A DNA stretch of 64,000 nt from Formosimonas limnophila (GTDB taxonomy: Bacteria; Pseudomonadota; Gammaproteobacteria; Burkholderiales; Burkholderiaceae): positions 171,240-235,239 of the forward strand of contig NZ_BMZG01000003.1 of NCBI RefSeq assembly GCF_014652675.1, given 5' to 3'. A program made the position numbers and the translations under genes. How positions within the stretch are numbered: the stretch's first letter is position 1; every line of letters begins with the position of its first letter. The notes beneath the pieces are model-generated. The model ran no database searches and was not told where the DNA came from. It saw only the letters and a list, made by a program, of their open reading frames with translations. Shown in pieces: positions 1 to 64,000 of this stretch.

Positions 1-335
1 CGTGAGCATGCAGCGCGGTGTAATTGTACGTTGGGACAACTTTATGCGTTTCGGCTTTCGTTGCGTACCATGATGGTGAAATGTAGCCAGACGCACCTTG
101 AAATATTGCCAATACATCAGAACCATTCGCATGCTCATTGCACAGCGGATTCGCACGTGCGATGTGACCGCGCAGCACACCGTGCTCGGAGCTATCATCG
201 CACCAAATAAGTGGAATGTGATTGGCATTCAAGCTACCCGCATCATGGTTGATGATGGTTGCGAGCGGATGGTCGCGAACCAGATTGCGCAGAATGGTGG
301 TGTCGGATTCGTTGAATGGGGGGGGCGTGGTACAT
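1..335 (-). pseudogene. paiB: PaiB-like FMN-binding regulator, frame-disrupted, 3' end outside window
   Basis: Reading the minus strand from the ATG at 335 gives MYHAPP and then a frame change at a run of eight C (G at 318-325 on the plus strand). One base over, the protein continues as FNESDTTILRNLVRDHPLAT, then NANHIPLIW, RGHIARANPL, LAIFQG, YISPSWY and VVPTYNY. These are the hallmark blocks of the PaiB / FMN-binding split-barrel family. The coding frame is open from about 317 to the left edge of the window. A run of seven C would restore one continuous protein, so the gene is a recent pseudogene, a phase-variable gene or a base-call error. It faces a MocR-type regulator, a common arrangement for this family. 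Function is inferred from the family only. Confidence 0.7.
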
Positions 336-354
336 AGTGGTTCCTCTCTATGAT

Positions 355-428
355 TTGACTGTACTTTACCGAAAAATTGCAGTACAGTACCGATACAATT
401 AACAAAACAATCTCGGAACCGTACTGAT
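355..428. promoter_or_regulatory. Repeat-rich divergent control region between paiB and mocR
   Basis: The 93-bp gap between the two divergent starts contains ACTGTAC (358-364) and its inverse GTACAGT (382-388). The latter overlaps a direct repeat AGTACAGTAC (381-390), and a further GTACTG lies just before the mocR start (421-426). MocR regulators usually bind direct or inverted repeats in the promoter they share with a divergent target. This cluster is therefore the likely operator. A TACAAT (394-399) could be a -10 element, but I see no convincing -35. The assignment is inference. Confidence 0.35.
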
Positions 429-1922
429 ATGACTGACGATACACTTCATTCTCCGTTGGGCAACCACGCACATGATGCGCTGCGTGAGCAGTATCCCGTC
501 AATCGTGGTTTAGACTCGCGATTTAGCAAGGTTGACCAAGTGGTGGCATGGCTAAACGAGCGCATCACCATGCGTTATTATGCACCGGGCGCGCGCGTGC
601 CATCGGTGCGCCAGCTTGCAGATAAGCTGAGTGTGAGTCGATTTACCGTGGTGAATGCTTATGATAAATTGGTGGCGTCGGGTGTATTGGTGTCGCGTGT
701 GGGGTCTGGGTTTTATGTGGCCGAGTTGGTCAATACGCTGAAAAAAAATGCCGCTGAAAAAAATGCACCCAATGCAATATCGGCAGCACAGGTGGATACT
801 TCGTGGCTGTTGCATCACATATTTTCGGATGTGTCTGAAGAGCATTCACCGGGTAGTGGTTTGCTGCCAAATGATTGGCTGGTGAACGAGCGTGTTGGTG
901 TGGCGGTACGCAGCGTGACGAAAAGTTGCGAATCGCATATTTACGGCTATGGGCATGTACAGGGCTATCTGCCGCTGCGTGAGCAGATGGTGGTGCAGTT
1001 GCATCAAATTGGTATGGTGGCGACGCCTGAGCAGATGGTTTGTACACAAGGTGTGTCCAGTGCGATTGATTTAATGGCGCGGTATATGCTCAAGTCGGGC
1101 GATACCGTGCTGGTCGATGACCCAAGCTGGTTCTGGCTATACGGCAGCTTGCAGGCGAAAGGTTTGCGTGTTATTGGCGTGCCGCGTGATGAAGAGGGGC
1201 CGAACATCGAGGTACTGTCGCGCGTGGTGGCGCATGACAAACCAAAAGTCTATGTGACCAACAGTGTGTTGCATAATCCGACATCATTCGGTCTGTCGCC
1301 CGCGCGTGCTTACCAAGTGCTGCGGTTGATGGACGAGCACGACTGCTATATTCTCGAAGACGACATCTACGGCGATTTTCACAGCGGGGTGGCCAAAGGC
1401 GCACCCGCCTTGCGCTACGCGGCATTGGATCAGTTCAAACGCGTGTTTTATGTTGCGGGATTTTCAAAAAGTTTGGCCGCTGGATTGCGTGTCGCGGTTG
1501 TGTGCTGCCCACCTGTGCATGTGAAAGGATTCATTAGCCAAAAAATGCTTTCCTCTCTGTCCAGTCCCGAAATCAACGAAGCCGTCGTCCACAGGTTGCT
1601 TGTCGATGGCCAACATCGCCGCCACCTCGAAAAACTGCGTCTAAAAATTGCCAATGCCCACGAACGTTTGCGCGACGCATTACCCAAAATCGGTTTACGC
1701 TATCCACCCGAAACGCAAAATGGCTTGTTCGTCTGGGTGGATACAGGCGTGGATACCAACGCCATGGCACTCGCGGCGATGAGCGATGGTTGGCTCGTTG
1801 CACCCGGTGGTTTGTTTTCACCCAGTCAGGGTGTCTCCACCCACATGCGTTTGAATGTCGCACGCACCAGTGATGTATTTTTGCAGTGGCTGGGTGATTA
1901 TGTGGCGTACCATCAAGGTTGA
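429..1922 (+). CDS. MocR/PdxR-type GntR regulator with aminotransferase domain
   Basis: This 497-residue protein has the two-domain MocR architecture. Residues about 35-105 form a GntR winged helix (PSVRQLADKLSVSRFTVVNA, then YDKLVASGVLVSRVGSGFYV). Residues about 140-490 form a fold-type I aminotransferase domain. The PLP-binding lysine is expected at Lys347 in GFSKSLAAGLR, and the NPTSFGLSP segment is the usual substrate/PLP loop. Such proteins use PLP or an amino-acid adduct as effector and control a neighbouring, often divergent, gene. Here that neighbour is the PaiB-like gene, and repeats lie between the two. The length is normal for the family. The actual regulon and effector cannot be read from sequence. 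Confidence 0.88.
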   Translation: MTDDTLHSPLGNHAHDALREQYPVNRGLDSRFSKVDQVVAWLNERITMRYYAPGARVPSVRQLADKLSVSRFTVVNAYDKLVASGVLVSRVGSGFYVAELVNTLKKNAAEKNAPNAISAAQVDTSWLLHHIFSDVSEEHSPGSGLLPNDWLVNERVGVAVRSVTKSCESHIYGYGHVQGYLPLREQMVVQLHQIGMVATPEQMVCTQGVSSAIDLMARYMLKSGDTVLVDDPSWFWLYGSLQAKGLRVIGVPRDEEGPNIEVLSRVVAHDKPKVYVTNSVLHNPTSFGLSPARAYQVLRLMDEHDCYILEDDIYGDFHSGVAKGAPALRYAALDQFKRVFYVAGFSKSLAAGLRVAVVCCPPVHVKGFISQKMLSSLSSPEINEAVVHRLLVDGQHRRHLEKLRLKIANAHERLRDALPKIGLRYPPETQNGLFVWVDTGVDTNAMALAAMSDGWLVAPGGLFSPSQGVSTHMRLNVARTSDVFLQWLGDYVAYHQG

Positions 1923-1951
1923 TGGTGAATTGGCGTTGAAATGATTCAAAT

Positions 1952-1977
1952 AAAAAGTCGGGGTTACCCGACTTTTT
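1952..1977. terminator. Bidirectional hairpin terminator between mocR and prmB
   Basis: AAAAAGTCGGG, loop GTTA, CCCGACTTTTT forms a perfect stem flanked by A and T runs. It can terminate mocR on the plus strand and prmB on the minus strand. The prmB stop codon overlaps its last bases. Confidence 0.85.
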
Positions 1978-2866
1978 ATTTGATGTTGGTCAAGTCTTTT
2001 TGTGTCAATAAAAATACTGCCTGCTCTGAACCACTGGTATCAAGCCAAGTCAGTGGCAAATGTGAAAACGCTTTTTCGGCGTGCTGGTATTCGTTGCCGA
2101 TTTCGACGACGAGGATGCCGTTTGGTTTGAGGTGTTGGGCTGCTTGATTGACGATGAGACGTACGAGATCCATACCATCGTCACCGCCTGCTAAGGCGAT
2201 GTGTGGCTCTGCGAGGTATTCTTTCGGCAGCTCGCTCATGCTGGTGCTGTTCACATATGGTGGGTTGGTGATGATGATGTCGTATTGTTTGTCAGCGGAC
2301 AGGGAGGTATAGAGGTCGCTTTGGATAAGGTCGATGCGTTGGTTTAATTGATAATCGGTAATATTTTTCGTGGCGACGGCGAGTGCATCCTCATCGATGT
2401 CTATGGCATCGATGTGGGCGTTTTCAAATACTTTTGCCGCCATAATCGCCAAACAACCAGAACCCGTACACAACTCTAAAATATCCGTGACCGCATCGGG
2501 TTTCACCCATGGTGAAAGTTCATCCAAAATCAACTCGCCGATGAAGCTGCGCGGCACAATGACGCGCTCGTCGACGTAGAATTTGAACCCGTGCAAAAAT
2601 GCTTCACCGGTCAAATACGCCATGGGCTTGCGCGTTTCGTAGCGTTTTTTTATCAGTTCGTTGAGCTTTTGTTGCGCTGCCTGCGGATAGGGCGCATCCC
2701 AATCAATGTCGTCCTCAATGATGTTTAAATCCGCACAGTAAGCAGCAGCATAGACAGCTTCGTCGTATGCGTCAGCCATGCCGTGGCCGTAAAACAGGTG
2801 GCCATTGATAAGGTGGTGTTCGGCGGCGTCAACGGCAGCTTCGAAGGTGGTCACAGTGTTTGGCAT
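1976..2866 (-). CDS. prmB: Ribosomal protein L3 N5-glutamine methyltransferase
   Basis: This 296-residue class I SAM methyltransferase has the HemK/PrmB signature NPPY at residues 201-204 (IIITNPPYV) and SAM motif I ELCTGSGCLA at 131-140. PAYLTGEA-type (here PMAYLTGEAF) and VIVPRSFIGELI blocks distinguish PrmB from the release-factor enzyme PrmC. PrmB methylates a conserved glutamine of ribosomal protein L3 and supports 50S assembly. It follows dapE on the same strand with a 78-bp gap, the usual betaproteobacterial order, so the two are probably co-transcribed. Length is normal. Confidence 0.9.
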   Translation of the reverse strand: MPNTVTTFEAAVDAAEHHLINGHLFYGHGMADAYDEAVYAAAYCADLNIIEDDIDWDAPYPQAAQQKLNELIKKRYETRKPMAYLTGEAFLHGFKFYVDERVIVPRSFIGELILDELSPWVKPDAVTDILELCTGSGCLAIMAAKVFENAHIDAIDIDEDALAVATKNITDYQLNQRIDLIQSDLYTSLSADKQYDIIITNPPYVNSTSMSELPKEYLAEPHIALAGGDDGMDLVRLIVNQAAQHLKPNGILVVEIGNEYQHAEKAFSHLPLTWLDTSGSEQAVFLLTQKDLTNIK

Positions 2867-2944
2867 GATGGCCTCTAGCGATGGTTGTTTTTTTGTGATT
2901 GTACGGCGTGGATGTTTGGATGACTGTATTTTATTAGTTCAATT

Positions 2945-4111
<1,167 letters not shown>

Positions 4112-4217
4112 TTAAAATAGGTCGTGATGTAAGCCTGCATTGTACGCGATTATGCTTTGACGAAAAAAGTCTTAAGGCTTGCTTTATCTATTTTTAATAT
4201 TCAAATTAAGGGACGAT

Positions 4218-4433
4218 ATGACACACATTCAATACCAAAAACCATCGGCGGCTTTTATTGGTGCGTCGTGGTTGGCGTTATCTGCAGGGGCGATTGTGTT
4301 TATTTTTGGTCTTTGGAATTCTGATATGCAGTTGAATGAAAAAGGCTATTACTTCACGGTTTTGATGTACGCTTTATTCGCTGCGATTTCATTGCAAAAA
4401 ATGTGCGTGACCGTTAAGAGGGTATTCTCGTGA
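4218..4433 (+). CDS. YiaA/YiaB-domain inner membrane protein, first half
   Basis: The ATG at 4218 is preceded by AAGGGA at 4208-4213. The product has two predicted membrane helices and the motif [16 protein letters not shown], diagnostic of the YiaA/B two-helix domain. At a run of six A (4396-4401) the reading frame leaves the family consensus. In the -1 frame the protein would end QKNVRDR and stop at TAA 4415-4417, matching the QK..RD end of this domain. In the annotated frame it ends in an unrelated tail [10 protein letters not shown]. Function of the family is unknown; a role in stress has been proposed for E. coli YiaA. See the following gene for the same effect. Confidence 0.6.
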
Positions 4434-4681
4434 CGTCGATTTATTATGGTTTGGCTTGGTTTTCGTTGGTGTTGTCTGTTTTCCTACTCGCGGTTGGACT
4501 GTTTAATGCGACTTTATTGCCGAGCGAAAAAGGATTTTATGGGATTTTATTTTTGATGGCGTTGTTTGGTGATGTGGTTGTTCAAAAAATACGCGTGATA
4601 TGGAGGCTGCCAAACGTCATGAGCTTGTCTATGAAATGCCTGTGGAATCGTATGAAAACACACAGTGATTTATTATGTTGA
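4430..4681 (+). CDS. YiaA/YiaB-domain inner membrane protein, second half
   Basis: A GTG start at 4430 overlaps the stop of the previous frame and has an AAGAGGG ribosome site at 4416-4422. The protein begins TSIYYG and repeats the domain motif [16 protein letters not shown] with two membrane helices. In E. coli-type YiaA the two repeats lie in one chain, so this looks like a split gene. Again at a run of six A (4584-4589) the frame departs from the family. The -1 frame reads [14 protein letters not shown] and ends YENTQ with a TGA at 4666-4668, a far better C-terminus than the annotated one. Function is unknown. Confidence 0.6.
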
Positions 4682-4759
4682 TGTCGAAGCATTCCACTTT
4701 CTCAGTTGATGGAATTTAGACGGCTGAACCTAAATGCCCTTGAAGGGGCTTTAGAAATT

Positions 4760-4789
4760 AACAAGGGCGCAAATGATTGCGCCCTTGTT
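4760..4789. terminator. Hairpin terminator downstream of the yiaA-like pair
   Basis: AACAAGGGCGCAA, loop ATGA, TTGCGCCCTTGTT is a perfect 13-bp stem. It has only short T runs, so it is weakly rho-independent in both directions. It lies between the yiaA-like genes and the end of msrA. Confidence 0.6.
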
Positions 4790-4864
4790 GCATGTGACTG
4801 GTTAAGGTTCTCGATTTGATGATAAAAATCGGTTCATATTAGGCGCTTTTCCTCCGATGATTTA

Positions 4865-5434
4865 TCATTTGAGTAGTGCGGCGTATTCTGTGCGTAATTT
4901 GGCGAGTTTGGGCGATATCACGGCTTGACAGTAACCTTGATTGGGGTGTTGAGAGAAATACTCTTGGTGGTAGTCTTCGGCGCGGGTGTAGTGGTTGACA
5001 GCGGTGATTTCTGTCACCACAGATTTGCCCCATGTTTCTTCGATGTTGGGGATGAGAGTGCGAGCAGTGGTATCTTGTGCCGCCGAGTGGGTAAATATGA
5101 CGGAGCGATACTGTGTGCCGCGGTCGGCGCCTTGTTGGTTGAGCGTGGTGGGGTTGTGGACGGCGAAAAATATTTTGAGGATTTGCTCATAGGTGATGAC
5201 GGCGGGGTCGAATAACACTTGCACGACTTCGGCCAAGCCTGTGCTGCCCGTGCAGACGGCCTCGTAGTTCGCACGAGGGTAGTTCGAGCCTGCGTAACCT
5301 GACTCGACATCGATGACGCCATTGATTGCGGCGAAGGAGGCTTCGGTGCACCAGAAACAACCGCCACCGAGGGTGGCGGTTTCGTAAGCTGGGTTTTGGG
5401 CGGCTTGTGCGGCGATTGTCGTTGCAATCGACAT
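4865..5434 (-). CDS. msrA: Peptide methionine sulfoxide reductase MsrA
   Basis: This 189-residue protein has the MsrA catalytic motif GGGCFWCTE with nucleophile Cys26 and Cys29. It also has GYAGSNYPRANYEAV and HNPTTLNQQGADRGTQYRS blocks and a C-terminal Cys in GYCQAVI as a resolving candidate. It reduces the S epimer of methionine sulfoxide in oxidised proteins, using thioredoxin. A GGAG ribosome site precedes the ATG. No signal peptide is apparent, so it is cytoplasmic. It appears to be transcribed alone. Confidence 0.95.
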   Translation of the reverse strand: MSIATTIAAQAAQNPAYETATLGGGCFWCTEASFAAINGVIDVESGYAGSNYPRANYEAVCTGSTGLAEVVQVLFDPAVITYEQILKIFFAVHNPTTLNQQGADRGTQYRSVIFTHSAAQDTTARTLIPNIEETWGKSVVTEITAVNHYTRAEDYHQEYFSQHPNQGYCQAVISPKLAKLRTEYAALLK

Positions 5435-5488
5435 GGTGAACTCCTTGTCATGGGTAACTTTGTTTAGACGTTGACGCGAGGCGAACCC

Positions 5489-6031
5489 TTACAAAATTTC
5501 CGGCTGGTTCGTCGTGCGGTTGTCTGTCTCATCGGATGCAGATTGTGGGAAATGCTGGGCGAGCGTCGCACCGATTTGGTCGATGACACTGTGCAAGCCT
5601 TTGTGCAATTCGTGATTCTGCAGTGACACATACAGCTCGTGCACCCATGTATCCCATGTAGCTTGCTCGACAAGCCGAGCGATGCCACGGTCGGCAAGGA
5701 TTTCGATGCGGCGCTCGGCGACGAGGAAGTAAATTAACACACCATTGTTATCGGGCGTGTCCCACACTTGCATTTTACTGAACACAGTCCACGCGCGTTC
5801 GCGAGCGCGGGCTTGGCGCACGAGGTACGAGTAAGGCAGGCGGGTTTCAAATGCGATGGCGATTTCGCCTGTGTGCTTTAATTCAGATTGTTCAATGTGG
5901 TCTGCGAGTGCTTCGCGTTTTTCTGTCGGTAATAACTGACGGGTTTGCCAAGAAAAAGTGAACCAGTGGCGCAACAAGCGCGTGCAGTGTTGCCAAAATG
6001 ATAATTCTAATGGGGGAAAATACTTCATCAC
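5489..6031 (-). CDS. TPM-domain protein without signal peptide
   Basis: This 180-residue protein carries a TPM (TLP18.3/Psb32/MOLO-1) domain over residues about 30-160. Characteristic blocks are HTGEIAIAFETRLP, DNNGVLIYFLVAERRIEILADRG and a C-terminal helix. Its start overlaps the stop of the upstream glycine-rich TPM gene by four bases (ATGA), so translation is coupled. Clusters of lemA with two TPM genes are common in proteobacteria. A membrane-associated folding or repair role is suspected but not established. The last residues, rich in Asp, Asn and Thr, look disordered. Confidence 0.8.
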   Translation of the reverse strand: MMKYFPPLELSFWQHCTRLLRHWFTFSWQTRQLLPTEKREALADHIEQSELKHTGEIAIAFETRLPYSYLVRQARARERAWTVFSKMQVWDTPDNNGVLIYFLVAERRIEILADRGIARLVEQATWDTWVHELYVSLQNHELHKGLHSVIDQIGATLAQHFPQSASDETDNRTTNQPEIL

Positions 6032-6969
6032 CAGTCACCTCCTGCGCCACCACCAGCGGCATCACCGCCACCACCAGAGCCGCCCCAACCTCCGCCTCCG
6101 CCAAAACCACCGCCGCCGAAGCCGCCACCACCAAATCCACCGCCCCAAAACACATCATTATTTCGTCGGCCTGCACCACGGTTAAATGGCGTTGTGCGGT
6201 GCTGCGTTGCTAACTGTGCGTAGCGTTTACCAAATACAAAAATCGCCATCAACACGATAAACGCCACCAACGCTGCCAAAAATCCAGCACCCATATCAAA
6301 CGCGATAAAACCAGATACTGCCGCTGCAATCGGTGCGACTAACCAGCGACTCGTTGCCTTCGCAATACCTGAACCGATGAAACTCACAGCGAGCGTCAAC
6401 ATCAAAATCGACGTGAATAAATCAGCTTCTTCGTTCGCGTGCTGCCAGTTTTCTGTTGGTGCTGGCAATTGTTCACCGTCAATCAATTTCATGAGCTGCG
6501 TCGTCGCCGCATCAATGCCCACGCTGAATTTCCCCGCTGCGAACGCTGGTTTCATTTGTTCATTGATGATGCGTTTGGCCGCCAAATCTGGAATCGCGCC
6601 CTCTAACGCACGCATCACATAAATCCACATCTTGCGGTCATTTTTTGACACCACGATGAGCACGCCATCGCCAGTGCTTTGACGCCCTAATTTATAAGTC
6701 TCAGCAGCGCGTTGGCTGAAGCTAAAAATATCCTCAGGCGCTGTCGTATTCACCACCAAAACACCGATTTGACTACCTTTGGTTGTTTCAAATGCTTTAA
6801 GCTTCGCGTCTAATTGTACAATTTCAGCTGGCGACAGCGTACCCGTTTGATCAACCACTAATGCGGTTAAGGGCGGGATGCGTTGGAGCTCCTGAGCATG
6901 TACCCAATTTGTCCATAAAATAGACAAAACGAATAGTGGGGCAAATAATATTTTTAGCCAGCGATGCAT
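6028..6969 (-). CDS. YgcG-type TPM-domain membrane protein with glycine-rich tail
   Basis: This 313-residue protein starts with a signal peptide (LFVLSILWTNWVHAQ) and then a periplasmic TPM domain, residues about 30-155 (VVDQTGTLSP, GSQIGVLVV, GDGVLIVVSKNDRKMWI). Two to three membrane helices follow (about 187-245). The last 40 residues are almost pure glycine with phenylalanine, tryptophan and serine (repeated GGGGFGG units). It belongs with LemA upstream and a second TPM protein downstream, overlapping that gene by four bases. The function of YgcG proteins is unresolved. A structured intergenic hairpin separates it from lemA. Confidence 0.85.
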   Translation of the reverse strand: MHRWLKILFAPLFVLSILWTNWVHAQELQRIPPLTALVVDQTGTLSPAEIVQLDAKLKAFETTKGSQIGVLVVNTTAPEDIFSFSQRAAETYKLGRQSTGDGVLIVVSKNDRKMWIYVMRALEGAIPDLAAKRIINEQMKPAFAAGKFSVGIDAATTQLMKLIDGEQLPAPTENWQHANEEADLFTSILMLTLAVSFIGSGIAKATSRWLVAPIAAAVSGFIAFDMGAGFLAALVAFIVLMAIFVFGKRYAQLATQHRTTPFNRGAGRRNNDVFWGGGFGGGGFGGGGFGGGGGWGGSGGGGDAAGGGAGGDW

Positions 6970-7005
6970 GGCAATCCTTTAGACAAGCTAAATCAACGAA
7001 GGAAG

Positions 7006-7031
7006 AAAAGGGGATGTCGCCATCCCCTTTT
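7006..7031 (-). terminator. Intercistronic hairpin between lemA and ygcG
   Basis: AAAAGGGGATG and CATCCCCTTTT form an 11-bp perfect stem with a four-base loop. On the minus strand it lies after the lemA stop and before the ygcG start, and is followed by a short T run interrupted by C. It may attenuate downstream TPM genes or stabilise the lemA message. Confidence 0.6.
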
Positions 7032-7043
7032 TATCTCAAATGC

Positions 7044-7646
7044 TTATGGCTTTTTGTTTTGGTCAAACTCAACTTTTGGCGCGGTGCTGATTTCGGCTTC
7101 GTTCGCGACCGTGTAGTTGGCCTTCACATCGTAGCCCATGACCTTGGCAGTCAAGTTGTTTGGGAATGAGCGCAGTGTCGTGTTGTACTGAGCGACCGAG
7201 TCGATATAACCTTTACGTGCGATGGCGATGCGGTTCTCCGTGCCTTCGAGCTGGGTGCGAACGTCTTGGAACGCAGCATTGGCTTTAAGGTTCGGGTAGT
7301 TCTCAGCGACGACCATCAGACGTGAGAGCGAGCCTTGGAGTTGGTTTTGTGCGTCGATGAATTTTTGGAACGCGACTGGGTCGTTCACCAATTCTGGGGT
7401 GGCTTTAATGCCAGCGACAGACGCACGAGCATTCGTTACGTCGGTGAGCAGTTTTTGCTCGAAGTTCGCCTCGGCTTGTGCGGTGCTAACGATGTTTGGG
7501 ATTAAGTCTGCACGACGTTGGTACTGGTTGACCACTTCGGCCCATTTGGCTTTCACGCCTTCGTCTTGGGCTTGCATGGTGTTGTAGCCGCAACCGCTTA
7601 AAGTCAATGTGGCTGCGGTGGCGAGTAGGGCGATGAGTTTGCGCAT
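7044..7646 (-). CDS. lemA: LemA family lipoprotein
   Basis: This 200-residue protein begins with a lipoprotein signal whose lipobox LSGC places the lipidated cysteine at residue 19. The mature part is helical with the LemA motif WAEVVNQYQRRADLIPNIV and the FPNNLTA block near the C-terminus. LemA proteins are outer-facing helical bundles, usually encoded with TPM-domain proteins as here, and of unknown biochemical role. A GGAG-like site (GGAGCA on the minus strand) precedes the ATG. It is the first gene of the three-gene cluster. Confidence 0.92.
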   Translation of the reverse strand: MRKLIALLATAATLTLSGCGYNTMQAQDEGVKAKWAEVVNQYQRRADLIPNIVSTAQAEANFEQKLLTDVTNARASVAGIKATPELVNDPVAFQKFIDAQNQLQGSLSRLMVVAENYPNLKANAAFQDVRTQLEGTENRIAIARKGYIDSVAQYNTTLRSFPNNLTAKVMGYDVKANYTVANEAEISTAPKVEFDQNKKP

Positions 7647-7794
7647 GGAATGCTCCTGTTTAAAATGTCAAAGTGACGCGGCAATAACAACCTTAATATA
7701 GGGTGGGTTGACGCGAATTCAAGTTTTTCATGGGTGAGTATAACCCACTATTTCATAGTGATGGATTTCCAGGTGTGATTTATTTGACTGGTCT

Positions 7795-8175
7795 TTAACC
7801 ATGCGGCATGCGGCCGCCTGCTGGAGACCAGTTTTCCCAAGGGATGTCTTGGAAGACGACCATGATGTTTTCTGAATCAAACCCTTGCTGAGATAAGGAT
7901 CTGATTGTGTTAGATAGAATTTCTTTTTTGACTTTTACACTACGCCCTGTGCCCAGTAGGATTTCTATTAAAACAAACTCTTTTGTTCTTTGTGTTTTAA
8001 CGTCGGGAAATGTTGGGTGGAAACGAAAGTCGTCTTCTGATAGCTCGATAACGCGATGAAACGTATCGTTTTGGTGAACACCTGACTTAACTAATGCTTG
8101 GTGTGTGGCGTTAAACACAGCATTTTTAAAGTCAATTGAGCGACCTTGGAGAACGGTGAGGGTGACGATGGGCAT
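7795..8175 (-). CDS. Tautomerase (MIF) superfamily protein
   Basis: This 126-residue protein begins MPIVTLTVLQGRS. After removal of Met, Pro1 would be the catalytic base of tautomerases. The later blocks HRVIELSEDDFRFHPTFPDV, VLIEILLGTGRSVKVK and NIMVVFQDIPWENWS fit the double-length 4-oxalocrotonate-tautomerase-like group (Tautomerase_2). The substrate is unknown. It starts immediately after serB (two-base gap on the minus strand), so it is probably the last gene of a ppsR-serB-tautomerase operon. Confidence 0.85.
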   Translation of the reverse strand: MPIVTLTVLQGRSIDFKNAVFNATHQALVKSGVHQNDTFHRVIELSEDDFRFHPTFPDVKTQRTKEFVLIEILLGTGRSVKVKKEILSNTIRSLSQQGFDSENIMVVFQDIPWENWSPAGGRMPHG

Positions 8176-8176
8176 A

Positions 8177-9025
8177 TTAAGCGTTCAATACAGTAATCAA
8201 GCCATCCAACCCCATGTGGTTAATCGCCACGTCAGCACGCTCTTGCACACGTGGTTTAGCGTGGTAGGCGACGGATAGGCCACTAATGGCCATCATGGGT
8301 AAATCGTTCGCGCCGTCGCCCATGCAAATGGCGGCTTGCGTGGGGACGTTGAGCGTCTCGCAGTAGCTTTGCACAGTGGCGGCTTTGACGTCGCCGTTGA
8401 CGATGTTACCGATGACGCGGCCTGTGATTTTGCCATCGATGATTTCGAGCTCATTCGCGCGGGTGTGTGTCAGGTTGAGGCGTTTTTGCACAGCTGCGGT
8501 GAAATAGGTGAAACCACCTGAGACGAGTAGGGTTTGCAGGCCGTTCGCATGGGCGGTTTGCACGAGTTTCTCTGCACCTGGGTTTAGTTGTAGGCGTTCG
8601 TCGAGGACTTTTTGGAGCACCGTTGCATCTGCGCCCGCGAGGATAGCGAGACGACGGCGAAGGCTTTCGTTAAAGTCGGTGATTTCGCCACGCATGGCCG
8701 CTTCGGTGATTTCGGCAACTTCGGATTTTTTGCCACACATATCGGCGATTTCGTCGATGCACTCGATGTTTATGATGGTTGAATCCATGTCCATGGCGAG
8801 TAGCTTGAAGTCTGCCCAGACGATTTCACGTTCGATGAATGCGATGTCGATGGCTGCGGTTTGAGCGGCAGCGGTGAGCTGCTTTTGTATTGCAGGGGCA
8901 AAAACAGTGTTTTCGAATGTGACACACTGGGCGCTGATGCGGCGCAACTCGCCCGCGAGGTCTTGAGTGAGTGAGTGAACGAGTCTGTCGGTGAGGTTTG
9001 TGGGGTGTTGAAAAACGATTTTCAT
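8177..9025 (-). CDS. serB: Phosphoserine phosphatase
   Basis: This 282-residue HAD-family enzyme has the nucleophile and acid Asp79 and Asp81 in AMDMDSTII. It also has SGGFTYF (motif II) and GDGANDLPMM (motif IV). The first 70 residues form a short regulatory-type N-terminal domain as in other SerB proteins. It releases serine from phosphoserine, the last step of serine synthesis. It lies two bases after ppsR and two bases before the tautomerase gene, so all three are likely one transcript. Confidence 0.95.
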   Translation of the reverse strand: MKIVFQHPTNLTDRLVHSLTQDLAGELRRISAQCVTFENTVFAPAIQKQLTAAAQTAAIDIAFIEREIVWADFKLLAMDMDSTIINIECIDEIADMCGKKSEVAEITEAAMRGEITDFNESLRRRLAILAGADATVLQKVLDERLQLNPGAEKLVQTAHANGLQTLLVSGGFTYFTAAVQKRLNLTHTRANELEIIDGKITGRVIGNIVNGDVKAATVQSYCETLNVPTQAAICMGDGANDLPMMAISGLSVAYHAKPRVQERADVAINHMGLDGLITVLNA

Positions 9026-9026
9026 G

Positions 9027-9854
9027 TTAAATCACGTGCTCTTTATCTGGGATGTTGATTTCTTGCAAAATCGTCGTGGCGATTTCTTCGATGGATTTGT
9101 GCGTCGATGATGCCCATGAGATGCCGTGGCGTTTCATGAGTTTTTCGGCTTCGTTGACTTCGTAACGGCAGTTTTCTAAAGCCGCGTATTTGCTGCCTGC
9201 GCGTCGTTCATTGCGTATTTCGGAGAGGCGTTGTGGCTCGATGGACAGGCCAAATAGTTTGTGGCGAAAGCCATCGAGGCTGCTCGGTAGGCGGTTTCGC
9301 TCAAAGTCTTCGGGAATGAGTGGGCAGTTGGCCGCCTTGATGCCGTGCTGCATGGCGAGGTATAGGCTGGTTGGTGTTTTGCCGCAGCGAGAGACGCCGA
9401 CAAGGATGACATCGGCTTCATCTAAATTTTTGTTAGTTTGGCCATCATCGTGCATGAGCGAGAAGTTAATCGCCTCGATGCGATTGCGGTATGCCACGGA
9501 GTCCGCGTTATGGTGCAGGCGATTGCTGGTGTGATTTGAATTCATACCCAGCTCAGCCTCGAGTGGTGACACGAAAATGGTAAATAAATCAATGAAATAC
9601 CCTGCATCGCATGCATGCACCACTGCGTTGATTTCAGAATTAACCAGAGTAGTGAATACAATCGGTCGGTTGGTTGAGTTGGCAGCGATGTCTTTGATTT
9701 TTTGGACGGCGATGTGGGCTTTATCGACAGAATCGATGAAGGGCACACGGTGATCTTTGATATTGATGTCGAATTGCGCTAATAGAGAATGAGCGAAGTT
9801 CTCGGCGGTGATGCCTGTGCCGTCGGAGACGATGATGATATTACGGGTATTCAT
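9027..9854 (-). CDS. ppsR: PEP synthase regulatory protein (kinase/pyrophosphorylase)
   Basis: This 275-residue DUF299/PSRP protein has the signature DGTGITAENFAHSLLAQF near the N-terminus and the ADP-binding P-loop GVSRCGKT at 153-160. It switches PEP synthase off by ADP-dependent phosphorylation of a threonine next to the catalytic histidine, and on by phosphate-dependent dephosphorylation. Its partner ppsA lies about 1.3 kb away on the other strand, separated by a YcaQ-like gene rather than directly adjacent. It leads the ppsR-serB-tautomerase unit. Confidence 0.95.
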   Translation of the reverse strand: MNTRNIIIVSDGTGITAENFAHSLLAQFDINIKDHRVPFIDSVDKAHIAVQKIKDIAANSTNRPIVFTTLVNSEINAVVHACDAGYFIDLFTIFVSPLEAELGMNSNHTSNRLHHNADSVAYRNRIEAINFSLMHDDGQTNKNLDEADVILVGVSRCGKTPTSLYLAMQHGIKAANCPLIPEDFERNRLPSSLDGFRHKLFGLSIEPQRLSEIRNERRAGSKYAALENCRYEVNEAEKLMKRHGISWASSTHKSIEEIATTILQEINIPDKEHVI

Positions 9855-9897
9855 GGTTGGCCTATGGTAAATGATGCGGTATTGTACTCAAAAGACA

Positions 9898-11019
9898 TTA
9901 ATTAAGGTTGTTTTGCTGACCTGTGTGACAGTGGGCAAAGTTGGCAAATCGACGCAACTCTTTTTCCAGCGCTTGTTGATAAACTTTTGTCATGGGTTTT
10001 TGGGTGACGTAGCCTAATTCGGCATGTAGCGCACCATCAACAACTGTTAAGTTTCCCCAGCCAATACACTCATCACGCCACATGAGTGGCAGTGCGTAGT
10101 AGCCGAGTTGACGCTGGTGGGCTGGTTTGTAAGCTTCGAGTTTATAAGTCCAGCCCCAAAATGCCTTGAACCGCGTTCTATCCCAAACCAGCGGGTCAAA
10201 TGGCGTGAGTAGGCGTACTGTGTCGTTGATGGGTAAATGCTGTGTTTCAGCCAATAGTTCTTGTTCGGCCAAAGGCCAATACCAGCGTTGGTCGTCAAGC
10301 TCTGCGCTGTCCAAAAGCTCGTGGGCGCGTTTGAGTGTCGACTGGATGTGGGGTTTTAAGTCGGGGCGGCTTTGCGTGAGTAGGTGCATCATGTAAATTA
10401 AGGAGGCATGCGTGAACGGCGCGTAGGTTTGCGCGAGGGTGTGTAACGCAGCCTCTACAATGTTCTCTGGTGCGACGTTGCGTGGCATGTCGGAGGTTAG
10501 GCCATAAACGCGCTGGCCTTTTTCGCGGCGCACGATGCGAAGCTGGCCGCTGTTGTGCATGCGTTGGAGAATCTGTGTGCCTTCTTGACCTCTACCGCTC
10601 CAGTTGTTTTGGGTGGTTGTTGAGCCGATGTGCTGGTTTAAAATTTTGGGGTGGATTTCGGGATTTTGCTGAGCGAATTTTTTGATTTGCGCCACTTGCG
10701 CGGTGCGGCTTGATAGATACTCACTCGGTGGCTTGTTTGACCACAGTTTTGTCGCCAGTTCGCGCGGTATGTAGCCGTGATTGATGAAAAACGCTTCTTC
10801 TAATGAAGATTGAGGATAGACCTGTTCGACGTCACCTTTTTTATAGTCGGGTACGCGGTGACGTAAAATCAAGTCGTGCGCAGGTGCGGGCGCGTTAATT
10901 GGGTCAATTTGCACAAAACCGATTTTGGCGATCGCATCAGGCACCGAGGCGGCGGTAAACAGCGTTCGGCGGATGGCATATCGGCGTAAAATATCGAGTG
11001 ATAGTGTGGAGGTCGTCAT
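9898..11019 (-). CDS. YcaQ/AlkZ-like winged-helix DNA glycosylase
   Basis: This 373-residue protein belongs to the HTH_42 / YcaQ family (former DUF1006). The N-terminal catalytic motif Q-x-D of AlkZ/YcaQ is visible as Gln37-Ile-Asp39 in GFVQIDPINAPAPAHDLI. The blocks RELATKLW, LTPFDPLVWDR and WGWTYKLEAYKP follow, the last being characteristic of the C-terminal half. AlkZ and E. coli YcaQ excise bulky alkylated bases and open interstrand crosslinks. Whether this member prefers crosslinks is inference. It sits between ppsR and ppsA and is probably transcribed alone. Confidence 0.85.
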   Translation of the reverse strand: MTTSTLSLDILRRYAIRRTLFTAASVPDAIAKIGFVQIDPINAPAPAHDLILRHRVPDYKKGDVEQVYPQSSLEEAFFINHGYIPRELATKLWSNKPPSEYLSSRTAQVAQIKKFAQQNPEIHPKILNQHIGSTTTQNNWSGRGQEGTQILQRMHNSGQLRIVRREKGQRVYGLTSDMPRNVAPENIVEAALHTLAQTYAPFTHASLIYMMHLLTQSRPDLKPHIQSTLKRAHELLDSAELDDQRWYWPLAEQELLAETQHLPINDTVRLLTPFDPLVWDRTRFKAFWGWTYKLEAYKPAHQRQLGYYALPLMWRDECIGWGNLTVVDGALHAELGYVTQKPMTKVYQQALEKELRRFANFAHCHTGQQNNLN

Positions 11020-11168
11020 GCGTTATTTTACTCAAAAGCAGGGTAATCAAAACGTTTTATCGGGGCTGTTTGATGTAAAATGTGACGCTCATTTGTTTTT
11101 ATTCGTTTGAAATGTTAGGCCAGCGGATGCTGTCTGTTCACCTAACCTTTTAACTTTTGGAGTATATG

Positions 11169-13538
11169 ATGAACTTAGCTTTGGTATTGCCATTCGAGCA
11201 GTGTCGTAAAGAAGACGTGGATAGTGTCGGCGGGAAAAACTCTTCGCTCGGCGAAATGATTTCTCAGCTCGCCACGGCGGGCGTGCGCGTGCCTACGGGT
11301 TTTGCGACCACGGCGCATGCGTTTCGAGAGTTTCTCACGCACAACAACCTGACACAGCGCATCGCTGACCGTCTCGAAGGTTTGGACGTGGACAATGTGA
11401 AAGAGCTCATGGCCGCAGGCGCGGACATTCGTGGCTGGGTCGTTGATGCACCACTGCAACCCGAACTCGAAGCGCAAATCCGCACGCAGTTCGCTGAATT
11501 GACCAAGAACGATGCGCAGAACTCATCATTCGCCGTACGTTCATCCGCCACAGCTGAGGATTTGCCCGATGCGTCATTTGCAGGCCAACAAGAGTCGTAT
11601 CTGAACGTCGCAGGCATTGACGATGTCCTAGACAAAATCAAACATGTATTTGCGTCCTTGTACAACGACCGTGCGATTGCTTACCGCGTGCACAAAGGCT
11701 TCACTCACGCCGAAGTCGCACTCTCCGCAGGTGTGCAGCGCATGGTGCGCTCGGACGTCGGCGCATCGGGCGTCATGTTCACGCTCGACACCGAGTCAGG
11801 CTTTGATCAAGTCGTCTTCATCACATCGAGCTATGGCTTGGGCGAAACGGTGGTGCAAGGCGCGGTCAATCCTGACGAATTTTATGTCTTTAAGCCAACT
11901 TTGGCGCAGGGGAAAAATGCGGTGATTCGCCGTAGCCTCGGTTCCAAACTCATTCAAATGCAATTCACTGCAGCGGGTGAAGAGGGACGCGTCAAAACTG
12001 TCGATGTCCCCCTAGAGTTGCGCAATCGTTATTCGATCACGGACGAAGACGTCACATTGCTCGCGCAATACGCCATGATTATCGAGAAACACTACGGCCG
12101 CCCGATGGACATTGAGTGGGGTAAAGACGGAAACGACGGTAAAATCTACATCCTGCAAGCGCGTCCAGAAACAGTGAAAAGCCAGTCAGCAGGCCAAGCC
12201 GAAATGCGCTACGCCCTCAAAGGCAATGCACCTGTCATCACGACTGGCCGTGCGATTGGTCAAAAAATCGGCACAGGCGTCGTGCGTGTCATCATGGATC
12301 CATCCGAAATGGACCGTGTACAAAACGGCGACATCCTTGTCGCTGATATGACCGACCCGAACTGGGAGCCCGTCATGAAACGCGCGTCAGCGATTGTGAC
12401 CAATCGCGGCGGTCGTACTTGCCACGCTGCGATTATCGCGCGCGAGCTGGGCGTACCAGCGGTGGTTGGTTGCTCTGATGCGACAGAGAAGCTCAAAGAC
12501 GGCATGATGGTCACAGTCTCATGCGCTGAAGGCGACGAAGGTAAAATCTACGATGGCATTCTCGAAATGGATGTCTCTGAAATTTCTCGTGGTGTTCTGC
12601 CTGAAATCCCTGTCAAAATCATGATGAACGTCGGAAACCCGCAACTCGCATTTAATTTCTGCCAAATCCCGAACAAAGGTGTTGGCCTTGCTCGTCTCGA
12701 ATTCGTGATTAACAACAACATCGGCGTGCACCCGAAAGCGATTCTCGAATACCCGAACGTTGATGCTGATTTAAAACGCGCTGTTGAGTCTGTCGCACGC
12801 GGTCACGCCAATCCACGTGCGTTCTACGTCGATAAAGTGGTTGAGGGCGTCGCTACCATCGGCGCGGCGTTCTACCCGAAACCTGTAATTGTCCGCTTGT
12901 CTGACTTTAAATCGAATGAATACAAAAAACTCATCGGTGGCAGCCGTTACGAGCCTGACGAAGAAAATCCTATGCTTGGTTTCCGCGGTGCATCGCGTTA
13001 TATTTCAGAAGATTTCGAAGAAGCCTTCGCCATGGAATGCGAAGCGATGAAGCGCGTGCGTGACGAAATGGGTTTGACCAACGTCGAAATCATGATTCCC
13101 TTCGTGCGCACACTTGGCCAAGCAAAAGCGGTGGTTGATTTACTTGCTGCCAAAGGCTTGAAACGTGGTGAAAACGGCCTGCGCCTCATCATGATGTGCG
13201 AAGTGCCAAGCAACGCCATCCTCGCCGAAGAGTTTTTAGAGTACTTCGATGGTTTCTCCATCGGCTCAAACGACTTAACCCAACTCACGCTTGGGTTAGA
13301 TCGTGACTCAGGCATGGAACTGCTCGCCAAGGATTTTGACGAGCGTGACCCAGCGGTGAAATTCATGCTGTCTCGTGCGATCTCAACAGCGCTGCGCATG
13401 AACAAATACATCGGTATTTGCGGTCAAGGCCCATCGGATCACCCCGATTTTGCCAAATGGCTTATGTCTGAGGGCATTGAGTCCATGTCACTTAATCCTG
13501 ATACGGTGATTGATACTTGGACAGCTTTGGCTGAGTGA
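11169..13538 (+). CDS. ppsA: Phosphoenolpyruvate synthase
   Basis: This 789-residue enzyme converts pyruvate and ATP to PEP, AMP and phosphate. The N-terminal ATP-grasp half begins [12 protein letters not shown]. The swivelling phosphohistidine domain has the catalytic His419 in [15 protein letters not shown]. The C-terminal TIM barrel ends with [16 protein letters not shown] and [12 protein letters not shown]. Two adjacent ATG codons exist. The second (11169) is chosen because GGAG at 11159-11162 is then six bases away. The regulated threonine next to His419 is present, consistent with control by the PpsR protein encoded nearby. Confidence 0.96.
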
Positions 13539-13540
13539 GT

Positions 13541-13572
13541 AAAAAAGCCTCGTGGAGACACGGGGCTTTTTT
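13541..13572 (+). terminator. Rho-independent terminator of ppsA
   Basis: AAAAAAGCCTCGTG, loop GAGA, CACGGGGCTTTTTT forms a strong stem with a T run just after the ppsA stop codon. Confidence 0.9.
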
Positions 13573-13618
13573 ATAAAATCTTAAATAAAACCTTAAACTC
13601 TAATTCAAAAGAGAAATT

Positions 13619-14152
13619 ATGTATATCAAAAAAATAGCTGCAACTTTGATGGTTGTGGCGGTTACAGCGATAGCTGCCTATTGGCTTAGGGCCAGCAAAG
13701 AAGGTGTTGCGGCGTTAATCGTTGGATTAACGGTTGCTGCTATAGCCTATCGGCAATGGAAAACCGAGCAGAATAAGCTAAAGTTAGATTTGTTTGATAG
13801 GCGATATCGTATTTACGAGGTCACGCGTGAGCTGTTGAAATTAATAGATCTGAAAATGAATAGCATGGAACACTTGTACGTGTTTTGGTCGAACACTTCG
13901 GGTGCTGAGTTTTTGTTTGATTCAGATATAGAGAGTTATTTAAAAGAAGTAGAGGATAAAGCACTTAAACTTATCGAAATAAATGACGAACTTGCAGATG
14001 ATGAACGTCAAAACTATTATCTTACTGATGAGCAAAGGCGACAAGGTAGGCTTAAACGTAGGGACTTGAGAAGTTGGTCGCGAGACCAGCTTTACAAGGG
14101 TAATTTGGCGCAACAATTTAAACCATATTTGGCGTTTTCTAAGCTTCTGTGA
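13619..14152 (+). CDS. Unrecognised membrane-anchored protein
   Basis: This 177-residue protein is not one I recognise. Two hydrophobic segments (residues about 5-24 and 30-48) anchor it. The rest is charged and helical, with KLDLFDRRYRIYEVTRELL followed by an acidic middle (IEINDELADDERQ) and a basic end. The LFDRRYxIY motif occurs in several uncharacterised membrane proteins. The gene is AT-rich compared with ppsA and uvrC around it, so it may be a later arrival. A GAGAAATT stretch ahead of the ATG could serve as a weak ribosome site. Confidence 0.6.
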   Translation: MYIKKIAATLMVVAVTAIAAYWLRASKEGVAALIVGLTVAAIAYRQWKTEQNKLKLDLFDRRYRIYEVTRELLKLIDLKMNSMEHLYVFWSNTSGAEFLFDSDIESYLKEVEDKALKLIEINDELADDERQNYYLTDEQRRQGRLKRRDLRSWSRDQLYKGNLAQQFKPYLAFSKLL

Positions 14153-14185
14153 TTTTGTTTTATAGTGTTCTCTTTTAACTGAGAC

Positions 14186-16084
14186 ATGAACTATGGCATG
14201 GCTGAATATATGAACCCTTCTAGCGAACCATTCGACCCGCTCGCATTTGTCGCGACGTTACCCCATTTGCCTGGCGTGTACCGACACATCGATGAAAACA
14301 ATGTGGTTTTGTACGTGGGTAAGGCGCGGGATTTAAAAAAGCGGGTAGCGAGTTATTTTCAGCGTACTGAGTCGCTATCGCCGCGTATTGCGCTGATGGT
14401 GAGCAAGGTGGTGCGCGTTGATGTGACAGTGACGCGCACCGAGACGGAGGCGTTGCTGCTTGAGAATAATTTGATTAAGACGCTGTCGCCGCGTTATAAC
14501 ATTTTGTTCCGTGATGATAAGTCGTATCCGTATCTGAAGATGACGGCGCATGCGTTTCCACGCATGGTGTATTACCGTGGTGCTGTGGATAAGAAGCACC
14601 AGTATTTCGGGCCGTTTCCGAATGGCTATGCGGTGAAATCATCAATTAAGTTGTTGCAAAAAGTCTTTAAATTACGAACCTGTGATGAGACCGTGTTTCG
14701 CAATCGTTCGCGGCCATGCATGCTGCATCAAATCGGGCGATGCAGTGCGCCGTGCGTGGGGCTGATTTCAGAAAAAAACTACGCGCAGGATGTGGCGGCG
14801 AGTGTGCAGTTTCTCAAAGGTGAGTCGGATGAATTACTGCAAAGCTTTCAGGACAAGATGATGGTGGCCGCCGCCGCGTTGGACTTTGAACAGGCTGCGC
14901 AACTGCGGGATAAAATCGCGGCCTTATCGAGCATGATGGCCAGTCAAGCGGTCGAGAGCACTGGTGATGATGTGGATGCGGACATCATCGCAGTTGCATC
15001 CTCTGATGCGCGATACTGTGTGAATTTGGCGATGGTGCGCGGTGGGCGGCATTTGGGTGACAAGGCGTTTTTTCCACAGCACACGCAAGATTGCACGGCG
15101 CAGGATGTGGTGGATGCATTTGTCGCGCAGCATTACATCGATGGGGTGGTACCCTATGTGATTGTGATTGATACCATGCCATCGGATGAGGTGTTGCAAG
15201 CATTGAATGATGTGGCGGGGCGCAAACTAAACTGGGTGAAACAGCCGCAGACGCAGCGCAAAATCTGGTTAGAGATGGCTCAGAGCAATGCGCAACTCGC
15301 CTTGTCACGTCGCATGCAGGAAGTCGGCAGCGCGAAGGTGCGTACCAAAGATTTGGTGCAAGTCTTGCAATTAGAAGAGTTTGAGAGTGACGATGAGCTC
15401 GCGCGTTTGCGCGTTGAGTGTTTTGACATCAGCCATCACTCTGGTGAGGCGACGCAGGCATCGTGCGTGGTGTATCAACACCACGCGATGCAAAATGCCG
15501 AATACCGTCGTTACAACATCAAAGACGTTGCCGCAGGTGACGACTACGCCGCCATGCGCCAAGTGCTGATGCGCCGCTACGAGAAAGTTGTCAGTGGCGA
15601 AGGTGTGCTGCCCGATGTGGTTTTGGTTGATGGTGGTAAAGGACAAATCACCATGGCCAAAGAGGTCTTTGCTGAGTTGGGGTTGGATGAGTTCCTGCTC
15701 GTCGGCGTCGCCAAAGGTGAAGGGCGACGCGTCGGTTTGGAGCAGCTCATATTTGCCGATGGACGCGCAGCGGTAAAGTTAGGTAAACTGTCGCCTGCGC
15801 TCATGCTCATTGCGCAGATTCGCGACGAAGCGCACCGATTCGCCATCACGGGGATGCGTGCCGCGCGTGCGAAGGTGCGCAACGTTTCTCGCCTCGAAGA
15901 AATAGAAGGTGTTGGCGCAAAACGTCGCGCCGCGCTGCTGCAACGCTTCGGCGGTATCACAGGGGTGAAAAGTGCCAGTGTGCAGGACATGATTCAGGTG
16001 GTCGGCATTTCTGAGAAACTGGCGCAGGAGATTTATAAACAGTTGCATGATGATGTGTCGGCTGTTGATGTGGGTGGTGAATAG
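14186..16084 (+). CDS. uvrC: Excinuclease ABC subunit C
   Basis: This 632-residue UvrC carries the N-terminal GIY-YIG nuclease ([23 protein letters not shown]), the cysteine-rich [13 protein letters not shown] segment, a UvrB-binding UVR motif ([12 protein letters not shown]) and the RNase H-like domain with FDISHHSGE. It ends in a helix-hairpin-helix pair ([18 protein letters not shown]). It makes both incisions in nucleotide excision repair. In-frame ATGs at 14186, 14198 and 14210 all lack a clear ribosome site; family alignment allows the third. It is followed by pgsA as in many proteobacteria. Confidence 0.95.
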
Positions 16085-16229
16085 ATTTTTTAAACCTAAA
16101 AAATACATCTTCATGGCCGCGTAGGTATGAGGATGATTTCTGATAAAGACTCCGAAAGAGACGATAAAAATCAGACAGATGATGAATCAATGCCGTGCGG
16201 TGTTGGATTGAAAAAAATAGAGAGTAAAT

Positions 16230-16799
16230 ATGCCGACAAATATCCCGATTTTATTGACATGGGCGCGCGTGATTGCGATTCCTTTGCTGGTTGCCATTTA
16301 CTATGCGCCATTTGATGGGTTTCGTGATTCGACACGCGATATTTTGGCGACGGGGTTGTTTGTGCTTGCGGCCGTGACCGATTGGCTTGATGGTTATTTA
16401 GCGCGTCGGTGGAACCAGACCAGTGCGTTTGGCGCATTTCTCGACCCAGTGGCGGATAAGCTTCTCGTGGCGGCGTGTTTGATTGTGCTCGTGCATCAGT
16501 CTCGGGCGCATGGATTGATTGCACTCATCATTATTGGCCGCGAAATCACTATTTCGGCATTGCGTGAATGGATGAGCTCCATCGGTGCACGCGCGGCGGT
16601 GGCGGTGAATAATTTGGGCAAGTATAAAACTGCCGCACAGATGGTCGCGTTGCCAATGTTGTTGTTTAATGGTGTGGTGTTCGGTATAGACACGCGTGTT
16701 TGGGGTACGTGGTTGCTCTACGTTGCAGCAGCGTTGACGGTGGTGTCAATGGTGGTGTATCTCAGGGCGGCTTTGCCGACGATTAAAGAACATGCGTAG
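16230..16799 (+). CDS. pgsA: CDP-diacylglycerol-glycerol-3-phosphate 3-phosphatidyltransferase
   Basis: This 189-residue integral membrane enzyme has the CDP-alcohol phosphotransferase signature D-G-x2-A-R-x8-G-x3-D-x3-D, seen as DWLDGYLARRW then GAFLDPVADKL. It makes phosphatidylglycerol phosphate for phosphatidylglycerol and cardiolipin. Four to five membrane helices are visible. It lies between uvrC (145-bp gap) and hemW (four-base gap), and is likely co-transcribed with hemW. Confidence 0.93.
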   Translation: MPTNIPILLTWARVIAIPLLVAIYYAPFDGFRDSTRDILATGLFVLAAVTDWLDGYLARRWNQTSAFGAFLDPVADKLLVAACLIVLVHQSRAHGLIALIIIGREITISALREWMSSIGARAAVAVNNLGKYKTAAQMVALPMLLFNGVVFGIDTRVWGTWLLYVAAALTVVSMVVYLRAALPTIKEHA

Positions 16800-16803
16800 A
16801 TAA

Positions 16804-18015
16804 ATGAGTCAAATCATCCAGTTTCATCCGCGAAAAAAAGTGGAAACCTCCTCCAGAAAAGCGGTCAGTTTGACCGCTTTGCCGCCTTTGGCGTTGTATG
16901 TGCACATCCCGTGGTGTGTGAAAAAATGCCCGTATTGTGATTTTAATTCACATGAGCTAAAGGGCGATGTGGAGGATTGGGAAGCGCCGTATATCGATGC
17001 ATTGATTCGGGATTTGGAGAGCAATTTACCCGATGTGTGGGGACGACGATTGGTCAGTGTGTTCATCGGTGGCGGCACGCCGAGCGTGTTGTCACCTGTG
17101 GCGATTGATCGATTGCTCGCGGCGGTTCGCGCGCGATTGCCGCAAGTCTCGGATATGGAAGTCACGATGGAGGCGAATCCTGGTACGCTCGATACCGCGA
17201 AACTCGCGGGATTTCGCGATGCGGGTGTGACGCGGTTGTCACTCGGTGTTCAGAGTTTTGATGACACGCTGCTTGAACGCATTGGGCGAATTCACAATGG
17301 TCGACAAGCTCATGAGGCGTTGGAAACGGCGTATCGGTTATTTGATAAGGTGAATTTGGACATTATGTTTGCATTGCCTTCACAGACGATGGATGATTTA
17401 AAACGCGATGTGGCGGCGGCGTTGTCATACGCGCCGACGCATTTGTCGTACTATCATTTGACGCTGGAGCCAAACACGTATTTTTACCGTTATCCACCGA
17501 TTTTGCCGGATGATGAATTGGCGCTGGATATGCAGGAGCACATCGAGACGGAACTGGCGACAGCTGGTTTACGTCACTACGAAGTTTCAGCATATGCCAA
17601 AGCAGGTCACGAATCAGTGCACAACACCAACTACTGGCAATTTGGCGACTACATCGGCATTGGTGCAGGAGCGCATGGAAAAATTAGCCAATACAACCGA
17701 ATTTTTCGCCAAACACGCTTTAAACACCCGCAAGCGTATCTTGATACCATGGCTACGGGTAGCGCGGTTGAGAGTACGTTGGACATTGCGGCGGATGATT
17801 TACCTTTTGAATTTATGCTCAATGCCTTGCGTCTGCGCAACGGGGCAACGATGAATGAGTTTATGGCGGCGACTGGCTTGACGGTGGTTGATTTGGAGCC
17901 TGCATTGTCTGAAGCCCGAGATAAAGGTTTGATAGACGCCTCTGTTGATGTGTTGCGTGTGACAGATTTGGGGTGGCGATTTTTAAGTGACGTGCAGGGC
18001 ATGTTTTTGCGATAA
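16804..18015 (+). CDS. hemW: Radical SAM heme chaperone HemW
   Basis: This 403-residue protein has the radical-SAM cluster motif C-x3-C-x2-C at Cys38, Cys42 and Cys45 (PWCVKKCPYCDF). It has the GGGTPS block and a C-terminal HemN-like domain. HemW (formerly called oxygen-independent coproporphyrinogen oxidase-like) binds heme and delivers it to respiratory proteins rather than oxidising coproporphyrinogen. The C-x2-F after the third cysteine fits HemW. It starts four bases after pgsA. Confidence 0.9.
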   Translation: MSQIIQFHPRKKVETSSRKAVSLTALPPLALYVHIPWCVKKCPYCDFNSHELKGDVEDWEAPYIDALIRDLESNLPDVWGRRLVSVFIGGGTPSVLSPVAIDRLLAAVRARLPQVSDMEVTMEANPGTLDTAKLAGFRDAGVTRLSLGVQSFDDTLLERIGRIHNGRQAHEALETAYRLFDKVNLDIMFALPSQTMDDLKRDVAAALSYAPTHLSYYHLTLEPNTYFYRYPPILPDDELALDMQEHIETELATAGLRHYEVSAYAKAGHESVHNTNYWQFGDYIGIGAGAHGKISQYNRIFRQTRFKHPQAYLDTMATGSAVESTLDIAADDLPFEFMLNALRLRNGATMNEFMAATGLTVVDLEPALSEARDKGLIDASVDVLRVTDLGWRFLSDVQGMFLR

Positions 18016-18064
18016 GCGCATTTATGAACTGCACAGATGACACGAGCATAAGCAAACCGCAAAC

Positions 18065-18094
18065 AAAAATACCGAGCCAATGCTCGGTATTTTT
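18065..18094. terminator. Bidirectional terminator between hemW and the DUF808 gene
   Basis: AAAAATACCGAGC, loop CAAT, GCTCGGTATTTTT is a perfect stem with A and T runs on both sides. It serves two convergent genes. Confidence 0.9.
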
Positions 18095-18131
18095 ATGTTC
18101 TGTCTTTATGACCAAACAGGCCTTGATGATT

Positions 18132-19082
18132 TTAAGCCGTTTTTTTGCGAAAAGGTGCAATGACTTTGCTGACAATACTCACACTTGCGAGCACCACGGC
18201 ACCGAACACAATACCCCACAAGCCGTCGATGATGCTGCCTGCCAAACCTTTGAGCAGGCCATCGGGCAGTGTACTGAGAATATTGCCGTTGAGGTGGTGA
18301 ATCACATCAATGTTTGAAACAATGATGTGGCCGCCGACCATAAACATCGCGGCGGTGCCGACGATGGACAAAGTCTTCATCAGGTATGGAGCGAAGCTCA
18401 GCAAAAGGCGACCAATGGTTTGTGCTGTGTTAGATGACTTTCTTGATAAATACAAACCTGTGTCATCAAGCTTGACTATGCCAGCGACCAAACCATAAAC
18501 ACCGACTGTCATAATGATGGCGATGGCGGCAAGCACGGCTGCCTGTTGAGCAAAAGTGGCAGACGCTGCAGCAGCACTGCCCAGCGCAATGATGATGATT
18601 TCTGCAGAGAGGATAAAATCAGTGCGAATTGCACCAGAAATTTTGTCTTTTTCAAATTGAACCATATCGACTTCTTCATCTATAAAGGCTTCGAATAGTT
18701 CATGGTGTTCTTGGGCTTCTTCTGTGGTGTGGTGCAGGACTTTGTGTGCGAGCTTTTCGAAACCCTCGTAGCATAAAAAAGCTCCACCCATCATGAGCAA
18801 TACAGGAATAATCCATGTGTAGCCAGTGATCCCGCTAATGTAGCTCAGAGCCAGTGCCAATGGGACTAGAATGATTTTATTGATCATCGAGCCTTTGGCA
18901 ACCGCCCAGACGACGGGCAGTTCCCGATCTGGATTCACACCAGACACTTGATTGGCGTTCAGAGCGAGGTCATCACCGAGGACGCCTGCGGTTTTTTTCG
19001 CGGCGACCTTGGTCATAACGGCGACGTCGTCGAGAATCGCTGCGATGTCGTCAATCAATGCGAGTAAGCTGCTGCCTGCCAT
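18132..19082 (-). CDS. DUF808 (YedI-like) inner membrane protein
   Basis: This 316-residue polytopic membrane protein starts MAGSSLLALIDDIAAILDDV, the conserved opening of the DUF808/YedI family. A charged segment VMTKVAAKKTAGVLGDDLAL follows and about seven membrane helices. A Lys/Arg-rich end (PFRKKTA) faces the cytoplasm. The function of the family is unknown. It is flanked by a bidirectional terminator downstream and miaA upstream on the same strand. Confidence 0.88.
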   Translation of the reverse strand: MAGSSLLALIDDIAAILDDVAVMTKVAAKKTAGVLGDDLALNANQVSGVNPDRELPVVWAVAKGSMINKIILVPLALALSYISGITGYTWIIPVLLMMGGAFLCYEGFEKLAHKVLHHTTEEAQEHHELFEAFIDEEVDMVQFEKDKISGAIRTDFILSAEIIIIALGSAAAASATFAQQAAVLAAIAIIMTVGVYGLVAGIVKLDDTGLYLSRKSSNTAQTIGRLLLSFAPYLMKTLSIVGTAAMFMVGGHIIVSNIDVIHHLNGNILSTLPDGLLKGLAGSIIDGLWGIVFGAVVLASVSIVSKVIAPFRKKTA

Positions 19083-19118
19083 GTGAGTTCCTATGTTTAA
19101 ATAATAAAGAGGCGCATT

Positions 19119-20024
19119 TTACCCGAAAACGCTCGGTGAAATCGGCACACTGCTGTCAATCGTTGTCACGCCGCTCATGCTGCGCAGCCATGTGAGTTGG
19201 CGTTTGGCGAGTTGGCGTGTCGCAGCTTGGCCTTTTTCGATGAATGTTGCTTTGTCTGTCAGCCCGTCTAAGTGTTCCCACGCTTGGCGGTAACCGACGC
19301 AGCGCATCGACGGTAAGTCAATGTGTAAGTCGCCTCGTGCGCGTAAAACCGCCATTTCATCAAGAAAGCCATCATCGAGCATTTTGAGAAAACGGGCATT
19401 GATGCGCTCGTGCAGCAAGGCGCGTGGTTCAGGATTCAGTGCGTATAGTTGTGGCGTGAAAGGCAATTCATGAACGCTGTTGTCCTCTGCGTGCCAAGCG
19501 GACATCGGTTTGCCTGAGATTTCATAAATTTCTAAAGCACGGTTGATGCGCTGGGTATCGTTCGGATTGAGTCGGGCGGCTGTGATGGGGTCGATTTTGC
19601 CCAGCTCCGCATGCAATGCTGCCCAGCCGTGCGTGGCTGCACGTGCTTCGATGCTGGCACGGATGACTGGGTTGGCGATGGGTAGATTGGTTAATGGTTC
19701 AAGCAGTGCTTTAACATACAGCATGGTGCCACCAACGAGTACGGGTAATTTGCCACGTTCGAGGATTTCGGCGATGAGGCGATTCGCATCATTGGCAAAT
19801 TGGGCGGCAGAGTATGCCTGTGTCGGCTCAATGATGTCGATGAGGTGGTGTGGGACTTGAGCCAGTTCAGTCGCGTTGGGCTTGGCTGTGCCGATGTCCA
19901 TGCCTTTGTAGATCAATGCAGAGTCCACGCTGATGATTTCGATGTCGCGGATTTGTGCGAGCGCGAGCGCGGCGGCGGTTTTGCCGCTGGCGGTGGGGCC
20001 AAGGATGAAGGGAATGGTGGGCAT
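19119..20024 (-). CDS. miaA: tRNA dimethylallyltransferase
   Basis: The enzyme adds dimethylallyl to A37 of tRNAs that read codons starting with U. The P-loop GPTASGKT lies at residues 9-16 from the chosen ATG (20024). The other blocks are [33 protein letters not shown] and [14 protein letters not shown]. The frame is open further upstream to a GTG at 20099, but family members start directly before the P-loop strand. Neither start has a clear ribosome site. It follows mutL (109 bp), the same neighbour as in many proteobacteria. Confidence 0.92.
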
Positions 20025-20132
20025 GACTGGTGTTTTTATTGGTGAGGGCAGTGCTGTCCAAAAAGATGGTTGGGTGGGCAGCCTATATTTTGCCAACACG
20101 TTGTTGGTTTTGTCGTGATTTTAATCAGTGAT

Positions 20133-22034
20133 TTATTGACCGCGCATGAATAAGGCATCTAATTCTTTCATACTCATTTGTACCCATGTTGGGCGGCCAT
20201 GATTGCACTGATTGGCGCGTTCGGTCGCTTCCATGTCGCGCAAAAGTTGATTCATTTCGGGCAACGCGAGTGTGCGGTTGGCGCGGACAGCACCGTGGCA
20301 GGCGAGCGTGCCGAGCAGCTCGTTGCGCTTTTCCGTGAGGACGTGGCTGCCGCCGAATTCGTCGATGTCTGATAAAACAGCACGGGCGAGGTTGACCGCA
20401 TCAGCTTGGCGCAACAGAGTCGGGACGCTGCGGATGGCGATTTCGGACAGGCCCAGAGGTGTGAGTGACAAGCCAATGTGCTCCAGTACGTCGTGATTGG
20501 CTGGGTCAGCCAAAATGGCCAGTTCGTGAGGGCTGGCGTTGAATCGAATGGGTAGAAGCAAGTCTTGGCGTGTCAGAGGGGCTGCATTGAGGACGTTTTT
20601 GAGTCGTTCATAGACGATGCGCTCGTGCGCGGCGTGCATGTCTACTAATATGAGGCCTTTGTCATTTTGTGCGAGGATGTAAATGCCGTGGATTTGAGCC
20701 ACGGCGAAACCGAGCGGGTGTTGCGATGTGTTATGCTCAGTTGTGGTGGCTGTTTGGGCGAATTGCTCAAATGTATTCGGGGTATTCGGGTTTAGGGTAT
20801 CGGCCAATGTTTCGCTCTCGCTCTGACTGACTGGCGTGTCGAATCGGTTAGGATTGGCGTTTTGTTGTAAAAATTCGAGATAACTATGCGGGTTCTGTGC
20901 CAAAGGCAGCGGGGCTTGCCACGCTTGCGGTTTACGTGGTTGATCGAACAAGGACGTGCGTGATGCCGGTTCGTTGCTCTCTGCCTGTGTTTCGCTGCTG
21001 AGTGGTTCGGCTTGAGCGATGCGTGCGCTGGCAGTTTGTGCGAGGGATTTTTTTAAGCTGTTGGCGATGAATTGGTGAATCGCGCCGCTGTCACGAAACC
21101 GCACTTCAGTTTTTGCGGGATGAACATTGACATCAACGCCTTGTGGTGGCAGGTCAATGAACAGCACATACGAGGGAAAGCGTAAATGATGCAGCACATC
21201 TGCGTAAGCGGTGCGAATACCGTGCGAAACGACCTTGTCGCGCACGAAGCGTTGGTTGATGTAGGCGTATTGTGTGTCCGCACGCGAACGGGCAACGTCG
21301 GGTGGGCAAATCATGCCGACGATGGACAGATCACCCACAGCGTGATTCACCCAAATCGCGTGCTCAGGCAGGTTTTTACCCAATACATCAGCGATGCGCT
21401 GCTGCCAGTCGCTGATGGGGTAATGGGCGACAAGTTTATCGTTGTGCATCACCGAAAAGCCGCAATGTGGGTTTGCCAATGCGGCGCGGGTGATGTATTC
21501 AAGACAGTGAGAAAACTCAGTGGCGTCGGTTTTAAGGAATTTTCGCCGCGCGGGTGTGTTGTGGTACAGATGCGCGACTTCGATGCGCGTACCGACGTCG
21601 CCTGCGGCGGGGGCGTTTTGCCAATCACCATGGTGGTTGTGCGTGCTGGTTGCATGTGCATCTGCATCGGTGCGGCTGGTCAGACGCATTTGTGCCACAG
21701 AGGCAATCGAGGCGAGCGCTTCACCGCGAAACCCCATGGATTCAACGTGCTCGAGTTCGTCCAACGAGCGAATTTTGCTCGTCGCATGGCGTGTGACCGC
21801 CAGTGACAGCTCATCTGCTTTGATGCCGCTGCCGTTGTCGTGTATGTCTATCAGTGCCTTGCCACCTTCGATGAGTTTGATGCGAATATCGGTTGCACCC
21901 GCATCCAATGCGTTTTCTAATAATTCTTTGATGACTGACGCAGGCCGTTCCACCACTTCACCCGCCGCGATTTGGCTAATGAGGTGGTCTGGGAGTTGTG
22001 TGATGGCGCGGTGGGGGGCGAGGCGGATTTTCAT
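20133..22034 (-). CDS. mutL: DNA mismatch repair protein MutL
   Basis: This 633-residue MutL has the N-terminal GHKL ATPase (IAAGEVVERPASVIKELLEN, DNGSGI, GFRGEAL). A proline/glutamine-rich linker at about 345-440 follows, then the C-terminal dimerisation domain (ACHGAVRANRTL and CNHGRPTWVQM). MutL couples MutS to downstream nicking. The GRPT motif is present. It is the upstream partner of miaA on the minus strand. Confidence 0.95.
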   Translation of the reverse strand: MKIRLAPHRAITQLPDHLISQIAAGEVVERPASVIKELLENALDAGATDIRIKLIEGGKALIDIHDNGSGIKADELSLAVTRHATSKIRSLDELEHVESMGFRGEALASIASVAQMRLTSRTDADAHATSTHNHHGDWQNAPAAGDVGTRIEVAHLYHNTPARRKFLKTDATEFSHCLEYITRAALANPHCGFSVMHNDKLVAHYPISDWQQRIADVLGKNLPEHAIWVNHAVGDLSIVGMICPPDVARSRADTQYAYINQRFVRDKVVSHGIRTAYADVLHHLRFPSYVLFIDLPPQGVDVNVHPAKTEVRFRDSGAIHQFIANSLKKSLAQTASARIAQAEPLSSETQAESNEPASRTSLFDQPRKPQAWQAPLPLAQNPHSYLEFLQQNANPNRFDTPVSQSESETLADTLNPNTPNTFEQFAQTATTTEHNTSQHPLGFAVAQIHGIYILAQNDKGLILVDMHAAHERIVYERLKNVLNAAPLTRQDLLLPIRFNASPHELAILADPANHDVLEHIGLSLTPLGLSEIAIRSVPTLLRQADAVNLARAVLSDIDEFGGSHVLTEKRNELLGTLACHGAVRANRTLALPEMNQLLRDMEATERANQCNHGRPTWVQMSMKELDALFMRGQ

Positions 22035-22385
22035 GGCGTGCTTTGATTAATTAATCTGTGATTTTACCCGTAGTTTTCCAGATGTGTTGGGATGATACGG
22101 ATTTGCTCTGTTGATTTAATTTATTCTGCTTTGACGAGGGCATATTTCGATGTTGTTTTTTAATTTTCTGAAGTCTTGATTGGTGACTGGTGTGGGTTTT
22201 TCTTGAGTTATTTCTGTTGCGCTGCCGCAATTACTCAGATTCTCCATGCTTGTACGTCATATTGCTGCCTTGAGACATGAGCCTTATGATGGTATTTATG
22301 TGTTGGTTGCGTTCGATTTCGTTCTGCCAAAACGATGTGTTATGATGGCGCACTTTTTAACCTGTCGGTAACCTAAGGAGTCCTT
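22035..22385 (+). promoter_or_regulatory. 351-bp gap with dedA promoter candidate
   Basis: I see no gene in this divergent gap between mutL and dedA. Near its end an extended -10 element TG-T-TATGAT (22338-22346) lies about 40 bases before the dedA start, without a recognisable -35. An AAGGAG ribosome site is at 22374-22379. The rest is unstructured AT-rich sequence. Confidence 0.4.
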
Positions 22386-23042
22386 GTGGACGCAGTGATT
22401 CAGTTTTTTTCTATGATTATGCATCCTGAGCAGTTGGATGTTTTGATTTCTCAGTATGGTGTGTACATTTACCTGATTCTCTTTTTGATTGTGTTTGGCG
22501 AAACAGGGTTTGTGGTGTTGCCGTTTTTACCTGGTGATTCTTTGTTGTTCATTGCTGGTGCTTTTGCAGCATCGGGAGCTATGAATGTTTGGATACTGAT
22601 GGCGTTGCTCATTAGTGCGGCAGTGCTGGGCAATACTCTAAATTACTGGATTGGCAGTGTGGTTGGACACAGGATTTATGATGTTGACAGTCGCTGGATT
22701 AGCCGAGAAGCTTTGATGAAGACCCATTCGTTTTATGAAAAACATGGCGGTAAGACGATTGTACTTGCTCGATTCGTACCTCTCGTGCGCACATTTGCAC
22801 CATTTGTTGCAGGGGTTTCTGAGATGAGTTGGTCTCGATTCCAACAGTACAATATATTGGGCGCAGTGTTGTGGGTAGTGGCATTTGTTGGCGGCGGTTA
22901 TCTGTTTGGTAATGTGCCTGGCGTAAAAGAGCATTTGGGTTTGATCGCCTTGGTGGGACTGTCTGCGGCGATTGTGCCTGTCGTAGGCGGTGTTTTGTGG
23001 AGTTTTGTGAAAAAGACAAAAGCCAAGAAAGCCACCCTGTAA
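22386..23042 (+). CDS. DedA family membrane protein
   Basis: This 218-residue protein begins with GTG behind an AAGGAG ribosome site. The DedA/SNARE-associated signature is present: GETGFVVLPFLPGDSLLF, then LGNTLNYWIGSVVGH, FYEKHGGKTIVLARFVPLVRTFAPFVAG and a membrane helix before a lysine-rich end. DedA proteins act as lipid carrier flippases (undecaprenyl phosphate or phospholipid) and affect envelope stability. The acidic and arginine residues of the conserved re-entrant loop are intact. It appears to be a single-gene transcript. Confidence 0.92.
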   Translation: MDAVIQFFSMIMHPEQLDVLISQYGVYIYLILFLIVFGETGFVVLPFLPGDSLLFIAGAFAASGAMNVWILMALLISAAVLGNTLNYWIGSVVGHRIYDVDSRWISREALMKTHSFYEKHGGKTIVLARFVPLVRTFAPFVAGVSEMSWSRFQQYNILGAVLWVVAFVGGGYLFGNVPGVKEHLGLIALVGLSAAIVPVVGGVLWSFVKKTKAKKATL

Positions 23043-23099
23043 TATCACTTAGCCAGAATGCTGCATCGCCGCATTTTAAAAACTATTCTGCACCGAAAT

Positions 23100-23130
23100 A
23101 AAACGCGCTCTCTCATTGGAGCGCGTTTTT
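23100..23130 (+). terminator. Terminator of the dedA gene
   Basis: AAAACGCGCTC, loop TCTCATTG, GAGCGCGTTTTT follows the dedA stop codon by 57 bases. Confidence 0.85.
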
Positions 23131-23403
23131 GCTTTTATGAGGTACAGCTTGGGCAAAATAGTGCACAAAATATGCAATTGTTGCTTGCTTTTTAACCCTG
23201 CCTTGCATAATAATCGTGGCCATGGGTTGTGCACTGTACTGGTGAAATGCTCGTGACGGTTCAATCAGAATTGTTCGAGACATCAGTTAAAGTGTAGAAC
23301 GCTGACAGAGCAGTTCTTTAAATAAGTGGTTTTGCTTATAAAGTAATGCCACACGGGTTGGGTGACCGCCTTCACACTTAAGTTTGACACTTGGAGAAAA
23401 ACG
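23131..23403 (+). promoter_or_regulatory. Leader region and promoter candidate of the liv cluster
   Basis: No gene is visible here. TTCTTT (23314-23319) and TATAAA (23337-23342) with a 17-base spacer make a plausible sigma-70 promoter for livK, giving a leader of about 55 bases. The upstream part contains GTGCAC twice (23160-23165 and 23229-23234), a possible palindromic regulator site. GGAG at 23393-23396 is the livK ribosome site. Confidence 0.4.
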
Positions 23404-24603
23404 ATGCAAAAAATGTGGAAATTATTGCCTTTGGCTGCTGTTGTTGCATTGGCAGCTTGTAACAAACCTGCAGATGCTCCTAAAGCTGATGCGAAACCTG
23501 CTGACGGCGCTGCTGGCGGTGAAATCGTTGTAAAAATCGGTAGTGGTGCACCAAAATCTGGTGGTATTGCTCACTTGGGTCAAGACAACGAAATGGGCGC
23601 GCAATTGGCCGTGAACGAAATCAACGCCAAAGGCGATTTGATGATTGGCGGCAAAAAAGTCAAACTCGAATTGATGGGTGAGGATGACGCTGGCGATCCA
23701 AAACAAGGCGCGACTGTTGCTCAAAAAATGGTTGACGCAAAGGTCGTGGCTGTTGTTGGTCACTTGAACTCTGGCGTTTCTATGCCTGCTAACGCGATCT
23801 ACGGCGCGGCTGGTATTGTTCAGGTTTCTCCTTCATCAACCAACCCTGATTACACGCTCAAAGGCGTGAAAACTCCAGGTGGTTCTGTGAGCTCATACCG
23901 TGTGGTTGCTAATGATATTCAACAAGGTTCTGCTATCGGTAAATACGTGATGGAAAAAGGCGGCAAAAACATTGCTATCTTGGACGACGCGACTCAATAC
24001 GGTAAAGGCTTGGCTGACTACGTTGAGAAAACATTGAAAGATGGTGGTTCTAAGGTGACCAGCCGTGAAGCTTTGACTGACAAAACAACTGACTTTAAAG
24101 GCGTTTTGGCTAAGTTGAAAGCTGAAAATCCTGACTACATTTTCTGGGGTGGCATGGATGACACGGGCGCTGCTTTGAGCAAACAAATGAAAGAGTTGGG
24201 CTTGAAAGCCAAGTTGGTTTCAGGTGACGGCGCTTGTACTGCTAAGTTCATTGAATTGGCTGGTGATTCAGCTGAAGGTGTGATCTGCACACAAGCAGGT
24301 GCTCCTGTGTCAAAAATGGCTAAAGGCGCTGAATTCCAAGCCAACTACGAAAAAACCTTCCCAGGCAAGAAAGTGGAAATCTACTCTCCATTTGCTTACG
24401 ATGCGGTATACGCGATTGTTGCAGCGATGAAAGCAGCTGACTCTGTAGAGCCAGAAAAAATCGCTAAAGCTATGGCTGGCGTGTCTTTTGATGGTTTGAT
24501 TGGTAAAGTAGCATTTGATGAGAAAGGCGATATCAAAGGCGGAGTTATTACTGTACAAGAAATCAAAAACAAAAAATTAGAAGTGGTTGCAACCGTCATG
24601 TAA
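23404..24603 (+). CDS. livK: Branched-chain amino-acid ABC transporter binding lipoprotein
   Basis: The chosen ATG (23404) follows GGAG and opens a lipoprotein signal with lipidated Cys19 (ALAACNKP). An alanine/lysine/aspartate-rich linker (PADAPKADAKPADG) follows. The mature domain is a type I periplasmic binding protein of the Leu/Ile/Val family (DDAGDPKQGATVAQKMVD, VVGHLNSGVS, GIVQVSPSSTNP). Lipid anchoring is atypical for proteobacterial LivK, which are usually soluble. It heads a five-gene transporter and is followed by its own terminator, which would give it an excess over the permease. Confidence 0.9.
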   Translation: MQKMWKLLPLAAVVALAACNKPADAPKADAKPADGAAGGEIVVKIGSGAPKSGGIAHLGQDNEMGAQLAVNEINAKGDLMIGGKKVKLELMGEDDAGDPKQGATVAQKMVDAKVVAVVGHLNSGVSMPANAIYGAAGIVQVSPSSTNPDYTLKGVKTPGGSVSSYRVVANDIQQGSAIGKYVMEKGGKNIAILDDATQYGKGLADYVEKTLKDGGSKVTSREALTDKTTDFKGVLAKLKAENPDYIFWGGMDDTGAALSKQMKELGLKAKLVSGDGACTAKFIELAGDSAEGVICTQAGAPVSKMAKGAEFQANYEKTFPGKKVEIYSPFAYDAVYAIVAAMKAADSVEPEKIAKAMAGVSFDGLIGKVAFDEKGDIKGGVITVQEIKNKKLEVVATVM

Positions 24604-24613
24604 TTATGGCGAC

Positions 24614-24647
24614 AAAAAGCCCTGACCAAAACGGTTAGGGCTTTTTT
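24614..24647 (+). terminator. Terminator between livK and livH
   Basis: AAAAAGCCCTGACC, loop AAAAC, GGTTAGGGCTTTTT has a strong stem with one G-T pair and a T run. Partial read-through would give low livHMGF and high livK expression. Confidence 0.85.
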
Positions 24648-24767
24648 ATGCACAAAGAGACAAAAAATTAGTTGGTTTGATAAAGAATAATGACTTTTCA
24701 ACCTAAAAAAATAATCCAGTATAAGCATATCAATATGTTTTGATGGACATGATGAAGGAGCGCTGAG

Positions 24768-25679
24768 ATGGAGTTAGAAAAATTCTTCCAGCTTTTGATT
24801 GGTGGCGTGGTGGTAGGCAGTATTTATGCCATGATTGCCTTAGGTTATACAATGGTTTACGGTATTCTGGGTATCATTAACTTCGCTCATGCTGAAGTGA
24901 TGATGATCGGTGCCATGGTGGCGATGACTGTGTCATCGATACTCATTGCAGCAGGCTTGCCTCTTTTGGTGGTTTTGCTGTTGGCGGCTTTGGTCGCGAT
25001 GATGGCTTGTATGATTTTGAGTTACTGTATGGAGCGGTTCGCTTATCGTCCCTTGCGTAATGCGCCAAAATTAACACCACTGATTACGGCAATTGGTTTG
25101 TCGTTTTTGATACAAGCAGTAGCACAACTGATTTGGGGTAAGTCGCCACGCCCATTCCCCGAGCTTTTGCCATCAACACGCGTTATCTTGTTTGGTGATG
25201 TGGGTATCACAGTTCGTGAGATTGTCATTGTTGGTTTATCGATTGTGATGATGATGGGGCTGTTGACATTGGTTGAGCGAACCAAACTCGGTCGAGCGAT
25301 GCGCGCCACGTCCGAAAATGTCGGTGTGACAGGTTTAATGGGTGTGAATCCCAATCGTGTGATCTCTGCAACGTTCATGATCGGTGCTGCCTTGGCTGCT
25401 GTTGCTGGCATTATGTATGCCATGAACTCTGGCGGTAAAGCGCATTTTTATATGGGCTTTATGCCAGGTATGAAGGCCTTTGTTGCGGCAGTGCTTGGTG
25501 GAATTGGCAATATTCCTGGTGCTGTGGTTGGTGGGATTGTGCTCGGCTTGGCTGAGGCATTTGGCGCTGGTTATATCAGCTCGGAGTATCAAGACGTATT
25601 TGCCTTTGTGGTACTGGTTGTGGTTTTGATTTTCCGTCCATCAGGTTTATTGGGTCAGCGCACTGCTGATCGCGCATAA
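24768..25679 (+). CDS. livH: Branched-chain amino-acid ABC permease LivH
   Basis: This 303-residue permease has about eight membrane helices. It carries the family motif GYTMVYGILGIINFAHAEV near the N-terminus and the ATP-subunit docking loop RAMRATSENVGVTGLMGVNP. A conserved GGIGNIPGAVVGGIVLG lies near the C-terminus. It forms the membrane channel with LivM. An AAGGAG site precedes the ATG. The stop is ten bases from livM. Confidence 0.95.
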   Translation: MELEKFFQLLIGGVVVGSIYAMIALGYTMVYGILGIINFAHAEVMMIGAMVAMTVSSILIAAGLPLLVVLLLAALVAMMACMILSYCMERFAYRPLRNAPKLTPLITAIGLSFLIQAVAQLIWGKSPRPFPELLPSTRVILFGDVGITVREIVIVGLSIVMMMGLLTLVERTKLGRAMRATSENVGVTGLMGVNPNRVISATFMIGAALAAVAGIMYAMNSGGKAHFYMGFMPGMKAFVAAVLGGIGNIPGAVVGGIVLGLAEAFGAGYISSEYQDVFAFVVLVVVLIFRPSGLLGQRTADRA

Positions 25680-25689
25680 GGAGGGCACT

Positions 25690-26820
25690 ATGAGTTTCTT
25701 ACAAAAATTAAGCCCTAAGGATTCAATGTTGGGCATTCTCATCTGCGCAGTGCTGTTGATGTTGATGCCCTTCGCTGTCCAATTTTTGGGTAATACAGCT
25801 TGGGTTCGGATTATCGATTACACATTGCTATACATCATGTTGGCTCTGGGTTTGAACTTAGTGGTCGGTTTTGCAGGTCTTTTGGACTTGGGTTATATCG
25901 CCTTCTATGCTGTGGGCGCTTACATGGTGGCTTTGTTGGCTTCGCCTCACTTGTCTGATAACTTTGCCTCTATCAAAGCGGCGTTCCCTGATGGTTGGCA
26001 CGTTCCTTTGTGGGTCACCATACCCTTAGGTGCAGCGTTGGCTGCTGTTGCGGGTTTGATTCTGGGTGCGCCTATTTTGAAATTGCGTGGTGATTATCTG
26101 GCGCTGGTGACATTGGGCTTTGGTGAAATCATCCGTATTTTCATGAATAACTTGGGTAAAGATGGCTTTAACTTAACCAACGGCCCACGTGGTATCGCAC
26201 GTATTGACCCTGTCAGTATTTTTGGTCATCAACTGAGCAAGCCTTTGGATTTGGGTTTTGTGACCTTGTCTAAAGAGTTCCAGTATTACTACTTATTCTT
26301 GGCTTTGGTCGTGTTGAGCGTGTTTGTTTGCTATCGTTTGCAAAACTCTCGTTTGGGTCGCGCATGGATGGCTTTGCGCGAGGATGATATTGCGGCCAAG
26401 GCGATGGGTATTAATGTACGCAACATCAAATTGCTCGCCTTTGCATTGGGCGCGACATTTGGTGGTGTGGCTGGTGGTATGTTTGCATCGTTCCAAGGCT
26501 TTATTTCTCCGGAGTCATTCACATACATGGAATCCATTATTATTTTAGCGATGGTGGTTCTAGGTGGGATGGGGCACATTCCAGGTGTGATCTTGGGCGC
26601 GGTATTGATGTCGCTGTTCCCTGAGTTTTTGCGTTATGTCGTTGATCCAGTTCAAAAAGCAGTGTTTGGTAGCGTGGTCATTGACACAGCTATTTTGCGT
26701 CAATTGATTTTGGGTTCGGCGATGGTGTTGATTATGTTGTACCGTCCTAAGGGCTTGTGGCCAACTCCGACGCGTGAAGACAAAAAAGTGGTCGAAGCTG
26801 ACCCGAGCGCGACGGCATAA
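25690..26820 (+). CDS. livM: Branched-chain amino-acid ABC permease LivM
   Basis: This 376-residue permease shows the LivM motif GLNLVVGFAGLLDLGYIAFYA, the long loop typical of LivM (ILKLRGDYLALVTLGFGEII) and the coupling segment RAWMALREDDIAAKAMGINV. GGMGHIPGVILGAVLM near the C-terminus mirrors LivH. It pairs with LivH in the inner membrane. A GGAG site lies just before its start, and livG begins 11 bases after its stop. Confidence 0.95.
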   Translation: MSFLQKLSPKDSMLGILICAVLLMLMPFAVQFLGNTAWVRIIDYTLLYIMLALGLNLVVGFAGLLDLGYIAFYAVGAYMVALLASPHLSDNFASIKAAFPDGWHVPLWVTIPLGAALAAVAGLILGAPILKLRGDYLALVTLGFGEIIRIFMNNLGKDGFNLTNGPRGIARIDPVSIFGHQLSKPLDLGFVTLSKEFQYYYLFLALVVLSVFVCYRLQNSRLGRAWMALREDDIAAKAMGINVRNIKLLAFALGATFGGVAGGMFASFQGFISPESFTYMESIIILAMVVLGGMGHIPGVILGAVLMSLFPEFLRYVVDPVQKAVFGSVVIDTAILRQLILGSAMVLIMLYRPKGLWPTPTREDKKVVEADPSATA

Positions 26821-26831
26821 GGAGAGATGAA

Positions 26832-27602
26832 ATGACTCAAGAAAATATCATGCTCTCGATTAAGGGCGTTAACAAAAGTTTTGGTGGTTTAAAAGCCTTA
26901 CAAAATGTTAGTCTCGAAGTCAAAAAAGACACCATTTATGGCCTTATTGGTCCGAATGGTGCTGGTAAAACCACGTTTTTTAATGTCATCACGGGTTTGT
27001 ACGAGCCAGATTCTGGTGAGTTTGTGCTCAATGGTGCACACTACGAGCCAACTGCGGTTCACGAAGTTGCCAAATCAGGTATTGCGCGGACGTTTCAAAA
27101 CATTCGTTTGTTTGGCAACATGACCGCCCTTGAAAACGTCATGGTTGGTCGTCACGTGCGTACCAAGGGTGGTGTACTGGGTTCGATTTTTGGTAGTAAA
27201 GCGGTGAAGAAAGAAGAAGCGGATATCAAAGCACGTGCTATGGAGTTGCTCAACTATGTGGGTATTGGGCAATACCATGACTACGTGGCGCGTAATTTGG
27301 CTTATGGTTTGCAGCGTCGTCTCGAAATTGCTCGGGCATTGGCTACCGATCCAAAGCTGCTCGCGTTGGATGAGCCCGCGGCAGGGATGAACTCAACCGA
27401 AAAGCTTGATTTGACCAAGTTGCTGCGTAAAATTTCTGACGACGGTACGACCATTCTTATCATCGAACACGATGTGAAACTGATTATGGAGTTGTGTGAT
27501 GAAATGACCGTGTTGAACTATGGCGAAATCTTGGTTCAAGGCAAGCCTGATCATGTACGACATGACGAAGGCTTTATCAGTGCATATCTTGGAGGACATT
27601 AA
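26832..27602 (+). CDS. livG: Branched-chain amino-acid ABC ATPase LivG
   Basis: This 256-residue ATPase has Walker A GPNGAGKTTFF, the Q-loop ARTFQNIRLF, a signature replaced by the LivG form NLAYGLQRRLEIARAL, and Walker B LLALDEPAAGMNSTE. The H-loop is IIEHDVKLI. The LivG-specific insertion between Q-loop and signature is present. It dimerises with LivF. Confidence 0.95.
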   Translation: MTQENIMLSIKGVNKSFGGLKALQNVSLEVKKDTIYGLIGPNGAGKTTFFNVITGLYEPDSGEFVLNGAHYEPTAVHEVAKSGIARTFQNIRLFGNMTALENVMVGRHVRTKGGVLGSIFGSKAVKKEEADIKARAMELLNYVGIGQYHDYVARNLAYGLQRRLEIARALATDPKLLALDEPAAGMNSTEKLDLTKLLRKISDDGTTILIIEHDVKLIMELCDEMTVLNYGEILVQGKPDHVRHDEGFISAYLGGH

Positions 27603-27603
27603 T

Positions 27604-28320
27604 ATGACACAACCAATGCTCAGTATCAAAGGCCTGAAAGTTGCCTACGGCGGGATTCAAGCAGTTCGAAACGTGGATATGGATGTTTATGAGGGCGAGT
27701 TGGTGACCTTGATTGGTTCAAATGGTGCGGGTAAAACCACCACGCTCAAAGCCACCACAGGTATGGTCCCGATGAAAGGTGGCGAAATTAGCTACCGTGG
27801 CAAATCCATCAAGGGTGTGCCAAGCTGGGAGCTGCTCGCGCAAGGTTTGGTGATGGTTCCTGAAGGTCGTGGTGTTTTTGCACGGATGACGATTACCGAA
27901 AACTTGCAGATGGGTGCTTATTTGCGCAATGACAAAGAGGGTATTGAGGCGGACATCGAAAAAATGTTTGGTATCTTTCCCCGTTTGAAAGAGCGTGCCA
28001 CTCAGCTGGCGGGCACAATGTCTGGTGGTGAACAGCAAATGCTGGCTATGGCTCGTGCTTTGATGAGTAAGCCTAAATTGCTCATCATGGATGAGCCGAC
28101 AATGGGGTTGTCACCTGCGATGACGAAAACGATTTTTGAAGTCATCAGAACGGTATCGAGCGAAGGCATGACGCTTTTATTGGTCGAACAAAATGCAAAA
28201 CTGGCACTGCAAGCAGCAGACCGTGGTTATGTTATGAGTTCGGGTGAAACCATTATGAATGGCAAAGCCTCTGATATGTTGGATGATGAGGAAGTGCAAA
28301 AAGCGTATTTGGGTGAATAA
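27604..28320 (+). CDS. livF: Branched-chain amino-acid ABC ATPase LivF
   Basis: The ATG at 27604 follows GGAGG and is two bases after the livG stop. The 238-residue ATPase has Walker A GSNGAGKTTT, the signature MSGGEQQMLAMARALM, Walker B LLIMDEPTMGLSP and H-loop LLVEQNAKLAL. It is the second ATPase of the transporter. The cluster is in the canonical order livK-H-M-G-F. Confidence 0.95.
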   Translation: MTQPMLSIKGLKVAYGGIQAVRNVDMDVYEGELVTLIGSNGAGKTTTLKATTGMVPMKGGEISYRGKSIKGVPSWELLAQGLVMVPEGRGVFARMTITENLQMGAYLRNDKEGIEADIEKMFGIFPRLKERATQLAGTMSGGEQQMLAMARALMSKPKLLIMDEPTMGLSPAMTKTIFEVIRTVSSEGMTLLLVEQNAKLALQAADRGYVMSSGETIMNGKASDMLDDEEVQKAYLGE

Positions 28321-28337
28321 TTCATCTTTTTGTGAAT

Positions 28338-28367
28338 AAGAAACCCGCTCAATCGAGCGGGTTTCTT
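28338..28367 (+). terminator. Terminator of the liv cluster
   Basis: AAGAAACCCGCTC, loop AATC, GAGCGGGTTTCTT is a perfect 13-bp stem shortly after livF. Confidence 0.88.
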
Positions 28368-28414
28368 GTTGCCTGACTGTGCTAAACTTTGGGTTAAACT
28401 ATGAGGCACCTCTG

Positions 28415-28449
28415 TCAGCTTTGCTGATTAGGGCTTGATAAATCAAGCC
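28415..28449. repeat. Tandem small palindromes upstream of the AddB-like gene
   Basis: TCAGC-TTT-GCTGA is followed immediately by GGCTTGAT-AA-ATCAAGCC (28432-28449). Both are perfect stems and neither has a T run. They look like a dispersed intergenic palindromic element rather than a terminator, but copy number cannot be seen here. Confidence 0.4.
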
Positions 28450-28508
28450 TCTACAGTTTTTCGATGTGCCGATAAGCAATGGATAACAACGGATTTTTTT
28501 GAAATGAC

Positions 28509-28514
28509 TATAAT
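28509..28514 (+). promoter_or_regulatory. -10 element TATAAT before the AddB-like gene
   Basis: A perfect TATAAT lies about 75 bases upstream of the chosen ATG. There is no clear -35. Transcription from it would start around 28521, after the TTG at 28515, which argues against that TTG as the start codon. Confidence 0.4.
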
Positions 28515-28589
28515 TTGACACGGGTTTGTGTCAACACATGCTTCTTCGATAACACATTCCTACCATGGCTTGAACAACCAAAACCACTG

Positions 28590-31457
28590 ATGATTAATTT
28601 AATTCCCGAAACATTCGACGAACAACTGTGGTCACGCATGGTTGAACAGTTGGTTGCTGAAAAAGCCAGCATTTTGATTGTACCTGATACTTCCATGTAC
28701 CTGCCTCACCAAGCAGCATGGCAGCAGTATGCGCGGCGTTTACAGACTGTGGTCATGCCACCTCGGTTGCTGACCTTATTGGACTGGACAAAGCGATTTG
28801 GTTCGCCTGACTGGGATGCGCAGCAATTGAGTCGTGTGTTGACTTGGGCACAGCAGTTACAAAGCACGCCGCAGCTGGCGCAGTGGCTTGGCGCGAATCA
28901 AAAAAATCATCAAGATGTGGCATCGGTTTTGTCTGCGGCGCAAAGGTTGGTTGCCTTGAGTGATGAATTAACATTGCATTTATTGCCTCAGTTTGGTGTG
29001 GATGCAATTGTTGAGGGCAGTGCCTTCTTGAGCGAGGTCGTGAGTCAGACATATCAAAATCACGCGGGCAGTTGGGCATCTGACGAGCTGAATGTTTTGC
29101 TCGAATGCTGGCGATTAGACGTGGTGATGATACCGCCCGTCATGCAGTTTTTGAATGTTCTATCTGAAATGGCTGTGGATGAGCGCGCACCTCAGTCTTT
29201 GTACGTTCTGCGAAATCGTCCGTGGTTTGCTTATGAGCAATGGTTTTATGAATATTATGCGCAGCATCATGATGTGCATGTGTTTGATGTGACAACCATC
29301 CGCTCGCGTGCGGTCAGCGATGGTGTGGCTGAGTGTGCACAGCGTGCTTGGGACGATGCACAAGAGCGAATATTGGCGAAACCCAATGAAACAGGACAAA
29401 AACAGCAGGTTGAGCATGGCGTGCTTTGGTCCGCACCGCATCCAGAGGATGAGGCTTGGGCGGTTGTTCAGCAGGTTTTGCGTTGGCGGGAGGGGGGGCT
29501 ACGCCGAATCGCCATTGTGGCTCTGGATCGAGCAGTGAGTCGGCGGGTGTGGTCACAGTTGCTGCATTGTGGTGTGGCTGTTCGTGATGACACGGGGTGG
29601 CTGCTGTCTACGTCTCGTTTGGCCACCAGTTGGCACGATGGTTTGGCAGTGTGGATGCAAGATGCGTCTGCTGATGAGTTGTTGTCTTGGTTGGCTCATC
29701 CAGCGGTGTATGCGCATGAACCACAGATAAAATCGTTGTTGTGGCGATATTTGAAAGACGTGGCTTTACGACAAGATGTTGTGCTAAAAGGTTGGCACAA
29801 TTGGCAACAAGCAGTGCGCCGTTGTCCGCCAAGCAAGCTTTTGAGAGATGAGGCTGATACGAAGGAGTGTGACTTACAAGCATTGGCAATGGAATTTTTG
29901 GCAAAGGCGTTGGTTGCCAAAAAACAACTGTCGCGCAGCCGCCCACTTAGCGCATGGGCAGATGTATTGATTGAATGGGCAAAAGATTTTGGGCTGTGGC
30001 AAGGTTGGCAAACTGAGGCGGCTGGTGATGCAGGGGCTGTTTGGTTACAAATGTTGCAGTTGTGGCGTGTCGATGAGACGTCTGTCCTGCTCGATTTGGC
30101 TGCTGTGATGCGAGTGATGAATGCCGAGGTTGAACGAGCCACGTTTCGTGCGCACGATGCATCTGATGAGGTACTGCTTTTGCCTTTGGGCAGCACGCGG
30201 ATGCGCGAGTTTGATGCGGTTTGGATTTTGGGGGCGGATGAAACGCACTTACCCGCACCGTCTGAGTCAGCCAGCTTGCTCAACACCGCTGTGCGCACAA
30301 AGCTTGGCCTACCGAATGTCGTGGCCAATCAAGAGCAGGTGCGACGGGACTTTATGGATTTACTGGTCAGCACGCCGCGTGTGCATGGTAGTTTTTGCGA
30401 AACCACCAATGGACAACCGAACGCACCGAGCAGTTGGTGGCGTCAGTGGCTGCGTGCCAGTGGGCAAAGTGTGCAAAGCCTCCAGCTCGATTGGCGTGAG
30501 TGTGCCACACAAACGGCAGCAGCCTCTGCTGCGGATATTCGTTATTGTTTGCCTGATACGGTGTCTGCGAGTGATCTGAACCAGCTCTCTGCGTGCCCCT
30601 ACCAATATTACGTCCAACGTGGCTTGGGTATTCGTGAGCGAGCCTTACCGACTGAGGATGTTTCGCCTGCGATGATTGGTAACCTCTGGCATGCGGTGTT
30701 GGCTGGTTTCCATGAGCGGCGTGGTGAGGTCGATGATGGGCAGATTTTGGTAGAGGTCATTGATGAGCAGTTGAGCCCTCTGTGTGCCGAGAATCCAAGG
30801 TACTGGGTGGTTCGAGAGAATTTCCTTTCGTGGATTCATGCCTATGTGGCTTGGTGGCACAATCGTGAGCAGCAAGGCTGGCGCGTATCTGCTAGCGAGT
30901 TGGCCATTTCGGTGGAGCATGATGCTTTTGATGAGACGCTCGGACAAACAGGCCTATCTCTCAAATGGAAAGGCAAACTCGATCAGCTGGACACGCGTGA
31001 GCAGTTTGATGATTTGACAGGCACTTGTGCGCTTCAAGCGGCTGTGATTGACTATAAAACCAACGACGCGGTTGCCGTGCGAGAAAAGTTTCTCAAGCCG
31101 ATTAAACGCGGTGACGACATTCAACTGGCGTTTTATATTCATTTATTACACGGTCATAGTCAAAACACGGTCGTTCAGGCTGGCTACGTGGGGGTGAGTA
31201 AGCTTGCTGTGAATGAGAGCCAAAAACCACACGAAGGCAGCAATACCTACCCACAAGCATGGCTCAATCAAGATGAGGCGGGAGATGGTGCAGCGCTTGA
31301 ACAAGCGGCAGCGCAACTTCATCAGCAAGTGGGTGAAACATTCACTCGAATGTTGAAAGGCGAGCCGCTGGTCGCAATGGGCGAACTACGGGCGTGCGCG
31401 TATTGTGCGGTTCGTGGGGTGTGTCGTAAAGGTTATACCAAATCCGCTGTTAGCTAA
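28590..31457 (+). CDS. AddB-like PD-(D/E)XK nuclease, lone
   Basis: This roughly 955-residue protein resembles the AddB/RecB-type nuclease-helicase subunit of Burkholderiales. The C-terminal part carries the iron-sulphur nuclease domain: first cysteine in QLSACPYQYYVQRGLGIRER, catalytic residues in AAVIDYKTND, and last three cysteines in ACAYCAVRGVC. The N-terminal part is a degenerate helicase without a Walker A motif (SILIVPDTSMYLPHQAA). AddB normally works with AddA helicase-nuclease in double-strand-break resection, but no addA is adjacent here. The ATG at 28590 is chosen since it lies after the TATAAT. The ribosome site is poor. Confidence 0.78.
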   Translation: MINLIPETFDEQLWSRMVEQLVAEKASILIVPDTSMYLPHQAAWQQYARRLQTVVMPPRLLTLLDWTKRFGSPDWDAQQLSRVLTWAQQLQSTPQLAQWLGANQKNHQDVASVLSAAQRLVALSDELTLHLLPQFGVDAIVEGSAFLSEVVSQTYQNHAGSWASDELNVLLECWRLDVVMIPPVMQFLNVLSEMAVDERAPQSLYVLRNRPWFAYEQWFYEYYAQHHDVHVFDVTTIRSRAVSDGVAECAQRAWDDAQERILAKPNETGQKQQVEHGVLWSAPHPEDEAWAVVQQVLRWREGGLRRIAIVALDRAVSRRVWSQLLHCGVAVRDDTGWLLSTSRLATSWHDGLAVWMQDASADELLSWLAHPAVYAHEPQIKSLLWRYLKDVALRQDVVLKGWHNWQQAVRRCPPSKLLRDEADTKECDLQALAMEFLAKALVAKKQLSRSRPLSAWADVLIEWAKDFGLWQGWQTEAAGDAGAVWLQMLQLWRVDETSVLLDLAAVMRVMNAEVERATFRAHDASDEVLLLPLGSTRMREFDAVWILGADETHLPAPSESASLLNTAVRTKLGLPNVVANQEQVRRDFMDLLVSTPRVHGSFCETTNGQPNAPSSWWRQWLRASGQSVQSLQLDWRECATQTAAASAADIRYCLPDTVSASDLNQLSACPYQYYVQRGLGIRERALPTEDVSPAMIGNLWHAVLAGFHERRGEVDDGQILVEVIDEQLSPLCAENPRYWVVRENFLSWIHAYVAWWHNREQQGWRVSASELAISVEHDAFDETLGQTGLSLKWKGKLDQLDTREQFDDLTGTCALQAAVIDYKTNDAVAVREKFLKPIKRGDDIQLAFYIHLLHGHSQNTVVQAGYVGVSKLAVNESQKPHEGSNTYPQAWLNQDEAGDGAALEQAAAQLHQQVGETFTRMLKGEPLVAMGELRACAYCAVRGVCRKGYTKSAVS

Positions 31458-31477
31458 AAGTGCCAGTGCTTTTATTG

Positions 31478-32194
31478 TTACCGCTCACTTGTCCATGCCA
31501 TCAGCATCAGCACCAACCAGAGCGCAATTGATCGTCCAATCTGTCCGTGTGTAGCTTGATAATTATAGTAAAACACTTTGTCCTTAGTGAGTCCACGAGC
31601 ACGCAGGCTCATCGCACCACGCTGTGCATGACGCAACGAAAAAATCAATAGCGGTATCCATTGTGAGAATTTTTGTAAGCCCTTGATGCCGCGTAGTTTT
31701 GCGTTGAGCATGATGCGGCGGCTCTCAGCACGCAGTAGTGTGATGGCGCCGATGCCGACCAACATGGCATAAGCGATTTGGGTGGATAGCCATCGGCGTT
31801 GCAGGGCATAGGTAATCACGTCTCGCACATTAATCATTTTGGCTGATAGCAGGGCCACCCAAGTGAGTGACCAGATTTTGAGTGCGGTTTGATTGGCCTT
31901 GAGTTGTGCTTGCTCGGCTGTGATGTCTTCTGTATGAAAAAAGACATTCAACAGCCAAATTGAGATGGACAGCGCAAAGGCCACTGCCAAACTCTTGAGG
32001 GCAAAGCGCCATGTGATGCCCTGAAAAAAACCGACCGCGCAAAATGCACATGCCCACAGGGCAATGGTGTGCCAGCGAAATGGTAAAGCAACCGCAATGA
32101 AAAAAGCGAACAGCATCAACCACAGGTGAGCGTCATGAAAAAAACGCTCACGGATAGGGGCATTGATTTGGTCGGTGTGGTTTGTGCTCTTCAT
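31478..32194 (-). CDS. ykoC: ECF transporter T component (YkoC/EcfT)
   Basis: This 238-residue membrane protein has about five helices and the two EcfT coupling motifs with the Ala-Arg-Gly signature. They are seen as AKLRGIKG and SLRARGLTKDK. It is the scaffold that joins the ATPases to the substrate-binding S component. It overlaps the ATPase gene by four bases and is the last gene of a TPP-riboswitch-controlled set. The substrate follows from the S component (thiamine or its pyrimidine part). Confidence 0.85.
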   Translation of the reverse strand: MKSTNHTDQINAPIRERFFHDAHLWLMLFAFFIAVALPFRWHTIALWACAFCAVGFFQGITWRFALKSLAVAFALSISIWLLNVFFHTEDITAEQAQLKANQTALKIWSLTWVALLSAKMINVRDVITYALQRRWLSTQIAYAMLVGIGAITLLRAESRRIMLNAKLRGIKGLQKFSQWIPLLIFSLRHAQRGAMSLRARGLTKDKVFYYNYQATHGQIGRSIALWLVLMLMAWTSER

Positions 32195-33528
32195 GCGTTG
32201 ACCACCGTGGTGGTGAGCTTGCCATTGCTGATTTCCCAGATGTGGGTGGCGATGGCTTGTTGAACGGCCTTGTCGTGTGTGATGGCGATGAGCGCGTGTC
32301 CCGCTTGCTTGAGTTGATTGATTAAGCGGACGATGCGGGTGGTATTAATGGCATCTTGACCGAATGTTGGTTCGTCGAGCAAAACGAGCGGGCGTTTTTG
32401 TACGCAGGGGTAGAGCAGGGTGAGGCGGCGTTTCTGGCCTTCGGATAGCTGATGGGGCGAGCTGTCTGCACGACCTTCTAAACCGATTTGCGAGAGTGTT
32501 TGCTCAATGTCCGTAATGCCCTGCTGCTGTAATTCCTCGCCAATGGTGTCAAAGAAAAAGTGACTGTCAGGATGTTGAAACACGTACGACATGTGTGGTG
32601 TGGCTTTTGACGTTACACCATTTAACTCGAATGTGAATTTTCCCGAAAGCTGTTTTTGTGTGCCTGCGAGCGTGTTGAATAATGTGGACTTTCCTGCGCC
32701 ATTTTCACCGACCAATATGGCACAATCGCCTGACTCGAGTGTGAAGTCTGCTGTGAATAGAGGAGCATTTTTGTATCCGATGGTTAAGGCTTGCGCTGAG
32801 AGTTTGGCGTATTTCGTAGTGTTTGGTACGAATGAATGTTTGCTCGGTGTGGCCTGCTCACGATTGACATCTCTCGTCTGGATGTTGAGCCAGTCCGCGA
32901 CTGATATTTCAGAAATCACCCCATCATCTGTCACATGCCAGCACACATCTGCGTACTGGCTCACGTGAGGATGATGGTCAATCAGGAGCATGCCAACATG
33001 CCCCTTTAACTCAGCCAGCGCGGTATAAAAATCATCGCGCATGGCAGGATTAAGAAACGCTGTCGGCTCATCAAATACAATCCAGTTTGGTTCAAATGCC
33101 AGCATAGAGGCGAGCAGCAGTCGCTGTGCCAAACCGTGGCTTAATTGTGTCGTTGGTTTAAGTGTTTGATGTGCCAAGCCAAATCGACTCAGCCAATTCT
33201 GCGCGGTTGTCATGCGCGTCATCGGCCAATGTGCATTTTCCATTGAGAAAAAAAACTCCTCACCGACACGCTCGTGAACGATTTGCGACAAAGGGTTTTG
33301 GGCGAGGTATGCGGCATGTTTCAACACATCAGGTGTATGACCATCGAGCTGACCTGAGATAAACTCAGGGTAAAAGCCCTTGAGTAGATGCAAAAACGTG
33401 CTTTTGCCGCTGCCACTGTTGCCCACCAGCCAAATCACTTGTTTGGATTGTACGGGCAATGGCTTAGCCAAAGACAAACCCGCATCACTGCGGGTGTATC
33501 GAAAAGAAAAGGGGAGAACTTGAGACAT
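32191..33528 (-). CDS. ykoD: ECF transporter double ATPase (YkoD type)
   Basis: This 445-residue protein holds two ABC ATPase domains in one chain. Domain 1 has Walker A VGNSGSGKSTF, signature-like LSHGLAQRLLLA and Walker B WIVFDEPTAF. Domain 2 has Walker A VGENGAGKSTL, signature LSEGQKRRLTLL and Walker B LVLLDEPTFG. Such fused ATPases power ECF transporters. The start codon overlaps the stop of ykoE (TAATG) and the stop overlaps ykoC. The three genes are thus translationally coupled. Confidence 0.9.
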   Translation of the reverse strand: MSQVLPFSFRYTRSDAGLSLAKPLPVQSKQVIWLVGNSGSGKSTFLHLLKGFYPEFISGQLDGHTPDVLKHAAYLAQNPLSQIVHERVGEEFFFSMENAHWPMTRMTTAQNWLSRFGLAHQTLKPTTQLSHGLAQRLLLASMLAFEPNWIVFDEPTAFLNPAMRDDFYTALAELKGHVGMLLIDHHPHVSQYADVCWHVTDDGVISEISVADWLNIQTRDVNREQATPSKHSFVPNTTKYAKLSAQALTIGYKNAPLFTADFTLESGDCAILVGENGAGKSTLFNTLAGTQKQLSGKFTFELNGVTSKATPHMSYVFQHPDSHFFFDTIGEELQQQGITDIEQTLSQIGLEGRADSSPHQLSEGQKRRLTLLYPCVQKRPLVLLDEPTFGQDAINTTRIVRLINQLKQAGHALIAITHDKAVQQAIATHIWEISNGKLTTTVVNA

Positions 33529-34178
33529 TAGGCTCGGTGTTTGGCAATCAGGAAGTTATTAAGTAAGCCTGTTTTGAGTAAACGAAGCGACAGATATCGG
33601 CTCAAAACAGCCGCTAGCACCACCGCTGAAATGATAAAAGCCGTTACTTGAATCAGATTAAAGCATGGCGCGAGTTGCGCATAGTCGCTGGTGAAGAAGT
33701 CGTAGGTATAGCTAAAAAATGCCGAAACACTGGCTGCCAACGCCAACACACCCATAGACCAATTCCGATAAGCAAACAAGGCGAACACCAGCTCCGCGCC
33801 CAGCCCCTGAATCACACCATAAATCACAGCGGATAAACCCCACTGTGTGATGATACCTTCTACAAATGCTGCCACAATCGAGGCGAACAACGCTATTCCT
33901 GGTTTGCGAATCAGGTCACCGAGAAACACAGAGGCCAAAATCCACAGGCCTGACGTTAAATACTTAAGTCCGAAGGGTTTGAGCGCAGGTTTAACCAGCT
34001 CATAGACCAATGTCCAAGCCCAATAGGCCACACCCAAAGCAGCAGCGATGACTGCACATGTGACCCATTCTTGAAGTGTGATTGAACGAAACAATTGTAC
34101 GATGGAGCGCGATTCAGTGTAGACAGCGGGTTCGGTTGAGGCGAGATTTGATTGAGGGGAAGAATACGGATTTGTCAT
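33528..34178 (-). CDS. ykoE: ECF transporter S component YkoE, thiamine/HMP type
   Basis: This 216-residue membrane protein has five to six helices and the YkoE signature around KPFGLKYLTSGLWILASVFLGDLIRKPGIAL. Later come the E-x2-I-x-QWG (EGIITQWG) and QGLGAELVFALF blocks. YkoE is the substrate-binding subunit of a transporter predicted to import thiamine or its hydroxymethylpyrimidine precursor. A TPP riboswitch directly upstream supports this. A 40-residue polar N-terminus (NPYSSPQSNLASTEP) precedes the first helix. YkoEDC is best known from Firmicutes, so its presence here is notable. Confidence 0.87.
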   Translation of the reverse strand: MTNPYSSPQSNLASTEPAVYTESRSIVQLFRSITLQEWVTCAVIAAALGVAYWAWTLVYELVKPALKPFGLKYLTSGLWILASVFLGDLIRKPGIALFASIVAAFVEGIITQWGLSAVIYGVIQGLGAELVFALFAYRNWSMGVLALAASVSAFFSYTYDFFTSDYAQLAPCFNLIQVTAFIISAVVLAAVLSRYLSLRLLKTGLLNNFLIAKHRA

Positions 34179-34183
34179 GTGAT

Positions 34184-34270
34184 TTCCTTTCCTTCGCAGG
34201 CATTACCCTGAGCAGGTTTAGCGGTGTTTCTCAGCCCGACTGTGACAATACAGTGAGCACCCGCAGGTTG
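34184..34270 (-). ncRNA. TPP riboswitch (THI element) controlling ykoEDC
   Basis: On the minus strand the sequence reads GGGTGC, then GCTGAGA, an ACC stretch, ACCTGCTCAGGGTAATGCC and TGCGAAGGA. These are the conserved blocks of the thiamine pyrophosphate riboswitch in order. The 3' end AAGGAAAGG overlaps the ykoE ribosome site, about 8 bases from the ATG. Ligand binding would therefore hide the ribosome site and stop translation when TPP is plentiful. No terminator stem is visible, so control is probably translational. Confidence 0.93.
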
Positions 34271-34400
34271 GTTTGAGCCTTGATTTTACTGAGTTTCTGG
34301 ATTTCTGTAAAGCTATATGTTTTTGACTTTGTTGCGGTTGGGATTTTTGAATCGTTCTACAAAAAACTTGACCGTTCTAAAAAATCACTTAATTTGAACA

Positions 34401-34428
34401 ACAAACGCGCAGTTTAGGCTGCGCGTTG
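34401..34428 (-). terminator. Hairpin after dctM
   Basis: ACAAACGCGCAG, loop TTTAGG, CTGCGCGTTGT is a strong stem, with no clean T run on the minus strand. It is the likely end of the TRAP transcript and of low-to-medium confidence. Confidence 0.55.
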
Positions 34429-34447
34429 TCTGCTTCTTTAGAAAAAC

Positions 34448-36235
34448 TTATTTGGCTGGGATGAAGTCCAGTTGTGGTGTAGTGCTGTTTTTAGTTGGCT
34501 CAGGCTTACTCTCGATTTGAGCCTCTGCAGGTTTGGTTGCCTTGTCGTTGGGTGTTAAGTCCAAACTTGGTGAGGCTTTTTGTGGTGTTGTGCCGTTACC
34601 TAAATCTAAATTTAATGAACCAGATGTAGGAGCGGGGGCTGTGACACCTGATTCAATGGCTTTCGCTTTGGCTCGAGATTGCTCTGTTGGTACGATGCTT
34701 GGCACTGCGATGATGAGCGCGACCATGATGAGCTGGATAATAACGAATGGTATAGCGCCCATGTAAATGTCGCTTGTTTTAACCTCTTTCGGCGCGACTG
34801 AGCGTAAGTAGAACAATGCAAAGCCAAACGGCGGGTGCATGAATGAGGTTTGCATATTCACCGCGAGCAAAACGCCTAACCAAACTAAATCAATGCCGAG
34901 TTTTTCAGCCACAGGTGCGATTAGTGGAACGAGGATGAATGATAGCTCAAAAAACTCAAGGAAAAAGGCAAGGAAGAAAATCAATAAATTGATCACAATC
35001 AAAAAGCCGATTTCACCACCCGGAATCGCGAGTAGCAAATGCTCGACCCATTTATCTCCTTTAACGCCTTGAAAAACCAAGTTAAACACGGTTGAGCCAA
35101 TCAAAATAAACAATACGAAACTCGTGAGCTTGAGTGTGGAGTCCACGGCTTGTTTGGTCAGGCCGAAATTCAATCGACCTTTCGCCAGTGCTAATAATAT
35201 CGCGCCCAAAGCACCGAGTGCACCACCTTCAGTTGGTGTAGCGATGCCGAGTAACACCGTGCCGAGCACCAAAAATATTAGAGCGAGCGGTGGAATCAAA
35301 ACAAAAATCACGCGTTCGGCCATGTCGCTGAGTAAGTTGAATTTGGCCAACTGATTGATTTTTGCCAAAGCATAAACGACGGATATGGAAAATGCAGCGG
35401 CCAAAATTTTGGCGCGACCCAAAGAGTCTTCGATTGTGTCCGCACCGTATAAAAAATGTTGTTCAGATACATCGCGAGTCACGGTGACGTAAAACCCATA
35501 AGCGACACACAGAGTGAGTAGCATCATAAACAACAACGACTGAACACCTGAGCCAAATTTGGTTGGGTTAAAAATTCGCGCACTTTTGGGCAGGGCAGGC
35601 ACCCACGATGGCTTGACGATGGAGACGATTAAAATATAAACCATGTACATTCCAGCGAGTAGCAAGCCTGGAAGAATCGCTGCCTCATACATCGCACCGA
35701 CGGGTTTATTTAATTGGCTGGCCAAAATAATCAGTACCAATGATGGCGGGATGATTTGCGCTAATGTGCCCGATGAGGCAATCACGCCTGTTGCGACGCG
35801 TTTGTTATAGCCGTATTGGAGCATGAGTGGCAGTGAAATTAAGCCCATGGCGATGACCGATGCGGCCACGACACCTGTGGTTGCAGCCAAAAGCATGCCG
35901 ACCAAAATCACCGCGTAAGCCAAGCCACCACGAATAGGACCAAATAATTGACCGATGACTTTGAGTAAATCCTCTGCCATTTTTGACCGCTCCAATATCA
36001 GTCCCATGAAGGTGAAAAACGGAATCGCCAATAATGTATCGTTTGTCAAAATGCCATAAATGCGACTTGGCAAAGCGCGCATCAGATTCGGGTCAAGCAC
36101 GCCCAGAGCGATGCCTGCGACCGCGAATAGCAGACCGTTGGCCGCGAGAGAAAATGTAATGGGAAAGCCTGACAGCAAAAAAACCACTAAGCCGAAAAAC
36201 ATGATTGGCGCGAGATTGTTGGCTAAAAATTCCAT
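34448..36235 (-). CDS. dctM: TRAP transporter large permease DctM with tail
   Basis: This 595-residue DctM-type permease is longer than the classic 430 residues. It contains the family's long middle insertion (about residues 210-310), as in the large subtype, and the transport core motifs LAIPFFTFMGLILERS, ATTGVVAASVIAMG and VLLGIATPTEGGALGALGA. It has about 14 helices. From about residue 530 a polar tail of 60 residues follows. It repeats an L-D-L/F motif (SLNLDLG, SPSLDLTP, PQLDFIP) separated by Pro/Lys/Thr segments. The tail is not part of the usual family. The substrate is unknown because no DctP is adjacent. Confidence 0.88.
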   Translation of the reverse strand: MEFLANNLAPIMFFGLVVFLLSGFPITFSLAANGLLFAVAGIALGVLDPNLMRALPSRIYGILTNDTLLAIPFFTFMGLILERSKMAEDLLKVIGQLFGPIRGGLAYAVILVGMLLAATTGVVAASVIAMGLISLPLMLQYGYNKRVATGVIASSGTLAQIIPPSLVLIILASQLNKPVGAMYEAAILPGLLLAGMYMVYILIVSIVKPSWVPALPKSARIFNPTKFGSGVQSLLFMMLLTLCVAYGFYVTVTRDVSEQHFLYGADTIEDSLGRAKILAAAFSISVVYALAKINQLAKFNLLSDMAERVIFVLIPPLALIFLVLGTVLLGIATPTEGGALGALGAILLALAKGRLNFGLTKQAVDSTLKLTSFVLFILIGSTVFNLVFQGVKGDKWVEHLLLAIPGGEIGFLIVINLLIFFLAFFLEFFELSFILVPLIAPVAEKLGIDLVWLGVLLAVNMQTSFMHPPFGFALFYLRSVAPKEVKTSDIYMGAIPFVIIQLIMVALIIAVPSIVPTEQSRAKAKAIESGVTAPAPTSGSLNLDLGNGTTPQKASPSLDLTPNDKATKPAEAQIESKPEPTKNSTTPQLDFIPAK

Positions 36236-36264
36236 GGGTTGTCTCCGTTATGATTTGATTCTGA

Positions 36265-36861
36265 TTAGTCTTTTGTCGCTTCGATGTAGGCTTTGACTTC
36301 ATCATCTGGGTTGTGCCCACCTTTACGAAACTCATGGTAAGCAACCAATCCTTTGAGATAACCGATGCGTTTAATCAATTCAGAAAAACCTTGAATCAAC
36401 AACATTAAAAACCCTAATGGAATCAATAGCTTGAATGGCCATAAAACCAAAGGGCTGTTGCCCGAATGCTCATCGCTGAGGATGGACTGTTCGACAGCGC
36501 CAATGCTGTACCAAAGAATCAAAATGCAGGTAGGAAACATAAATAGCAAAATACCCACAATATCGCCCCATACCTGAGCACGTTCTGAGTAGCGTGACGC
36601 GAGTACATCAATACGAACATGCTCGTCTTTTTTCAGCGTGTAAGCTGCACCGAGTAAAAACATACAGCCAAAAAAGAAAAACAACGACTCAAACATGGTG
36701 TTTGAATACGTTTGAAAAAATGTGCTGGATGAAAACACTTTGCGTAGTATGGCGTTAAGCGAGCAAATTAAGACGGCTATTAATACCGTCCACTGAGCTA
36801 CTTTAGCGATTTTTTCATTGAAACGGTCAATAATGTCAGATAGGCGCAGTAAACCATGCAT
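36265..36861 (-). CDS. dctQ: TRAP transporter small permease DctQ
   Basis: This 198-residue protein has four membrane helices. It shows the DctQ blocks NTMFESLFFFFGCMFLLGAA, YTLKKDEHVRIDVL and KLLIPLGFLMLLIQGFSELI, the last containing the conserved GF-x3-L pattern before a basic stretch. It forms the membrane core with DctM, whose gene starts 29 bases later. No periplasmic binding-protein gene lies upstream within 160 bases, so it must be encoded elsewhere. Confidence 0.9.
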   Translation of the reverse strand: MHGLLRLSDIIDRFNEKIAKVAQWTVLIAVLICSLNAILRKVFSSSTFFQTYSNTMFESLFFFFGCMFLLGAAYTLKKDEHVRIDVLASRYSERAQVWGDIVGILLFMFPTCILILWYSIGAVEQSILSDEHSGNSPLVLWPFKLLIPLGFLMLLIQGFSELIKRIGYLKGLVAYHEFRKGGHNPDDEVKAYIEATKD

Positions 36862-37027
36862 GGCTTGTCTCCTTTTATTAATTTGTGGATAGAAGTATAG
36901 TTGATAGCGGTTGCGGATTGGTGTTTTTTAAACACAATTTACGCTTATTTTATTTGTACTGCGAAAAAACTGCCTCAATTGGCGGATTCATGGTGACTTG
37001 ATTTTGATAACGTGGTTCGGGTCTACC

Positions 37028-37615
37028 TTAAATATTGATACCAACACCCATTAAGGCATTGCGCAAAGCCAAGCCCCCAAGCACAAAAAAAATCACCGAT
37101 GCGATGATGTGAATGGTTTTGGTTGGGAGTTTATCCGCGAAGCGGTGACCGAGGTAAACTGCAGGGACATTGGCCAGCATCATACCCAGAGTCGTACCAA
37201 GCACCACGGTGAAAAATTCGTGATAACGCGCGGCCAATGCGACGGTGACAATTTGAGTTTTATCACCCATTTCGGCTAAGAAAAAAGCCACCACTGTGGT
37301 TGTGAATACGCCGAGTTGTTTTTTTGGAATCACCACTTCGTTTTCGTCGAGCTTATCGGGAATCAGAATCCAGCCGGCCATCAAAACGAATGAGGCGACG
37401 ATGACCCAATTCAAAATATTGGGGCTTAAAACGTTTGATAAAAGCGCACCGACAGCACCCGCACCTGCGTGGTTTGCGATGGTGGCAACGAAAATGCCCA
37501 AGATAATCGGAATGGGTTTACGGTAACGAGCGGCGAGAATCAGCGAGAGAAGTTGTGTTTTATCACCCATTTCGGCAAGGGCGACGACACTGGTTGAGAC
37601 AAGGAGTGATTCCAT
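37028..37615 (-). CDS. GDT1/UPF0016 (TMEM165-like) cation exporter, manganese type
   Basis: The 195-residue protein consists of two repeats with the family signature E-x-GDKT: VVALAEMGDKTQLLSLILAA and FFLAEMGDKTQIVTVALAA. Each repeat has about three helices, and an acidic linker DKLDENEVV separates them. UPF0016 proteins export Mn2+ or Ca2+; the bacterial homologue MneA/MntX-type is a Mn2+ exporter. The ATG at 37615 is chosen because the sequence upstream of it is a manganese riboswitch, not coding. A GGAG-type site lies just upstream. The family's two acidic motifs are intact. Confidence 0.9.
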   Translation of the reverse strand: MESLLVSTSVVALAEMGDKTQLLSLILAARYRKPIPIILGIFVATIANHAGAGAVGALLSNVLSPNILNWVIVASFVLMAGWILIPDKLDENEVVIPKKQLGVFTTTVVAFFLAEMGDKTQIVTVALAARYHEFFTVVLGTTLGMMLANVPAVYLGHRFADKLPTKTIHIIASVIFFVLGGLALRNALMGVGINI

Positions 37616-37621
37616 AAATAA

Positions 37622-37802
37622 ATTAACCTCGGCTGGCAAACACGAATGACCACGCGCGCTCCCCAGCCATGCAGAGTGTACGTAGTCAATAGTCTTGCCA
37701 AATCTGGTAATCATGAGTGCCATGCTGTGAACACAGAGAACGACAGCAAGTATGTTGACACCCATCTTTTCTAAAGAGAAAAGAGGCTACTCCCCAATGA
37801 CG
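37622..37802 (-). ncRNA. yybP-ykoY manganese riboswitch
   Basis: On the minus strand the leader reads ATTGGGGAGTAGCCTC, then GGTGTCAACATACTTG, and further down GCTGGGGAGCGCG and GTTTGCCAGCCGAGG. GGGGAGTAGC and GTCAACATAC are the sequence signatures of the yybP-ykoY element, as in the E. coli mntP leader. The downstream gene is a candidate Mn2+ exporter, matching the known target class. The element runs from the promoter to about 8 bases before the start codon, so control of ribosome access is plausible. I inferred the boundaries by eye. Confidence 0.85.
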
Positions 37803-37805
37803 GGG

Positions 37806-37816
37806 CGATTGTAGCA
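37806..37816 (-). promoter_or_regulatory. Extended -10 of the manganese riboswitch transcript
   Basis: On the minus strand TG-C-TACAAT (-10 at 37808-37813) lies just upstream of the GGGGAGTAGC block. Transcription would then start within a few bases of the riboswitch. No good -35 is visible. Confidence 0.45.
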
Positions 37817-37896
37817 CAGGCTGCTTAAAGTTTGCAGCCGTATTTCCCCATCAGTTATAATGCGCAGGTTTTCAAACATACTTTAAAGGACACATC

Positions 37897-38421
37897 ATGG
37901 GCTACGAAGCAATCCCTGCAGGCAAAGACATTCCAAACGATTTTAACGTCATCATCGAAATCCCAGCCCAAAGCGACCCAGTGAAATACGAGGTCGATAA
38001 AGACACGCAAACGCTGTGGGTGGATCGCTTCATTGGCACAGGTATGCGCTATCCACTGAGCTACGGCTATATTCCACAAACACTCGCTGGTGACGGCGAT
38101 CCAGTCGATGCGCTCGTTATCGCGCCATTCCCGATTATGGCGGGTGCAGTCGTGCGTTGTCGCGCAGTTGGTATTTTGCAAATGGATGACGAAAAAGGGC
38201 AAGATGCTAAACTCATGGTGGTTCCTGTTGATAAAGTTTGTCCGATGACTGCTGATATCAAAACCATTGCCGATGTTCCTCAATACATTAAAGACAATGT
38301 TCAGCACTTTTTCGAGCAATATAAATCACTCGAAAAAGGTAAATGGGTCAAGGTTCAAGGCTGGGGCGATGTGGCCGATGCCCATAAAGAGATTTTGGAC
38401 GGTGTTGCTAACTACAAGTAA
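37897..38421 (+). CDS. ppa: Inorganic pyrophosphatase
   Basis: This 174-residue family I soluble pyrophosphatase contains the signature D-x-D-P-x-D (DGDPVDALV). It also has YKVDKD-type (here KYEVDKDTQTLWVDRFIGTG), RYPLSYGYIPQTL and KYKSLEKGKWVKV blocks. The metal-binding acidic residues are intact. It hydrolyses pyrophosphate and drives biosynthetic reactions. AAAGGA precedes the ATG. It is a single gene with its own terminator. Confidence 0.96.
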   Translation: MGYEAIPAGKDIPNDFNVIIEIPAQSDPVKYEVDKDTQTLWVDRFIGTGMRYPLSYGYIPQTLAGDGDPVDALVIAPFPIMAGAVVRCRAVGILQMDDEKGQDAKLMVVPVDKVCPMTADIKTIADVPQYIKDNVQHFFEQYKSLEKGKWVKVQGWGDVADAHKEILDGVANYK

Positions 38422-38445
38422 TGTGGTGTGAGGTCTTATCCGAAC

Positions 38446-38474
38446 AAAAAAACGAGGCTTTTGCCTCGTTTTTT
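38446..38474 (+). terminator. Bidirectional terminator after ppa
   Basis: AAAAAAACGAGGC, loop TTTT, GCCTCGTTTTTT follows the ppa stop. It can also end the converging TetR transcript. Confidence 0.88.
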
Positions 38475-38497
38475 GATTTAAACAAAGACTCGGTCTT

Positions 38498-39049
38498 TTA
38501 GTCTGTCAATTTCTGATGTAAATAACCGTTTAGCGCAAGATGTGTTGTGTCCTTTTGACCGAGTGCATTGAGAAGCACCATTCCTTCTATAAACGTAAAA
38601 ATAAGCTCAGGGGCGTTTGGATGTTCAGACTGCTCTTCGGCCTTTAGACTGGTTCGTATCCACACCAAAAAAGCATTGGCAATTTGCGAGGCGACATTTT
38701 GATAAATACCAAAACGACGAACCGACGCGGCAGTCATTTCAAGCCAAAGATTGGTGTAGGGCAAAATTTCTGGGTTATCAATCAAGTTGGCTAAAAAACC
38801 AATCAGTTGCGGCTGACTTAATGGTTCTGGCTGCAGAAGCTGTAGTTTTTTGAGTAGGCGATTGGAAATCTCCGTCAATGTAACAGTCAATAACTCATTT
38901 TTATCAACAAAATAGTGCAGTAGCATTCTGTCGCTGATACCAACTGCAACACCCAAAGAGCGAAGAGTGAATTGCTCTAAGCCTTTTTCTAAAAGGTAGT
39001 CAGCCATGTTTTCAATTAATTGACGTTTTTTTTGCTCTGTTTTTTCCAT
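38498..39049 (-). CDS. TetR family regulator
   Basis: This 183-residue protein has an N-terminal TetR helix-turn-helix, residues about 10-55 (ENMADYLLEKGLEQFTLRSL, AVGISDRMLLHYFVDKNELL). A helical ligand-binding part follows. The effector is not predictable. It faces a DUF2834 membrane-protein gene across 225 bases. A perfect palindrome overlapping a strong promoter lies 29 bases upstream of its start, so autoregulation and repression of the divergent gene are likely. The start codon ATG at 39049 is the only reasonable one. Confidence 0.85.
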   Translation of the reverse strand: MEKTEQKKRQLIENMADYLLEKGLEQFTLRSLGVAVGISDRMLLHYFVDKNELLTVTLTEISNRLLKKLQLLQPEPLSQPQLIGFLANLIDNPEILPYTNLWLEMTAASVRRFGIYQNVASQIANAFLVWIRTSLKAEEQSEHPNAPELIFTFIEGMVLLNALGQKDTTHLALNGYLHQKLTD

Positions 39050-39065
39050 TTGCGACTCTTAATGC

Positions 39066-39095
39066 TTGACAAGAATGTGTAGCGATTGCTACACT
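39066..39095 (+). promoter_or_regulatory. TTGACA/TACACT promoter with palindromic operator
   Basis: TTGACA at 39066-39071 and TACACT at 39090-39095 are 18 bases apart. Between and over them lies TGTAGC-GATT-GCTACA (39078-39093), a perfect palindrome. A third half-site TGTAGCA is at 39104-39110. This is a classic place for a TetR repressor to block RNA polymerase. The promoter points toward the DUF2834 gene. Confidence 0.65.
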
Positions 39096-39274
39096 ATTTG
39101 CGGTGTAGCATTCATTACATTTTGTGTGCTGCAAGAGTAGCATGAAAAACACCCCAACAATAGCTTGTTAATCACTTGTTGATTATAAAAGCTGAAAAAG
39201 GTGCGGTGATTTATCGAATGAATCACCATTTTCATCGCTAAAAAAATGATATAACTGATGAAAAGGATATGAAA

Positions 39275-39568
39275 ATGAAGCGTGTTGTACTCATCATGGT
39301 TTTGGTTGCATTCACTGCGCTCACAGGAGTTGCGGTTTGGCACCATGGATATTGGGGAATTCTGGAGCCTCATTTTAAAAGCTTTGGTGCTGCTCAGGTG
39401 TTTGTTGATTTGCTGATTGCTTTGACGCTATTTATGGTTTGGATGTGGCGTGATGCTAAAAAAGCGGGTCGCAATCCTGTACCTTGGCTTGTTCTGACGC
39501 TTTTGGCAGGCTCGTTTGGGCCGCTGATTTATTTGTTGGTTTATAAAAGTGGCAAAGAGGCGTCCTGA
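39275..39568 (+). CDS. DUF2834 small membrane protein
   Basis: This protein of about 97 residues has three membrane helices. The conserved DUF2834 core is PHFKSFGAAQVFVDLLIALT, LFMVWMWRDAKKAGRNPVPW and a final helix ending FGPLIYLLVYK. The family function is unknown. The second ATG (39275) has AAGG eight bases upstream; the ATG at 39269 is too close to it. The gene lies about 170 bases downstream of a promoter with a palindromic operator and opposite a TetR regulator, its likely controller. Confidence 0.78.
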   Translation: MKRVVLIMVLVAFTALTGVAVWHHGYWGILEPHFKSFGAAQVFVDLLIALTLFMVWMWRDAKKAGRNPVPWLVLTLLAGSFGPLIYLLVYKSGKEAS

Positions 39569-39634
39569 ACTTTGTTCTGCTTAGTAAAATAATGATTCAT
39601 GATTTCATGGTTTAAGTGCTGTATTTTAGACGGT

Positions 39635-39660
39635 AAAAGCGAGGCGAAGGCCTCGTTTTT
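39635..39660 (+). terminator. Terminator of the DUF2834 gene
   Basis: AAAAGCGAGGC, loop GAAG, GCCTCGTTTTTT lies about 67 bases after the stop codon. Confidence 0.8.
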
Positions 39661-39706
39661 TCGTTTAAACTAACGTTTGAATATTCGATGAGAAATAAAG
39701 GCAAAC

Positions 39707-41350
39707 ATGTTAAAAATTTCCAACGCTCAAATCGCAGCCCGTATCGGTGATTTCGATTTCAATGTGAATGAAATCATCAAGGCAGCGATGAGTGCACAAC
39801 AGCAAGGTTCTCATTTACTGGTGACGCCTGAGTTGTCAGTCACAGGCTATTTGCCCGAGGATTTACTGATGCGTCCTGCGTTTCGGATGGCTTCTGAACG
39901 TGCTTTGGGTCAGCTTTGTGAGGCACTTGCCCAGTTCCCTGATTTGTATGTATTGGTTGGAATCCCGACGTGGTTTATGGATGGTGTAAAGCTCAAAGTA
40001 TATAACAGCGTCGTTGTCTTGCAAGGTGGGCGAGAGTTACAACGGACTCACAAACAAAAACTACCCAATCAAGCGGTGTTTGATGAATTGCGTTACTTTA
40101 CATCAGGGGCTGAGCCAGCATTAACCGAAATTCAGGGCTTGAATATCGGTATTTTGGTGTGTGAGGACGCTTGGCATCCAGAACCAGCGCTACACCTCAA
40201 AGAGTTGGGGGCAGAGTTATTGATCGCTGTTAATGCCTCGCCTTTTCATATCGATAAAGTGGCCAAGCGTTTGCGCGTATTTGGAGAAAGAGTCAAACAA
40301 ACAGGCTTGCCTTTGCTGTGTGTCAATCGTGTGGGTGGGCAAGATGAGTTGATTTTTGACGGTGCCTCATTTGCTTTAAACTCGGATGAAGCTTTGGCGA
40401 TGCAATTGCCAATGTTTATCTCGACCACGCATGAGGTTGTGTTTGATTTAAGTCGCAAATTATTTCATAAAGAACTCATCGTACCTGTCCCATGTGCTGA
40501 GGAGCAGGCTTATCGAACCTTGGTTCAGGGTGTGAAAGATTATGTGACGCAAACGGGCTTCAAAAAAGTCACGCTGGGCTTGTCAGGCGGTGTCGATTCG
40601 GCACTGACGCTGGCGGTGGCGGTGGATGCGCTCGGTGCGGAAAATGTCCATGCGGTGATGATGCCAACGCGCTACACGGCGCAGATGTCGCTTGATGATG
40701 CGAAGGAGATGGCCAGTCGGGTTGGCGTGCGCTACGATGTGGTGGCGATTGAGGACATGTTCAATCTTTATGTGAACATGCTTGAACCCGTGTTTGACGG
40801 CAAGCCAGCTGATGTGACAGAAGAAAACCTGCAGGCGCGTATTCGTGGCGTGATACTGATGGCGGTGTCAAACAAACATGCCGCACTGGTGCTCAATACG
40901 GGCAATAAGTCTGAGCTGGCCACTGGTTACTGCACACTTTATGGTGACATGATTGGTGCGTATGCGGTGCTCAAAGATATTTACAAAACCTTGGTTTATC
41001 GGATTTGCGAATGGCGCAATGCCACTGATGTGTATGAGTTAGGCGATGTGATTCCCAAAAATATCATCACACGCGCGCCATCGGCTGAGTTGCGTGACAA
41101 TCAAAAAGACCAAGACAGCTTACCACCGTATGAAGTGTTGGATGATATCCTTGAGCGGTATATTGAGCAGAGACAGCCTGTTGCGACAATCGTTGCTTCA
41201 GGACATGATGAGGCGGTTGTGAAAAAAGTGGTGCGATTGGTGCGTATCAATGAATATAAACGCCGTCAGGGTGCTTTAGGGCCGCGCGTCACGACACTGG
41301 CCTTTGGTAAAGATTGGCGGATGCCGATTATGAATGTGTTTACTGAATAG
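39707..41350 (+). CDS. nadE: Glutamine-dependent NAD+ synthetase
   Basis: This 547-residue protein is a fusion of an N-terminal nitrilase/glutaminase domain and a C-terminal NAD synthase. The nitrilase triad is Glu42 (TPELSVTGYLPED), Lys118 (KQKLPNQ) and Cys152 (ILVCEDAWHPE). The synthase has the ATP-pyrophosphatase P-loop GLSGGVDSALTLAV. It amidates deamido-NAD with glutamine-derived ammonia. Length and domain order are typical of betaproteobacterial NadE. A single gene between two terminators. Confidence 0.95.
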   Translation: MLKISNAQIAARIGDFDFNVNEIIKAAMSAQQQGSHLLVTPELSVTGYLPEDLLMRPAFRMASERALGQLCEALAQFPDLYVLVGIPTWFMDGVKLKVYNSVVVLQGGRELQRTHKQKLPNQAVFDELRYFTSGAEPALTEIQGLNIGILVCEDAWHPEPALHLKELGAELLIAVNASPFHIDKVAKRLRVFGERVKQTGLPLLCVNRVGGQDELIFDGASFALNSDEALAMQLPMFISTTHEVVFDLSRKLFHKELIVPVPCAEEQAYRTLVQGVKDYVTQTGFKKVTLGLSGGVDSALTLAVAVDALGAENVHAVMMPTRYTAQMSLDDAKEMASRVGVRYDVVAIEDMFNLYVNMLEPVFDGKPADVTEENLQARIRGVILMAVSNKHAALVLNTGNKSELATGYCTLYGDMIGAYAVLKDIYKTLVYRICEWRNATDVYELGDVIPKNIITRAPSAELRDNQKDQDSLPPYEVLDDILERYIEQRQPVATIVASGHDEAVVKKVVRLVRINEYKRRQGALGPRVTTLAFGKDWRMPIMNVFTE

Positions 41351-41394
41351 TGGCTGTTGGCTGACTTTTTATAATTTTATTTGTTGATCTAATA

Positions 41395-41430
41395 AAAAAA
41401 CGCTGGTGAAATTGCTCACCAGCGTTTTTT
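41395..41430. terminator. Bidirectional terminator between nadE and porin
   Basis: AAAAAACGCTGGTGA and TCACCAGCGTTTTTT form a 15-bp stem with a short loop. It serves the converging nadE and porin genes. Confidence 0.9.
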
Positions 41431-41443
41431 ATGACTCAAACGA

Positions 41444-42802
41444 TTAGAATGAGTGAGAAATGCCGATGTCATATGAGTAATCTTTTTCTGTTCTGAGTAC
41501 AGAATCGACGATTTCTTTTGACGCACCGCATGTGGCAACATATGTAGCAGAACCTTCGGCTACATTAGCACCAGCAGCTGTTTTTGCTGTGCATGAGTTG
41601 GTTAAATTCCCCACTTTACGAGCATTTGCGTAAATAACAGTGCGCTTGCTTAGGCGGTGCTCATATCCGATGCTGTATTGAGAACCATCTAACTCACCAA
41701 CGCCCGACAGCAATGCTGTACCTGCTGCATTGGTTCGGAAAGTATAATTATTGGTGCGTTTGTATCTGCCATAAGAGAAATAAACTTTATTTTTAGGATC
41801 GATTTCATAACCGATGCTCGCAAATAAAGTTTTACTGTCCGCTGTACGCAAGCTGATGTTAGTAGCTGTCGAACTATTTAAGAGAGAATTACCGCCAGTG
41901 GTTGGTAAGCTTGTATTGTCAATGTCAACTTTGGCATAACCAATATCCAAGTTGACGGGGCCGTAAGACAAACTTGATGCAACAAGCCATGTCTTTTCGC
42001 CTTCCGCAGGTGCGTTGGCGTTGTTTGTGTATACATTGCCTGCCGCATTGTAAATAAATGACGAATAAGTTGTGCCGTTATCAACTTGGTATGCTGCACC
42101 AAGTTTGTAACCCCACATGCCTGTTTTACCTTCGTATCGCGCGTATGCGCCGTATGCTGGCTTAGAACCATCTGCACCTTCATTATCAACGGGTAGAGTA
42201 ACTGGTGCAACCGTAGTTGTGCCAAGTAACACTGCTTCTTGACGCGTTGGCACGATCGATTGCGAACCCTTGGTCGTGATTGCTAAACCAGCGGTCAATC
42301 CGCCTTTTTTAATATCGTAGAATAGAGCGTTATTCCAGCGTGCTGCAGCCTCAGGCTGAGTCGAACGTAAACCTGTACCAGCCACCCCGCCTGTAAACTC
42401 GCCAATGCCTCGACCGTCAGAAAAGCCACCTCCAACCCACAAGTTTACGATTGGTGTAGTTGAACGACCAAATCGGAATGCACCAAACGGTGTGACTAAG
42501 CCGACATAAGCGTGGCGATTAAAGCCGAATTGCTTTTTGTCCGAGCCATAAGTACCTGAACCAGTGTCTGGTTCTAACTCTGCCTCTAATTTAAAAATGG
42601 CAGAGTAACCTTTACCTAAATCTTCTTTACCCGTTATCCCCACGTGGCTCGCATAGCGGTATTCTTGTGCTTTCATTGTCAGGCCTGCATCGCTTCTTTT
42701 TTCTACGGCTACGTTAATGCGACCATACAAGCTAACGCTGGTTTCTGCTTGTGCTACGCCGAACGCGCTGAGCAAACTTACCGCAATGAGGGTCTTTTTC
42801 AT
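41444..42802 (-). CDS. OmpC-type outer membrane porin
   Basis: This 452-residue protein starts with a signal peptide (MKKTLIAVSLLSAFGVAQA). The typical first strand of betaproteobacterial porins follows, ETSVSLYGRINVAVEKR, and the conserved blocks SHVGITGKEDLGKGYSAIFK and AYVGLVTPFGAFRFGRS. It ends in the beta-signal IGISHSF with terminal Phe. It is longer than the usual 350-390 residues, because of extended surface loops around residues 200-290. It is general-diffusion type by family; substrate selectivity is unknown. Confidence 0.92.
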   Translation of the reverse strand: MKKTLIAVSLLSAFGVAQAETSVSLYGRINVAVEKRSDAGLTMKAQEYRYASHVGITGKEDLGKGYSAIFKLEAELEPDTGSGTYGSDKKQFGFNRHAYVGLVTPFGAFRFGRSTTPIVNLWVGGGFSDGRGIGEFTGGVAGTGLRSTQPEAAARWNNALFYDIKKGGLTAGLAITTKGSQSIVPTRQEAVLLGTTTVAPVTLPVDNEGADGSKPAYGAYARYEGKTGMWGYKLGAAYQVDNGTTYSSFIYNAAGNVYTNNANAPAEGEKTWLVASSLSYGPVNLDIGYAKVDIDNTSLPTTGGNSLLNSSTATNISLRTADSKTLFASIGYEIDPKNKVYFSYGRYKRTNNYTFRTNAAGTALLSGVGELDGSQYSIGYEHRLSKRTVIYANARKVGNLTNSCTAKTAAGANVAEGSATYVATCGASKEIVDSVLRTEKDYSYDIGISHSF

Positions 42803-43072
42803 GATGTCTCCTGTTTTCAGGTTAAATTAAAAATTTTAAGATTTTGGGCTCATGATGCTGTGTCCTTTAACGACGCTTTGTGGGCAGTTTTGGGCACATG
42901 GTAGAGAGTGTCGCATCAGTGAACGATCGTTTTATTTAAACACGACTTATCGCAAAAATAAAGCACTTTATGTAAGAAATGTGTGGTTTTTTACCAATTA
43001 TAGATGTTTTGTTACGAATTTACCAGTTTGCGTGGTTCAAAAAAAAGCAATGATTTTCAGATGTGCGTTTGT

Positions 43073-43081
43073 TGGTACAAT
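43073..43081 (+). promoter_or_regulatory. Extended -10 directly before purN
   Basis: TG-G-TACAAT ends at 43081, eight bases before the purN ATG at 43090, with TTTTCA (43054-43059) as weak -35. Transcription would begin one or two bases before the start codon, and no ribosome site is visible. The purN mRNA may be leaderless. Confidence 0.45.
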
Positions 43082-43089
43082 GACGGCCT

Positions 43090-43740
43090 ATGAAAAATAT
43101 TGTGATTTTAATCTCTGGCGGCGGCAGTAATATGCGCGCGATTGTTGAGTATGTCGCTCAATTTGGCTGGCAAGAGGCTGGTTTGGCGCGTATTGCTGCT
43201 GTGGTGAGCAATGAGCCGAATGCTGCGGGCTTAGCGTTTGCGGCTGAAAAAAATATTCCCACACGCATTTTGAATCACCGCGAGTTTACTTCTCGCGAGA
43301 GTTTTGATGCCGCGTTGCAAAACGTGGTGGACGAGTTTTCGCCAGATTTGGTTGTGTTGGCTGGATTTATGCGGATACTGACCTCTAAATTTGTTGTGCA
43401 TTATGAAGGGCGAATGTTGAACATTCACCCGTCTATTTTGCCCAACTTTAAAGGGCTGCATACCCATCAAGCCGCATTAGAGTCAGGGGTAAAAGTGCAT
43501 GGTGCCACGGTACATTTCGTGACCTCAGAGTTGGATAATGGGGCTTATGTGATGCAGTCTTGTGTCCCTGTCTTGGCAGATGACACGGTAGAGACATTAG
43601 CTGCTCGTGTGCTGCGAACAGAGCATTTAATTTATCCGAAAGTCATTGACTGGTGGGTCAATGGCCAACTAATGTGGCAAAACGGACAAGCGGTGGTTAA
43701 AAATGGTGAGCAGCAGGTGCTGATGAACCACGAAATTTAA
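43090..43740 (+). CDS. purN: Phosphoribosylglycinamide formyltransferase
   Basis: This 216-residue enzyme has the N-terminal ISGGGSNMRAIVEY phosphate loop and the catalytic stretch LNIHPSILPNFKGLHTH (Asn, His), with Asp in SELDNGAYVMQSCVPVL. It adds a formyl group from 10-formyltetrahydrofolate to glycinamide ribonucleotide. The last 20 residues are charged and extend past the family core. The next gene starts 21 bases downstream. Confidence 0.95.
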   Translation: MKNIVILISGGGSNMRAIVEYVAQFGWQEAGLARIAAVVSNEPNAAGLAFAAEKNIPTRILNHREFTSRESFDAALQNVVDEFSPDLVVLAGFMRILTSKFVVHYEGRMLNIHPSILPNFKGLHTHQAALESGVKVHGATVHFVTSELDNGAYVMQSCVPVLADDTVETLAARVLRTEHLIYPKVIDWWVNGQLMWQNGQAVVKNGEQQVLMNHEI

Positions 43741-43761
43741 ATGATTGAAATTGAATAAAAA

Positions 43762-45345
43762 ATGACTGAACAGAACAAAGCAAGAAAATCCTACAGCAAA
43801 AAGCCCAGTAAGAAAGAGCGCTTGGCCAGTGATTTGGCAAAAAAAGAGCGCATTGAGTCAGGTGGCGTGCTGATTCGTGAGGATGGTGTGGCGGTGAGCG
43901 CGGTGGCGCTGGCGGCGCGGCGCGCTGCGTTGGAACAAGCCATGTCAGAAGAACAGTTGCAAGCTGAGCACAGTGATCATGCACATGAGCGTCCCACACG
44001 CAATAAACACAAACAGCGCGCTCAAGCGGGCTTGTCGCCCGTGGTGACCAAAATCGAAGCGCCGACAGCGACTGGCCGACGATTGGCGCAGTGCCTGTGG
44101 GCGGCTCAAGTCTTATTGCTTGATGTGTTGAAGTTCGATGCGGCCGCTGACAAACAAGTGTCGAAATACTTACGTGAGCACAAAGAACTCGGTGCACGTG
44201 ACAGACACATTGTGGCCGAGACGATTTATGCTGTGTTGCGCCAAAAGCGCGTATTTTCTAATGTGGCGCAAAGTGGGCAAGGGGCTTTAGAGCGTCGTTT
44301 GGTTTTGCTTGGTGCAAAAACCTGCGTGCCTGATGAACAAATGAACGCGGCGATTGAACCTGCTGAGTGGGAGTGGCTGCAGCAAGTCTCGAAAGTTGAC
44401 ACCAGCGCGATGTCGCCTGCGGTGCGCAGTAATTTAACTGACGAGTGGTTTGCTGAGTTGACGGCGGCGTATGGCGAAGAAGGTGCGTTGCAATTGGCGT
44501 ATGCGCTGAACCAAACCGCGCCATTGGATATTCGTGTGAACACGATGAAAAGCTCACGCGAAGCCGTCAAAATTGCCTTGAACCACAGTGGTATTGAGTC
44601 TGTTGATTGTGCGCTTGCGCCTTTGGGCTTGCGTTTGGCGGGTAAACCTGCGTTGCAAAAGCTCGATGTGTTCACCACCGGCTCGGTTGAAGTGCAAGAT
44701 GAAGGCAGTCAGCTGCTCACGCATTTGCTCGGTGCCAAACGTGGCGAAATGATTGCCGATTTCTGTGCGGGGGCGGGTGGCAAGACGCTGGCCATCGGTG
44801 CGATGATGAAAAACACAGGCCGCTTGTATGCATTTGATGTCGCTGCGCATCGCTTGGCCAAACTCAAGCCTCGTTTGGCACGCAGCGGTTTGTCGAATGT
44901 ACAAACCGTGGCATTGGACTCTGAGAACGACAGCCGTGTCAAACGTCTGTCTGGTAAGCTTGATCGAGTATTGATTGATGCGCCGTGCAGTGGTTTGGGC
45001 ACGTTGCGCCGCAATCCTGATTTGAAATGGCGTCATGGCATTGACAGCATTGCTCGCTTGTCGGCGTTGCAAGCGTCTATACTAAATAGCGCGGCGCGAC
45101 TGGTGAAAGTCGGTGGTACAGTGGTTTATGCGACGTGCAGTGTGCTGCCTGCTGAAAATCAAAATGTGGTGGATGCGTTCTTAAAAGCCAATCCGAATTA
45201 TGAAAAGCAAGATGTGCGCGCGGCTTTGGCGGTGCAGAACATTGACTTGCCAGAGTCCGCGATATCAGATGGGTATTTGCAACTTTTGCCGCATAAACAT
45301 GAGACGGATGGCTTTTTCGCCGCTTGTCTGAAACGGGTCGGCTGA
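43762..45345 (+). CDS. RsmB/NOP-family RNA cytosine methyltransferase
   Basis: This 527-residue protein has a class I SAM methyltransferase domain at about residues 305-525: DFCAGAGGKTLAIGAMM (motif I), DAPCSGLGTLRRNPDLKWR (motif IV) and VYATCSVLPAENQNVV (motif VI with the catalytic cysteine). This is the RsmB/RsmF type m5C enzyme. Ahead of it lie about 110 residues of a lysine/glutamate-rich, probably disordered segment (SYSKKPSKKERLASDLAKK), then a NusB-like helical part. The target (rRNA or tRNA) cannot be told. Its stop overlaps the next gene by one base (TGATG). Confidence 0.88.
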   Translation: MTEQNKARKSYSKKPSKKERLASDLAKKERIESGGVLIREDGVAVSAVALAARRAALEQAMSEEQLQAEHSDHAHERPTRNKHKQRAQAGLSPVVTKIEAPTATGRRLAQCLWAAQVLLLDVLKFDAAADKQVSKYLREHKELGARDRHIVAETIYAVLRQKRVFSNVAQSGQGALERRLVLLGAKTCVPDEQMNAAIEPAEWEWLQQVSKVDTSAMSPAVRSNLTDEWFAELTAAYGEEGALQLAYALNQTAPLDIRVNTMKSSREAVKIALNHSGIESVDCALAPLGLRLAGKPALQKLDVFTTGSVEVQDEGSQLLTHLLGAKRGEMIADFCAGAGGKTLAIGAMMKNTGRLYAFDVAAHRLAKLKPRLARSGLSNVQTVALDSENDSRVKRLSGKLDRVLIDAPCSGLGTLRRNPDLKWRHGIDSIARLSALQASILNSAARLVKVGGTVVYATCSVLPAENQNVVDAFLKANPNYEKQDVRAALAVQNIDLPESAISDGYLQLLPHKHETDGFFAACLKRVG

Positions 45346-45989
45346 TGTTCGGCAAAGGTTGGTTAGTGGTGGCTGTGTGGTTGTTTTCGACAGGCGTTTT
45401 GGGTAAATCGGTGGTACCCTCAAATGTATCGACAGTAAAGCCCAATCCCGCCCCCGTTGTTATCGCTGCGGCCAAGGTTGTCAAGGACGTGCCAGAAATT
45501 ACGGTCATGTTCAGTCCTGAGGACAATGTTCAAGCTGAAATTGTGCGGGTGCTTGGCCAAGCGACAAAGACGATCCATGTGCAAGCCTATTTATTGACCA
45601 ATAATGCCTTCACAAATGCCCTGATTGCTGCGCATAAGCGTGGGGTAGCCGTGAAAGTTTTGCTTGATGAAAAGCGCACATTTGAGGCTTCTGCCTTGGA
45701 TGCTGCTGCACTTCATGCGGTGGGTATTCCTGTGAAGCTCGAAACGGCTTACGACAATGCTCACAATAAGCTCATGTTGGTTGACTCGGGTTTAAGTCGA
45801 GCTGTATTGATAACAGGCTCTTATAACTTCACCGTCTCTGCTCAACGAAAAAATGCCGAAAATGTTCTGTTTATTCGCCAAGCACCATTACTCATGGCCA
45901 AATATTTCAGTCAGTGGCAAGCGCATGACAAGGCCGCTAAACCCTATGATGCTAAAGCCATACGGCTTGCAAATAGCAAACATTTTTAA
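45345..45989 (+). CDS. Secreted phospholipase D-like nuclease (single HKD)
   Basis: The ATG at 45345 shares a base with the stop codon before it. The 214-residue protein has a signal peptide (WLVVAVWLFSTGVLGK). A single HKD motif is read as AHNKLMLVDSG with Asn and Ser further on (GSYNFTVSAQRKNAENVLF). This is the layout of Nuc/Zucchini-like phosphodiesterases, which dimerise to complete the active site. It probably acts in the periplasm on phosphodiesters such as DNA or phospholipids. The lone HKD gives no clear substrate. Confidence 0.85.
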   Translation: MFGKGWLVVAVWLFSTGVLGKSVVPSNVSTVKPNPAPVVIAAAKVVKDVPEITVMFSPEDNVQAEIVRVLGQATKTIHVQAYLLTNNAFTNALIAAHKRGVAVKVLLDEKRTFEASALDAAALHAVGIPVKLETAYDNAHNKLMLVDSGLSRAVLITGSYNFTVSAQRKNAENVLFIRQAPLLMAKYFSQWQAHDKAAKPYDAKAIRLANSKHF

Positions 45990-46014
45990 TCTCTTATTAA
46001 CCTAAATCATCTGA

Positions 46015-47355
46015 ATGATCGTGTCCGCAGATAACCTCGAACAATCCCTCATCAAACAGCCACCCGTTGTGAACGGCGTATCTGATTTATTGGCTCAAAC
46101 CTCTGTCTATGACTGGGTCACCACTGTCGCCATTATTTTGCTGGCTTACGGTATCACGTGGTGGGTCAAGCGCTGGTTGCGCCAACGTGATATGCAAAAT
46201 ACCACACCGCGATGGTTTGATGTCAACGCCATGGCGCGAGTGCTGTTCCCTTTGTTGCTTTGGCTTATGGCTCATGGCGCACAAGTGGCAGCGGAAAGTC
46301 TGGGGGCGTCAGATGTCTGGCTCAAGTTCATCACACAGCTTTTTGGGGCATTTTTTGCAGTCCGATTGTTTTTGAGTGTGGTGCGAGGTGCGTTGCCTGA
46401 CGGCAGTGTACGGGACATCATCGAGCGTGTCTGTGTCATCAGCATTTGGGCCGTGGTGTTACTGGAGTACACAGGGCGTTTGGATAGCGTATTGGCACAC
46501 TTGGATTCGGTGCGTTTCACGCTGGGTAAAAGCACGGTGACGTTGTCTGATGTGATTGCGTTGGTGTTTATTGTGACAGTGGTTTGGTTACTTTTGAAGT
46601 GGCTCACGGGCATGGTTGAGGCCATGCTGATTCAAAGACCCAATCAATATTTTGTGCAGTTTGACTTAAGTGCGCGCGTCATCTTCGTGCGTATTGCTCA
46701 AGGTGTTTTGGTGGTGGTGGCGGTGTTGTTTTGTTTGATGGCGGTAGGCATTGACGTCGCGGTGCTCTCGGTTTTTGGCGGTGCGCTTGGTGTGGGGATT
46801 GGCTTGGGGTTACAAAAAATTGCCAGTAATTACGTTTCTGGCTTTGTCATGTTGTTTGAGCGCAGTGTGCGTATCGGTGATTTGATTACCACCACAGACA
46901 ATCAGCGTGGTTATGTGACTCAAATCAATGCGCGTTATACCGTCATTCAGGGCATGGATGGCAATGAATTCCTCGTGCCCAATGAGCGGTTAATCACCAT
47001 GCCCGTGACCAACTGGACGTTGAATGACCACAGAGTGTGGATGAGTGCTACTTTGCATCTCAAACATGGTGTGGACATTGATTTTATTCGTCCCAAACTC
47101 ATCGAAGCGGTGTCGCAAATTCCTCGTGTGCTGGCAAGCCCTGCACCAGCTGTCCTGTTAGCCAATACCACTAACACAGGCCATGTGCTCGAAATCACGT
47201 GGTGGGTGAACGACCCCGAAAACGGCCGAATGAATGTGACTTCAGATATCAATCTGGCGATTTGGCGGGTGTGTCGGGCTTATGACATTCCTTTCTCGAT
47301 TGATCAGGCCAAGTACGAAGCGGAGCTTGCTAAAGCTCATGATGAGACGGATTAA
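46015..47355 (+). CDS. MscS-family mechanosensitive channel
   Basis: This 446-residue membrane protein has about six N-terminal helices. The MscS pore and vestibule follow: FGGALGVGIGLGLQKIASNYVSGF, MLFERSVRIGDLITTTDNQRG, then the beta domain GMDGNEFLVPNERLITMPV. It is longer than E. coli MscS because of the extra N-terminal helices. It should release solutes on hypo-osmotic shock. The gap to the preceding gene is 25 bases, so it may be co-transcribed. Confidence 0.9.
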   Translation: MIVSADNLEQSLIKQPPVVNGVSDLLAQTSVYDWVTTVAIILLAYGITWWVKRWLRQRDMQNTTPRWFDVNAMARVLFPLLLWLMAHGAQVAAESLGASDVWLKFITQLFGAFFAVRLFLSVVRGALPDGSVRDIIERVCVISIWAVVLLEYTGRLDSVLAHLDSVRFTLGKSTVTLSDVIALVFIVTVVWLLLKWLTGMVEAMLIQRPNQYFVQFDLSARVIFVRIAQGVLVVVAVLFCLMAVGIDVAVLSVFGGALGVGIGLGLQKIASNYVSGFVMLFERSVRIGDLITTTDNQRGYVTQINARYTVIQGMDGNEFLVPNERLITMPVTNWTLNDHRVWMSATLHLKHGVDIDFIRPKLIEAVSQIPRVLASPAPAVLLANTTNTGHVLEITWWVNDPENGRMNVTSDINLAIWRVCRAYDIPFSIDQAKYEAELAKAHDETD

Positions 47356-47374
47356 GCTGTCATATCAATCGTAT

Positions 47375-47414
47375 AAAAAAACCTGCTTATATAGTGACAC
47401 AAGCAGATTTTTTT
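47375..47414. terminator. Bidirectional terminator between mscS and bdhA
   Basis: A-run, CTGCTT (47383-47388), twelve-base loop, AAGCAG (47401-47406), T-run. The short stem has A and T runs on both sides and lies between converging genes. Confidence 0.65.
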
Positions 47415-47442
47415 AAACCCTAAAGCATCAACCATGACGTCT

Positions 47443-48225
47443 TTATTGCGCTGTCCAGCCGCCATCAATGGGTAAAATTGCCCCCGTAATGGATGCGGCG
47501 GCATCGCTGGCAAGAAACTGCGCATAAGCGGCGATTTGCTCAACTGTGACAAACTGTTTGGTCGGTTGTGCTGCGAGCAGGACGTTGCGTTTGACTTCAT
47601 CCTCCGTGATGCCACGCGCTTTGGCGGTGTCGGGAATCTGTTTTTCGACCAGTGGCGTGAGCACATAGCCTGGGCAGATGGCGTTGCAGGTGATGCCTTT
47701 GTCCGCGACTTCCAATGCGACGGTTTTGGTCAAACCCGCGACGCCGTGCTTCGCAGCAACATAGGCTGATTTGAAAGGACTGGCCACCAGTGCATGTGCT
47801 GAGGCCAGATTGATGATGCGCCCCCAGCCTCGTGCTTTCATTGCGGGCAGGGCTGCGGCGATGGTGTGGAAGTTACTTACAAGGTTAATAGCGATGATGG
47901 CGTTGAGCTTTTCAATCGGAAACTCGTCAATCGGCGCGACGTGCTGAATCCCTGCGTTGTTCACCAATATATCCACTGTACCGAATTCGGCGATGGCGGT
48001 TTTGACCATAGTGGTGATTTGCTCAGGTTGTGTCATGTCTGCCCCGTCATAGCGCACGGTGACGCCGAATTCATTGGCCATTGCGGCGCGTATGGTTTCG
48101 ATTTCGGCTGAATCTCCGAAACCATTGAGTACGATATTGCAGCCTGACGCGGCGAAACCGCGGGCAATGCCCAGACCAATGCCGCTGGTGGAGCCTGTGA
48201 TGAGGGCGGTTTTTCCTGAAAGCAT
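47443..48225 (-). CDS. bdhA: 3-hydroxybutyrate dehydrogenase
   Basis: The ATG at 48225 has AAAGGA upstream and fits the family start MLSGKTALITG. This 260-residue short-chain dehydrogenase has TGSTSGIGLG for NAD, catalytic Ser and Tyr-x3-Lys in SAYVAAKHGVAGLTK, and the enzyme-specific ending ILPIDGGWTAQ. It interconverts 3-hydroxybutyrate and acetoacetate, a step of polyhydroxybutyrate use. No other PHB genes are next to it. The neighbouring genes are unrelated. Confidence 0.9.
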   Translation of the reverse strand: MLSGKTALITGSTSGIGLGIARGFAASGCNIVLNGFGDSAEIETIRAAMANEFGVTVRYDGADMTQPEQITTMVKTAIAEFGTVDILVNNAGIQHVAPIDEFPIEKLNAIIAINLVSNFHTIAAALPAMKARGWGRIINLASAHALVASPFKSAYVAAKHGVAGLTKTVALEVADKGITCNAICPGYVLTPLVEKQIPDTAKARGITEDEVKRNVLLAAQPTKQFVTVEQIAAYAQFLASDAAASITGAILPIDGGWTAQ

Positions 48226-48387
48226 GTCAATTCCTTTGAACAGATTGGTTAAGAGGATTTGATTATAGGGTTCTGAGGACAATTTCGCAGGAAATTTTGT
48301 GGCTTTTGATGATTTGTCGCTGGCATAGTCTGGCGTGCATCAAGTAAAATAGCAAGTTAGTTTTTTCTTAAATAAACAACGGGGTCA

Positions 48388-49620
48388 ATGATGAGCGATA
48401 AAATGAAAGTGGTGTTGGCGTATTCAGGTGGTTTGGACACGTCGGTGATTTTGAAATGGTTGGGCGATAATTACGATTGCGAAGTGGTGACCTTCACAGC
48501 AGATTTGGGGCAAGGAGAAGAGCTTGAGCCTGCTCGTGCAAAGGCATTGGCTTTTGGCATTAAGCCTGAAAACATCTTTATTGATGACTTGCGCGAAGAA
48601 TTCGTGCGCGATTTCGTGTTTCCTATGTTCCGTGCTAACACGGTTTACGAAGGTGAATATCTGCTTGGCACATCCATTGCTCGTCCATTGATTGCCAAAC
48701 GTCAAATCGAAATTGCGAATCTGACAGGCGCGAATGCTGTGTCCCACGGCGCGACAGGCAAGGGCAATGACCAAGTGCGTTTCGAGCTGGGTTACTACGC
48801 TCTACGTCCAGACATCAAAGTGATTGCCCCGTGGCGCGAGTGGGATTTGAACTCACGCGAGAAATTGTTGAAATATGCCGAAAATGCGGGCATTGCGATT
48901 GATGCCAAACACCGTGGTGGCGGTGCACCGTACTCGATGGATGCGAATTTATTGCACATCTCCTTTGAAGGCCGTCACCTCGAAGACCCGAAAAACGAAG
49001 CCGAAGAAGACATGTGGCGCTGGACCGTTTCACCAGAGAGTGCGCCCGATATGCCTGAGTATCTTGACTTGACGTTTGAAAAGGGTGACATCACCGAAAT
49101 TAATGGTGTGGCCATGAAACCGCACGAGATTTTGGCGAAACTCAATGAGTTGGGTGGCACACACGGCATTGGCCGCCTTGATTTGGTTGAAAATCGCTTT
49201 GTCGGCATGAAGTCGCGCGGTTGCTACGAAACACCAGGTGGTACGATTATCCTCAAAGCACATCGTGGCATTGAGTCAATTACGCTTGATCGCGAGGTCG
49301 CGCATCTGAAAGACGACTTGATGCCACGCTACGCGAGCTTGATTTACAACGGCTTTTGGTGGAGCCCTGAGCGAAAAGCCTTGCAAGTGCTCATTGACCA
49401 CACGCAAGCAGCGGTATCTGGACATGTGCGCGTGAAACTGTATAAAGGTTCTGTGACGGTGGTGGCACGTGATTCGGCCAACACGCTGTTTGATCAAACC
49501 ATTGCCACATTTGATGATGATGGTGGTGCATATAACCAAGCCGATGCGGCTGGTTTCATTAAGCTCAATGCCTTGCGTATGCGCATCGCAGAAAATGCAC
49601 GGATTAAGCGTGGTTCGTGA
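48388..49620 (+). CDS. argG: Argininosuccinate synthase
   Basis: This 410-residue enzyme has the ATP-pyrophosphatase loop [15 protein letters not shown] and the family blocks [13 protein letters not shown] and [16 protein letters not shown]. It joins citrulline and aspartate in arginine synthesis. Two ATGs (48388 and 48391) lie behind a GGGG site. Length is normal for the betaproteobacterial type. A transposon-like element starts 21 bases after the stop codon. Confidence 0.96.
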
Positions 49621-49641
49621 TGTAATGTTGCAAATTGTGTT

Positions 49642-49818
49642 AGGGCGTGTTAACACTACCAATGAATTATTACAATGTGTGCATGAAGCACACACAAACC
49701 CAATAATTAAAAGGCTTTCGTAGTATATCCTCTCGCTTTTATAAACTTGGTGTTTTGTTTAGCGGCTTTATTCATTTCGCACTTATCGTTGATTGCTTGA
49801 ATAGTGTTAACACGCCCT
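49642..49818. mobile_element. 177-bp MITE-like element with perfect 17-bp inverted repeats
   Basis: AGGGCGTGTTAACACTA (49642-49658) is repeated in perfect inverse at 49802-49818. The core GTGTTAACAC is itself palindromic. The interior is AT-rich, has no coding capacity, and includes a hairpin TGTGTGC-ATGAA-GCACACA (49676-49694). Size, perfect termini and empty interior suggest a miniature inverted-repeat element or a solo remnant. No target duplication can be recognised. An alternative is a pair of operators 150 bases apart. Confidence 0.55.
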
Positions 49819-50001
49819 GTGCCACAACACTGTAATGACGTGCGGGCAAAGGTGACTTCTCAATACAATGGCTTTAGCACGCTTGCCTATGTGCTGGATA
49901 ATGGTTTTCGGTGTGAGCTGGGCACGGGGCTTAAAATAAATGATAAGGCCCAGGTCAATTTGGGTATGAGCACCACATTGGGAAAAGCTGTAGGCCCGTA
50001 G
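49819..50001 (+). pseudogene. 3' remnant of an unrecognised gene cut by the element
   Basis: An open frame runs from the right end of the element to TAG at 49999-50001. It has real protein character (VTSQYNGFSTLAYVLDNGFR then GTGLKINDKAQVNLGMS) and two cysteines, resembling the end of a small secreted protein. It has no start codon or ribosome site of its own. I cannot assign it to a family. From 50002 to about 50170 I see nothing. Confidence 0.35.
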
Positions 50002-50170
50002 CCAATGTTTTGATTTTGGGGTGCAAGCTCGTTTTTAAGTGCGTTTATTGGCATGTTTTGACCTTTTGACTATGACTTTTAATCATCACATGCCGATTAG
50101 TAGTGAAGTTAAGCGTTATCTGCATGATTCTGCGAATAAGCCACAACAACAGACCAAATCTACCGCCAAT

Positions 50171-50202
50171 AAAAAACGACTTGAGTTACCAAGTCGTTTT
50201 TT
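50171..50202. terminator. Bidirectional terminator by bamD
   Basis: AAAAAACGACTTG, loop AGTTAC, CAAGTCGTTTTTT is a long stem 18 bases beyond the bamD stop. Confidence 0.88.
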
Positions 50203-50220
50203 ATAAGCCAACGTGTCAAA

Positions 50221-51078
50221 TTATTGTGGGGCAGGTAATTCAACCTCGGCTTTTTTGCGATCATTTTTTGAGCCAAATAGGCTGCGTTTAATCTTTTTGA
50301 GTTTCATTTGACTGTCTGGGTAATTCTTTTTCAGAACGGCGAGCGTGTCATTACGCTGTTCATCCAAGCCCAGCTTGTCGTAGGAAGCGGCCATAATGAT
50401 AAGCGCGTCTTCTGTTGATGGTGTGCCGTCATAATTTTTGAGCAAGTCTTGTGAGCGGTTAATTGCAGCGAGATAAGCGCCGCGTTCATAGTAGTACTGT
50501 GCCACACCTGCCTCAAGCACCGCCATGTTGTTGACCAACGACACCATGCGTTTGCGGGCATCTGGAGTGTAACGGCTGTTGGGGAATTTCTCAACAAGGG
50601 TTTTGAATGCGTTGAATGATTCTATCGCCGCTTTCGGGTCACGGTCATTCAGACCTTCGCCAGTTAAAGTGGCAAGGTAACTGACGTTTTGATTGTAGTT
50701 AATCAGGCCTTTGATGTAATAAACGTAGTCAACACGTGGGTGCGAACTATTCAGGGCGATGAATCGGTCCGCTGCGGCGATTGCTTTGACTTTTTCTTCA
50801 TCTTTCCAATATACATACGGTAATTCGAGCTGAGCTTGTACGGCTTGAGGTGAAAAAGGGTACTGTGTGGTGGTTGCTTCTAATATCTCGGCTGCGCGGG
50901 TATAATCTTTGTTGTTTAAGTTGTCGCGCGCTTCTGTGTAGAGGCGGTCGACTGCCCAGCCTGCGAATTCATTTTTGTCTTTTTGATTGCCAAAAGTACC
51001 GCAGCCAGCTAGAAAGCTGACACTTACTGTTGCAACGACACCCAAACGTGCGGCTTTTTTAAGGATAGATACAGTCAT
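50221..51078 (-). CDS. bamD: Outer membrane assembly lipoprotein BamD
   Basis: This 285-residue lipoprotein has the lipidated cysteine at Cys26 (SFLAGCGTF). Five TPR-like repeats follow, with RAAEILEATTTQYPFSPQAVQAQLEL and the family's YPDS (YPDSQMKLKK) ending. It is an essential part of the BAM complex, which inserts beta-barrel proteins. Its start codon overlaps that of the divergent rluD gene. The C-terminal 20 residues are lysine-rich. Confidence 0.93.
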   Translation of the reverse strand: MTVSILKKAARLGVVATVSVSFLAGCGTFGNQKDKNEFAGWAVDRLYTEARDNLNNKDYTRAAEILEATTTQYPFSPQAVQAQLELPYVYWKDEEKVKAIAAADRFIALNSSHPRVDYVYYIKGLINYNQNVSYLATLTGEGLNDRDPKAAIESFNAFKTLVEKFPNSRYTPDARKRMVSLVNNMAVLEAGVAQYYYERGAYLAAINRSQDLLKNYDGTPSTEDALIIMAASYDKLGLDEQRNDTLAVLKKNYPDSQMKLKKIKRSLFGSKNDRKKAEVELPAPQ

Positions 51079-52159
51079 GACAGAGATACCTTTTGATGAA
51101 ATTGGTGACGATTATAACGCATGGGATGAGGATGTGGGTGTAAATGCATTAAATCTTGACCCCATAGAGATGACGGTGACTTCAGCTGCGAGCGGTATGC
51201 GTCTTGATGCGGCTCTTGCAGTTCTTTTGACTAGTTATTCTCGCTCGCGTTTGCAAAAATGGCTCAAAGACGGTGCGGTGCGCTGCAACGGCGAGGTTGA
51301 GGTCAATGCCCGCCGAAAAGTCTACGAGCACGACACATTGCGCGTTGAGCCTCAGCCTTCTGATGAAATGAAGGCTTATACGGCTGAGCCGATGGCGATT
51401 GATGTGATGTACGAAGATAGCGATATCATTGTGATTAACAAGCCTGCAGGTTTGGTGGTTCATCCAGGCAGTGGTAACTGGAGTGGTACATTGCTCAATG
51501 GCTTGCTGCATGCTTATCCCGAGATTACTCAAGTACCACGCGCAGGCATTGTTCACCGTTTGGATAAAGACACTTCGGGCTTGATGGTAGTGGCAAAAAC
51601 ATTGTTGGCACAAACAGATTTGGTGCGTCAGCTGCAAGCGCGCACAGTCAAGCGTCGTTATATTGCGATTGTCCAAGGTGAGGTGGATGCGGATGGCGTG
51701 ATTGACATCGGCATTGGTCGCAATCCCCAAGATCGCTTAAAAATGGCGGCTTTGGTTGGCAACAGTGGTAAGCCAGCTCGAACCTTTTATCAAAGCATGG
51801 GGTTTTGGCAGTTTCAGCAAAAACCTTATTCCATCGTGGTGTGTCAGCTCGAATCAGGGCGCACACATCAGATTCGCGTGCACATGCAGCACCGCGGCTT
51901 TCCGCTGATTGGTGATCCATTGTATGGTGAGAAAAAAGGGGGGCGCAGCACAGTGATTTCTAAAATGGCTGACTTTGAGCGTCAAGCTCTTCATGCTTAC
52001 CAGCTTGGTTTGATTCATCCACGCACGGGCGATTACATGAGCTGGCAAGTTGGCTTGCCAGAAGACATGGTGAATTTGCTTTCGATGATGGGCGTGGATG
52101 TTTTTCCTTTACCTGAGCCAGATATGGTCATGGATGCGGTCAAGGATTTTCAAGGATGA
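51077..52159 (+). CDS. rluD: 23S rRNA pseudouridine synthase RluD
   Basis: This 360-residue enzyme has an acidic 30-residue N-terminus, then an S4 domain (RLDAALAVLLTSYSRSRLQK) and the synthase domain. The catalytic Asp is in GIVHRLDKDTSGLMVVAKT. It makes pseudouridines in helix 69 of 23S rRNA. The ATG at 51077 is chosen by homology. It overlaps bamD's start codon in the palindrome CATG, leaving no intergenic space. The next gene, pgeF, overlaps the stop by four bases. Confidence 0.93.
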   Translation: MTEIPFDEIGDDYNAWDEDVGVNALNLDPIEMTVTSAASGMRLDAALAVLLTSYSRSRLQKWLKDGAVRCNGEVEVNARRKVYEHDTLRVEPQPSDEMKAYTAEPMAIDVMYEDSDIIVINKPAGLVVHPGSGNWSGTLLNGLLHAYPEITQVPRAGIVHRLDKDTSGLMVVAKTLLAQTDLVRQLQARTVKRRYIAIVQGEVDADGVIDIGIGRNPQDRLKMAALVGNSGKPARTFYQSMGFWQFQQKPYSIVVCQLESGRTHQIRVHMQHRGFPLIGDPLYGEKKGGRSTVISKMADFERQALHAYQLGLIHPRTGDYMSWQVGLPEDMVNLLSMMGVDVFPLPEPDMVMDAVKDFQG

Positions 52160-52935
52160 AACACTGGCTCCAGCCAAACTGGCAAGCCCCTGCCAATGTT
52201 CATGCGTACATGACCACTCGCACGGGTGGTGTGAGTGTGGGCACGTATGGTGACATCGCAGGGGTGAACGGCTTAAATCCTGCGACCCATGTCGGCGATG
52301 ACCCGACACATGTCAATGCGAATCGAGCATTGATTCGTGCGCAAGTGCCGAGCGAGCCGCTTTGGCTCAACCAAACCCACAGCACCATCGTTTGGCAACA
52401 GACAGCCAATGATGATGACCACACGAAGCCGCCACCAGAGGCGGATGCTGTGGTGCTGACCCAAGCAGGGCAGGTGGGTGTCATTATGACGGCTGATTGT
52501 TTACCTGCTCTGTTTTGTAGCGACGATGGTAAAGTGGTCGGCGCGGCACATGCTGGCTGGCGCGGATTGGTTGATGGTGTGATAGAGAACACCCTTATTG
52601 CCATGCGCGAGCAAGGGGCTGAAGTTGCTAATATCCACGTTTGGCTGGGTGCGGCGATTGGCCCTGCGGCGTTTGAAGTGGGGCAAGATGTTTTGGAAGA
52701 GTTTTTGGCCAAAACGCCACAAGCTGTAGGTGATGTACGCGCATTTTTCAAGCCAAAATCAGCAGGAAAATACTGGGCTGATATTTATGGATTGGCTCGA
52801 GCGAGGCTATTGGCGATGGGTGTAACGCGCGTTTTTGGTGGCGAGCTATGCACGGTTTCTGACGAGGCGCGCTTTTATTCTTATCGCAGAGATCGAGTCA
52901 CGGGACGCATGGCGACACTGATTTGGTTCGACTGA
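52156..52935 (+). CDS. pgeF: Peptidoglycan editing factor PgeF (YfiH/LACC1 family)
   Basis: This 259-residue protein has the DUF152 motifs VHAYMTTRTGGVS, WLNQTHSTIVW, MTADCLPALF and AAHAGWRGLVDGVIENTL. The metal-binding His/Cys set (His in QTHS, Cys in ADCLP, His in HAGW) is intact. YfiH proteins have been linked to removal of wrongly placed residues in peptidoglycan. Related LACC1-type enzymes act on purine nucleosides. It starts within rluD (ATGA overlap), the usual partner. Confidence 0.92.
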   Translation: MKHWLQPNWQAPANVHAYMTTRTGGVSVGTYGDIAGVNGLNPATHVGDDPTHVNANRALIRAQVPSEPLWLNQTHSTIVWQQTANDDDHTKPPPEADAVVLTQAGQVGVIMTADCLPALFCSDDGKVVGAAHAGWRGLVDGVIENTLIAMREQGAEVANIHVWLGAAIGPAAFEVGQDVLEEFLAKTPQAVGDVRAFFKPKSAGKYWADIYGLARARLLAMGVTRVFGGELCTVSDEARFYSYRRDRVTGRMATLIWFD

Positions 52936-52986
52936 TGCCGTCCATTAATTGCTGCTGCCAACTGCCTGTGTTTTATAGTCGTTTGA

Positions 52987-53919
52987 TTAATCATGTAATG
53001 CAGCTCTTGCCATCTCCGTTGGCGACTTGCTAAAGTACCGTTTGAATTCGCGACAAAACTGCGATTGGCTCTCATAGCCGACTTTCTGAGCAATCAAACC
53101 AATAGACATGTTTTTTTGTACCACAAATGCTCGAGCTTGATGCAACCGAACCTTCTTTAGGTACTGAAGCGGCGTATCGGCCATGTATTTTTTAAATAAG
53201 CGATTGAGCTTTGTTTCACTCATGGCTGCATGATGAGCCAAATCTGCCACGCTTATTTTTTCTGCGAATGTTTCGTTGATGTGTTCAACCACTCGGTGGA
53301 ATTGTTGAAACTGGCTGTTACTCTGAATCCATGACTCAAAAAAACCCTGTCCACTCGAACTCATAAACTCATAAAGAAACCAGCGAAGCTGCGCTTGACC
53401 AAACAAAGTGCAAGTCATCGGGTTAGCCATTGCACTCAATAAGCCATGCAGCCTCTCTCGCAACGTTTCGCTCATTCGATAGCAGGCCAGACCTTCATTT
53501 TGGTGGGTTTGATCGTCTGTCTGATTGGTTGTCTGGTTGTACGAATGAGGCTCACATGCACGCACATCATGGATTAATTGCGCCACCATTTCTCGATCCA
53601 GCTCAATGGTCATGCCGAGTAAGTCTTCATCATTTTGGCATACGGTTGTGCATTGCAGCGGATAATGAGAGGTTAATACCAAAAAATGATGTGCATCGTA
53701 GCGAAATTGACGCAAGCCGAGCTCACCTATTTTTGCCCCAGAAAACAAGATCACCATTCGAGGGTTGTAAATGGTTGATTCTTTTGTGTGGTTAAAAGCA
53801 TGAGGCTGGAAAAATAAGCTCACGCCTTTTAATCCACTCGGTTTAATGCCATGTTGGGTGAGGCTGGGCAACTGCTCATAAAGCGTCCTAGCCAGCTGGG
53901 TGGTGTTTTGATGTTTCAT
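52987..53919 (-). CDS. AraC family regulator (AraC_N type)
   Basis: The 310-residue protein has an N-terminal AraC_N effector domain (GVSLFFQPHA, YDAHHFLVLTSHYPLQCTTV) and a C-terminal double helix-turn-helix at about residues 215-305. The latter shows SVADLAHHAAMSETKLNRLF and IGLIAQKVGYESQSQFCREF. The ATG at 53919 (MKHQNTTQLA) is preferred to one 150 bases earlier, which lies at the edge of the divergent gene. It faces a DJ-1/ABM fusion and probably activates it. Confidence 0.85.
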   Translation of the reverse strand: MKHQNTTQLARTLYEQLPSLTQHGIKPSGLKGVSLFFQPHAFNHTKESTIYNPRMVILFSGAKIGELGLRQFRYDAHHFLVLTSHYPLQCTTVCQNDEDLLGMTIELDREMVAQLIHDVRACEPHSYNQTTNQTDDQTHQNEGLACYRMSETLRERLHGLLSAMANPMTCTLFGQAQLRWFLYEFMSSSGQGFFESWIQSNSQFQQFHRVVEHINETFAEKISVADLAHHAAMSETKLNRLFKKYMADTPLQYLKKVRLHQARAFVVQKNMSIGLIAQKVGYESQSQFCREFKRYFSKSPTEMARAALHD

Positions 53920-54067
53920 GCCTTTATTAGGCAATAATACGCCGTTTTTTGTCAAGATATATTTTGATTGTGAATGTTTTAGGCAAAAAGTAGCTGGTTT
54001 TGTGTATGGCATTCTTACGTTGTTGTGTTTATGATGACGCTTTAAACCAAAACAAAAAGGTAAATTC

Positions 54068-55048
54068 ATGAAAAAAATTCTATTTGTACTGACCAGTCAT
54101 GCAGACTTGGGTGATACAGGGCTAAAAACTGGCTTTTGGTCTGAGGAGTTGGCCGCGCCCTATTACAACTTGCTGGATAAAGGTTGCGACATTACTTTAG
54201 CCTCAGTAAAAGGTGGCCAGCCACCGCTGGACCCTAAAAGCAATTTGCCCGAGTTTCAAACAGACGCGACGCGCCGTATGGACGCAGATCAAGATTTATT
54301 GGGTAAATTAAAAACCACATTACCCTTGAGCTCTGTTCGTCACCAAGATTTTGATGCGGTTTTTTATCCTGGTGGACATGGGCCTTTGTGGGATTTGGCA
54401 AATGATTCGACTTCGGTAAAGTTGATTGCTGATTTTTATGAGTCAAAAAAACCCGTCGCATTCGTCTGCCATGCACCAGCCGCGCTTAAGAGTGTGACGT
54501 TATCCAATGGCGAGTTTTTGGTCAAAGGAAAAAATGTCACAGGTTTTACCAACACCGAAGAAGAAGCGGTGGAGTTAACCCATGTTGTCCCATTTTTGGT
54601 AGAAGACATGCTCAAAGCCAATGGCGCAAACTTTAGCAAAGTAGCGGACTGGCTGCCTTATGCGGTTACCGATGGCTTGTTGATTACAGGCCAAAACCCA
54701 GCATCATCGGACAAAGTGGCAGATGAGCTGTACCACTTACTCTGTGCACGCTCAAGTAAACTGTATGTAACAGCGAAATTTACGGTCAAACCAGAGAAAC
54801 TCGATGAGTCGCTGACCTTGATGAAAAACCTCACCGAAGCGACAAGCAGCAAAGAAGAGGGCTGCGTGGCGTATTACTATCTGCAAAGTGCCACAAATAT
54901 GTATGAGTTTAGCTCAGTCGAAATTTGGCAAGACGAAGTGGCAGAGGCAAAGCACTGGCAAACCGCGCATGTTCAAAACGCCTTATCGGTTCTGCCAGCG
55001 TTGTTGGCGGTTGAACCAGAAATCATTAAGTGGCGAGAGTTGAACTAA
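54068..55048 (+). CDS. DJ-1/PfpI (Hsp31-like) domain fused to an antibiotic-biosynthesis monooxygenase domain
   Basis: This 326-residue protein joins two domains. Residues 1-228 are a class I glutamine-amidotransferase-like DJ-1/PfpI domain with Glu26/27 (TGFWSEELA), PGGHG (101-105) and nucleophile Cys134 in AFVCHAPAAL. This fits Hsp31-type glyoxalase III / deglycase. Residues about 232-326 form an ABM domain (VTAKFTVKPEKLDESLTLM, EIWQDEVAEAKHWQTAHVQN). ABM domains often act on quinones or aromatic compounds. The gene is divergent from an AraC regulator and followed by an ene-reductase gene, which suggests a role against reactive electrophiles. The combined activity is inference. Confidence 0.87.
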   Translation: MKKILFVLTSHADLGDTGLKTGFWSEELAAPYYNLLDKGCDITLASVKGGQPPLDPKSNLPEFQTDATRRMDADQDLLGKLKTTLPLSSVRHQDFDAVFYPGGHGPLWDLANDSTSVKLIADFYESKKPVAFVCHAPAALKSVTLSNGEFLVKGKNVTGFTNTEEEAVELTHVVPFLVEDMLKANGANFSKVADWLPYAVTDGLLITGQNPASSDKVADELYHLLCARSSKLYVTAKFTVKPEKLDESLTLMKNLTEATSSKEEGCVAYYYLQSATNMYEFSSVEIWQDEVAEAKHWQTAHVQNALSVLPALLAVEPEIIKWRELN

Positions 55049-55277
55049 AAATACGGAAGCAGCAGAAAAGGCAATCATCAGTGCAACCTTGAGTTTGAGC
55101 TGATGATTTGCTTGATTTAAAGTGCTAATCTAATATTGAATGCTTGGTCTTTGTATTGCCACAATCCCTTGGTTTTTGACTTGGGATTTTTTTCGTTGTC
55201 GGCTGGCCTTTGGGCTTTGTGGTATATTTCGTCGTTCATTTATGCAGAAGTATTTTTTTGAAAAGAAAGGCAACAAG

Positions 55278-56351
55278 ATGAGTGAAACACTATTTCAGCC
55301 CTTGACTGCGGGCGCATTGACATTACCGAACCGAATTTTAATGGCGCCGCTCACTCGGTGTCGCGCAGATGCCAACCACGTGCCATCGGCACTCATGGCA
55401 GAACACTACGCACAACGAGCCAGTGCTGGTTTGATTGTGGCTGAGGCGACGATGGCCATGCCAAGCTGCTCGGCATTTCAAGGGCGTGAACCAGGCATTT
55501 ACAGTGATGAGCAAGTTGCAGGTTGGAAAAAAGTCACCGATGCCGTCCATGCAGCGGGTGGACGAATCGTTCTACAAATTTGGCACGGCGGTCGTGCTTG
55601 TCATCCTTTGCTCAATAACGGTGCGCAACCCGTTGCGCCGAGTGCGATTGCAATTGATGACGTCACGCATACGCCAGAAGGCAAAAAGCCATACACCGTG
55701 CCGCGTGAGTTGTCTGATGACGAGATTCCAGCGATTGTGGCAGGGTTCAGAAAAGCCGCCGAAAATGCCAAAGCCGCAGGTTTTGACGGTGTAGAAGTTC
55801 ACGGTGCGAATGGTTATTTGCTCGATGAATTCCTGCGCGATGGCTCAAACAAACGCACAGGTGCTTACGGTGGCAGCATCGAAAACCGTGCTCGTCTGTT
55901 GCTCGAAGTCTTGCAAGTGACGATTGATGTTTGGGGCAGCGACCGAGTTGGTTTGCGCATTTCGCCGCTCAACAGCTACAACAGCATGATTGACAGCGAC
56001 CCGATTGGTTTGGTGACGTGGTTGGCGAAACGTTTGAACGACTTTAATTTGGCGTATTTGCACCTCATGCGCGGCGACTTCTTCCAGCAACAAACAGGCG
56101 ACGTGGTCACGCCGATTCGTGAGCACTACAAAGGCCATCTCATCGTGAACATGGGCTACGACGCAAACGAAGCGGGTGAAGCGATTCGCAACGGTTTGGC
56201 TGATGCCGTGGCGTTTGGCTCATCGTTTTTAGCCAATCCTGACTTGCCCGCGCGAATCAAGGCAAAAGCACCGTTAAATGCCCCTGATTCAAGCACGTTT
56301 TACTCAGAAGGTGCAAAGGGCTATACGGACTATCCAGCGCTCTCAGCGTAA
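55278..56351 (+). CDS. Old yellow enzyme family ene-reductase (NemA-like)
   Basis: The ATG at 55278 has AAAGG upstream. The 357-residue FMN-dependent TIM barrel has NRILMAPLTRCRADANHVPS, QIWHGGRACHP (the His/His or His/Asn substrate pair), VHGANGYLLDEFLRDGSNKR and YGGSIENRARLLLEV. This is the OYE/N-ethylmaleimide reductase subfamily, which reduces activated alkenes, nitro compounds and quinones with NADPH. It follows the DJ-1/ABM gene by 229 bases; I see no gene in that gap. Confidence 0.92.
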   Translation: MSETLFQPLTAGALTLPNRILMAPLTRCRADANHVPSALMAEHYAQRASAGLIVAEATMAMPSCSAFQGREPGIYSDEQVAGWKKVTDAVHAAGGRIVLQIWHGGRACHPLLNNGAQPVAPSAIAIDDVTHTPEGKKPYTVPRELSDDEIPAIVAGFRKAAENAKAAGFDGVEVHGANGYLLDEFLRDGSNKRTGAYGGSIENRARLLLEVLQVTIDVWGSDRVGLRISPLNSYNSMIDSDPIGLVTWLAKRLNDFNLAYLHLMRGDFFQQQTGDVVTPIREHYKGHLIVNMGYDANEAGEAIRNGLADAVAFGSSFLANPDLPARIKAKAPLNAPDSSTFYSEGAKGYTDYPALSA

Positions 56352-56389
56352 CGCTTGATTGAGCCCTGATTCTGGGGCAGACAGCAGCA

Positions 56390-56418
56390 CAAACACCTCG
56401 GTTTTGACCGAGGTGTTT
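56390..56418 (+). terminator. Terminator between the ene-reductase gene and alaS
   Basis: AAACACCTCGG, loop TTTTGA, CCGAGGTGTTT plus a T run ends the upstream transcript. Confidence 0.85.
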
Positions 56419-56426
56419 TGTTATAA
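56418..56426 (+). promoter_or_regulatory. Extended -10 promoter of alaS
   Basis: TG-T-TATAAT ends at 56426 and overlaps the tail of the preceding terminator. There is no clear -35, as is common with an extended -10. The alaS start is 60 bases on. Confidence 0.5.
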
Positions 56427-56486
56427 TGCACGTTTTTACGCCGCTTTTGCGCCGCACCCGATTCCCCAAAAATTTTAGGATTTTTT

Positions 56487-59369
56487 ATGCAAGTAGCTGA
56501 CATTCGCGCCCAGTTTTTAAAGTTTTTTGAACAAAAAGGCCACACCATCGTGCGCTCGTCATCACTCGTACCAGGGAATGATCCCACGCTGATGTTCACC
56601 AACTCAGGCATGGTGCAGTTCAAAGACGTGTTTCTCGGCACTGACAAACGCCCGTACAACCGCGCCACCTCAGTGCAAGCGTGCTTACGCGCAGGCGGCA
56701 AACACAACGACTTAGAAAATGTCGGCTACACCGCGCGTCACCACACTTTTTTTGAAATGCTCGGCAACTGGTCATTTGGCGACTACTTCAAGCGCGAATC
56801 ATTGCAATGGGCGTGGGAATTATTAACCCAAGTCTACAAACTCCCAGCCGACAAACTCTACGCCACTGTCTACATGGAAGACGACGAAGCCTACGGCATT
56901 TGGGAAGAAATTTTCATGAGCGCAGGTTTCACGAAAGAGCGCATTATTTCTGAAAATCGCATCATCCGTATTGGCGACAACAAAGGCGGGCGCTATATGT
57001 CTGACAACTTCTGGATGATGGCAGACACAGGCCCATGTGGTCCTTGCTCAGAAATTTTTTACGATCACGGCCCGCACATTGAGGGTGGTTTACCTGGAAC
57101 GCCAGAAGAAGATGGCGACCGCTACATCGAGATTTGGAATAACGTTTTCATGCAATTCGACATGCAGGCCGACGGCTCGGTGAAACCATTGCCCGCACCA
57201 TGCGTCGATACAGGCATGGGCTTGGAGCGACTCGCTGCCATTCTCCAGCGCGTGCACAGCAACTACGAAATTGATTTGTTTGCGAACTTGATTCAAGCTG
57301 CTTCGCGTGAAACGGGCTGCACCGACCTCAAAAATCCATCACTCAACGTCATCGCCGACCACATCCGCGCCTGCTCATTCCTCATCGTTGATGGCGTGAT
57401 TCCATCGAATGAAGGACGTGGCTATGTATTGCGCCGCATCATCCGCCGCGCGATTCGTCACGGCTACAAGCTCGGCTGCCGCAAACCATTTTTTTCTAAT
57501 CTCGTCAGAGACTTGGTGAAAGAAATGGGCGCGGCTTACCCAGACCTCGCAGCCAAAGAAGCGCAAGTCACACAAGCGTTGTTCACTGAAGAAGAGCGAT
57601 TCTTTGAGACGATCGGTGTTGGGATGTCGTTATTGGATGAAATGATAGATTATCAACAAGCAAAAAACTGGGCAAAGAGCTTTAAACCTAGTTGGTCTAT
57701 TCAAGGAGCAACTTCTGTTTCTAGTTCGATGACCGAGTGTGAGTTTTTTGTAAACGCCCAAAGCTTAGGTGAAAGTTTGGTTCATGTTGTATTGGTTTGT
57801 GATAATCCAAAAGATGAAAACTCAGATGACTTGATTAAAAAATTAATAGTTGATGGAGGTTTTGAATCAATTGAGATTATAACGAGGAATCCAAATGGAA
57901 TTGAGTTGCCTGGTGCTGTTGCGTTTAGACTTCATGACACATACGGTTTCCCTTTAGACTTGACAATAGACGTTTGCAGAGAGCGCGGGATTACAATTGA
58001 CGAGGCAGGTTTTAATGCCGCCATGAACGCCCAAAAAGACGCCTCCCGCGCCGCAGGTAAATTCAAAATGGATAAAGCACTCGCCTACGACGGCGCGAAA
58101 ACCAATTTCCAAGGTTACGAGCACCTGCGCGTGGACGATGCGGCAGTTGTCGCACTCTACGTTGACGGCGTTGCCGTGAATGCCATCGAAGCAGGCCAGA
58201 ATGCCATCGTTATCCTCGACCAAACACCGTTTTACGCCGAATCAGGCGGTCAAGTGGGTGACGCAGGCGTATTAAGCAACGCACAAGCCACGCTCAACGT
58301 CGCGGACACGACCAAAGTCTTGCCCGACGTATTCGGCCATCATGTGAATGTCGCGAGTGGCACGGTCAAAGTCGGCGATACACTCACCGCCCAAGTAGAC
58401 GGCGCACGCCGCGCCGCCACGGTGCGCAACCATTCCGCCACGCATTTGTTGCACAAAGCCCTGCGCGAAGTGCTCGGCACACACGTACAACAAAAAGGCT
58501 CGTTGGTTGACGCGGACAAAACGCGATTCGATTTCGCGCACAACGCACCCGTGAGCGCGGACGACATCGTGCGCATCGAAACCATCGTCAATCAAGAGAT
58601 TCTCGGCAATGTTGATACCCAAGCACAGCTCATGGGGTTTGACGACGCCAAAGAAACTGGCGCGATGATGCTGTTTGGCGAAAAATACGGCGACGAAGTG
58701 CGCGTGCTCACCATCGGCTCATCGGTTGAGCTGTGCGGTGGTACACACGTCCACGCCACGGGCGACATTGGTCTGTTTAAAATCGTCAGCGAGGGCGGCG
58801 TCGCCGCAGGCGTGCGCCGCATCGAAGCCATCACAGGGATGAACGCAGTGCGCTACACGCAAAACCTCGCCGCGCAACTCGCGCAAGCCGCCAATACACT
58901 AAAAGCCGCACCGTCAGAGCTGATCGAACGCATCCAAGGCACGCAAGAGCACATCAAATCACTCGAAAAAGAACTGTCCGCCGCAAAAACAAAAATCGCC
59001 GCAGCCCAAGGCGGTGACCTTGCCGCCCAAGCCGTCGATGTCAACGGCGTGAAAGTGTTAAGCGCCATCATCGACGGCGCCGACATCGATATGCTTCGCA
59101 ACACCATGGACAGCCTCAAAGACAAACTCGGTTCGGCTGTGATTGTACTCGCCACCACGCAAGGCCGTGACAAAGTCACCGTACTCGCAGGCGTGACCAA
59201 AGACTTAACCGCTAAAATCAAAGCGGGCGACGTCGTGAATCACGTCGCCGCACAAGTTGGCGGTAAAGGTGGTGGGCGTCCGGACTTGGCGCAAGCGGGG
59301 GGGGCGGATGTAATGGCTTTGCCTGCGGCGATGGATGAGGTTTTGGAATTTGTAGCTGCAAAAATTTAA
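56487..59369 (+). CDS. alaS: Alanyl-tRNA synthetase with an unusual 85-residue insertion
   Basis: This protein charges tRNA-Ala and edits mischarged Ser/Gly. The aminoacylation domain (residues 1-370) has [19 protein letters not shown]. The editing domain has [17 protein letters not shown] and [11 protein letters not shown] with intact zinc-site residues. The C-terminal C-Ala domain is present. The length is 960, against about 875 for the family. The extra residues lie at about 387-471, between SLLDEMI and [15 protein letters not shown], where relatives have a short linker. DNA of that tract (about 57600-58015) is clearly AT-richer and uses different codons from the rest, so it came from another source. 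The insertion is not a family I recognise. Confidence 0.95.
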
Positions 59370-59391
59370 CCACTGGGTGTGTAGCGCGAAA

Positions 59392-59424
59392 AAGAAAGAA
59401 CGGGCTTTTGCTCGTTCTTTTTTT
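59392..59424 (+). terminator. Terminator of alaS
   Basis: AAGAACGGG, loop, CTCGTTCTT with T run (59413-59424) follows the alaS stop by about 25 bases. Confidence 0.8.
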
Positions 59425-59494
59425 GCTATGAATTTAAAAATAATAAGCGTATAATTAAAAAAATTACCACCAATTGGTAAAAATGGAGTTAAAA

Positions 59495-60829
59495 ATGATC
59501 ATTGATTTTACGCTTTCCAATTATGGCCCATTCAAAGAACCCGTGGTTTTGACATTTGAAGCGAGCAATGACACGCATTTAGCGCCTTCATATGTGCGTG
59601 AGTTTACATTTGAAAATGGCAAGTCCATTAAGTTATTGCGTATGGCCTTGCTGTATGGCGCGAATGCGGCTGGTAAAACCACCATACTGGAGGCATTGAG
59701 CCTGTTGGATCGCTTGGTGACCAAGCCTGTGCGTGATACAGAAGACGATTTAGATGTGAATTCATTTGCATTTACAAAGAACCCAGAGCCTACCTCGATC
59801 ATCATTAAGTTTATCCGTTTGGGCGTGGTGTATCGCTATCAACTGGATGTCACGAGCCAAGGCATCTTGTGTGAAACACTCGAATACCAATCGACCCCAC
59901 CCAACGGTGTAAAGTTTGCGTTAATTTACCAGCGTTGCCGTGGTGATGTACACACCCCTTTTGTAATTAAGCCGGGTCCAGGGTTTAAGTTAAACAAAGC
60001 CGAAACCGAAAAATTGCAGACTGAGCTATTACCAAATACGACCATGTTGTCTGTGCTCAATCGAAACATGACGATTCAAAACGATAAAGTACAACAGGCG
60101 TATTTATGGTTTAAAGAGCAATTATTGGGCGAAGTGACTCCAAGAACGGATTTGACGCATTGGGTAACAAAGCAATTAGAGGACAAAAGGTTTAATCAGC
60201 CTATGTTGCTGAGTATGATGAATCAAGCAGGCATTCCCATTCAAGATTTAAATTTTACTGAGCGAGGTTTAGATGCTTTTGATCAACGGTTTTTGAAAGA
60301 AACGTCTGATGAGGGTGCAAAAGAAAAATATCTCAAATTCTTAAAAGACAGACCCAAAGAGGTTCATACTGTTTACCAAGTGGGCGATGACAATTATGAG
60401 CTGAACTTAGAAAAGCAAGAGTCTTTGGGTACGCAACGTTACTATGGTTTATCGGGTTTGTTTTCTGCATTGTGTACGAATCACGATCATGATCAAGGAG
60501 AACCCAACGATGCGTGTCGAATTTTGCCGATTGATGAAATCGAGCATTCGCTGCACCCAAGCTTATTAGAGCATTTTATAGTGACATTCTTGAATGACTC
60601 CAGCAACTCTCAACTCATTGCCACCACACATTATCGTGAGTTCTTGCAAGACAAACTGCTGTTCCGTGATGACGTGATTTGGTTTGTGGATAAAGATGCT
60701 CAAACTATGGCCTCAGATTTGTATTGCTTAGAAGATATTAAAACAGACGCTGGTTTGCGTGAGACATCCAGTGTTTATAATTTTTATAAGCATGGCCGCC
60801 TTGGTGGTGTGCCTAAATTGGGAGACTGA
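59495..60829 (+). CDS. AAA15-type ATPase of a two-gene RloB defence-like locus
   Basis: The ATG at 59495 has GGAG six bases upstream. This 444-residue ABC/SMC-like ATPase has Walker A GANAAGKT (55-62) and the opening MIIDFTLSNYGPF typical of AAA_15/AAA_21. Walker B lies in ILPIDEIEHSLHPSLLEHF with the H-loop ATTHYREFL. This is the ATPase class found in AbiL, PARIS and RloA-type phage-defence pairs. The stop is one base before the RloB gene. Codon and base use are more AT-rich than alaS. Target and trigger are unknown. Confidence 0.85.
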   Translation: MIIDFTLSNYGPFKEPVVLTFEASNDTHLAPSYVREFTFENGKSIKLLRMALLYGANAAGKTTILEALSLLDRLVTKPVRDTEDDLDVNSFAFTKNPEPTSIIIKFIRLGVVYRYQLDVTSQGILCETLEYQSTPPNGVKFALIYQRCRGDVHTPFVIKPGPGFKLNKAETEKLQTELLPNTTMLSVLNRNMTIQNDKVQQAYLWFKEQLLGEVTPRTDLTHWVTKQLEDKRFNQPMLLSMMNQAGIPIQDLNFTERGLDAFDQRFLKETSDEGAKEKYLKFLKDRPKEVHTVYQVGDDNYELNLEKQESLGTQRYYGLSGLFSALCTNHDHDQGEPNDACRILPIDEIEHSLHPSLLEHFIVTFLNDSSNSQLIATTHYREFLQDKLLFRDDVIWFVDKDAQTMASDLYCLEDIKTDAGLRETSSVYNFYKHGRLGGVPKLGD

Positions 60830-60830
60830 T

Positions 60831-61502
60831 ATGGCGCGCACCAGATCCGCTTCATCAAGATCGGTTGTACAAAGGCTATTTGTTAATGGCGCAACGCAGG
60901 TTTTTTATTTTGAAGGTCCGCATGATTGTGATTACTGTTCAAAATTGGTGGAACAGAACGTCATTGCCCCTTTCGAACAAGGAACAAAATTACCCGCAAC
61001 AAATATAGAGCTACGAATTGGAACCATTAAACGTGATTTGGGCAATGATGCTATTGAGCGCGTTGTTTGGATTGTTGATGGGGGTGATGAACACATCAAT
61101 CAATCAAAGAAGAAAAAAGGTAAAAATCATTTTTTTGAATTCTACAAAGAGTGGCTGGCAAAGAAAGATAATGAATGGTCTAAGTTGTTGATTTTAATTA
61201 ACAACCCATGCCTTGAATACTGGTTTTTATTACATCGCACAGACCCGCCCGTTGATGCCAAAGGTCTGCCACGATGTTTTAAAAGTGCGGATGAACTATT
61301 GAACTCGGCTGAGTTTAAGGGGCATTGCCCTGAAGGCAAAGGGGCTGGCTTGGTTAAAACCATAGCAAAGGATTCAAATGGTCGGCCGCAAGCGATAAAA
61401 CGTGCTCGAAATTTGACGCAGCCACTGTCTGAAAATTTAAGCGAGAAAGAGTTGTTTGGCGTTGCGCGAGCAGAAATCTTTCAGCTATTTATTTCTACGT
61501 GA
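60831..61502 (+). CDS. RloB-like protein, partner of the AAA ATPase
   Basis: This 223-residue protein starts one base after the ATPase gene behind GGGAG. The RloB family core is visible: a small acidic block FYFEGPHDCDYC near the N-terminus, VVWIVDGGDEH in the middle and NNPCLEYWFLLH later, matching the family's S-N-P-C-F-E-x-W pattern. The Glu and the Asp pair are placed like those of a Toprim-type metal site. RloB is the usual effector partner of such an ATPase (as in AbiLii). A nuclease effector is plausible but unproven here. Confidence 0.78.
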   Translation: MARTRSASSRSVVQRLFVNGATQVFYFEGPHDCDYCSKLVEQNVIAPFEQGTKLPATNIELRIGTIKRDLGNDAIERVVWIVDGGDEHINQSKKKKGKNHFFEFYKEWLAKKDNEWSKLLILINNPCLEYWFLLHRTDPPVDAKGLPRCFKSADELLNSAEFKGHCPEGKGAGLVKTIAKDSNGRPQAIKRARNLTQPLSENLSEKELFGVARAEIFQLFIST

Positions 61503-61547
61503 ATTAAAGTGCAGTATGTCTCAAAAAAGACGATAACGTTTGGTTTT

Positions 61548-61612
61548 AGACATGCTGCGCAATGCGCTTCGCTTATTGACGCCCTACGGTTCTGTGCATT
61601 ACGTATTTTCCT
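61548..61612. repeat. REP-like intergenic repeat
   Basis: The sequence TGCGCAATGCGCTTCGCTTA followed by TTGACGCCCTACGG contains the odd palindrome GCGCAATGCGC. It can pair loosely with GTGCATTACGT downstream (61596-61609). Sequences of this form, with an AAGCGAAGCG core and CGTAGGGCG, recur between genes of many proteobacteria. Copy number in this genome cannot be seen in the window. Confidence 0.35.
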
Positions 61613-61634
61613 TAAGAAACATTGACGATAACCC

Positions 61635-61853
61635 ATGTTCGGCATCCAAAACTACCCCCAATTCATCCTCGCCATCATCGTTTTCCAGCTCATCCCTGGT
61701 GCGGGAACGTTGGCGATTGTGAATGTGAGCGCGCGCTCGATTCGGTGTGGGATGGGTGCTGTGGTGGGGACGCTTGTCGGTGATGCGGTGTGTATGGTGG
61801 GGGCGATGTTGGGGTTGACGGTGGTGATGCAGTCGCATCCGTCGTTCTTCTAA
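61635..61853 (+). pseudogene. Truncated LysE/RhtB family exporter
   Basis: The 72-residue reading frame shows the first two membrane helices of a LysE-family amino-acid exporter: FILAIIVFQLIPGAGTLAIV, then GMGAVVGTLVGDAVCM. It stops at TAA after SHPSFF, while family members have about 205 residues. I find no continuation in any frame before the next gene, so this is a remnant. It lies just after a REP-like repeat and the defence pair, which suggests past rearrangement here. Confidence 0.7.
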
Positions 61854-61906
61854 GAGTGGCAGTTGTGTAGTCCTATATTTTTTAACAAAACGTCATTGAG
61901 GTGATC

Positions 61907-62740
61907 ATGGATATGAATATGCAGACTCTGGATATCGGTGGGGTTTCGATTCGTTATGCGGCCAGTCCCCGCGTGGAGGCACCGACGCTGCTGTTGTTGA
62001 GTCCTTTTCCACAGAGTATTTTGGCTTATCGTCAGATTTGGCCTGCTTTGGCACAACGGTTTGACCTGTATGCGGTGGATTTGCCTGGGTTTGGTCGTTC
62101 TTCTGGCGGTGAGGCGGTGATGGATATTTTCACCCAGGCGACGTGGCTGGCTTCGATCATTGAGCGTTTGGGTTTGACTCGGCCGCATTTGCTCGGGCCT
62201 GATGTGGGGATGCCTGTGGCGCTGGCTTATGCGCAGCAGGGTGGGGATGTGGCGAGCTTGCTGGTAGGGGATGGGCCGGCGGTGTATCCTGCGTTTATGG
62301 GCAAACCGATTGATCGCATGATGTCTTCGGCATTTTGGCGTTGGGCTTTTTCGCTGAGCCTTAGCAGTTTTATGCAGGCGACTTTTAAGATGAGCTATCG
62401 CCAGTACAAGCCATCTGCTGATGAGCTGGCTGAGTATACTGACTGTTATTGTGGGCGGCTGGGTGCTGCTGTGCGCTGGTTTGGTAAGTATCCGCGGGAT
62501 TTGCCTCGTTTGCAGGCAGGTTTGGCTAAAATAAGTGTTCCAGTCAATATTTTTTGGGGCGGCGAGGATGAAGTGGTACTGCCTCACACAGCTCGTGTGC
62601 TGCATGAGCTGCTGCCTCAGAGCGAGGTTCGGATATTTGAGGGCGCAGGGCATTTTGTTTATCAGGATGCGGCAGATGCGTTTGCTCAAATGGTGATTGA
62701 TTGGGTGGCGCGGCAGGATTCATCTCGTCACGAAGCTTGA
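61907..62740 (+). CDS. Alpha/beta hydrolase with aspartate nucleophile
   Basis: This 277-residue protein has the alpha/beta-hydrolase oxyanion block LLSPFPQS and the nucleophile elbow GPDVG with Asp99 in place of serine. An acidic residue in WGGEDEVVLP and the catalytic His in FEGAGHFVYQDA complete the set. An Asp nucleophile is typical of haloalkane/fluoroacetate dehalogenases and epoxide hydrolases. The substrate is unknown. GAGG at 61898-61901 sets the start at 61907; 61913 is also possible. Confidence 0.85.
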   Translation: MDMNMQTLDIGGVSIRYAASPRVEAPTLLLLSPFPQSILAYRQIWPALAQRFDLYAVDLPGFGRSSGGEAVMDIFTQATWLASIIERLGLTRPHLLGPDVGMPVALAYAQQGGDVASLLVGDGPAVYPAFMGKPIDRMMSSAFWRWAFSLSLSSFMQATFKMSYRQYKPSADELAEYTDCYCGRLGAAVRWFGKYPRDLPRLQAGLAKISVPVNIFWGGEDEVVLPHTARVLHELLPQSEVRIFEGAGHFVYQDAADAFAQMVIDWVARQDSSRHEA

Positions 62741-62792
62741 TTAAGGTTTGTTTTACCAATTGACTTAAATAACATTAACAATGGAGTGTTTT

Positions 62793-63191
62793 ATGAATAT
62801 GTACCGTGCTCGGCAAGTGAGCTTGATTAACACGGGGGTTGGTTTGTCCATCATTGGCTTGGGTTATGGGATTGATCCTAATTTTTATCCGAGTTTGTAC
62901 GGTTATGCGTTGACAACGGTCAACGAGGTGCATATTTTTCGGGCGTTGTGCACACTGTATTTGACTTTGGGGGGGTATTGGATTTATACGGCGCTGCGCA
63001 AACCGCAGTGGCATGAGGGTGCTTTGATCAGTGTGATGGTGGTGATGTTTGGTTTGTTTTCTGGTCGCTTGTTGAGTGTGTTGTTTGATGGCATGCCTCA
63101 TTGGCTTTTGTTTTTTTATATGATGTTGGAAATGGCGGTTTTTGCACAAACGTGGTTCATTTGGCGAAAAAGTCGGTTTAGCGAATCATAG
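62793..63191 (+). CDS. DUF4345 membrane protein
   Basis: The ATG at 62793 follows GGAG. The protein of about 132 residues has four membrane helices and the DUF4345 pattern: GLGYGIDPNFYP near the first helix, NEVHIFRALCTLYLTLGGYW and GRLLSVLFDGMPHWLLFFYM. The function is unknown. It follows the hydrolase gene by 52 bases on the same strand and could share its transcript. Confidence 0.8.
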   Translation: MNMYRARQVSLINTGVGLSIIGLGYGIDPNFYPSLYGYALTTVNEVHIFRALCTLYLTLGGYWIYTALRKPQWHEGALISVMVVMFGLFSGRLLSVLFDGMPHWLLFFYMMLEMAVFAQTWFIWRKSRFSES

Positions 63192-63308
63192 GCGAAACCC
63201 CACGAGTTTGGTTTGTTGATGCTTTTAGGTTTATGTATCAACTATTTTTCACTAATTGAATCATTGTTATTGAACCATTGAGCCATAAATAGGCTTCGGA
63301 GAGTCGAG

Positions 63309-64000
63309 ATGTTACGCATCAATGAACTGCGCGTACCGCTGATACGCGAGTATGAAAAAAATTTACCTGATCATCATCTGCAAGGTGAGCAGCAGGACAA
63401 GCTTAATGCTCAATTGCATGAGCAGTTAATGCTGGCGATTGTGGCACGGTTAAAGATTGACGCGAGCGAGCTGGTGTCGTTCACTGTGTTTAAACGCAGC
63501 TATGACGCGCGCAAGGTGCGCGAGATTTTGCTCAGTTACAGTGTGGATGTTGTGCTGACGAATGAAGCGGCTGTGCTAAAAAAATTCGCCAACGACCCAC
63601 ACATTAAGCCTGCGCCTGATACGTCGTACCATTTTGTGGCGCAAGTCACTGATTTCCCTGCTGATAAGCTGCGCCCGATTGTGATTGGTTTCGGGCCGTG
63701 TGGGTTGTTTGCGGCGTTGTTGTTGGCTCAGATGGGGTTGCGGCCGATTGTGCTGGAGCGTGGGCGAGACGTGCGTCAGCGCACGAAAGACACGTGGGGA
63801 CTTTGGCGAAAAAAGGTGCTTAATCCTGAGTCCAATGTGCAGTTCGGTGAGGGCGGCGCGGGGACGTTCTCAGATGGTAAGCTGTACAGCCAGATCAAAG
63901 ACCCTAAGTTTTATGGCCGCAAGGTGCTGCATGAGTTCGTCAAAGCGGGCGCGCCTGAGGAGATTTTATTCATCAATAAACCGCACATTGGTACATTTCG
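63309..64000 (+). CDS. FAD-dependent oxidoreductase (COG2509), cut at window edge
   Basis: This is the first 230 residues of a protein that runs beyond the window. After an N-terminal extension of about 100 residues, residues about 119-155 form the FAD-binding Rossmann motif IVIGFGPCGLFAALLLAQMG with a distal acidic strand end, ERGRDV. The conserved GEGGAGTFSDGKLYSQIKDP follows, diagnostic of the large uncharacterised FAD dehydrogenase family. No redox partner can be inferred. Confidence 0.85.
   Translation, partial: MLRINELRVPLIREYEKNLPDHHLQGEQQDKLNAQLHEQLMLAIVARLKIDASELVSFTVFKRSYDARKVREILLSYSVDVVLTNEAAVLKKFANDPHIKPAPDTSYHFVAQVTDFPADKLRPIVIGFGPCGLFAALLLAQMGLRPIVLERGRDVRQRTKDTWGLWRKKVLNPESNVQFGEGGAGTFSDGKLYSQIKDPKFYGRKVLHEFVKAGAPEEILFINKPHIGTF

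Follow-up and report, generated by a model that had tools for sequence, protein, structure and literature searches.

YkoEDC of Bacillus subtilis is a group I ECF importer (PMC5037267), and its substrate-binding S component, YkoE, is represented by the thiamine-bound structure 5EDL. According to PMC5037267, YkoE of B. subtilis contacts thiamine through W49, E77, Q95, D131 and Y46. Systems of this kind carry two labels in print, being called transporters both of thiamine and of its pyrimidine part, HMP; PMC6593275, for example, gives YkoEDC2 for vitamin B1 and YkoEDC for HMP. A Variovorax genome is described as having no ykoFEDC in PMC10409787, and no published account of YkoEDC in Hydromonas was found in the literature on YkoE, ykoEDC, Hydromonas, thiamine kinase/ThiL and TMP uptake, represented here by extracts.

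The window, a stretch of 64,000 nucleotides analysed as a whole, carries a locus of this type. A prediction made from the letters alone had placed there a YkoEDC transporter under a TPP riboswitch, with S component, double ATPase and T component overlapping one another. The observation is confirmed as real, and the features, all on the minus strand, are as follows.

34274..34172, minus strand: TPP riboswitch aptamer, matched by RF00059 in a local scan
34178..33528, minus strand: ykoE, 216 aa, S component (substrate binding), PF09819
33528..32191, minus strand: ykoD, 445 aa, two fused ABC ATPase domains
32194..31478, minus strand: ykoC, 238 aa, predicted T component (transmembrane coupling)

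By their ORF coordinates, ykoE and ykoD overlap by 1 nt and ykoD and ykoC by 4 nt, and all three reading frames are intact. The locus shares with B. subtilis YkoEDC the order E-D-C, the fused double ATPase, the S-component fold, four of the five thiamine contacts and a TPP riboswitch in front, and differs from it in its Gram-negative Burkholderiaceae host and in an operon without ykoF. It belongs with the YkoEDC-type transporters, an already known kind of system. Judged from sequence, it would act as a TPP-repressed group I ECF importer of ready-made thiamine in a host that cannot make thiamine, a reading to which we assign a probability of about 0.8.

The predicted identity of the three proteins was borne out by their domains and folds. 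YkoE scores 114.3 bits against Pfam PF09819 (E 5e-33; cut-off 25.2), and 5EDL is its sole match among PDB sequences (E 1.6e-22). Against the predicted structure of YkoE (pLDDT 80.4), the same entry alone gives a fold match with E <= 0.001, at E 7.9e-9 and a query TM-score of 0.79. In the 5EDL alignment, from which contact positions were counted by hand with the chain numbering offset by 2, W79, E107, Q124 and D160 of the window's YkoE correspond to W49, E77, Q95 and D131 of the B. subtilis protein, and Y46 is replaced by S76. The four kept residues are identical across all five YkoE-bearing members of the genus in an alignment of 23 rows. At the Y46 position these rows hold Y, F, N, S, T, A, V, D or E, and it is variable among the Bacillota rows too.

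YkoD contains two PF00005 (ABC_tran) stretches, 147.6 bits in all, and its top NCBIfam name is ECF ATPase, under that model's cut-off. YkoC gives no Pfam or NCBIfam match at E 1e-3, and no Pfam match even at E 1; three of eight aligned YkoC family members are matched by the Pfam model CbiQ. The predicted structure of YkoC (pLDDT 80.9) matches the EcfT chains 7nnu_D, 8bms_C and 4huq_T and CbiQ 5x3x_q, with E down to 3.3e-5, and a YkoC homologue comes after ykoD in relatives. The modelled fold identifies YkoC as the putative T component encoded with ykoE and ykoD.

The riboswitch match covers positions 1-105 of the 105 in the RF00059 model and scores 54.2 bits (E 4.3e-10), 0.1 below the gathering score of 54.3 bits. 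Checking the TPP model, as had been proposed, gave a divided outcome: the element before ykoE does not appear when the whole window is scanned with Rfam at gathering score, whereas the local scan recovers it. A default scan misses it because of that 0.1 bits, and the miss is an accident of the threshold, as a TPP match (52.7 to 60.2 bits) stands directly before ykoE in every one of the eight YkoE-bearing genomes found among 101 relatives. With genomes denoted by G numbers and the window's own as G000, the leaders of G001, G004, G005, G026, G045 and G100 are over the gathering score and that of G002 (52.7) is under it. G000 has one TPP riboswitch only, at ykoE.

The element had been said to end on the ribosome site of ykoE, and the aptamer match indeed reaches the ykoE start codon; it extends to the start codon region in the Hydromonas genus and in G026, G045 and G100, whereas in a B. 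velezensis record the aptamer ends ~180 nt before ykoE. Because an aptamer that reaches the start codon leaves a terminator no room, control of translation start appears likely, and the ribosome-binding site is probably hidden upon TPP binding. Folding of the leader alone lends the riboswitch no support: its minimum-energy structure differs from that of the aptamer, with a stability no better than that of shuffles (z -0.51). An RNAalifold consensus of 11 leaders, namely those of the eight YkoE-bearing relatives and three other diderm loci (L120, L121 and L124), recovered 14 pairs, five of them with changes on both sides; P1 is absent from this consensus.

The window comes from a betaproteobacterium in the family Burkholderiaceae, genus of Hydromonas, consistent with the predicted betaproteobacterial origin, and its genome comprises 2.22 Mb in 55 contigs with a completeness of 100 and a contamination of 0.01. 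Other members of the genus include Hydromonas duriensis DSM 102852 (G005), Hydromonas sp. HYPMRC01 (G002) and an uncultured Burkholderiaceae bacterium (G001). Thiamine pathway enzymes were searched for in 16 genomes, eight with YkoE and eight without, and control genomes gave matches in each of the searches for thiC, thiE, thiG and thiD. ThiC was found in 8 of the 16, ThiE/TenI in 9, ThiG over cut-off in 8 and ThiD over cut-off in 9, and none of these occurs in G000, where the best ThiD score is 93.1 against a cut-off of 204.95 bits. ThiL exceeds its cut-off in 14 genomes, G000 among them (327.7 bits). Since thiC, thiE, thiG and thiD are absent, thiamine cannot be made in G000 by the known route, and the auxotrophy that had been suggested for this host is supported. 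The same thiC/thiE/thiG/thiD/ThiL pattern is seen in G002 and G005, which makes an assembly gap in G000 unlikely; G003 also has this enzyme pattern, but at 85% completeness and without a YkoE match. Two other members of the genus, G001 and G004, possess thiC, thiE, thiG and thiD alongside ykoEDC, and each has three TPP riboswitches. In the ThiC tree these two group with G012, G015 and G023, not with G045, and the ThiL tree gives no resolution between the Hydromonas genus and G026/G045. The state of G000 is like B1 auxotroph variant A, ThiL/ThiN only, as outlined with Table 1 of PMC6593275, in which the last step alone is left and B1 is imported, and is unlike it in having ThiL without a recognised thiamine kinase or TPK.

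A ThiD-like protein of G000 (G000:C4:58872-59630) was considered as thiD and rejected, as it scores 93 against 205 bits and is without the GTGC motif. Its gene (L040 1480-2376; also in L039, L041 and L045) lies beside one read as hemL, and proteins like it coexist with a true thiD in G001, G004, G006, G026 and G045. In four aligned ThiD-like proteins, GANT or GANS stands where the true thiD rows have GTGC. We treat the G000 protein neither as thiD nor as a probable thiamine kinase.

The original prediction left it open whether thiamine or HMP is imported, and took the absence of thiC together with the presence of thiD as a sign of HMP salvage; thiC and thiD both proved absent. We know of no route from HMP to TMP without thiE and thiD. 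With no thiE and no thiD over cut-off, and so nothing left that would activate HMP or couple it with thiazole, HMP salvage cannot work in G000, and intact thiamine or its phosphate ester must enter, so that the thiamine half of the prediction stands and the HMP half falls. Salvage of HMP is rejected for the window's genome, unless an unrecognised thiD/thiE pair exists. As an account of this transporter, HMP import could draw on G001 and G004, where thiD, thiE and thiG occur with ykoEDC and imported HMP would be usable, and on the Fig. 1 legend of PMC12236431, in which ykoCDEF is labelled HMP. It is nonetheless extremely improbable, given that four of the eight YkoE-bearing relatives (G000, G002, G005 and G100) are without thiE and without thiD over cut-off, and that 7 of 11 further YkoE records (G100 included), from genomes for which completeness is not given, have no thiE at E 1e-3.

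Two relatives outside the genus point the same way. In G026 (L103) and G045 (L104), ykoEDC and thiM-thiE-thiD lie back to back, with a cytX-like gene nearby and three TPP riboswitches; the proteins of this thiamine salvage island were named from L103, and the layout of L104 is parallel. The cytX-like gene, whose best match is cytX, under that model's cut-off, is a putative HMP transporter under its own TPP riboswitch. HMP would therefore have a carrier other than YkoEDC in these two genomes, and thiamine is the likely substrate of YkoEDC there. From gene content and conserved residues, thiamine appears to be the best-supported YkoEDC substrate. Genomes that have YkoEDC under their sole TPP riboswitch, and are without HMP-using enzymes, provide natural evidence for uptake of whole thiamine (or its phosphate).

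The transporter might instead be a little-used relic, with B1 entering through another importer such as thiBPQ or PnuT. This seems very improbable, as the frames are intact, the riboswitch has been kept as the only one of its kind in G000, and the four contact residues are retained in all five members of the genus.

ThiL can act only once the imported thiamine has been converted to TMP. Thiamine pyrophosphokinase (PF04263) was found in 3 of the 16 genomes (G026, G045 and G100) and in none of the Hydromonas genus, G000 included. ThiK is a member, we assume, of PF01636 (APH family), which matches two proteins in G000. The first is best named AmgK, at 368.6 bits under a cut-off of 550, and its gene is followed by that of a sugar-nucleotidyltransferase-like protein read by eye as MurU; the second is the homoserine kinase ThrB, over cut-off. 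A thiamine kinase or TPK gene was thus not found in G000 by the PF04263 and PF01636 searches. APH-type kinases number two each in G000, G002 and G005, the names AmgK and ThrB being taken from G000 alone. G100 shows the opposite state, with TPK, no ThiL over cut-off and no other thi genes.

If YkoEDC imported TMP (or TPP), ThiL would finish the cofactor and no thiamine kinase would be needed. Such a reading is compatible with the retention of ThiL in G000, G002 and G005, all the ykoEDC-bearing auxotrophs of the genus, in which TPK and ThiE were not found, and with the naming of both APH-type kinases of G000 as AmgK and ThrB. G100, which has TPK and no ThiL over cut-off, fits as well, as does the replacement of the thiazole-side contact Y46 by the smaller S76, and Salmonella thiBPQ is, by the title of a reference, a carrier of thiamine and TPP. 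However, the Y46 position varies freely among the 23 rows, also where TPK exists, and S76 was rejected as a mark of TMP binding. ThiL could also persist through its position in a gene cluster, where its neighbours in L064 look by eye like nusB and ribH. Moreover, according to PMC13254938, nanomolar thiamine supports growth of P. aeruginosa thiE mutants, whereas thiL mutants show no growth on thiamine, which implies that a thiamine kinase must work there, and so in some Proteobacteria. On balance, TMP import as the function of this transporter is unlikely, and for the missing step an unrecognised kinase is favoured over it.

With thiamine as the imported substrate, low TPP would leave the ribosome-binding site free and ykoEDC would be translated; YkoE would bind thiamine, and the ATPases would then drive its release into the cell. 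A kinase not found in the PF04263 and PF01636 searches would turn the imported thiamine into TMP, ThiL would turn TMP into TPP, and the TPP so made would close the riboswitch. More tentatively, it is possible, at somewhat less than even odds, that YkoEDC of the Hydromonas genus imports TMP straight to ThiL or, equally, that an undescribed thiamine kinase family operates there. If true, either would fill the B1-salvage gap in ThiL-keeping Proteobacteria, for which the genus offers a clean case of ThiL without a recognised thiamine kinase, common to the type-strain genome of H. duriensis.

A different arrangement occurs in G013, a Burkholderiaceae genome in which thiC, thiE, thiG and TPK were not found. 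At G013:C616 near 13600-14530 (L014 / L098), a TPP riboswitch is followed by an APH-type kinase and then by a PnuC-family transporter, an arrangement suggestive of a thiamine kinase paired with its importer. Nothing similar to this kinase/PnuC arrangement is present at the ykoEDC of Hydromonas.

YkoE was detected in 8 of 101 near relatives, comprising five of the six members of the genus, G026, G045 and G100, the last from another family. Of 369 genomes sampled from the class, only that of the window is over cut-off, with two more matching weakly below. YkoEDC under a TPP riboswitch is rare in the Burkholderiaceae. In a YkoE tree of 23 rows, which has no Actinobacteria and whose diderm group was collected with patterns from Hydromonas-type YkoE, the Hydromonas genus joins G026/G045 with support of 100/99, and both lie close to Spirochaetota, Cloacimonadota and another betaproteobacterial clade, with the five Bacillota rows separate. 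In other diderm MAGs (Neisseriaceae, other Burkholderiales, Cloacimonadota and Spirochaetota), YkoE is 35-43% identical to that of the window, and a TPP riboswitch is found at gathering score in 8 of 10 loci, just before ykoE on the same strand in 6 of 10. These MAGs differ from the Hydromonas genus in their separate YkoE clades, in a T component that is barely similar in sequence and in the presence of thiE in some of the genomes.

Horizontal transfer, raised in the original prediction, is no more than possible: YkoE occurs patchily, but it groups with diderm sequences in the tree, the operon is similar in GC to its surroundings, and five of the six genomes of the genus share it. A recent transfer from Gram-positives is not supported by this tree, in which the Bacillota rows and the diderm group containing the window's YkoE are separate. 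Directly upstream of ykoEDC lies a TRAP transporter pair, DctM and DctQ (window 34448-36861, minus strand), which adjoins ykoEDC also in G002 and G004, and not in H. duriensis (G005). The operon has a GC of 0.45-0.51 against 0.41-0.55 in its surroundings, and this agreement, together with the conservation of the TRAP pair in G002 and G004, argues that the operon is no fresh arrival.

Several further features were recorded in the window and its relatives. An AddB-like / PD-(D/E)XK protein of 980 aa is encoded at 28515-31457 on the plus strand, convergent with ykoC and 20 nt apart from it. G024 possesses ThiL and gave no match for thiC, thiD, thiE, thiG or TPK; at G024:C15 near 37600 (L013), a TPP riboswitch precedes, as judged by eye, a TonB-dependent-receptor-like gene. 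Elsewhere in the window, a yybP-ykoY manganese riboswitch (37621-37807, minus strand, 76 bits) precedes a GDT1-family cation/proton antiporter gene (37765..37028). The listed ORF start of this gene is inside the aptamer, and translation probably begins at the ATG near 37615, as counted by hand.
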